Source: a virus. Taken from it: 25,675 nt of DNA. The notes under the pieces were generated by a model. It was not told where the DNA came from. It ran no database searches and saw only the letters and a program-made list of their open reading frames with translations. Shown in pieces: positions 1 to 25,675 of this stretch. How positions within the stretch are numbered: the first letter of the stretch is position 1; the number at the start of each line of letters is the position of its first letter. The position numbers and the translations under genes were made by a program. The stretch spans positions 1 to 25,675 of the IMG/VR virus record IMGVR_UViG_3300046718_000648. The stretch is one strand, 5' to 3'.

Positions 1-212
1 ACCGTTGGTCGAGCTCGACACTGCTGCGGTGGATCTGTTGCTGAGTGCTAATATGAGAAACAGATCAATTTATCTGAAATTAGGGGATTGATTAGATTCT
101 CAGATAAGAGACACTGGCATGATATCTTTCCAGAACTAACCCCCAAGAATACCAGACTACCCTAGCACTCAGCAACAGATCCACCGCAGCAGTGTCGAGC
201 TCGACCAACGGT
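1..212. repeat. 50-bp perfect inverted repeat around an AT-rich 112-nt centre
   Basis: Bases 1-50 are the exact reverse complement of 163-212, leaving a 112-nt centre (51-162). The arms are GC-rich and each contains the 12-bp palindrome GTCGAGCTCGAC. The centre is clearly AT-richer than the rest of the window, carries a smaller inverted repeat TATCTGA...TCAGATA, and holds no plausible gene. The left arm begins at base 1, so the repeat may continue outside the window. Possible readings are a MITE-like element, an invertible segment, a terminal structure of a linear genome, or an assembly/amplification foldback artefact at a contig end. The sequence alone does not decide. Confidence 0.9.
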
Positions 213-527
213 AGGCCTCGAGGCCCAGTGGGGCCGGGTGGCCGGTAGCCGCAGCCAACAACGCCATCGTGGCAGTGTCAGCCTCGAGCAACGTAGGCTC
301 GAGGCAACGGCTGCCTGGCACGGGCGCTTGGCCACGGCGTTGGGTCTGGAGCGATCTGTGCGTGTGCACCCCACAGTTCCCCCGCCGTATGGAAAACCGG
401 TCTTTCCGAGAGGGGTTCCGATCGCGATCCCCACAGTCCCCCCTCCCCATAAAAAGACGGGGTTTCCCTGACCGCTTTGCATCGGATCTATAAGGACGAA
501 ATAATCGCGCGGGGAGCGAAAAAAGAT
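213..527. other. Palindrome-rich intergenic region without a credible gene
   Basis: No convincing coding sequence is seen. The stretch holds GGCCTCGAGGCC (214-225, perfect palindrome), a 9-bp hairpin GCCTCGAGC/GCTCGAGGC (281-289 with 297-305, 7-nt loop), GATCGCGATC (420-429), and the motif CCCCACAGT repeated at 369-377 and 429-437, each followed by a C-rich run and spaced exactly 60 bp apart. The second repeat is followed by an A/T-richer stretch. It may be a regulatory or replication region upstream of the promoter at 528; the role is inferred only from position and symmetry. Confidence 0.5.
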
Positions 528-582
528 TTGACGCCCACGATTTCGCACGGTACAGTCTGATCATTGGACGCGGCAATCACGC
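528..582 (+). promoter_or_regulatory. Sigma70-like promoter plus conserved leader motif (copy 1)
   Basis: TTGACG (528-533), a 17-nt spacer and TACAGT (551-556) form a good vegetative promoter. Thirteen bases after the -10 box comes the 14-mer CGCGGCAATCACGC (569-582). The same 14-mer, at the same 41-base distance from a TTGACG, occurs at 1900-1954. The promoter probably drives the GP88 gene at 633. The leader motif may be a protein-binding site or a 5' UTR element. Confidence 0.6.
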
Positions 583-632
583 CGGGTCGGGAAGCGGCAT
601 CTCGCCGGTCCTGGTAGCGGAGAATACCGATC

Positions 633-1430
633 ATGCAATTCCCCAGATTTTTCTCGATGGACAATCCGAAGGCTGTGAAGGCGCGCGGGTACGGGTACCT
701 GAACGCGATCAACTACATGGCCCCGGCCTCGAGCGGTGGTGTAGGCAATCTTTGCCCGCACGCGTCGCCGGGCTGCATTGCCTTGTGTCTGGGGCGGGAA
801 AGCGGGCAAGCGGCCATGGTGTCGCGCGCCACGGGTACCAACAATGTGCGCGATAGCCGCGAGCGGAAGGCGCGGTATTTCATGACCGAGCGCGCGTCTT
901 ACATGGCGGAGATGATGAGCGCGATCGCAGCGGCGGCGCGCGCGGCCAAGCGGGCGAGGCTGAAGCTTGCCGTGCGGCCGAACGGGAGCAGCGACATTGC
1001 CTACGAAGGCCTGCGCGTGGCGATCGATGCGTCCTTTGCGAAGGAATTGTCGCGGGTATCGGGGCTGAAAGTTGTTGCGGGCAATCACACAATCTTTAGC
1101 GCGTTCCCGAGCGTGCAGTTTCTCGACTACACCAAGAACTGGATCCGGTTCTCGCGGCCTTTGCCGGCGAATTACGACCTGACCTTCTCGCTGTCGGAAG
1201 GCAATCTGGACAAGGCTTTGCCGCTGCTGGCGCAGGGTCACAACGTGGCGGCCATCTTTGCGGGCACGGCGGAAGAGCGCCCTGCGGTGTTTCACGGCTT
1301 TGCGGTGATCGACGGCGACAAGCATGACCTGCGCTTCCTCGATCCGAAGGGCAAGGTTGTAGGATTGACGCCCAAGGGGATGAAGGCGAAGCGGGACACG
1401 TCTGGGATGGTCCAGCGGGTTGCGGCATAG
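633..1430 (+). CDS. GP88-family phage protein
   Basis: A 265-residue protein matching what I know of the phage gene-product-88 family (first named in mycobacteriophages). The features seen are an N-terminal NLCPHASPGC segment with three cysteines (C41, C48, C52; spacing C-x6-C-x3-C), a downstream SRATGTNNVRDSR-type basic stretch, and the signature RPNGSSDIAYE at about residues 115-125. The cysteine cluster suggests a metal or Fe-S site, but the biochemical function of the family is not known to me. It is the first gene after the promoter at 528. A weak GGAG lies about 10 nt before the ATG. No membrane segment or signal peptide is visible. Confidence 0.8.
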   Translation: MQFPRFFSMDNPKAVKARGYGYLNAINYMAPASSGGVGNLCPHASPGCIALCLGRESGQAAMVSRATGTNNVRDSRERKARYFMTERASYMAEMMSAIAAAARAAKRARLKLAVRPNGSSDIAYEGLRVAIDASFAKELSRVSGLKVVAGNHTIFSAFPSVQFLDYTKNWIRFSRPLPANYDLTFSLSEGNLDKALPLLAQGHNVAAIFAGTAEERPAVFHGFAVIDGDKHDLRFLDPKGKVVGLTPKGMKAKRDTSGMVQRVAA

Positions 1431-1436
1431 GTCGAA

Positions 1437-1454
1437 ACGGGGAGTGATCCCCGT
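1437..1454 (+). terminator. Short hairpin after the GP88 gene (attenuator-like, no U-run)
   Basis: ACGGGG-agtgat-CCCCGT forms a 6-bp stem seven bases after the GP88 stop. It is not followed by a T-run, so it is not a canonical intrinsic terminator. It could be an attenuator or an mRNA 3'-end stabiliser. Confidence 0.3.
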
Positions 1455-1507
1455 CGGCGGGTATGGCCCGTCCTGATGATGACCAATCGGTAGAAGGAAC
1501 CGGAGAC

Positions 1508-1669
1508 ATGACGAAATACATGATCAATTTCTCGAACGCGGGCGGCGCATTGGATTGCCGTGTCGTGGAGCGCAAGGAAGAGATCCGCGCGGCGGTGCTG
1601 GATGTGATCAGTTGCTGCGCGGAAATGCTGCCGGGCGATGTGATCGAGGTATCCGAGGTCGAGGAGTAA
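1508..1669 (+). CDS. Small acidic hypothetical protein (53 aa)
   Basis: The reading frame is open further upstream, but the start chosen is the ATG at 1508 because it follows AAGGAACCGGAGAC, a ribosome-site leader shared almost exactly with the gene at 1985. The product is MTKYMINFSNAGGALDC... ending VIEVSEVEE: a predicted beta strand, a helix (KEEIRAAVLDVISCCAEML) and an acidic tail. I do not recognise the family. Five bases separate its stop from the next gene, with which it is surely co-transcribed. Confidence 0.6.
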   Translation: MTKYMINFSNAGGALDCRVVERKEEIRAAVLDVISCCAEMLPGDVIEVSEVEE

Positions 1670-1674
1670 CCCCG

Positions 1675-1914
1675 ATGATGAACACAGGCACGCGCGTGAA
1701 GCTGATTCGCCCCGTCGACCGCTACCCGGATTTCATTGCGCCGCTGGGCGCGACCGGCACGGTGGTCGAAAACACGGGGGATTTCATCAGCGTCAAGCTC
1801 GATGCGCCGCTGGCGGGAGCCGAGGAGTGGGACAATTGCGTCATGTGGGGCGCGGATTGTCTGGAGACGCTCGCCGACTTCGCGGAGGATGTGTGCGTGT
1901 TGACGCACGATTGA
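1675..1914 (+). CDS. Small hypothetical protein, possible SH3/KOW-like barrel (79 aa)
   Basis: The start is the ATG at 1675 (a second ATG follows at 1678), 8 nt after GAGGAG, which overlaps the end of the preceding gene. The N-terminal pattern GTRVKLIRP...GATGTVVE...DFISVKLDAP, with alternating hydrophobic strands and glycine turns, is reminiscent of KOW/SH3-type small barrels; this is a guess from pattern only. The last codons contain the -35 element (TTGACG, 1900-1905) of the next promoter, so coding and regulatory functions overlap here. Confidence 0.6.
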   Translation: MMNTGTRVKLIRPVDRYPDFIAPLGATGTVVENTGDFISVKLDAPLAGAEEWDNCVMWGADCLETLADFAEDVCVLTHD

Positions 1915-1954
1915 TCACGCTATAGATTTCACTCTGATGCCGCGGCAATCACGC
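1900..1954 (+). promoter_or_regulatory. Promoter plus conserved leader motif (copy 2)
   Basis: TTGACG at 1900-1905 lies within the last codons of the upstream gene. A -10-like TATAGA at 1921-1926 (spacing only 15) or an overlapping hexamer follows. CGCGGCAATCACGC occurs at 1941-1954, identical to 569-582 and again 41 bases from the TTGACG start. The module is followed by the AAGGAACCGGA ribosome-site leader and the gene at 1985. Confidence 0.5.
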
Positions 1955-1984
1955 ACGCGGCGAGGCACGGAAGGAACCGGACAC

Positions 1985-2209
1985 ATGACACCCTATTCAC
2001 ACCTCGAGCACCGCTCCCTGGTCGCGCAAGCGGCCCTGGCCAAGGTCAGGGAGTTGCTGGCGGGCGGCGACGCGATCGGGGCGCAGCTGGCCCTATGGCA
2101 CATTCAGGACGCGGTTGACGCGGCGTACTGGGCGGGATCGTCCGACGGCATTGACCGCATGATGGACAGCCTGTCGCGCCCACGGGTGACCGTGGCAGGG
2201 GAGGGCTGA
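1985..2209 (+). CDS. Small helical hypothetical protein (74 aa)
   Basis: The ATG at 1985 is preferred over an upstream in-frame ATG (1937) because it follows the repeated leader AAGGAACCGGACAC. The protein (MTPYSHLEHRSLVAQAAL...) is mostly helical and Ala/Leu-rich, with AQAALAKVRELLAGGDAIGAQLALWHIQDAVDAAYW in the middle. No family is recognised. The stop is followed after three bases by the next ATG in the recurring junction GCTGACCCATGGC. Confidence 0.6.
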   Translation: MTPYSHLEHRSLVAQAALAKVRELLAGGDAIGAQLALWHIQDAVDAAYWAGSSDGIDRMMDSLSRPRVTVAGEG

Positions 2210-2212
2210 CCC

Positions 2213-2413
2213 ATGGCCCAGCAACAACGCAACGATTACCGCAACGATTACTACGCGCGGGCGGCGGGCGGGGAGACTTGGCACATTTACGGGCCGCGCG
2301 GCTTTCTCGGCGCGGTCGAGGTGCCGGGCGACGACCTCGACGACGTGCTGGCGGCGGCGCAGGAAAGGGGCTTGGTCCCCGCTGCCGTCACCGTGCTGGA
2401 AGAGAGGATCTGA
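2213..2413 (+). CDS. Small hypothetical protein (66 aa)
   Basis: It starts with MAQQQRNDYRNDYYARAAGGE, a Gln/Asn/Tyr-rich polar N-terminus, and continues with a strand-helix unit (WHIYGPRGFLGAVEVPGDDLDDVLAAAQERG). A ribosome site (GGGGAGGG) overlaps the end of the upstream gene. No domain is recognised. Three bases separate it from the next gene, consistent with translational coupling. Confidence 0.6.
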   Translation: MAQQQRNDYRNDYYARAAGGETWHIYGPRGFLGAVEVPGDDLDDVLAAAQERGLVPAAVTVLEERI

Positions 2414-2416
2414 CCC

Positions 2417-2734
2417 ATGGCCAAGATCCGGCGGATTGTTGACGGCAAGGTTTACGACACATCGACCGCGACGCTGGTGGCGCTGCTGCCGTGTCGGGTC
2501 GGCGTGACCGATTTCGACTGGCACGAGACGGGGGTTTACCTGACCCGCAAGGGGGCGTGGTTCCTGGCCGGCCGGGGCGATGCCAATTCGATGTGGGCGG
2601 TGCAGGTGGACCGCAACAGTTGGAACGGCGGCTCGGGGCTGCGGGTGCTGAGCGCGAAAGAGGCGCGCGCCTGGCTCGAGGGCGCGGACGCGCAGGACGC
2701 GCTGCTGCAGCACTTCGCGATCGAGGAGGGCTGA
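2417..2734 (+). CDS. Conserved small phage/plasmid-type protein of unknown function (105 aa)
   Basis: The architecture (IVDGKVYDTSTATLVALL, then HETGVYLTRKGAWFLAGRG, then LRVLSAKEARAWLEG) matches a small protein I have often seen on phages and plasmids, in which a 'G-x-YDTxTAT' start, a 'TxKGxWFL' centre and a C-terminal 'LSxxEAxxWLE' helix recur. No function is established to my knowledge. GAGAGGATC lies upstream of the ATG, and the stop joins the next gene through GCTGACCCATGGC. Confidence 0.7.
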   Translation: MAKIRRIVDGKVYDTSTATLVALLPCRVGVTDFDWHETGVYLTRKGAWFLAGRGDANSMWAVQVDRNSWNGGSGLRVLSAKEARAWLEGADAQDALLQHFAIEEG

Positions 2735-2737
2735 CCC

Positions 2738-3013
2738 ATGGCCATGTACCACGACAACCCACGGCGCTCTGTCAATCCTGACTTCGAGCCGGTCAGGCTC
2801 ACCCGCGAGGTGTGCCGCGAGCGCGCCCGAGCCTTTTGCGCCGCCCATGGCTGTGGGGCCCCCGAAGGGGGGGGCATCGCATGGACGATGCGCGATCTGC
2901 GGAATTACGGCACTCCCCCCGGCTACTATCTGCCGGAGGACGTTGATTTCAACGGCCCCGGCACCATCACCGCCATCGCGGCGTTCCTGCGCGCCAACCT
3001 GCGGCGGCACTGA
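2738..3013 (+). CDS. Hypothetical protein (91 aa) containing a GC-hairpin repeat
   Basis: MAMYHDNPRRSVNPDF..., ending in IAAFLRANLRRH. The middle reads CGAPEGGGIAW, encoded by a GGGGCCCCCGAAGGGGG hairpin (2855-2871) related to the repeats at 3411, 3587 and 4381, so this segment may be an inserted repeat rather than conserved protein. No family is recognised. Its TGA overlaps the next ATG by one base (TGATG). Confidence 0.6.
   Translation: MAMYHDNPRRSVNPDFEPVRLTREVCRERARAFCAAHGCGAPEGGGIAWTMRDLRNYGTPPGYYLPEDVDFNGPGTITAIAAFLRANLRRH
2855..2871 (+). repeat. GC hairpin repeat, divergent copy
   Basis: GGGGCCCCCGAAGGGGG, a CCCCC/GGGGG stem with a short loop, inside the 91-aa gene. It is related to the 23-base identical repeats at 3411-3433 and 3587-3609. 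Confidence 0.6.
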
Positions 3014-3132
3014 TGGACCCGATGAACCTTGCCTTGGTCGGGGTCTTCATGGCCGATTTCAAGTGGGTCCTGGGGGCGGCGATCGGCGGCCCCGTCGTCC
3101 TCGGCTGGCTCCTGCACTGGTGGATAAGATGA
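3013..3132 (+). CDS. Tiny single-span membrane protein (39 aa)
   Basis: An ATG at 3013 overlaps the upstream TGA (TGATG), and the frame ends at 3132, overlapping the start of the HTH gene (ATGA). The product is MDPMNLALVGVFMADF, then KWVLGAAIGGPVVLGWLL, then HWWIR: hydrophobic for most of its length, Trp-rich at the end, with a C-terminal basic residue. Precise coupling on both sides argues that it is real despite its length. Role unknown. Confidence 0.6.
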   Translation: MDPMNLALVGVFMADFKWVLGAAIGGPVVLGWLLHWWIR

Positions 3133-3617
3133 GCCGGCGGCCGGATGATCCGATGCGCCAAGCATTTGCGGCGGCGCTGAAGGCGGCGATGGCGCGGCAA
3201 GGGCTCACCGCCTCGCAACTGGCGCGGCTGGTGTGGGGGACGATCAAGGACAAGCGCGGGTATGACGTGTCGCGCGGCCGCGATCGCATCGGGCATTATT
3301 TGCGCGGCACGAGCTATCCCGATCCGGCCAATCTCATCAGGCTGGCGGCTGCGCTGGGCGTGCCGGCGGCGACCCTGGTGCCGCCGATCGTTCCAACGGG
3401 CTCGAGAGGGTCTGGGGCCCCCGGAGGGGGAGGGGCAGCGGCCCCTGTGATCCCCGGCATCCCCGCGGCAGCCTGGGGCGCGGCGCTGCAATGGATCGAG
3501 GATCACCCGTGGATGGTGGCGGGGCTGGACGAGGAGCGGCGGCGCTACCTGCCCTTTGCGCTGGCGGCGCTGTGGCAAGCGGGCCGTCTGGGGCCCCCGG
3601 AGGGGGAGGATTCGTGA
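3129..3617 (+). CDS. XRE-type helix-turn-helix protein (162 aa)
   Basis: The start is the ATG at 3129, coupled by ATGA to the small membrane gene. Residues about 10-75 look like a Cro/C1-type helix-turn-helix (LTASQLARLVWG, then HYLRGTSYPDPANLIRLAAALGV), a DNA-binding domain used by phage repressors and antirepressors. A low-complexity Gly/Pro linker (GSGAPGGGGAAAP) is encoded by the 23-base GC repeat at 3411. The C-terminal part (WGAALQWIEDHPWMVAGLDEERRR) is of unknown function and ends in a second repeat copy. It could regulate the phage; no cognate operator is evident. Confidence 0.7.
   Translation: MSRRPDDPMRQAFAAALKAAMARQGLTASQLARLVWGTIKDKRGYDVSRGRDRIGHYLRGTSYPDPANLIRLAAALGVPAATLVPPIVPTGSRGSGAPGGGGAAAPVIPGIPAAAWGAALQWIEDHPWMVAGLDEERRRYLPFALAALWQAGRLGPPEGEDS
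3411..3433 (+). repeat. GC hairpin repeat, copy A
   Basis: A 23-base sequence TCTGGGGCCCCCGG + AGGGGGAGG, identical to 3587-3609. It folds as CCCCC-gga-GGGGG and carries a Shine-Dalgarno-like GGAGGGGGAGG. Here it lies inside a gene and encodes a Gly/Pro linker. Confidence 0.8.
3587..3609 (+). repeat. GC hairpin repeat, copy B, doubling as a ribosome site
   Basis: Identical to 3411-3433. It encodes the last residues of the HTH protein, and its GGAGGGGGAGGA sits 7 nt before the ATG at 3617, so it acts as the Shine-Dalgarno of the next gene. Confidence 0.8.
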
Positions 3618-3910
3618 TGACCGAGGAACAACCCAACTGGCAACCCAACCCGCTGCTCCATGCCTTCGTGGCCCTCGTCTATGGCCGGGTGTGGCAGATG
3701 CCCCTGGCCGAGGATCTCGGGGTGAATCTCAGGACCGTGCAGCGCTGGGCCTCGGGCAAGCAGGCCCCGCCGCCCGGGATCTACGCCCGGCTGGCGGCGC
3801 TGGCCCGGGCGCGCGTGGCCGAGCTCGAGGAGTTGCTGCCGGCGCTGATGGATGCGGCGGAGCCCTTGGACGAGGACGATCCGGACTATGTCGAGGACGA
3901 GAACCCATGA
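3617..3910 (+). CDS. Small helix-turn-helix protein (97 aa)
   Basis: The ATG at 3617 shares a base with the TGA of the upstream HTH gene (TGATG) and is preceded by the repeat-borne ribosome site. The central segment (MPLAEDLGVNLRTVQRWASGKQAPPPGIYARLAAL) reads as a helix-turn-helix with the typical 'TVQRWxSGKxxPP' recognition-helix pattern. A strongly acidic C-terminus follows (EPLDEDDPDYVEDENP). It may be a second DNA-binding regulator or a structural adaptor acting with the preceding protein. Confidence 0.7.
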   Translation: MTEEQPNWQPNPLLHAFVALVYGRVWQMPLAEDLGVNLRTVQRWASGKQAPPPGIYARLAALARARVAELEELLPALMDAAEPLDEDDPDYVEDENP

Positions 3911-4377
3911 GCCTGCTGGATGAGCTGGTCACCGATGCGACCATGGCGCTGCATCACTTGGTCCAGACCCAGAAGCCCAAGAGCCTGACACCCATCTTCT
4001 TCGCCGTGGATGCCGAGGGGACGACCCATGTCCTCGGCACCCCGTGGGCCTGCCCCGAGGAGAAGACCGCGGCGCTGCGGGCGCTGAAGGAGGAGTTCCG
4101 GAAGCGGCAGATCATTGCTTATGTGCATATGTCGGAGGCGTGGATTGCGTATGTCGAGAAGGATGACCCGGCCGCTGTTCATGGCCGCATCGCCGACCGG
4201 CCCGACCGGGTCGAGGCCGTGGTCATGGCGGCGACGGACGGGACCGACACGCGGCACCGGGTCTATGACATCACGCGCGACCGCAAGGGGCGCATCGTCG
4301 CCCTGGCCCTGCGGCCGGAGCTGGAAGGGATGACCGATCCGCCGCAGGGGCGCATGTTCGAGTTGCTCGAGACTTAA
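3907..4377 (+). CDS. Hypothetical protein (156 aa)
   Basis: It is coupled to the upstream gene by ATGA. The product has an N-terminal helix, an alternating strand segment (LTPIFFAVDAEGTTHVLGTPW), a helix rich in Lys/Glu (EEKTAALRALKEEFRKRQ), then strands (IIAYVHMSEAWIAYVEKDD) and a C-terminal mixed region (VVMAATDGTDTRHRVYDITRDRKGRIVAL). The alternation suggests a compact alpha/beta protein. I do not recognise the family. The stop is followed by the fourth GC repeat at 4381. Confidence 0.65.
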   Translation: MSLLDELVTDATMALHHLVQTQKPKSLTPIFFAVDAEGTTHVLGTPWACPEEKTAALRALKEEFRKRQIIAYVHMSEAWIAYVEKDDPAAVHGRIADRPDRVEAVVMAATDGTDTRHRVYDITRDRKGRIVALALRPELEGMTDPPQGRMFELLET

Positions 4378-4380
4378 CAA

Positions 4381-4395
4381 CCCCCGGAGGGGAGG
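4381..4395 (+). repeat. Short GC hairpin repeat acting as a ribosome site
   Basis: CCCCCGGAGGGGAGG, a shortened version of the 3411/3587 repeat, lies in the 27-nt gap before the ATG at 4405 and supplies its Shine-Dalgarno. Confidence 0.6.
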
Positions 4396-4404
4396 CCGTA
4401 GCCC

Positions 4405-4734
4405 ATGAACGCGGAGCAGCGGGCGATGATGCGGGACCTGACGCGCAAGTTCATGAAGGTCGCCCGCGGCAAGCTGGTCGAGGGCGGCTGGGCCGGGTTC
4501 CGCGACACCTCGATCAAGCCGGATGCGCCCGAGGCGCAGCTCACCGACATGAAGGCCTCGTTCTTTGCCGGCGCGACCTATTGCTACCTGACCCTGGTCG
4601 CGGTCATCGACGAGGCCATGCCGCTGGAGGAATCGACCGCGGTCGTGGCCGCGATCGACGCCGAGCTGGTCGAGCACAGCAAGGCCCTCGCCGCGCTCAT
4701 GGCGGCGGGCTTGAAGACGGACGGCAATGCATGA
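4405..4734 (+). CDS. Hypothetical helical protein (109 aa)
   Basis: MNAEQRAMMRDLTRKFMKVARGKLVEGG..., nearly all helical, with a central segment containing KASFFAGATYCYLTLVAVIDEAMP. It probably belongs to a small phage family of unknown function. The ribosome site comes from the GC repeat at 4381. Its TGA overlaps the methyltransferase ATG (ATGA), so the two are translated together. Confidence 0.65.
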   Translation: MNAEQRAMMRDLTRKFMKVARGKLVEGGWAGFRDTSIKPDAPEAQLTDMKASFFAGATYCYLTLVAVIDEAMPLEESTAVVAAIDAELVEHSKALAALMAAGLKTDGNA

Positions 4735-5651
4735 GGCCGCTCGCGATCGATCTCTTCTGCGGCCTCGGCGGCTGGACCGAGGGGCTGCTCGCCGAGGGCT
4801 ACGAGGTCGTCGGCTTCGACCTCGAGGCGCACCAGTACGGCGCGCATCGCTATCCGGCCCAGCTGGTGGTGCAGGACGTGCTGACCCTGCACGGGTCGCA
4901 GTTCCGGGACGCGGCGCTGATCGTCGCCTCGCCGCCGTGCCAGGCCTACAGCTACCGCGCCATGCCGTGGCAGCGGGCCAGGGCGCTGCCGCCGCCGGAC
5001 AACACATTGTTTGAAAGCTGTTTCAGGCTGCAGCGCGAGGCGAGCGCCGCGGCCGGGCGTCACATCCCCCTGGTGGTCGAGAACGTGCGCGGGGCCCAGA
5101 AATGGGTCGGGCGGGCGCGCTGGAATTACGGCAGCTTCTACTTGTGGGGCGACGTGCCGGCCTTGATGCCGATCGTCTTCAGGGCAGCGAAGTCGGTAGG
5201 CTGCGGCGCGAATGTTCCGGGTATCGGTTGGACTGGTTTTGCCAACGCAGGTTGGCGTGACCACCACACGAAAAACAGCGGCGGCTCGTGGTTCGCGGTG
5301 GCGCACAACACGGGGAGCGGCAAGGGGCAGAACCCGGTCGAGGCCCTGGCCCGAGACGGGATGAAGGGTGTCCCGCATCGCACGGCAGGGCACTGGACCA
5401 ACCCCGCCGAGCATGAGGGCGTGAAGCAGGGCGGGTCGGGCGCGGCGTGGTGGGACGAGACCCTCGACGCGCGCCGCCGGGAGGCGACCGCGATCAAGAA
5501 CGGGAGCGACTGGTTCGGCCCGGGCGAGGACGCCTCGCTGCAGCGGCGGTTCGGCAGCAAGACCTCGGGGCGGAAGTTCGCCTCGGCGATGATCGCCAAG
5601 ATCCCGCTGGCGCTCGCGCGCCACATCGCGGCGGTTTACCGGCCAACATAA
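4731..5651 (+). CDS. DNA cytosine-5 methyltransferase, orphan
   Basis: A 306-residue C5 cytosine methyltransferase, which would transfer a methyl group from S-adenosylmethionine to cytosine C5. Motif I (DLFCGLGGWTEG, residues 7-18) binds the cofactor, motif IV SPPCQAYSYR holds the catalytic Cys70, motif VI is ENV at 117-119, and QRR/KFASAMIAKIPLALARHIAAVY resembles the C-terminal motifs. The length is at the short end of the family. No restriction nuclease is adjacent, so it probably protects phage DNA against host restriction. The target-recognition part (encoded near 5170-5290) uses visibly less GC-rich codons, hinting at recombinational swapping. The ATG at 4731 is fixed by the ATGA overlap. 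Confidence 0.88.
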   Translation: MRPLAIDLFCGLGGWTEGLLAEGYEVVGFDLEAHQYGAHRYPAQLVVQDVLTLHGSQFRDAALIVASPPCQAYSYRAMPWQRARALPPPDNTLFESCFRLQREASAAAGRHIPLVVENVRGAQKWVGRARWNYGSFYLWGDVPALMPIVFRAAKSVGCGANVPGIGWTGFANAGWRDHHTKNSGGSWFAVAHNTGSGKGQNPVEALARDGMKGVPHRTAGHWTNPAEHEGVKQGGSGAAWWDETLDARRREATAIKNGSDWFGPGEDASLQRRFGSKTSGRKFASAMIAKIPLALARHIAAVYRPT

Positions 5652-5691
5652 AAAAGGACCGCTGCCAGCGGGGTAGTGCCGGCAGCGGCCC
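5650..5691 (-). terminator. Intrinsic terminator for the leftward PEP-CTERM gene
   Basis: Read on the minus strand, CCGCTGCC/GGCAGCGG (5681-5688 with 5659-5666) forms a stem followed by a run of T (plus-strand A-run at 5650-5655). It lies 44 bases after the PEP-CTERM stop. Confidence 0.75.
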
Positions 5692-5734
5692 CCAGTTCAC
5701 TGGGTGGATGTTGGAAGCACCCAGGGGAACGGAT

Positions 5735-6475
5735 TTACGCGGCGAAGCCGCCGTGCCTGCGCTTCCAGCCGACGAGGCCGAGGCCGATCAGGCCTGCGCC
5801 GAGGAGGCCGAGGGTGCCGGGCTCGGGCACCGCGGTCGCGACGATCGCCTGCGAGCGGCCGGTCAGTTGCGAGGCGACCCCGCCGACCGCGCCCGCGATC
5901 GTCCCGGTGGTCTCCAGGGTCATCGAGTAGAGATCCGGGTCGATGAAGCCCGAGACGTGGTTGAAGTTGAACGAGTCGGTCAGCCCGGCCGCGGTGAAGA
6001 GGCCCGAATCGGCTTGCAGGATGCCGGGGTGGTCGGTCGGGGTGTTGGCTCCCTGCGTGTTGGCGTTGTCGGCATAGTAGGTCAGGTCGATGGTCGAGCC
6101 GGCGGCGTTCTGCCAGGTGCCTGAGCCTGATTCGGACAGGCTGGTCACGGGTCCGACGAAGCTGGTGCCGCCGACGGCGATGGTGATGGCGACCGCCGCG
6201 GCCCCGCTATTGGTGATCTGGAATGAGGTCGTGTCCAAGGTGTTGCTGGCCCCCGTCGTCTGGGTCTGGGCCGATCCCAGGAAGGTGACCGCGCCGAATG
6301 TTTGCGTCCCCGTGGTGATGGTGCCGACGAGCGGGTTGGTGTCGCACGCGGCGTTGTCGACGCACGAGAATGTGGTGCCGCCGATATTGGCGCTGAATTG
6401 CAGGACGGCGTGGGCCGGGGTGGCGGCGAGGCCGGCCCCGGCGAGGGCAAGCGCGGCAAGTGCCAGGTTTTTCAT
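5735..6475 (-). CDS. PEP-CTERM sorting-domain surface protein
   Basis: A 246-residue exported protein. It opens with a signal peptide (MKNLALAALALAGAGLAATPAHA, cleavage likely after AHA) and ends with a textbook PEP-CTERM tripartite signal: VPEPGTLG, a hydrophobic stretch, then WKRRHGG. In known systems such tails are processed by exosortase, which anchors or releases proteins at the envelope. The body is Thr/Ser/Gly/Ala-rich, beta-like, with two Cys near residues 39-45 (FSCVDNAACDT). The ATG at 6475 is chosen over an upstream one because it follows GAGAGAGAGG and begins the signal peptide. The gene stands alone between two terminators; no exosortase is in the window, so it would rely on the host's. 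Confidence 0.85.
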   Translation of the reverse strand: MKNLALAALALAGAGLAATPAHAVLQFSANIGGTTFSCVDNAACDTNPLVGTITTGTQTFGAVTFLGSAQTQTTGASNTLDTTSFQITNSGAAAVAITIAVGGTSFVGPVTSLSESGSGTWQNAAGSTIDLTYYADNANTQGANTPTDHPGILQADSGLFTAAGLTDSFNFNHVSGFIDPDLYSMTLETTGTIAGAVGGVASQLTGRSQAIVATAVPEPGTLGLLGAGLIGLGLVGWKRRHGGFAA

Positions 6476-6494
6476 AGGCGTTCCTCTCTCTCTC

Positions 6495-6550
6495 AAAAAA
6501 GGCCGCCGCCGAGGCTGGTAGGGGGGCCTGTCAGTCCCCCGGCAGCGGCC
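6495..6550 (-). terminator. Intrinsic terminator for the leftward repeat-protein operon
   Basis: On the minus strand, 6540-6550 pairs with 6501-6511 (10 of 11 pairs), with an inner G-run/C-run pairing, and is followed by six T (6495-6500). It lies just after the stop of the Pro/Gly repeat gene. Arm and flank (GGCAGCGGCC, then AGTTCA) resemble the terminator at 5650. Confidence 0.75.
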
Positions 6551-6564
6551 AGGTGGCCTCTAGT

Positions 6565-7083
6565 TCATTGCGGCTTCGGGGTCGGGGTCAGGCTCGGATC
6601 GACGCACACATAGCGCCAGCCATAGCCGGGGATGCCGGCGACGATCCAGAATTTGCCCTGCGGATGTCCGGGCAAGCCTTGGTCGGGCTGCGGCGGCTGG
6701 CCCGGCAGGCCTTGGCCGGGAACCGGCGGCGGCGCGCCGGGCAGGCCCTGGTCGGGATGCAGGAACGGCGGCCAGATCACGCCCGGCGGGGTATCCGGGG
6801 GCGCGGGGACGATGGGCAAGGTGCTCGAGGGCGGCGGCCACACGCCGGGCGGCGGCGGCGGGATGTGTCCCGGGATCCAGGGATGGCCCCCGCCGGGGAG
6901 GCCCTGGTCGGGGTGACCGCCGCCCCATTGGGGCGGGAGGCCCTGGTCAGGATGGCCTTGGCCGGGAAAGCCCCCGCCGGGCAAGCCTTGGCTGGGATAG
7001 CCGGGCTGCTGGCCTTGGCCGGGAAGACCTTGGTCGGGATGGCCGCGCTCGGTGATGTGCAGCCAGCCGGAAACGTAGGGCAT
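6565..7083 (-). CDS. Pro/Gly-rich repeat protein with PDQGLP units
   Basis: A 172-residue protein of low complexity. After MPYVSGWLHITERG come repeats based on GHPDQGLPG; QGLP occurs seven times, five within PDQGLP. A proline run (IPPPPPGVWPPPSS) interrupts them. The C-terminus is an ordinary folded-looking segment (KFWIVAGIPGYGWRYVCVDPSL). Similar short repeat proteins with a 'GWxYVCVDP' end occur in phages; their function is unknown to me. There is no signal peptide or membrane span. It lies downstream of the RHH gene, in the same leftward unit, with GGAG about 10 nt before its ATG. Confidence 0.75.
   Translation of the reverse strand: MPYVSGWLHITERGHPDQGLPGQGQQPGYPSQGLPGGGFPGQGHPDQGLPPQWGGGHPDQGLPGGGHPWIPGHIPPPPPGVWPPPSSTLPIVPAPPDTPPGVIWPPFLHPDQGLPGAPPPVPGQGLPGQPPQPDQGLPGHPQGKFWIVAGIPGYGWRYVCVDPSLTPTPKPQ
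6670..7050. repeat. Degenerate repeats encoding QGLP units
   Basis: Short units of the form AGGCCYTGGTCGGG recur about seven times (for example near 6675, 6709, 6740, 6899, 6939, 6983 and 7026). They encode PDQGLP and related hexapeptides on the minus strand and would be prone to copy-number change. Confidence 0.6.
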
Positions 7084-7106
7084 GATGGGCGTCTCCAGAT
7101 TGTGGT

Positions 7107-7334
7107 TTATCGGGTCAGCGCGTGTACACTACCCGAAGCGGGCAGATGAATCCGCCCCAAACCGGCCTCGATCAGCAGCTCGAGCTCGGCGCAGAAGTTC
7201 CGTCTTCCATCCGCAGCAAGGGCGTCGACCGCGGCGAGGAGCTCGCGCTTGATGAAGATGTGGCGGCGCGCCCGCGTCGTGTCGGTGGCGCGGCCGGGCT
7301 TCTTCCGCTCGGGCTTCTCAGATTTCTTGGCCAA
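7107..7334 (-). CDS. Ribbon-helix-helix-like small regulator (75 aa)
   Basis: A basic N-terminus (AKKSEKPERKKPGRATDTTRARR) is followed by HIFIKRELLAAVDALAADGRRNFCAELELLIEAGL, which has the strand-helix-turn-helix pattern of Arc/CopG DNA-binding proteins. The start is unusual: an ATG at 7349 is possible, but the codons ATG AAG GAG G form a perfect Shine-Dalgarno AAGGAGG (7346-7340) placed 5 nt before a TTG at 7334, so TTG is probably the true start. A related palindrome lies just upstream (7359), consistent with autoregulation, which is inferred. Confidence 0.65.
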   Translation of the reverse strand: MAKKSEKPERKKPGRATDTTRARRHIFIKRELLAAVDALAADGRRNFCAELELLIEAGLGRIHLPASGSVHALTR

Positions 7335-7358
7335 GACAGCCTCCTTCATAATGACATT

Positions 7359-7374
7359 GCATGATTAATCGTGC
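7359..7374. promoter_or_regulatory. Palindromic operator candidate in a divergent promoter region
   Basis: GCATGATTAATCGTGC is a 16-bp near-perfect palindrome (one mismatched pair) with a perfect GATTAATC core. It lies between the leftward regulator (7334) and the rightward gene at 7411. A second CATGAT half-site follows at 7375-7380. On the minus strand a TTGACA (7394-7389) with a poor -10 (CACGAT) spans it. It is closely similar to the palindrome at 9199-9212. Confidence 0.55.
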
Positions 7375-7410
7375 CATGATAAGCCACGCTTGTCAACCAA
7401 GGGGGGCCTG

Positions 7411-7569
7411 ATGACCGATCTGACGCCGCTGGCCTTGCACATCGTGAACGCGACCGGCAAAGGCCGCAGCCGGCGGAAGCTGCCGCGCGCCTACCGCCTC
7501 TGGCTCCTCGTCGAGGCCGCGGCCGGCGCGCTCGCCTTGGCCGTCGCGGTCATCGCCTTGATGGCCTGA
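7411..7569 (+). CDS. Small C-terminal-anchor membrane protein (52 aa)
   Basis: MTDLTPLALHIVNATGKG, a basic stretch (RSRRKLPRAYRLW), then a single hydrophobic segment (LLVEAAAGALALAVAVIALMA) to the end. AAGGGGGG lies about 8 nt before the ATG, and the gene is divergent from the RHH gene, sharing the operator region. It ends 4 bases from the convergent exonuclease stop. No family is recognised; the membrane orientation is probably N-in by the positive-inside rule. Confidence 0.55.
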   Translation: MTDLTPLALHIVNATGKGRSRRKLPRAYRLWLLVEAAAGALALAVAVIALMA

Positions 7570-7573
7570 GAGG

Positions 7574-8227
7574 TCAAAACGGGATCGCCGCGTCCAGATC
7601 GGCCGCCGCCCCGGTCAGAAAGGTCATCAGCCCCTCGAGCTCCGAAAGGAACAGCGCCACCTGGGACTCCATATCAACGATCGCGGTGTCATCCCGAAGC
7701 ACGCGGTCGATGAAGAGCCGCCGCGGCCCCCGGATGCGCGGATCGAAGCTGACGAAGTCGCACCATTGCCGCCCGGTGCAGGCCAGCTGCCACTGGATCT
7801 GGGCGCGGTGGCGCTCGGGCACCGCCCCGGCGATCAGGGTCTCGACATGGGTCAGCGACTGCGGACATTTGATCTCGATCAAACCGTCGAGGCCGACCAG
7901 GCCGTCCGGGGAGCAGCCGGCCATGAGGATCTCCGGGTGGCGCACGAAGCCGGTTTCCCAGACCCGGGTTTCGGTCGCGGCCTCATAGGCGTTGCGCGCC
8001 AGCGGCTCGGTCTCCAGGCCCCAGAGCATCGCGCTGGTGAGCATCTGCTCCTTGGGCAGCCCTGTCAGCCTTTCGGCGATCAACTCGGCCAGATAGTGGC
8101 TGCGGCGCTCCGAGGGGCCTTTCTTGGTCTGGGCCATGACGTCGGCCACCCGCGAGGCGGTGACCCGGCCTAATCTGGCCGCCACCCAGGCGTCGTGCGC
8201 CGGGCCGGATCTGGGATCGCCGTTCAT
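7574..8227 (-). CDS. YqaJ/lambda-exonuclease-type recombination nuclease
   Basis: A 217-residue member of the PD-(D/E)XK YqaJ viral recombinase family, which digests one strand from double-stranded ends so that the partner annealing protein can load. Signatures seen are RVTASRVADVM (about 21-31), GLETEP with E72, SPDG with D108, LIEIKCP with E118 and K120, and QIQWQLACTG (143-152), the usual catalytic order. The frame is open far upstream, but the ATG at 8227 overlaps the stop of the preceding gene (ATGA) and gives the expected length. It is in one operon with the ERF protein at 8429-9172. Confidence 0.88.
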   Translation of the reverse strand: MNGDPRSGPAHDAWVAARLGRVTASRVADVMAQTKKGPSERRSHYLAELIAERLTGLPKEQMLTSAMLWGLETEPLARNAYEAATETRVWETGFVRHPEILMAGCSPDGLVGLDGLIEIKCPQSLTHVETLIAGAVPERHRAQIQWQLACTGRQWCDFVSFDPRIRGPRRLFIDRVLRDDTAIVDMESQVALFLSELEGLMTFLTGAAADLDAAIPF

Positions 8228-8427
8228 GCGCGCACCTTGTGCCGGGCGAGCCACAGTTGCTGCCGCCGGCATACCCTGAGCGCCGCGCCCCGCCATCGCT
8301 GGCCGGGAACGATGCCGCTCTCGGCCAAGGCGAGCGCCTGCTCCACCAGATCGGTCAATATCCCGATCAGAAGCGCTTCCTCGAGGCACTCGGGCTGCGC
8401 GCTGCTCTTGCTCTTCCGGGTTGCCAT
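8224..8427 (-). CDS. Small hypothetical protein in the recombination operon (67 aa)
   Basis: MATRKSKSSAQPECLEEALLIGILTDLVEQALALAESG..., a mainly helical basic protein with a C-terminal Arg-rich part (CRRQQLWLARHKVRA). It lies between ERF (1-nt gap) and the exonuclease (4-nt overlap), so it is part of the recombination unit. It may be an accessory or merely a linked small gene; no domain is recognised. Confidence 0.6.
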   Translation of the reverse strand: MATRKSKSSAQPECLEEALLIGILTDLVEQALALAESGIVPGQRWRGAALRVCRRQQLWLARHKVRA

Positions 8428-8428
8428 G

Positions 8429-9172
8429 TCAGCCTCCCAGGAGCGGGTTGGGCGGGGTCTCGTCCCGGCTTTCTTCCCACAGCTGCACGCGGCGCTTGTC
8501 GATCGCCTCTTGGAGCGAGTTGTAGGCCTTGGGCAGGCGCTCCTTGCCGCCGTCGATCGTCTCCCGGTTGTAACTCTCCCAGCGGTTGAGCTCGGCGGGG
8601 CTCTCGGCGGTCTTGATGGCGTCGACGAAGACGCGGCCGAACTTCACGTAGTCGCCCGTGTAAGGCAGCGCCTGCGGCATCAGCTCGCCCGTCATCGGGT
8701 CGTACTGCAACTCGGGCGGGGCAGGCGGGGCCGCCTCTTTAGCGGGAGCCGCCTTGCCATTGACCGGCCGCCCGACCGCGGCCTCGCCGTCGTCGTCGGT
8801 GGGCGCGACCCCGACCATCGCCGCCAGCGCGTAGCGCCGCAGATAGGTCAGCGTCGAGCCCGCCCCCTGCGCGTCGAACTTCATCGGCGCGACCACCAGC
8901 CGCCCCGAGATCATCGCGCCCGATGCATGCCCCAGGATGGTGACCACGCCGATGTTGCCGCCCTCCGAGAACGGCGACTGGATCACGGCCAGGCCGTTCG
9001 CCGCCAGCGGCCCGCGGCACGCCTGCCAGGTGCTCTCGAGGTCCGCATACTTGGACTTGAAATGCGGGTTGACCGCGTCCTTCAGCGCGCCCTTGATTTC
9101 CGCCTGCGCCTTGGCCAGCGCCGCGAACAGCGGCCCCATCTCCCCATAGAGCTCGATCTCGGGAAAGCTCAT
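8429..9172 (-). CDS. ERF-family single-strand annealing protein
   Basis: A 247-residue ERF recombinase, the phage annealing protein class first known from P22. Typical elements are the N-terminal helix pair ending in NPHFKSKYADLESTWQACR (35-53) and the signature GSTLTYLRRYALAAMVGVAPTDDDGE (105-130), followed by an Ala/Pro linker and a C-terminal region with GELMPQALPYTGDY. The ATG at 9172 has GAGGAG ten bases upstream; the longer open frame is not used. It begins the operon with the YqaJ exonuclease: together an annealase-nuclease pair analogous to Red. Expression may be controlled by the palindrome at 9199. Confidence 0.88.
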   Translation of the reverse strand: MSFPEIELYGEMGPLFAALAKAQAEIKGALKDAVNPHFKSKYADLESTWQACRGPLAANGLAVIQSPFSEGGNIGVVTILGHASGAMISGRLVVAPMKFDAQGAGSTLTYLRRYALAAMVGVAPTDDDGEAAVGRPVNGKAAPAKEAAPPAPPELQYDPMTGELMPQALPYTGDYVKFGRVFVDAIKTAESPAELNRWESYNRETIDGGKERLPKAYNSLQEAIDKRRVQLWEESRDETPPNPLLGG

Positions 9173-9198
9173 CGTTCTATGCTCCTCTATCCATGGAG

Positions 9199-9212
9199 CA
9201 TGATATATCATG
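9199..9212. promoter_or_regulatory. Perfect palindromic operator candidate between divergent operons
   Basis: CATGATATATCATG is a 14-bp perfect palindrome between the start of ERF (9172, leftward) and of the lipoprotein gene (9240, rightward). It matches 11 of 14 bases of the palindrome at 7360-7373 (shared form CATGAT-NN-ATCRTG) and includes an AT core that would suit a -10 region. Confidence 0.55.
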
Positions 9213-9239
9213 GCCTTCGTTGGCACGAAAGGAATACAT

Positions 9240-9365
9240 ATGCGTTGCCTCGCCCTGGCTCTTCTCCTGTGGCTGTCCGCCTGCGCCGCGCGCCCGGCCG
9301 ACCCGGACCACCGCTTCATCGCCGCCTCCCCTCGAGGGACCATCTGGGCCAACCAAGGAGCCTGA
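9240..9365 (+). CDS. Small lipoprotein (41 aa)
   Basis: MRCLALALLLWLSAC then AARPADPDHRFIAASPRGTIWANQGA: a short hydrophobic signal with a good lipobox (LSAC), Cys at 15. The mature part would be about 27 residues on an outer-membrane-facing lipid anchor. AAAGGA lies 6 nt before the ATG. Tiny lipoproteins in phages can be outer-membrane spanins (Rz1), but a partner i-spanin is not evident, so this is only one option; lipoprotein-mediated exclusion is another. Confidence 0.6.
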   Translation: MRCLALALLLWLSACAARPADPDHRFIAASPRGTIWANQGA

Positions 9366-9366
9366 C

Positions 9367-9597
9367 ATGCCCGACCCGCTGATCGCCCCGATCGACGAGA
9401 TCATCGCGGAGTGCGAGCGCATCCGCGCCGCCGACACCGCCAGCATCGCCACCATCGCGGCGGTCGAGAACGTGCTCGCCTACGCCCGCGCGGCCCGCGC
9501 CGCCCTGGTCGAGGCCGACGCCGCCACGGCCCGCGTGCGCCGCGAGGTTATCGAGGCTTTCAACGCCCGGCATTTGTGGATCGTCCCCCCGAAATGA
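9367..9597 (+). CDS. Small helical hypothetical protein (76 aa)
   Basis: The ATG at 9367 follows AAGGAG, which overlaps the end of the lipoprotein gene; a longer open frame upstream is an overlap artefact. The product (MPDPLIAPIDEIIAECERIRAADT...) is a long Ala/Glu/Arg helix with coiled-coil character (VENVLAYARAARAALVEADAATARVRREVIEAFNARH). No family is recognised. It is coupled to the next gene by ATGA. Confidence 0.55.
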   Translation: MPDPLIAPIDEIIAECERIRAADTASIATIAAVENVLAYARAARAALVEADAATARVRREVIEAFNARHLWIVPPK

Positions 9598-9755
9598 TCC
9601 CGCCGCGCCTCAGCCCGCGGGTCGCCGGCCTCGCCGCCGCCGCCTGCCTCGCGCTGGCCGTCCTCGCGGCAACCGAGGACCGCCCCCTCCTCGCCGCGAT
9701 CAACCTCGTCAGCGCCGCCCTCTACGCCGCCAGCGTCTGGCTCGCCCGCCGCTGA
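9594..9755 (+). CDS. Small two-helix membrane protein (53 aa)
   Basis: MIPPRLSPRVAGLAAAACLALAVLAATEDRPLLAAINLVSAALYAASVWLARR: two hydrophobic segments separated by a short polar turn (TEDRP), ending in Arg-Arg. The ATG overlaps the upstream TGA (ATGA). It may be a small membrane protein of the same lysis or envelope module as the lipoprotein; no family is recognised. Confidence 0.55.
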   Translation: MIPPRLSPRVAGLAAAACLALAVLAATEDRPLLAAINLVSAALYAASVWLARR

Positions 9756-9849
9756 CCTGTGCATAACCCGTTCCCGCTTTGTCTTGGCGCAGAACGGATT
9801 TTGGTGGACCGCAGCAACCATTCTTGCCGCTGCACCATCGGACCCGACC

Positions 9850-9878
9850 TCCGGTCCCGATCACCGGATCTTTTTTTT
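9850..9878 (+). terminator. Intrinsic terminator after the lipoprotein operon
   Basis: TCCGGT (9850-9855) pairs with ACCGGA (9863-9868), followed two bases later by a run of T (9871-9878). It closes the rightward unit 9240-9755 and isolates the gene-free region beyond. Confidence 0.75.
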
Positions 9879-9880
9879 AG

Positions 9881-10510
9881 AGATACCAGACGCGGCGCTC
9901 GAGTTGCGTCGTGTCCGGGCTGCGCTCCCTCCCGCTCTAAGGTCTCCGCTCGCTCCGCCCGGACCTGAGAGAGAGGGGGTGTTGCACGGTTGCAGGACTG
10001 CTGCTGCTGATTAACCCCCTCCCCCCTCTTTCTGGACCCTCATCATTTTAAGCGGGGGGCGGACAGAGTTATCCCGACGCGGGGACAACTCTGTTGAGCC
10101 ATCACTTTGAAGGGGTCCCTTCAGCGGCTCAGTGCAGCCTCGCGCGGCGGTGATCGCCTGCCGGTCGGTGCCTTCCACCGGCATATTACGCGCCTAGTTC
10201 ATGTCACGGATTTGAGACGCACGCCGGGCTACAGGGCGCGCGCCATCGAGTTTTGTTCATGCGAGGGGCACGACTGCCAGCTCGGTCGGGTTCTGCCACA
10301 CCCTTCGGTGCCACCTACCGTTTCACACAAATGCGAACGGATTACGGGCCGAGGCCGCTATGGGTACGGTAGAAAACCATTGACTTTCGGGGTTTCCGCT
10401 CGGTAGCTTGGCTTGTTCCTTTTTTGGGGACCAAACGCAGCCAAACGTCCCACGAACGCATTGGCCCATCTACGCAACGGCCCTTTGACAGAGGGCCGTT
10501 GTGCGTTTAG
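9881..10510 (+). ncRNA. Candidate large structured noncoding RNA (or origin), unassigned
   Basis: No convincing protein is encoded here, but the sequence is dense in exact inverted repeats: GTCCGGGC/GCCCGGAC (9913-9920 with 9957-9964), GAGGGGGT/ACCCCCTC (9973-9980 with 10014-10021), ACAGAGTT/AACTCTGT (10063-10070 with 10087-10094), TGAGCC/GGCTCA (10095-10100 with 10126-10131) enclosing TGAAGGG/CCCTTCA (10108-10114 with 10117-10123), TGCCGGT/ACCGGCA (10159-10165 with 10177-10183), GGCGCGCGCC (10235-10244), CTACCGT/ACGGTAG (10315-10321 with 10366-10372), and CAACGGCCCT/AGGGCCGTTG (10475-10484 with 10492-10501). Such chains of helices are typical of ornate phage RNAs such as GOLLD or ROOL, but I see no specific match, and an origin is possible. 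Strand is a guess. Confidence 0.45.
10475..10501 (+). terminator. Strong hairpin at the 3' end of the structured region
   Basis: A 10-bp perfect stem CAACGGCCCT/AGGGCCGTTG with a 7-nt loop, followed by TGCGTTTAGG. The T-run is weak, so it may be an RNA 3' element rather than a full intrinsic terminator. Confidence 0.5.
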
Positions 10511-10594
10511 GCGACCACAAATTCACCATATTGTCCAGACCCTTAGATTCCGGCCCTCGCCCGGCGTGGCCCGCTCCCCGTCCCGAACGCCGTC

Positions 10595-10616
10595 AAATTA
10601 TTGACGTCAATAATTT
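10595..10616. promoter_or_regulatory. 22-bp perfect palindrome overlapping a promoter
   Basis: The half AAATTATTGAC is followed directly by its reverse complement GTCAATAATTT. TTGACG (10601-10606) inside it can act as a -35 box, with GTGTAA at 10624-10629 a weak -10 at 17-nt spacing, leading to the zinc-ribbon gene at 10639. The placement fits an operator at which a repressor would block the rightward operon. Confidence 0.6.
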
Positions 10617-10638
10617 CGTCTGCGTGTAAGGTGGCGGA

Positions 10639-10830
10639 ATGAAGGTCAGACATAAGAGGAGATGCCCTTCGTGCGGAAAGAAGAAGGATGGCCGCCACCC
10701 GAGCTACTGCCTCAAATGCAGCGCGGCCTACAGCCGATGGTGGCGCAAGCGGCACCCGCCGCTGGGGACGCGACGTTACGAGAAAGCCCTGCGGCAGGCC
10801 CGGAAACGGCAACTGCAGCGCTCACGATAG
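10639..10830 (+). CDS. Zinc-ribbon small protein (63 aa)
   Basis: A very basic protein with a CPSC...CLKC pair (C9, C12, C24, C27) forming a zinc ribbon, then an Arg/Lys-rich tail (RWWRKRHPPLGTRRYEKALRQARKRQ). It probably binds nucleic acid. AAGGTGG lies a few bases before the ATG, and it is the first gene after the palindrome-promoter. It overlaps most of the N-terminal frame of the glycosyltransferase gene, ending exactly where the recognisable glycosyltransferase core begins, in the -1 frame. Confidence 0.6.
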   Translation: MKVRHKRRCPSCGKKKDGRHPSYCLKCSAAYSRWWRKRHPPLGTRRYEKALRQARKRQLQRSR

Positions 10831-11591
10831 ACGTCTCGAAGATCAGGCTCTTCGTCGCCTCGCCGATGTTCGCCGCGCAAGCCTCTGGCTACTATGTGCA
10901 GAGCGCGCTCGAGCTCTACAGCGCGTGCGCGTCGATCAATCTCAAGATCCACTGGTCGTTCTTGTTCAACGAGAGCCTCATTACGCGCGGCCGGAACACT
11001 CTGGCGCACCAGTTTTTGAAGACCGACTGCACCCATCTCCTCTTCCTCGATTCGGACATTCGCTGGAAAACCCCCGAGATCCTCCGGATGCTGGCCTTCG
11101 TCGAGGAGGCCCCTGTGCTCTGCGGTGTCTACCCTAAAAAGGAGATTAACTGGGCGGCGGTGCACGCGGCGGTTATGCGGGGCGTCCCGGCCGAGGAACT
11201 CAAGCACCACACCGCCACCATGGTGGTCAACCTGATCGGCTACCAGGGGACCAAGGTGGTGGCCGGCGACCGCCCCGCCGAGGTCCTCAATGCCGGCACC
11301 GGCTGCATGCTGATCGCCCGCCGCGTCCTCGAGGCCATGGCCCCGCAGGTCGACACCTATGTGACCGACACCATGCCGATCGGGGGCGGCACGATCCAGA
11401 ACGGCGAGGTCATCTTGGAATTCTTCAAAACCTCGATCGACCCGGAGACCCGGCACCTCCTCTCCGAGGACTACCATTTCTGCCACGTCTGGCGCTCCCT
11501 CGGCGGCAAGATCCATGTCGCGCCGTGGGTCAATCTCGGCCACTTCGGCAGCTACCTGTTCGAGGGCCAGTTTCTGAAGGAGGAGCCATGA
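10662..11591 (+). CDS. Phage-type glycosyltransferase-like protein
   Basis: The core (KIRLFVASPMFAAQ..., then TRGRNTLAHQFLKTDCTHLLFLDSDIRWKTPEIL) has the GT-A glycosyltransferase pattern with a DSD nucleotide-sugar/metal motif. Later segments include VLNAGTGCMLIARRVLEAM and LSEDYHFCHVWRSLGGKIHVAPW, as in phage glycosyltransferase-like proteins that may modify DNA or host surface sugars. The start is uncertain: in-frame ATGs at 10662, 10716 and 10737 all lie inside the zinc-ribbon gene, and none has a well-spaced ribosome site; the core begins near 10835. It may start inside the overlap, or be fused by -1 frameshift. The C-terminus overlaps the next gene by ATGA. Confidence 0.75.
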   Translation: MPFVRKEEGWPPPELLPQMQRGLQPMVAQAAPAAGDATLRESPAAGPETATAALTIDVSKIRLFVASPMFAAQASGYYVQSALELYSACASINLKIHWSFLFNESLITRGRNTLAHQFLKTDCTHLLFLDSDIRWKTPEILRMLAFVEEAPVLCGVYPKKEINWAAVHAAVMRGVPAEELKHHTATMVVNLIGYQGTKVVAGDRPAEVLNAGTGCMLIARRVLEAMAPQVDTYVTDTMPIGGGTIQNGEVILEFFKTSIDPETRHLLSEDYHFCHVWRSLGGKIHVAPWVNLGHFGSYLFEGQFLKEEP

Positions 11592-11806
11592 ATCGAAGGC
11601 ACCCTCGCGAAGGCGATCTCGTCAAAGATTACGATGGCAAGTTGCACAGGACGACGCGGCGGGCGTTCGTTCCCAAGATGATCGTCTTGATGACGTACAC
11701 CGCTCCCGATAAGGCGCGCTACTGGACCAAGGCCAAGCGCCGCGAATGGTTCAAGCGCAACAAGAAGATCTATGGCTACGCCATCATGCCGTGGGCGATG
11801 AAGTGA
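11588..11806 (+). CDS. Basic hypothetical protein (72 aa)
   Basis: MNRRHPREGDLVKDYDGKLHRTTRRAFVP..., rich in Lys/Arg, with a YWTKAKRREWFKRNKK stretch. The ATG at 11588 follows GGAGGAG and overlaps the upstream TGA. No family is recognised; its charge suggests nucleic-acid contact. It is joined to the next gene through GTGA. Confidence 0.6.
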   Translation: MNRRHPREGDLVKDYDGKLHRTTRRAFVPKMIVLMTYTAPDKARYWTKAKRREWFKRNKKIYGYAIMPWAMK

Positions 11807-11976
11807 GCGAACAGGAATACCGGGACGCAAGACGCGAATTGCGCCGGCTCAATCGAATGATCGACGAAGCGCCCATGACCGCCAAGCCGGTTTTTCGCGG
11901 CATCTGCGAGCTTCATGCGGCCGTCGCTGATTATGAGCGCTATAAAATCCGCGCAGCACTTCGCGCGATTGACTGA
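11803..11976 (+). CDS. Small helical protein with GTG start (57 aa)
   Basis: A GTG at 11803 overlaps the upstream TGA (GTGA) and is preferred over an upstream ATG at 11746, which would overlap 61 bases. The protein (SEQEYRDARRELRRLNRMIDEAP, then ICELHAAVADYERYKIRAALRAID) is highly charged and helical. No function can be assigned. Confidence 0.5.
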   Translation: MSEQEYRDARRELRRLNRMIDEAPMTAKPVFRGICELHAAVADYERYKIRAALRAID

Positions 11977-11990
11977 AAAGGGCCGCCCCC

Positions 11991-12206
11991 GTGCAGGATC
12001 AATCTCACTGGCATAATGCAGTTGCCGAAGGCACGCGCGACGGCGATAAGTTTTTCACCATCGTTTTTAAGGGCGACATCCGCAAACTTGGCTTCAATCC
12101 ACTGAAGGCTGAAACGGTCTTCGGAGAGGTCGTCGCCGCGAGTGTCGGGGACGCTTTCTTCGTCCTTGATCTGCTGCGAGAACGTTTGCTCCTGGCCGGC
12201 GACTGA
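11991..12206 (+). CDS. Hypothetical protein (71 aa), GTG start
   Basis: It begins at GTG (11991), with AAAAGGG upstream. QDQSHWHNAVAEGTRDGDKFFTIVFKGDIRKLGFNPLKAETVFGEVVAASVGDAFFVLDLLRERLLLAGD looks like a compact alpha/beta protein. Unrecognised. Its codons are less GC-rich than the neighbouring late genes. Confidence 0.5.
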   Translation: MQDQSHWHNAVAEGTRDGDKFFTIVFKGDIRKLGFNPLKAETVFGEVVAASVGDAFFVLDLLRERLLLAGD

Positions 12207-12249
12207 GGAGCAGCTATTCCTTCAGAGCGAACTAGAGGACTAAGGGAAC

Positions 12250-12387
12250 ATGGACGCGCTCGAATTACTCTATGATCGCGCCGAAGCGGATTTCCTCGCC
12301 TGGATTGCGGAGCACGACCCTGACGGCCAGATGACGCTCCTCGAACAGATCGACGCCTATTACGCTCACCACCAGGGGTGGGACTAG
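12250..12387 (+). CDS. Tiny acidic protein (45 aa)
   Basis: MDALELLYDRAEADFLAWIAEHDPDGQMTLLEQIDAYYAHHQGWD, preceded by AAGGGA. It is strongly acidic and helical. Its size and position between two operon genes suggest a real small gene, but nothing is known of its role. Confidence 0.5.
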   Translation: MDALELLYDRAEADFLAWIAEHDPDGQMTLLEQIDAYYAHHQGWD

Positions 12388-12395
12388 GGAGCGCC

Positions 12396-12644
12396 GTGAC
12401 AGACCTAAAAGTGGTCAAGCTGCCAACCGGAAACCTGCAGGACATTCCGGCTCTCATTGAGACGGTCGCCAAGCGGACGCGCGAAGGTGAGTTTGGCACC
12501 GTGGTGGCCGGCGTCTGCGTCCTGCTGAATGATGCCGGCGAGCCCCAAGTGTTCGGGTGGGGCGGCGATACCGATGATGTGCGAGGCATCGGGTTATTGA
12601 CGTTAGGCGCTCAGTGGCTATCTGCTCGCAAAGTAAAGCTATGA
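12396..12644 (+). CDS. Hypothetical protein with GTG start (82 aa)
   Basis: GTG at 12396 is chosen (with GGGA at 12387-12390) over an upstream in-frame GTG at 12378. TDLKVVKLPTGNLQDIPALIETVAKRTREG..., then a strand-rich C-terminal part (TVVAGVCVLLNDAGEPQVFGWGG). It may be a small phage protein of unknown function. It overlaps the KTSC gene by ATGA. Confidence 0.55.
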   Translation: MTDLKVVKLPTGNLQDIPALIETVAKRTREGEFGTVVAGVCVLLNDAGEPQVFGWGGDTDDVRGIGLLTLGAQWLSARKVKL

Positions 12645-12859
12645 GCGAATGGCGCGACTTCCCGCTGTCCAACAGCATCGCCCGCGCCAATTACGACGAG
12701 GATCGCCGTGAGCTCACCATCGAGTTCCGCAAGATGACCGGCAAGCCGTACACCTACCAGAATGTCGACAGCGGCTGCTATATGGGACTGTGCGAGGCCG
12801 ATTCGGCGGGGCGCTTCTACCGCGCCAACATCCGCGGCCGCTACGATCACTATCGCTGA
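12641..12859 (+). CDS. KTSC-domain protein (72 aa)
   Basis: The sequence MSEWRDFPLSNSIARANYDEDRRELTIEFRK...KPYTYQNVDSGCYMGLCEADSAGRFYRANIRGRY fits the KTSC domain, a small module with a conserved 'SxxIxxxxYD...L.I.F....xYxYxxV' layout. Its function is not well established; it is common as a stand-alone phage protein. It ends the rightward operon, and its last 10 bases overlap the convergent gene at 12850. Confidence 0.8.
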   Translation: MSEWRDFPLSNSIARANYDEDRRELTIEFRKMTGKPYTYQNVDSGCYMGLCEADSAGRFYRANIRGRYDHYR

Positions 12860-13011
12860 CGCCAGCGCCGCACCAGGCAGCGCATCGTCTCCGACTCCCA
12901 GATCTTGATCGCGACGTAGACGAAGGTCAGCAGCGCGGTCGCATCGATGATCGACGGCTCGAGCCGGTCGAGGAATTGCGCGAACGATCCCTGCGGAAAA
13001 TTCGGGAACAT
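12850..13011 (-). CDS. Small membrane protein (53 aa)
   Basis: MFPNFPQGSFAQFLDRLEPSIIDATALLTFVYVAIKIWESETMRCLVRRWRQR: one hydrophobic segment (about residues 20-36) with a positively charged C-terminus. It lies at the far end of the leftward late operon, and its 3' end runs into the convergent KTSC gene. It could take part in lysis, but no sequence signature proves this. The ribosome site is weak. Confidence 0.5.
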   Translation of the reverse strand: MFPNFPQGSFAQFLDRLEPSIIDATALLTFVYVAIKIWESETMRCLVRRWRQR

Positions 13012-13043
13012 CGCGCAATATGTTCATCGGTATATAGCGCTCG

Positions 13044-13241
13044 TCACTTCCCCGGCGGGATGAACATCCGCGGTTGCCGCCCGCGCCGCAGCGTCATCTG
13101 CGAGGTCGGGCTCGCGTAGATCTTGTCCTCGGGCTTGGTGATGTTCCCGCCCGGGCCGCAGATGTTCATCCGGTCAGGCATAACCGGCTGGGATTGCTTC
13201 GGCTCCTTGGGCTTCATGTCGTTGGTGTACGGCTGGCGCAC
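13044..13241 (-). CDS. Small basic Pro-rich protein (65 aa), GTG start
   Basis: The GTG at 13241 has AAGGAG 7 nt upstream, inside the preceding gene. The product (RQPYTNDMKPKEPKQSQPVMPDRMNICGPGGN...) is polar, Pro/Lys-rich and unrecognised. Its frame overlaps the 3' part of the holin-like gene by 68 bases; the good ribosome site supports it. Confidence 0.55.
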   Translation of the reverse strand: MRQPYTNDMKPKEPKQSQPVMPDRMNICGPGGNITKPEDKIYASPTSQMTLRRGRQPRMFIPPGK

Positions 13242-13449
13242 TGATCTTCTCCTTCTTCGGTCGCTCTCGGATGATGCACGGGATGAACACGGCGAGGGCG
13301 AAGAACCCCGCCATCCCCTCGCGCTCCCAGCTGGGCTCGTGCATCACCCAGCAGGCCAAGGCGAAGGTCATGATCAGCGAGATCAGGGTCAGCGTGCGGT
13401 CGGTCAGCACGGCGATGGCGAGGCGCAGCAGCGCGACGGTTTGATCCAT
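13174..13449 (-). CDS. Holin-like small membrane protein (91 aa)
   Basis: MDQTVALLRLAIAVLTDRTLTLISLIMTFALACWVMHEPSWEREGMAGFFALAVFIPCIIRERPKKEK..., with two hydrophobic segments (about 20-37 and 45-60) and a basic C-terminal tail. This layout is that of class II holins and of a small membrane protein often found near the end of phage late operons. Holin function is inferred from shape and position only. AGGGGA lies upstream of the ATG. Confidence 0.55.
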   Translation of the reverse strand: MDQTVALLRLAIAVLTDRTLTLISLIMTFALACWVMHEPSWEREGMAGFFALAVFIPCIIRERPKKEKISAPAVHQRHEAQGAEAIPAGYA

Positions 13450-13460
13450 AGGTCCCCTTC

Positions 13461-13685
13461 TTATTCCTCGAACGCCGCCCCGAACTCTTCCTCTTTGACG
13501 GCATGCTTGACCTTCTCCAGCGCCAGGGCCCGGTCAACCACTTTCGCCCAGTCCGTAAGAGAGAACTTCTCGCCGCCGTCATCCTCGAGCAGATCCTTGA
13601 GCTTGCGCTCGATAACCGCTTCGAGGTCGGGATTGACATCGCTCTTCTTGTCGGCGCGCCCGTTGTGCTTCTTCCTCGCGGCCAC
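13461..13685 (-). CDS. Charged hypothetical protein (74 aa), GTG start
   Basis: The GTG at 13685 follows AGGAG by 8 nt. AARKKHNGRADKKSDVNPDLEAVIERKLKDLLEDDGGEKF..., helical and mixed-charge, with an acidic C-terminal end. It resembles a small virion or scaffolding-like protein by its character, but no family is recognised. Confidence 0.55.
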   Translation of the reverse strand: MAARKKHNGRADKKSDVNPDLEAVIERKLKDLLEDDGGEKFSLTDWAKVVDRALALEKVKHAVKEEEFGAAFEE

Positions 13686-13697
13686 GCCGCTTGCTCC

Positions 13698-15095
13698 TTA
13701 GAAGAGACCAAATTTATGCCCGATGCCGAGACCAAGGGCCCCGCTCAGTCCGACGCCGACGCCGGCTCTGATATGCTTGCCATGCGCGCGTGCGTCCTCG
13801 ATGGCGTCGAGCTGGTTGTTCAGTCGGGTGAGTGTTTCCGGGTCGGCGAGCCGGGTGATCGAGGGCCGGTTGATGGTCGCCCGGATGCGCTCGATGGCGC
13901 GCCGATTGTGACGGCCGAGGCCGCCGCCTTCGGTGCTGGTCTCGAGGTTGTTGATCGCCTCCTCGGCATCGCGCAACTCCTGGGTGAAGCCGCCGCCTTC
14001 GGCCGGCAGCACGTTGGGCCGGTAGAGGTTCTGCGTTGCTTGCCGATAGTCCTGATCCGCTTGCGCGAGGCTCGGCTCCCATTGCTGCCACGCATGCGCG
14101 ATGTCGTCGGCAAGGTCGCCCGCGCGCTGCTGGTCGATCGCTGCAAACCGCGTCTCGGGCAAGCCAGCCGCCTGATCGCGCAACTCGCGCAGCGTCTCGC
14201 GGATGACGCTCGGCTCCGAATAGGCGGTGCCGCCGCCGGGGCGCGGCTCGCCGACCAGGTCGCGCAGAACGGCCCGGAGGTCGGCGCGGGTCGCGGCTGT
14301 TTCTCCCGTGACGCGCCCGGTGTCGATGCGGTCGCGGATCGCGGTGAGGAGGCTGCGGCCAGCCGGGTGCTCCTGAAACGGGGCCGTCGCCTGCAAGGCG
14401 TTGGCCCGCTGCATCGCGGGGGCATAAAGCTGCTCGCCGAGATCGCGCCGCGCCTGCACCGCCTCGCGCGCGGGCTGAAGCAGCCGCCGCCCGATCTGCC
14501 CTTCCTCGACCTGCCCGACCAGCCGCGCCGTGCGCCCGCCCGCCGTGGCCGCGCGGCCGAGGGTGCCGAGCGCGCCCGCGAGAATCCCCGATCCCGTCGA
14601 TCCCGCCTCTTGCCACTTCTCCTCGTCCGAGCCCGGTTTGGGGGCCTTGCCCGGCATCCAGCCGGAGACCTTCTTCGTGGTCGGCAGAAACGGCTTGGGC
14701 GAGACATTGCCGCCGAGGGCGTTGATGACCTCGCGCCCGGTTTGCTCGAGATCGCCGAACTGCCCCGGAATGCCGGCGACCGCGCCGCGGCCCGCATAGG
14801 CGAGCTCGCTGCCGCTCGGCCCCATCGCGCCGAGGACGTTCGGATCTTGCAGATCGCCCGTGCCCGGCATGCCGCGCGCATCCACCTTCGCGGTGGGCTT
14901 GGCTGCGCCGCCGCTCTGGGGGCCGGAGGAGGGGCCGCCGCCGAACTTCTGGCCGAGAATGCGGTCGATGTCGTCGTCGGGAGCAACCCGGATTGAACCG
15001 CCAGACGTCTCGGCGCTGCTGGTCGGCGCGTCTTTTGGAGCACCGAAGGCTTTCGTCAGGGCCTGGTCGATCTCGGCGGGAGAAGCGTCGGTCAT
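13698..15095 (-). CDS. Putative internal virion protein (465 aa)
   Basis: An Ala/Gly/Arg-rich protein: an acidic Pro/Gly-rich N-terminus (IDRILGQKFGGGPSSGPQ), a central helical region with many Gln/Arg/Glu (RDLGEQLYAPAMQRANALQ, AHAWQQWEPSLAQADQDYRQATQNLY), and a hydrophobic glycine-rich end (HIRAGVGVGLSGALGLGIGHKFGLF). Together with the three preceding large Ala/Gln-rich proteins it would suit the DNA-ejection proteins of podoviruses; the assignment is by context. It is joined to the upstream gene by ATGA. Confidence 0.6.
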   Translation of the reverse strand: MTDASPAEIDQALTKAFGAPKDAPTSSAETSGGSIRVAPDDDIDRILGQKFGGGPSSGPQSGGAAKPTAKVDARGMPGTGDLQDPNVLGAMGPSGSELAYAGRGAVAGIPGQFGDLEQTGREVINALGGNVSPKPFLPTTKKVSGWMPGKAPKPGSDEEKWQEAGSTGSGILAGALGTLGRAATAGGRTARLVGQVEEGQIGRRLLQPAREAVQARRDLGEQLYAPAMQRANALQATAPFQEHPAGRSLLTAIRDRIDTGRVTGETAATRADLRAVLRDLVGEPRPGGGTAYSEPSVIRETLRELRDQAAGLPETRFAAIDQQRAGDLADDIAHAWQQWEPSLAQADQDYRQATQNLYRPNVLPAEGGGFTQELRDAEEAINNLETSTEGGGLGRHNRRAIERIRATINRPSITRLADPETLTRLNNQLDAIEDARAHGKHIRAGVGVGLSGALGLGIGHKFGLF

Positions 15096-16735
15096 TGCAA
15101 GGGTGCCGGTTCGCTTTGGGTTGGCAGGATGATGTCTGAGGCGGTGATGTCAGGCATCTGGTCTACGACGACGTAGCCCTGGTCCTCGAGCGTGCTCTTT
15201 ATCTCGTCGGGATCACGCCCGTATTTCTTCGCCCGCGCCGCCACCTCGTCGCTCGAAATGCGCTTCTTGCCGAGCTTGTCGAGGATTTGCTCAGGTGTTG
15301 GATAGTTGCCGATCTGCTTCAACAGCGCCTGCGCCCGCGCCTGTTGGCCGGGCGTATACCAGGTGCTTTCTTCCAGTCCGACTTTAAGTTTGGCGACGAC
15401 CGAAGCGTATTTATAAGCGGCGACCAGATAACTGTCGCCCGGCTTGACCTTGGCCGCTTCCTCGATTTTGTCCACCATGGTTTTGTTGATGCGGTAGCCG
15501 CCGCCGAGGACGTTGGCGAGCTCGAGGCCGATGCCGCTCAGGTTGGTGTTGTAAAGTTTCTGGTCATCCTCGGTCATGTTGTTGGCGAGCGCCGCCGTGG
15601 CCCCGCTCGAGATCGATCCGCCCGTGACCACCGATCCGAACGCGCCGCCGCTCTGCGTGATGCCGATTTTGTTGGCGAGGTTAACCGAGCGCAGCGCCTC
15701 GCCCGAACTGCGTAATATGTTGTCGGCGAAGCGCATGCTGACGGCAGATCCGCGTGCGCCCTGTGTGCGCTTGTATTCCAGATCCTCGGCCTTTAATCCC
15801 AGCTCTTCCTGCTTCAGGCGGTAGTCCTCGATCTTTTCCGTTACGGCATTAACGTCCTTCAAGGTGTTGTAGGCGGCCTGCGCCCCCTTGGTCTTCGCCT
15901 CCTGCAGCAGCACCGGCCCGCCATGCTGCGCCACGGCGATCTGCATCGCCGCCTCGGCCTTGGCGTTGTCGTAGGGCAGCATGTCCATGGCGCGCTTCAT
16001 CGCCTCCTGCAGATTCTTGTTCTTCTCCTGCAGGACCTTGAGGTTCTCATCGAAGTTCTGCCGCTCTTTCTCGTAGAGATCGGCGCGGCCCTGCTGCCAG
16101 CCCGCCATCATCCCAGTCATCGCGTTCATCGCGCCGAGCGCCGCCTGATGCCCGCCATTGGCCTTGCCGAGCATCGTGCCCATCACCGAGATCATGCCGA
16201 AGAGGCCCGCGAGATCGATCGCGTTGTCGGTGCTCGGCACGAAGGGCGGCGGCTGCGTCGCCTCGATCTGCGGCTCGTACTTGTTGTAGATCCCTTGCGC
16301 CGCCTGTGCCTGCTGCTCGGCGAACTGGCCTTTCGACTGTGCATCCTGCACCGCCTGCGTGGCTTTGGCCTGGCCGAGATCTTCCTCGCTCTGCGCGACG
16401 TTCTTGCCGGCGGCGGCCGTCGCTGCCGGGTTGAGGCCATTGATCGCGCTGCCGAGCGCCGTAGTGCCCGGCGATGCTGGCGGCTTGAGCGCATTCGGCA
16501 GGCCGGCGCTGGGCGCAGGGGTGCCCGAGGCCCCGCCCACCGGAGCGGCCGAGGGTATCCCCGCCGTGCCCGCCGGCATGGAAAGCGACGTCGCCTGTGG
16601 ACCGGCCCCCGGCTCTCCGGGGCCGCCCGGGAGGCTGGAGGGCGGCGTGAACCCGGGGCTTGCCGGTGCCGTCGAGCCGGTCGGCCCTGGCGGCAGCGGG
16701 AGAACGGTGTTGGCTTGATCATCAAGCGGGGGCAT
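15092..16735 (-). CDS. Putative internal virion/ejection protein (547 aa)
   Basis: The start chosen is the ATG at 16735 (MPPLDDQANTV), with GGAG 6 nt upstream, overlapping the previous gene by 14 bases; a further upstream ATG is possible. A long Pro/Gly/Ala-rich N-terminal third is followed by coiled-coil stretches (QSEEDLGQAKATQAVQDAQ and EKERQNFDENLKVLQEKNKN), a short Gly/Met hydrophobic region (GLFGMISVMGTMLG), and a Gly/Ser-rich middle. The C-terminus contains a Lys/Asp helix (EVAARAKKYGRDPDEIKSTLEDQGY). It is a structural protein by context. Confidence 0.6.
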   Translation of the reverse strand: MPPLDDQANTVLPLPPGPTGSTAPASPGFTPPSSLPGGPGEPGAGPQATSLSMPAGTAGIPSAAPVGGASGTPAPSAGLPNALKPPASPGTTALGSAINGLNPAATAAAGKNVAQSEEDLGQAKATQAVQDAQSKGQFAEQQAQAAQGIYNKYEPQIEATQPPPFVPSTDNAIDLAGLFGMISVMGTMLGKANGGHQAALGAMNAMTGMMAGWQQGRADLYEKERQNFDENLKVLQEKNKNLQEAMKRAMDMLPYDNAKAEAAMQIAVAQHGGPVLLQEAKTKGAQAAYNTLKDVNAVTEKIEDYRLKQEELGLKAEDLEYKRTQGARGSAVSMRFADNILRSSGEALRSVNLANKIGITQSGGAFGSVVTGGSISSGATAALANNMTEDDQKLYNTNLSGIGLELANVLGGGYRINKTMVDKIEEAAKVKPGDSYLVAAYKYASVVAKLKVGLEESTWYTPGQQARAQALLKQIGNYPTPEQILDKLGKKRISSDEVAARAKKYGRDPDEIKSTLEDQGYVVVDQMPDITASDIILPTQSEPAPLQ

Positions 16736-17984
16736 TGGCGGCTCCGGTGAAGGGCTGGCTGATCGCGCCGGCAATGGTCGAGCCGACCGGCTTCACGCTC
16801 GAGCCCAGCACGTTGAACAATTGCTGGTAATACGCCGTGCTCGCCTGATTGATCTGCGTATCGCTGGCCATCTGCGCTTTGATGCCTTGCATGGTGTACT
16901 GGTCGCCGACCGACTGCACCGCGAGCCCGACATTGAGCTGGTTGTTGAGCAGCTTCTGGCGCAGCGCCTCGACCTGCATCGCGCCCTGCTGCGCCCCGAC
17001 CCCGCCGCGCTTGGCCGCATCCTGCGCCGCGACCGCCTGCGCGTTCTGGTACGCCTGCGCGCTCATCGGCGTCAGCGCGCCCTGCGTCGCCGCCTGGATC
17101 TGCTGCGAGCCGATGTTGGTGTAGGGCGTGCCGATGGCGCTGATCTGCTGCGCCTGCTGCGTGCCCTGCTGCTGCGCCTGCTGCGCCAACCCCTTCTGCT
17201 TGTTGGCCGAGAGCAGGCCAATCCCCGCCGGGATGCCGGCCGCGAGCAGCTTGGTCAGATTGCCCGGCGAGGCGAGGTCGCCGAGGCCCGAGAGCAGCTT
17301 GTCGCCGAAGCTCTTATCTTGGGAAGCGCCGGTGCTGGTGCCGCCTGTGCCGCCGCCGCCGAGCGCTGTATCGGGGCTGCCTAATTGCAGCGAGCTGGGT
17401 CCGGGGCTGCCCGCGACTGGTGTTCTTCCCAGTGCCGCGCTGCCGAAGGGGTCGTTCTGGACCGCCGCTGCCCGTGTCGCTGCTGCCGGTGCCGCCGCCG
17501 CCGTTGGAGGCGCGGCCGCCGTGGGTTGTTGAGCCGATCCGGCTTGTGCGCCGAAGATGTCCGGGTAGAGGCTCGGATCGAAGCCGCCGCCAGACGGCGC
17601 GCCGCCGCTAAAGGGGGCGTCCGTGCTGCCGCCAAGGTCTTGGCTCGTGACCGGCGTGACAGGCGCGGTGCCGCTGGTGTCGCTGCCGCCGCCACCAAAC
17701 AGGCCGCTCAGGAAGCCGCCACCGCCACCGCCGCTGTCGCCGCTGCCGCCACCGAAGATCGGCGACGGCTCCGAGGTGGATGCATAAGTGTCGCTGTACT
17801 CGTCCTGAAACTCGAGCAGCCCGGTCTTGGGGTTGCGCTTGCCCGAGCCGCCCAGCGCCTTCAAAAGCTCCGCTTCACGCGGGTTTATGTGCGCCAAAAT
17901 ACTGTCTTTGCCCCGTCCATGGCGCTGTAACGCCTTCGCCGCGGCGGTCGGACTGAGTTTGAGGGCCTTTTCCAGGGCTGTCAT
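16722..17984 (-). CDS. Putative internal virion protein, Gln/Ala/Gly-rich (420 aa)
   Basis: The start is placed at ATG 17984 (MTALEKALKLSPTAAAKALQRHG), which has GTGGGA about 8-9 nt upstream; an in-frame ATG at 18008 would add eight residues and put the parS-like site inside the gene. Gly-rich segments (GGGSGDSGGGGGGFLSGLFGGGG) precede an Ala/Gln helix-rich C-terminal half (KGLAQQAQQQGTQQAQQIS, QALKQKL-type repeats) and a final hydrophobic end. It may correspond to a T7 gp14-like ejection protein, by context only. Confidence 0.6.
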   Translation of the reverse strand: MTALEKALKLSPTAAAKALQRHGRGKDSILAHINPREAELLKALGGSGKRNPKTGLLEFQDEYSDTYASTSEPSPIFGGGSGDSGGGGGGFLSGLFGGGGSDTSGTAPVTPVTSQDLGGSTDAPFSGGAPSGGGFDPSLYPDIFGAQAGSAQQPTAAAPPTAAAAPAAATRAAAVQNDPFGSAALGRTPVAGSPGPSSLQLGSPDTALGGGGTGGTSTGASQDKSFGDKLLSGLGDLASPGNLTKLLAAGIPAGIGLLSANKQKGLAQQAQQQGTQQAQQISAIGTPYTNIGSQQIQAATQGALTPMSAQAYQNAQAVAAQDAAKRGGVGAQQGAMQVEALRQKLLNNQLNVGLAVQSVGDQYTMQGIKAQMASDTQINQASTAYYQQLFNVLGSSVKPVGSTIAGAISQPFTGAANAPA

Positions 17985-17991
17985 GGCTGAA

Positions 17992-18007
17992 TGTCCCACG
18001 TGAAACA
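17992..18007 (+). promoter_or_regulatory. Near-consensus parS (ParB-binding) site
   Basis: TGTCCCACGTGAAACA differs at one base from the canonical chromosomal parS TGTTCCACGTGAAACA and has the CACGTG core with one perfect half-site (GTGAAACA). It lies between the stop of the gene ending at 18028 and the preferred start at 17984. No ParA/ParB gene is in the window, so it would be read by the host's ParB; function is unproven. Confidence 0.5.
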
Positions 18008-18027
18008 TGGTTTCGGCAGCGAAATCG

Positions 18028-20775
18028 TCACCCGCTGACCCCGCTGGTGTCCTCGGCGCGCAGCGAACTCTTGTTCCACACCGGAGTACGCTTTCCCAGT
18101 ACACCGAAAATGTCTCCCCCCGGCGAATAGCCGATCGAGGGGGCCGCGAGCGCCTGGGCCAGCGCTTGCGAGCCGGGGCCGGGAATATCGGGCGTGGTCG
18201 GGCCGGTCGGGCCGCTCTGCTGGCCGCTGGTGCCGGCCGGCCGCCGCTGCCCCAAGGGAACGGTGCCTGCGCTGAAGTCGAGGTTGACCGGACTGCCGCC
18301 GCCGTCGCCGCCGCCCGTGCCAGTGCCCTCGCCGCCCGTGCCGGTGCCGGTGCCGCCCGTGCCGCCGCCGCCGGTTCCCCCCTCCTGGCCGCCTGCGCCC
18401 GTGCCGGTGCCCTGGCCGCCTGCCCCGGTGCCGGTGCCGCCAAAGCCGGCGCTCGTGCCGGTGCTGCCGCCGCTCGCCGCGCCTGTGGATGGCGCGGAGG
18501 ATAATCCCGCGAGGTTCATGATGGCGCGGTCCTGGGTCGAGATCCCTTGCTCGTTGAACGGGATGGCGTCCTGAACGCCGGACGTGCTCGCGGCCGTCGT
18601 GCCCGGCTGCTGGCTCGACGCGGAGGCGCTCGTGCCCTGCCCCGAAGGCGGGGTCAGGCCGGTGAGCTTGTAGAGTTGGGCGTTGTAGCCGCCATAGAGG
18701 TCGGGGCCGCTGCTGAAGCCCTGCTGCGCCTGGTCGGCCGGTGCCGGGGGCGCGCCGCCTGCCCCGCCCGCGCCCGCTTGCGCGCCCGCCGTGTCTGTGC
18801 CGCCAGTGTTGCCCGAGACGGTCTGGATCAGTTGTGTGCCGACAAAAGCGCCGTCTGTGAGCCTAACGCCTACATTTCCTTGCAGACTTGCAATAACGCC
18901 GGTTTTTGGCCCGGTCCCGTCCTGTAGATCGTAAGTAATCGTCGCCCCGGCGAGATTGCCGCCCTGATTCTGGAAATCTTGCCAGGTCGTGGGCGCGATC
19001 TGCGCCGCCTGCGCGCTGCCCACCGGATTGAGCGCGCTGAGATCGAGCCCTCCGGTGCCGGTCATCGGCTGGATCGCGGTCGCTTGATCGATGGTCTGCG
19101 CGCTCGAGAGCAGCGCCTTCTGATTGTCGTTCAGACTGTTCAGGTCGCCTGGCAGCGTGCCGTAGGATTGCAGCATCCCGACATAGGAGCCCGTCTTCGC
19201 ATAGCGCTGCGCGTCGAGCGCGGCGGCGGCGTAGAGCGAGGCGACCGGGTCATTGGGATCGATGTTGAACTGCTGCGCGGTGGCGGCGTCGAATTGCCCG
19301 ATGCCGACATGGGCGGTGCCGGCCCCCGCATTGGGGTCCCAGCTGCTCTCTTGCCCGATCTGTGCGAGGAAGAGATTGCGCGGAATGCCGTATTGATCGG
19401 CCGCGTCTTGCGCCGTGGCGATGAGCTCGGGATCGACGCCGACGCCGAACTGACGCAGTTGCTGGGTGGTCGATTGCAGATCGCTCTCTGTCGCGGTGAC
19501 ATTCTGCGCCGCTTGGGCGGCTTGCTGCTGTACCGGGGCGATCTGCTGCTGATAGGTCGAGTTGTAGGCCTGCTGCACCGCCGGATCGCTGCCCGCGTTC
19601 TGGATCGCCTGGATCAGCGGCTGGCTGTTGCTGTCAAACTGGCTCTGCACCATCTGCTGGATCGAGTCCCACTCCGACGTCGACTGCTGCAGCACGGTCT
19701 GCACATTTTGGTAGGCCTGCTGATACGCATCGGCGATCGGCTTGGCGGCCTCGTAGGCATTGAGATTGCTGCTGCCGCGCGGCCCCGTAGGCGGCGGCGC
19801 TTCGCCATTGACGATGCGGATCGCCCACGGCTCCTGGTTCACCGCCGCGAGCGCCTGGTCGTATTTCGCCTGCGCGTCCTGGATCTGGCTTATCAACCCC
19901 GCCTTGTAGCTGTCGAGGTACTGCTGTCCTTGCTGCTCGAGCGTGTTGAGCTGGTCCTGCGCCGGGGTGACGATCTGCGCGTAGGCATCCTGCGCCGCTT
20001 GCTGCGCCGCGCTCTGGGCGCTGGCATCAGCGCCCGAGAACGCCGCCACCACCGAATTGTAAGCGTCCACCGCCGCGCTATAGGCCGCCTTTGCTCCGTC
20101 ATAGGCCTCTCGCAGCGCGGGCGGGACAAAGCCTTGCGCCGCGCCCTGCAGGGCCGAGAGCCCGACATCCTGCCCCGTCGCTGCTGCCGCGGCCGCTCCG
20201 AACCCCGCCTTGCCCGCCGTGTCGAGCACGGCCTGCACGACGTTCGCCGGCAGGTTCGTCTGGCTGGCGATGTCCGACAGTGATTGACCCGCGCCCGAAC
20301 CCAGGCCCGAGATCCCGCCGGCCAGCGCGCCTTGGCCGGGATCGGTACCGGAGATCAGCGCTTTGCCCGCGCCGATGCCGGCTCCTTCCGCCGCCTTCAG
20401 CACCGTGTTGATGACGCTGTTTGGCAGGTTGGTCGCGTTGTGAACCGTGTCGACGATGCCTTGCGTGAAGCTGGGCGTCGTCGCCGTATAGGCTTGGCCG
20501 GAAATGGGATCGAACAGCGATCCCGACGCGCCGGACGCCCCGAGCGATCCAAGGCCGCCGCTTAAGCCGCCGCCGAGCGCGCCGAACAGCGCCGCCTTGC
20601 CGACATCGCCGCCGGTCAGTTCCGCTGAGACGATGCCGCCGGCAATGCCGCCGATGACGCCCGCCGTAACGTCGATCACCAAGGTGCTGACCGCGATCGT
20701 GGCGATCAGGTCCGCCGCCACCGTCGTGACCGCGAGGTCGACCGCGATCGGAATGATGATCGCGATCACGGGCAT
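18028..20775 (-). CDS. Large internal virion protein with lytic transglycosylase domain
   Basis: A 915-residue protein. The hydrophobic, Gly/Ala-rich N-terminus (about 1-95) is followed by long Ala/Gln coiled-coil-prone regions. A lytic transglycosylase (SLT/lysozyme-like) domain lies at about 450-560: YGIPRNLFLAQIGQESSWDPNA with catalytic Glu476, then HVGIGQFDAATAQQF. Such domains cut peptidoglycan so that the phage can inject DNA through the cell wall, as in T7 gp16. The tail is a Gly/Thr/Ser low-complexity region (GTGTGAGG-type repeats) ending in a short ordered segment. It is the key ejection protein candidate of this phage. It starts two bases past the previous stop. Confidence 0.82.
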   Translation of the reverse strand: MPVIAIIIPIAVDLAVTTVAADLIATIAVSTLVIDVTAGVIGGIAGGIVSAELTGGDVGKAALFGALGGGLSGGLGSLGASGASGSLFDPISGQAYTATTPSFTQGIVDTVHNATNLPNSVINTVLKAAEGAGIGAGKALISGTDPGQGALAGGISGLGSGAGQSLSDIASQTNLPANVVQAVLDTAGKAGFGAAAAAATGQDVGLSALQGAAQGFVPPALREAYDGAKAAYSAAVDAYNSVVAAFSGADASAQSAAQQAAQDAYAQIVTPAQDQLNTLEQQGQQYLDSYKAGLISQIQDAQAKYDQALAAVNQEPWAIRIVNGEAPPPTGPRGSSNLNAYEAAKPIADAYQQAYQNVQTVLQQSTSEWDSIQQMVQSQFDSNSQPLIQAIQNAGSDPAVQQAYNSTYQQQIAPVQQQAAQAAQNVTATESDLQSTTQQLRQFGVGVDPELIATAQDAADQYGIPRNLFLAQIGQESSWDPNAGAGTAHVGIGQFDAATAQQFNIDPNDPVASLYAAAALDAQRYAKTGSYVGMLQSYGTLPGDLNSLNDNQKALLSSAQTIDQATAIQPMTGTGGLDLSALNPVGSAQAAQIAPTTWQDFQNQGGNLAGATITYDLQDGTGPKTGVIASLQGNVGVRLTDGAFVGTQLIQTVSGNTGGTDTAGAQAGAGGAGGAPPAPADQAQQGFSSGPDLYGGYNAQLYKLTGLTPPSGQGTSASASSQQPGTTAASTSGVQDAIPFNEQGISTQDRAIMNLAGLSSAPSTGAASGGSTGTSAGFGGTGTGAGGQGTGTGAGGQEGGTGGGGTGGTGTGTGGEGTGTGGGDGGGSPVNLDFSAGTVPLGQRRPAGTSGQQSGPTGPTTPDIPGPGSQALAQALAAPSIGYSPGGDIFGVLGKRTPVWNKSSLRAEDTSGVSG
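18290..18470. repeat. Low-complexity GGTGCC/GCC repeats encoding a Gly/Thr tract
   Basis: Repeats of the type GTGCCGGTGCCGCC run across this stretch and encode GTGTG/GGQGTG repeats near the end of the transglycosylase protein. Slippage could change copy number. Confidence 0.6.
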
Positions 20776-20776
20776 G

Positions 20777-21259
20777 TCAGAGATCCAACTCGAACTTGTA
20801 CATCGGCTTCATCTGGCCGGTGATCTCGTCCATGTGCGGCTCTTGCGTGATCTTCACCGGCAATCCGGTCGCCTTCGCAAGTTTCACGAACGCAGGACTA
20901 TCCGCGTAGCTGATAATCTTCTTGATGCCGTGTTGCTTGGCCGTCTTCGCCGCAACCACATAGCGCTGCACCAGCGCCTTGCCGTCCTCCAATGTCGAGG
21001 TGTGCAACTCCAGCACGAGCGGCTCTATTGGCGTCAATAAAAACACGGTCTTGCCAATTTGTGCCAGCCGCGTTCCCTGCTTGAGCTTCTGCGCGACCGC
21101 GCCGAGGTAGCGATCGCGCGTCATGCCCGGCGGCAAGCCCTCTTTCTGCGCGCTGCCCCAGAGGATCTCCGCGGTCTCGTTGAATTGCTGAACCGCTTGC
21201 GGGTTCTGCGACAGATCCTGCTGCTGCGGGCCTTGCTGGGGCGGGTTTGGAGGGCTCAT
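20777..21259 (-). CDS. Virion-region protein, possibly GNAT-like fold (160 aa)
   Basis: A Pro/Gln-rich N-terminus (NPPQQGPQQQDLSQNPQAVQQ) is followed by strands and helices: GKTVFLLTPIEPLVLELHTS, LEDGKALVQRYVVAAKTAKQHGIKKIISYADSPAFVKLAKATGL. The strand-helix-strand order and the 'AKQHGIKKIISYADSPAFVKLAKATGL' unit look like an acetyltransferase-type fold. Its position, just before the large ejection protein and after the tail genes, recalls T7 gp13. Both ideas are inference. It overlaps the upstream gene by ATGA. Confidence 0.55.
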   Translation of the reverse strand: MSPPNPPQQGPQQQDLSQNPQAVQQFNETAEILWGSAQKEGLPPGMTRDRYLGAVAQKLKQGTRLAQIGKTVFLLTPIEPLVLELHTSTLEDGKALVQRYVVAAKTAKQHGIKKIISYADSPAFVKLAKATGLPVKITQEPHMDEITGQMKPMYKFELDL

Positions 21260-21600
21260 CCGACGACGCCCAAGGCGCTCGCAATCGTCTCGTGGATGAA
21301 CAAATGCGACGAGATCCAGTCGTAGAACTGGTCCTGGTCGTTCCAGTCGACATCGAGGAGGTTGAACGGGTTGTTGAGGCCCAGCAGCGACGCATACGCC
21401 TGATGCTCGTCCTGATGCGCGATCAGCCAGTCGTCGAGGTTGTCGACATCGGCTTCCATCAGCGGATAAGCCGGCACGCCCTGGCCCAAGCGGAAGACGG
21501 TGTCGCGGAAGAGCTGATGCTGCATGCCGTTCTCGAACAGCATCGCATTGAGCGACTCGACGTTGCCGAACTCGGCCGATGACAGCGCGCTCATGTCCAT
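21256..21600 (-). CDS. Small virion-region protein (114 aa)
   Basis: MDMSALSSAEFGNVESLNAMLFENGMQHQLFRDTVFRLGQGVPAYPLMEADVDNLDDWLIAHQDEHQAYASLLGLN..., acidic and rich in Asp/Glu/His/Trp, ending in a hydrophobic helix (HLFIHETIASALGVVG). Similar proteins sit next to internal virion genes in podovirus-like genomes; no function is known to me. It is coupled to the next gene by ATGA. Confidence 0.6.
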   Translation of the reverse strand: MDMSALSSAEFGNVESLNAMLFENGMQHQLFRDTVFRLGQGVPAYPLMEADVDNLDDWLIAHQDEHQAYASLLGLNNPFNLLDVDWNDQDQFYDWISSHLFIHETIASALGVVG

Positions 21601-21604
21601 GGCT

Positions 21605-22060
21605 CTAGCTCGCGCGGTAAAAACACATGCCGGCGAACGAGGGCGTTAGTCCGGTCTGAGCAACAGGCAGGGGTGAGGAGGCGGTTGCCGTGTTGAGATA
21701 AAGAATAATTCTGGACTCGGTCGGGTAGACGAGCCCGGTTATACCAGTCCCCCCCGTAAGCGCCGTAACGGTGTAGTTCGCCATAAGACAGCAGCCGTAG
21801 ACGCTGGTGATATTGGCACAGGGCACCGGCAATCCCGTAATAATGACGTTGCCCGTGGGCGTGCCCGTCCATCCGGTTAGACTGAGTGTAAATCGCGCGG
21901 TGACATCGCGCCCGATTATCTCGTAGCTGCCAAATTGGAGATTATATGCAGGCGTTCCGACGGTGGCGTCCGTGATAATCGTGGGCGTCCAGTTGCCGGC
22001 GATATAAGAAGCATTCTGGGCTCCGCTTGCGGCACTACCACTTACTGCTCTCAATGCCAT
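21605..22060 (-). CDS. Tail/fibre-type beta-rich protein (151 aa)
   Basis: MALRAVSGSAASGAQNASYIAGNWTPTIITDATVGTPAYNLQFGSYEIIGRDVTARFTLSL..., rich in Thr/Gly/Ser and alternating strands, with no long helix. It resembles the beta-sandwich segments of tail fibres or adhesion proteins. The start follows GCTGACCCATGGC, the same junction as in the early operon. Base composition is less GC-rich than in the flanking genes. Confidence 0.55.
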   Translation of the reverse strand: MALRAVSGSAASGAQNASYIAGNWTPTIITDATVGTPAYNLQFGSYEIIGRDVTARFTLSLTGWTGTPTGNVIITGLPVPCANITSVYGCCLMANYTVTALTGGTGITGLVYPTESRIILYLNTATASSPLPVAQTGLTPSFAGMCFYRAS

Positions 22061-22063
22061 GGG

Positions 22064-22390
22064 TCAGCTTCCATCGCCTGGCGTGATCAGCACCGAGGAA
22101 CCGCCTGCCGCCGTGATCCCGGTGAAGAACAGGTTCGGCGCGAGGCTCAACACCTCGACCGTGCGTCCCAGCATCAGGAAGGTCGCGGCGTTGCTGGTGG
22201 CGATGATGACCGCGCTCGAATTGGCCGCCGCCGCGGTCAAGCCGCTGCCGATATAGACGTCCGACGCGCCCGCGTTGACGAGGCGATACTGCCCGCCGCC
22301 GGAGCCGATGACCTGCACCGCGGTCGGTGCCGCGACGTTGGCGGTGAAGGTCACCGTGTTGCCGGTCGGGGTGAAAGCATTGCTGCTCAT
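22064..22390 (-). CDS. Small structural protein, Ala/Ser/Thr/Gly-rich (108 aa)
   Basis: MSSNAFTPTGNTVTFTANVAAPTAVQVIGSGGGQYRLVNAGASDVYIGSGLTAAAANSSAVIIATSNAATF..., a beta-rich protein without charged clusters, like phage head-decoration or tail-accessory proteins. The function is inferred from position and composition. It is coupled upstream by ATGA and downstream by TGA-CCC-ATG. Confidence 0.55.
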   Translation of the reverse strand: MSSNAFTPTGNTVTFTANVAAPTAVQVIGSGGGQYRLVNAGASDVYIGSGLTAAAANSSAVIIATSNAATFLMLGRTVEVLSLAPNLFFTGITAAGGSSVLITPGDGS

Positions 22391-22581
22391 GGCGGATTTC
22401 CTTTCGTCATGGGTGGCGTTGGCGCGGGGTCGGGCGTGTTGCCCTCATCACACCATTGCTTGAAAATCTGGTAATCGCGGTTGCCGGGGTCGAAGGGGAT
22501 GAACGCGCCATCACTGATGCGAAGAACGACGCTTGGCTCCAGACTGGGGAGCGGAGCGATGAGCTGGTAGGGCTGTGCCAT
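22387..22581 (-). CDS. Small hypothetical protein (64 aa)
   Basis: The true start is the ATG at 22581 (MAQPYQLIAPLPSLEPSVVLRISDGAFIPFDPGNRDYQIFKQWCDEGNTPDPAPTPP), a few bases after the tail-fibre stop; the longer open frame is an overlap artefact. The 'DGAFIPxDPxNxDYxxFxxWxxEGNTP' pattern is a well-known small tail-fibre-associated motif in phages. Likely a tail-fibre accessory or chaperone-like protein. Confidence 0.7.
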   Translation of the reverse strand: MAQPYQLIAPLPSLEPSVVLRISDGAFIPFDPGNRDYQIFKQWCDEGNTPDPAPTPPMTKGNPP

Positions 22582-22582
22582 A

Positions 22583-23710
22583 TCAAAGGTCCGCTGAAGC
22601 GCCGAGGTAGAACCCAGCCCACATAGCAAACGCCGCTGCGGTTGCTGTTGCTGTCGCGAGGGTGCCGTATGGCGATGTTTGGCTGACGGCTCCGGCACTG
22701 GCGTTCTGATAGCCTCCAGGTACCACAGCAACGACTGTCGGCGTGCCACGCATGACAACAGGGAAAGCGAGCCACTGCCCGAACGTCCCGCCTGCGGTCA
22801 TATAGCCTATTACAGTTGCGTTTATCACGGCATAGAAGCGCTGGCAGTTGGCGAGATCGTAGCGCGGGTCGGGCTTCTCCAGCGGCGTCGCGACGCTGCC
22901 GACCTCAAGCTGCACGCCCCACATGCCGATGCCCCCGCTTTGCACGCCGATCGAACCGGCGTTATTTGCATTGGCTGTGCCGCTTGAAAACCAGAACTGC
23001 AATCCCGTGTAGTCGTTGCCGTTCGTGCCAAGGGTCTTGCCTGCTATCGAAGGCAGCGCAAACGTCAAACTGAAGCGCTGCCAGGTCGGCGAGGCCACAA
23101 CTTTTTGTCCCGCCACCGGGGTATTGGCCGAAGGGCTGCCGCCAGTGCCAAACACTTGCGCGAACCCGACGCCAATATTTATATTGCCTGAACCAGTAGC
23201 AGCATAAAACGATACCGTCGCCGTCTTACCGGCGAGCCGCCGAACTCCTTCGATCGGCTGCGTAATTAGCGAAAAATCACTGGTACCCGCGCCCCCCGTA
23301 AATGCGTTCACAAACTGCCAATTGGCGCTTTCATCTCCAATCTGCGCCCGTATTGTGTCTGTCGAGGGTGCTATGCTGATCGTTTGCGAGCCACCTGACC
23401 AGAGCGATTGCCAGCGATCGGCGGTGTAGATACCTGAGCCGGTGAACCCGCTCGCGCCGCGCTGCTGGATGTTGAACATGGAGTTGTGAATCAGATTGCG
23501 CCCGATGTCGCCGGTACCGCCGCCGCCGCTGAAAGAGACGTTGGAGACACTGCCTCCCGTGATATTGACGCTGGTCAGCGCCGTGCTGCCGTTGCCGATG
23601 CCGTTGATCGCATCCGTGACCGAAATGAAGTCCGCATCCAGCAACGACAAGGCGATGTTGCTGGTGGAATTCGCAAAGACGTTGGGAACGGTGAAGGGCA
23701 GCGTCGTCAT
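22583..23710 (-). CDS. Tail-fibre-like protein with lectin/CBM-type domain (375 aa)
   Basis: The N-terminal part is Asn/Ser/Gly-rich. From about residue 70, NLIHNSMFNIQQRG...GIYTADRWQSLWSGG is typical of the jelly-roll domains found in phage fibres, with further beta strands (KTATVSFYAATGSGNINIGVGFAQ...) and a C-terminal tip (NCQRFYAVINATVIGYM...). It would recognise the host surface. Composition is less GC-rich than in most of the window, consistent with domain exchange. It begins immediately after the stop of the upstream gene and precedes the small 'DYxxF' gene. Confidence 0.75.
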   Translation of the reverse strand: MTTLPFTVPNVFANSTSNIALSLLDADFISVTDAINGIGNGSTALTSVNITGGSVSNVSFSGGGGTGDIGRNLIHNSMFNIQQRGASGFTGSGIYTADRWQSLWSGGSQTISIAPSTDTIRAQIGDESANWQFVNAFTGGAGTSDFSLITQPIEGVRRLAGKTATVSFYAATGSGNINIGVGFAQVFGTGGSPSANTPVAGQKVVASPTWQRFSLTFALPSIAGKTLGTNGNDYTGLQFWFSSGTANANNAGSIGVQSGGIGMWGVQLEVGSVATPLEKPDPRYDLANCQRFYAVINATVIGYMTAGGTFGQWLAFPVVMRGTPTVVAVVPGGYQNASAGAVSQTSPYGTLATATATAAAFAMWAGFYLGASADL

Positions 23711-25675
23711 CTAGAAGCGCGCTCCATATTCGAGTTCGTACTCGACGGTGTTGAGGGTGAACTGCGCCGAGTTCGAGGTGATCGTCAGCCCGATATACTT
23801 GCCGTTTTGCTGCGCGTCGGTCATCAGAAGCTGATAGCCGAAGCCGCCGACCCAGTAGATCGTCGTGCCGACATTGTTATGCCAGCCGACGATCTGGTTG
23901 AAGTTGTTGATCCAGCTGATCACCGTGTCGAAGGCATAAGGCGGGCTCTGCCGGGTCTCCGCGTCGATGGTCGCGAGGAGGGCCACGCCAACGGCGGAAG
24001 TGACCTCGAGCCCGAACTTCAGCGCCTGCTTGTCCCTGACCGGATCGCCGATATGGCTCAAGGCCATCTGCATCTTGGACGGGATCGCGCTCCGGTTGTC
24101 GGCGTACATGGTGACGAGGTTGTTGCCGCTCGTGCCGTAGAGATGGATCAGCCCCTTGAACGGCACGCTGGTCGTCAGGTCGATCGCGCCCTGGTAGGTC
24201 AGGAACCACTTCTTGTCGAAGAACACGGCCTGCAGCGGGATCGTCCCGCGCACCGGGTCCTGGTAGTAGAAGTTGAACGCGGCGCAGAGGATGTTGAAGA
24301 TCAGCACCTGCCCGCCGGTCACCTGCTTGGTGAAGTCGATCAGCGGGAAGAGCCCGTCGAGCGCGTCCGACAGCTTGGTCGTGGTCGATCCCACCAGCGC
24401 GTAAACCCCGTAGCGGTTCATGAACAATATCGACCTGAAATACGGGAAGATGGCGTGCACGAGCTCGGTGCCGATCGAGGCCGAGATGTTGGTGTTGGTG
24501 AAAACGGTCGCGCCCGTGTTGCTGTCGACCTGGACATCGCTGAAGACGTTGATCGAGTCGGCCCCCCACCAGTAGAGGAAGTTGTTGGCCGCCAGGAGCG
24601 CGTTGATGTTGCCGTGCAGGGTCGTGTCGGTGGCGATGAAGTTGCCCGCCGAGACCGAGATGAAGTCGTTGTAGGAGCCCGCCGCGCTGAAGGTGATGGT
24701 GCGGCCTTGCGCGACCCAGACGCGGCCCGAGAAGGTCGCGACGTCGCTGATCGGGTCGCTGGTCACCACGGCGGTCAGCACTGCGCCCGATCCGCCGCCG
24801 CCCGACACCGTCGCCACCACGGTCGAGGCGTCGGTGTAGCCGCTGCCGGGGTTGGTCATTACCACCGAGGTGATCGAGTTACCGAACACGATCGGCGTGG
24901 CCGCCGCGCCGCCGCCGCCGCCGCCTGAGATCGAGATCGTCGGGGTCGAGGTGTAGCCGTTGCCGCCGGCCGCGACGACCAACTGCAAGGTGCCTGTCTG
25001 GAAGGTGATGAGGCTGGCGATGGCGGTTGCGCCCGAGCCGCCGCCGCCCGTGAAGCTGATGGCGGGCGGGGTGGTGTAGCCGGTTCCCGGTTGCGTCAGG
25101 AACACGCCCGCGACCGAGTTGCCGGTGATGGTCGCCTCGCCGACCGCTTGGGTGCCGTGCGGGTCGTTGGGCGCGCCGATGACCACGGCCGGGGCGCTGG
25201 TGTAGCCGCTGCCGGGCGCGGTGATGCCGATAAAGCCGACCGAGCCGATCGCGACGAGGTTGTTGCCGTCCCAGGAGAAGAGGCCCTTGGTCGGATCGCC
25301 GATGATGACGCGCTCGTTCTTCCATTGCGTGACCTCGGCCCCCGCCGGGTTGAACGTGCCAGCAGGGGCGACGGTGATCAGCGCCTGAAGCGTCAGGTTG
25401 AAGGCTTGCAACTCGCCGCTGTTCTGGAAGCCGAAGATGTAGTCGTTCAACTCGATATTGTCGCTGGTCAGCAAAGTGATCGTCGCGTCCCAGACCCGGG
25501 TGTCGGGGTCTCTGTCGCTGGCGAGCGAGGCCGAGACGGTCGGCACGATGCGTAGATTGCTGTCGCCGATCGGCATCGCGTTCTCGAGCCAGGAGAACTC
25601 GTTCTGGTCGATCGCCGTCCGGTTGGCCTTGGTGTTCAGCCCCTTGAACGACTTGACGATGTGATACTGCTTGAC
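23711..25675 (-). CDS. Tail/nozzle-type structural protein with GYT repeats, 5' end missing
   Basis: The open frame runs off the right edge; an internal Met at 25576 is not the true start, because the preceding 33 codons read KSFKGLNTKANRTAI, then EFSWLENAMPIGD, an N-terminal pattern typical of phage tail-nozzle-like proteins. At least 654 residues are visible. Four Gly-rich repeats (GSGYTSAP, GTGYTTPP, GNGYTSTP, GSGYTDAS, each followed by Gly-rich strands) occupy the middle third. The rest is beta-rich with aromatic strands (FLYWWGADSINVFSD, FNFYYQDPVRGTIPLQAVFF). Its order in the operon is like T7 gp12. Function is inferred. Confidence 0.75.
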   Translation of the reverse strand, partial: VKQYHIVKSFKGLNTKANRTAIDQNEFSWLENAMPIGDSNLRIVPTVSASLASDRDPDTRVWDATITLLTSDNIELNDYIFGFQNSGELQAFNLTLQALITVAPAGTFNPAGAEVTQWKNERVIIGDPTKGLFSWDGNNLVAIGSVGFIGITAPGSGYTSAPAVVIGAPNDPHGTQAVGEATITGNSVAGVFLTQPGTGYTTPPAISFTGGGGSGATAIASLITFQTGTLQLVVAAGGNGYTSTPTISISGGGGGGAAATPIVFGNSITSVVMTNPGSGYTDASTVVATVSGGGGSGAVLTAVVTSDPISDVATFSGRVWVAQGRTITFSAAGSYNDFISVSAGNFIATDTTLHGNINALLAANNFLYWWGADSINVFSDVQVDSNTGATVFTNTNISASIGTELVHAIFPYFRSILFMNRYGVYALVGSTTTKLSDALDGLFPLIDFTKQVTGGQVLIFNILCAAFNFYYQDPVRGTIPLQAVFFDKKWFLTYQGAIDLTTSVPFKGLIHLYGTSGNNLVTMYADNRSAIPSKMQMALSHIGDPVRDKQALKFGLEVTSAVGVALLATIDAETRQSPPYAFDTVISWINNFNQIVGWHNNVGTTIYWVGGFGYQLLMTDAQQNGKYIGLTITSNSAQFTLNTVEYELEYGARF
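24770..25225. repeat. Four Gly-rich GYT repeats within the tail protein
   Basis: Imperfect repeats encoding G-x-GYT-x-x-P followed by GGGGxGA occur near 24835, 24950, 25070 and 25200 (on the minus strand). Such repeats are common in phage tail proteins and often vary in number. Confidence 0.6.

Follow-up and report, generated by a model that had tools for sequence, protein, structure and literature searches.

A gene-free region beside recombination genes

What does a phage keep in more than 600 nt that hold no gene, and would such a region work as RNA, as DNA or as the leader of the next gene? We addressed this in the window, the whole stretch of virus DNA analysed here (a linear record of 25,675 bases, probably a fragment). 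Family scans placed genes for a YqaJ exonuclease and for an ERF annealing protein to the left of the gene-free region, both on the − strand, and one for a phrog_1574 protein to its right, on the + strand. ERF and phrog_1574 served to find three relatives: G002, 99.8% identical to the window over the overlap; G003, a patchy match with about 92% identity in the early region common to both; and G001, a sister phage that likewise matches in patches.

A codon-usage score trained on the phage's own genes gave log-odds below zero in all six frames, on both strands, across about 9751–10650, and above zero in the main flanking genes. The gene-free stretch described in the initial annotation of this DNA was confirmed and proved longer than claimed, with no coding signal over about 9756–10638. 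Very small genes may escape the codon score, because the real 63-aa gene at 10639–10830, clearly coding by its substitution pattern, also scores negative. In place of the coding frame conserved in relatives that the initial annotation had considered, the longest frame within the region (10107–10406, 99 aa) has its stop in the same place in G003, but two compensating indels put its middle out of frame there and most of its substitutions between the window and G003 change the amino acid. That the region hides a small protein gene which escaped recognition, or what is left of a decaying gene, is highly improbable: the shared stop and the ability of small genes to slip past the codon score would favour it, but the score is negative, the frame is broken midway and mostly altered in its amino acids, and invariant blocks speak against decay. 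We take the region as noncoding. Upstream lie three short + strand ORFs at 9240–9755; the coding status of 9594–9755 is doubtful, since its codon positions 1 and 2 diverge more than four-fold sites do.

A conserved module in the slot of initiator genes

Comparison with G001 defined the extent of the noncoding element. The flanks are 95% identical up to 9756 and 89% identical from 10438 onwards; between 10367 and that point homology is weaker.

9757–10366, no strand assigned: exchangeable noncoding module; homology to G001 stops at 9756 and restarts at 10367, and there is no coding signal
9784–9828, no strand assigned: divergent spacer inside the module, essentially unrelated between the window and G003

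The module (about 490–610 nt, about 62% GC) is kept in two phage lineages, that of the window and G002 and that of G003. Between the window and G003, 24 of 485 compared sites differ over 9881–10366, against 49 of 353 four-fold sites of the flanking YqaJ, ERF and phrog_1574 genes (Fisher p = 1e-5, or 7e-9 without the 13-nt tract 9996–10008, which holds 10 of the 24 differences). Over 10143–10366, 10 of 223 sites differ in G003. Adjacent noncoding sequence is far more divergent: besides the unrelated spacer 9784–9828, 50-base bins across 10450–10599 drop to 66–80% identity. In this comparison of two sequences, low divergence could also stem from a recent exchange of the block; we favour selection because invariant runs mix with one hypervariable tract, a pattern that makes selection the better fit for 9881–10366. 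A conserved noncoding module is well supported, and very probably it is a functional one.

In G001 the slot between the flanks is filled by two − strand genes, encoding a 310-aa DUF1376 protein (Pfam E 1.5e-21; PHROG ‘primosomal protein’ E 7e-32) and a 187-aa protein that matched no known family. Neither gene was found in the window, G002 or G003, in which no DUF1376 match rose above the cut-off; a weak one at window 17379–17585 was rejected, being antisense in a structural gene, below the cut-off and interrupted by a stop. Family scans of the left-arm proteins of the window recognised no replication family, and in G003 the translated left arm and a translated 7.8-kb right-hand extension (L115) held no replication gene recognisable by eye. 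The absence of an initiator is provisional, because the G003 left arm and the extension were read by eye, without family scans, and an initiator may sit in unsequenced parts, since all contigs are fragments. The exchange of module for initiator genes was seen in one relative, G001. In other phages, the gaps of about 490 nt that precede phrog_1574 had been suspected of carrying a homologous element; they turned out to be small coding genes.

Because the module holds the slot of the G001 replication-initiator genes, it may, as RNA or as DNA, be a noncoding replacement for them. We judge the chances of a role in replication, with RNA- and DNA-level origins pooled, to be about even.

Distant blastn against phages and plasmids gave no match covering the module. 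Four exact DNA patterns retrieved from viral contigs the same two lineages only, plus one match in contig L116 that was judged to be chance and lies in a helicase-like frame. One exact DNA pattern had no match in genome contigs, an ERF profile search of genome contigs yielded no relative, and a module search in 47 virus records returned chance-level matches only.

Other observations on these contigs are recorded here. The window starts (1–212) with a perfect 50-bp inverted repeat (1–50/163–212) around a 112-nt AT-rich loop, and the G001 and G003 contigs also begin inside such a repeat; the G001 loop is related but in the opposite orientation, and the G003 loop is different, with G001-like arms. 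Candidate explanations are a genome end (hairpin or terminal palindrome), an invertible segment or an assembly effect. The window also encodes, at 5735–6496 on the − strand, a protein with a PEP-CTERM sorting motif, as does G003. In the L115 extension, past the G003 lineage's structural genes, a frame at 1–2731 reads by eye like a radical SAM protein, and another frame near it like part of a transketolase.

The first half of the module is structured

Folding energies divided the conserved part of the module into two halves.

9881–10142, + (strand inferred, weak preference): structured domain, candidate RNA, from folding energy against shuffles
9889–9915, +: hairpin P1, 10 bp (z −4.1 on +, −1.4 on −)
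9917–10140, +: four-way junction, from the MFE folds of window 9917–10142 and of the G003 domain and from the consensus fold
10063–10094, no strand assigned: hairpin P4, ACAGAGTT..AACTCTGT, pair probability about 0.98 on both strands
10095–10131, no strand assigned: nested hairpin P5, abutting P4
10143–10366, no strand assigned: conserved, unstructured second half of the module (z +0.8)

The domain at 9881–10142 reached z −4.4 on the + strand (0 of 400 shuffles as good) and −3.2 on the − strand (2 of 400), and its G003 copy −3.9 and −2.8, respectively. Its modelled fold is probably a hairpin plus a four-way junction, the latter with a closing stem (9917–9926/10131–10140), an inner branch (9927–9936/10051–10059), P4 and P5. 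By pair probabilities the junction competes with an alternative fold in a longer window segment and dominates in G003. It is predicted on both strands; the overall z and P1 favour +, but the − strand folds almost as well. The consensus fold contains one double change per strand, no excess over random placement for the two variants available, and the same number of changes placed at random keeps about as many pairs.

The initial annotation had read the locus as a candidate large, ornate RNA built from a chain of at least eight exact helices. The chain is weaker than that: counted without overlap, 9881–10510 has 7 perfect hairpins of 6 bp or more, against 3.6 ± 1.5 (maximum 7) in dinucleotide shuffles, and exact repeats alone are unremarkable because other 630-nt stretches of the window genome hold 7–11. 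The nested pair at 10095–10131 did recur, with an outer stem at 10095–10131 and an inner stem at 10108–10123. Of the large RNA there remains a noncoding, constrained element with a structured first half; 10143–10366 is unfolded, and no Rfam family applies. The suggested covariance-model check found no Rfam match in the window or its relatives, GOLLD and ROOL included. We think it likely that the module works as a functional RNA.

Such an RNA might serve as a scaffold or act in trans. It would then be an accessory element without connection to replication, inserted into an exchangeable slot, and by analogy GOLLD/ROOL-like in role and not in family. A folded, conserved, noncoding orphan suits this reading, and phage genomes carry large structured noncoding RNAs of the GOLLD/ROOL kind (PMC12286853). 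Only about 260 nt are structured, however, with the other half unfolded yet conserved, no tRNA lies nearby, and the alternative content of the slot is replication-related; we consider this reading somewhat unlikely.

The edges of the module and the downstream leader

The initial annotation had treated 9881–10510 as a single isolated unit between a terminator and an operator-promoter. The following features lie at and beyond the edges.

9850–9878, +: intrinsic-terminator-like hairpin and T8 run, TCCGGTcccgatcACCGGA-TCTTTTTTTT, downstream of the short + strand ORFs at 9240–9755
10367–10638, +: leader of the downstream gene, present in G001 too and carrying a promoter-like site
10475–10501, no strand assigned: 10-bp hairpin with compensatory changes among relatives
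10595–10616, no strand assigned: 22-bp perfect palindrome AAATTATTGAC/GTCAATAATTT, probable operator, conserved in relatives
10639–10830, +: 63-aa CxxC/CxxC protein, first gene downstream, no family match above the cut-off

The preceding terminator was thus found as described; in G003 its T run is kept and its stem has one G–G mismatch (9864 C->G). The unit itself did not hold together, its right part being a separate leader that is kept where the module is absent. The 10-bp terminal hairpin is real, with its compensatory changes, but lies outside the module in this leader, which is common to the module-less G001. As for the operator-promoter, the palindrome is a probable operator (its G001 copy is imperfect) and a conserved TTGACT-17-GTAGC promoter-like site stands at about 10379–10406, but a consensus promoter scan called no promoter. 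Because G001 has the promoter-like site, the hairpin and the palindrome, we assign all three to the control region of the downstream gene.

The module could in principle extend that control region, forming a long leader that regulates the early operons, for instance as an attenuator or as an antitermination RNA of the put type. It adjoins the conserved promoter-like site, the covarying hairpin and the probable operator, and the abutting hairpins P4 and P5 recall the put RNA of HK022. The leader parts do not need the module, however, as G001 keeps them without it, and the module, at 600 nt, would be long for such a site, which makes this explanation improbable.

A possible noncoding origin of replication

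An origin of replication had been offered as the alternative to a large RNA, on the strength of one site at the left edge of the module.

9758–9766, −: DnaA-box-like TTATGCACA, in a conserved block of about 30 bp at the module's left edge, absent from G001

In DnaA-dependent origins, DnaA boxes cluster next to an AT-rich region, and iteron origins have tandem direct repeats of about 17–22 bp. In the whole window only the site at 9758–9766 matches the DnaA box exactly, but 27 of 100 shuffles equal this. With one mismatch allowed, there are 11 matches against 9.0 expected in the 25.7-kb window, so boxes are not enriched, and clustering was rejected with counts at chance level. No iterons were found in the window; its repeats are widely spaced and consist of imperfect ones in two copies and a single 9-nt repeat in three. 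The origin alternative therefore gains nothing from DnaA boxes; its support is indirect and comes from the exchange with the G001 initiator-gene pair.

One version places the origin at the DNA level: host or phage proteins would bind it, its hairpins would act as single-stranded or cruciform DNA, and no RNA would be functional. The replication slot, the DnaA-box-like site at the module edge and a four-way junction that forms on either strand are consistent with it. DnaA boxes at chance, the lack of iterons, a GC content of about 62% and a P1 hairpin that folds well only as + RNA argue the other way, and we regard it as quite unlikely.

The leading single mechanism is a noncoding replication origin with a primer RNA, to which we give a probability of about 0.35. 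The module would do the initiator's job without a protein: a transcript with a folded 5′ domain would run on into the conserved, unfolded 10143–10366, stay hybridised there and prime replication by host enzymes, in the style of ColE1 RNA II or T4 R-loop origins, where a hybridised transcript primes replication. The phage ERF and YqaJ recombinases, whose genes adjoin the module, would take over after priming. We count for a primer-RNA origin the exact exchange with the DUF1376 and 187-aa pair, the constraint, the fold, the lack of coding signal, the lack of a recognised replication family in the window lineage and the recombinase genes next door. Against it we count the fragmentary contigs, the exchange in one relative only, DnaA boxes that are not enriched, the lack of iterons, about 62% GC, a cumulative GC skew with no extreme at the module, no consensus promoter, no plasmid similarity, no Rfam match and a − strand that folds almost as well.

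If the module starts replication, a noncoding element and protein initiators would be interchangeable as phage replication cassettes, and this host group would have a compact origin that needs no initiator. That a tailed phage lineage exchanged a protein initiator for a noncoding RNA-primed origin is a decidedly tentative and rather doubtful proposal; if true, interchangeable phage replication modules include protein-free ones. If the module has no replication role, what remains is an orphan noncoding element under constraint, whose fold and boundaries are defined.

Comparison with known systems

Rfam holds profiles for GOLLD, ROOL and OLE; ROOL and GOLLD form homo-oligomeric RNA cages, and many GOLLD members exceed 800 nt and often lie near tRNA islands (PMC12286853). 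The module resembles GOLLD and ROOL, whose function is also unknown, in being noncoding, phage-borne and several hundred nucleotides long. It differs in lacking a covariance-model match, in having about 260 nt of structure and in its occurrence in two lineages only; at about 490–610 nt it lies in a window with no tRNA, unlike GOLLD near its tRNA islands.

The DUF1376/primosomal modules of tailed phages occupy the same genome slot in G001 but are protein-coding, whereas the module of the window is noncoding.

ColE1-type origins use a primer transcript plus an antisense RNA from opposed promoters. In its proposed role the module would be analogous to ColE1 RNA II, as a folded transcript upstream of a priming site that works without an initiator protein. 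Unlike ColE1, it showed no antisense RNA promoter in the consensus promoter scan, and no similarity to RNA I/RNA II emerged, with no plasmid match covering the module and no Rfam match.

T4 combines R-loop origins with recombination-dependent replication by phage-encoded recombination proteins. Although the recombinases of the window phage are ERF and YqaJ, unlike those of T4, the two systems may be compared by analogy: the window phage, too, has recombination proteins of its own, and the module is a candidate noncoding origin.
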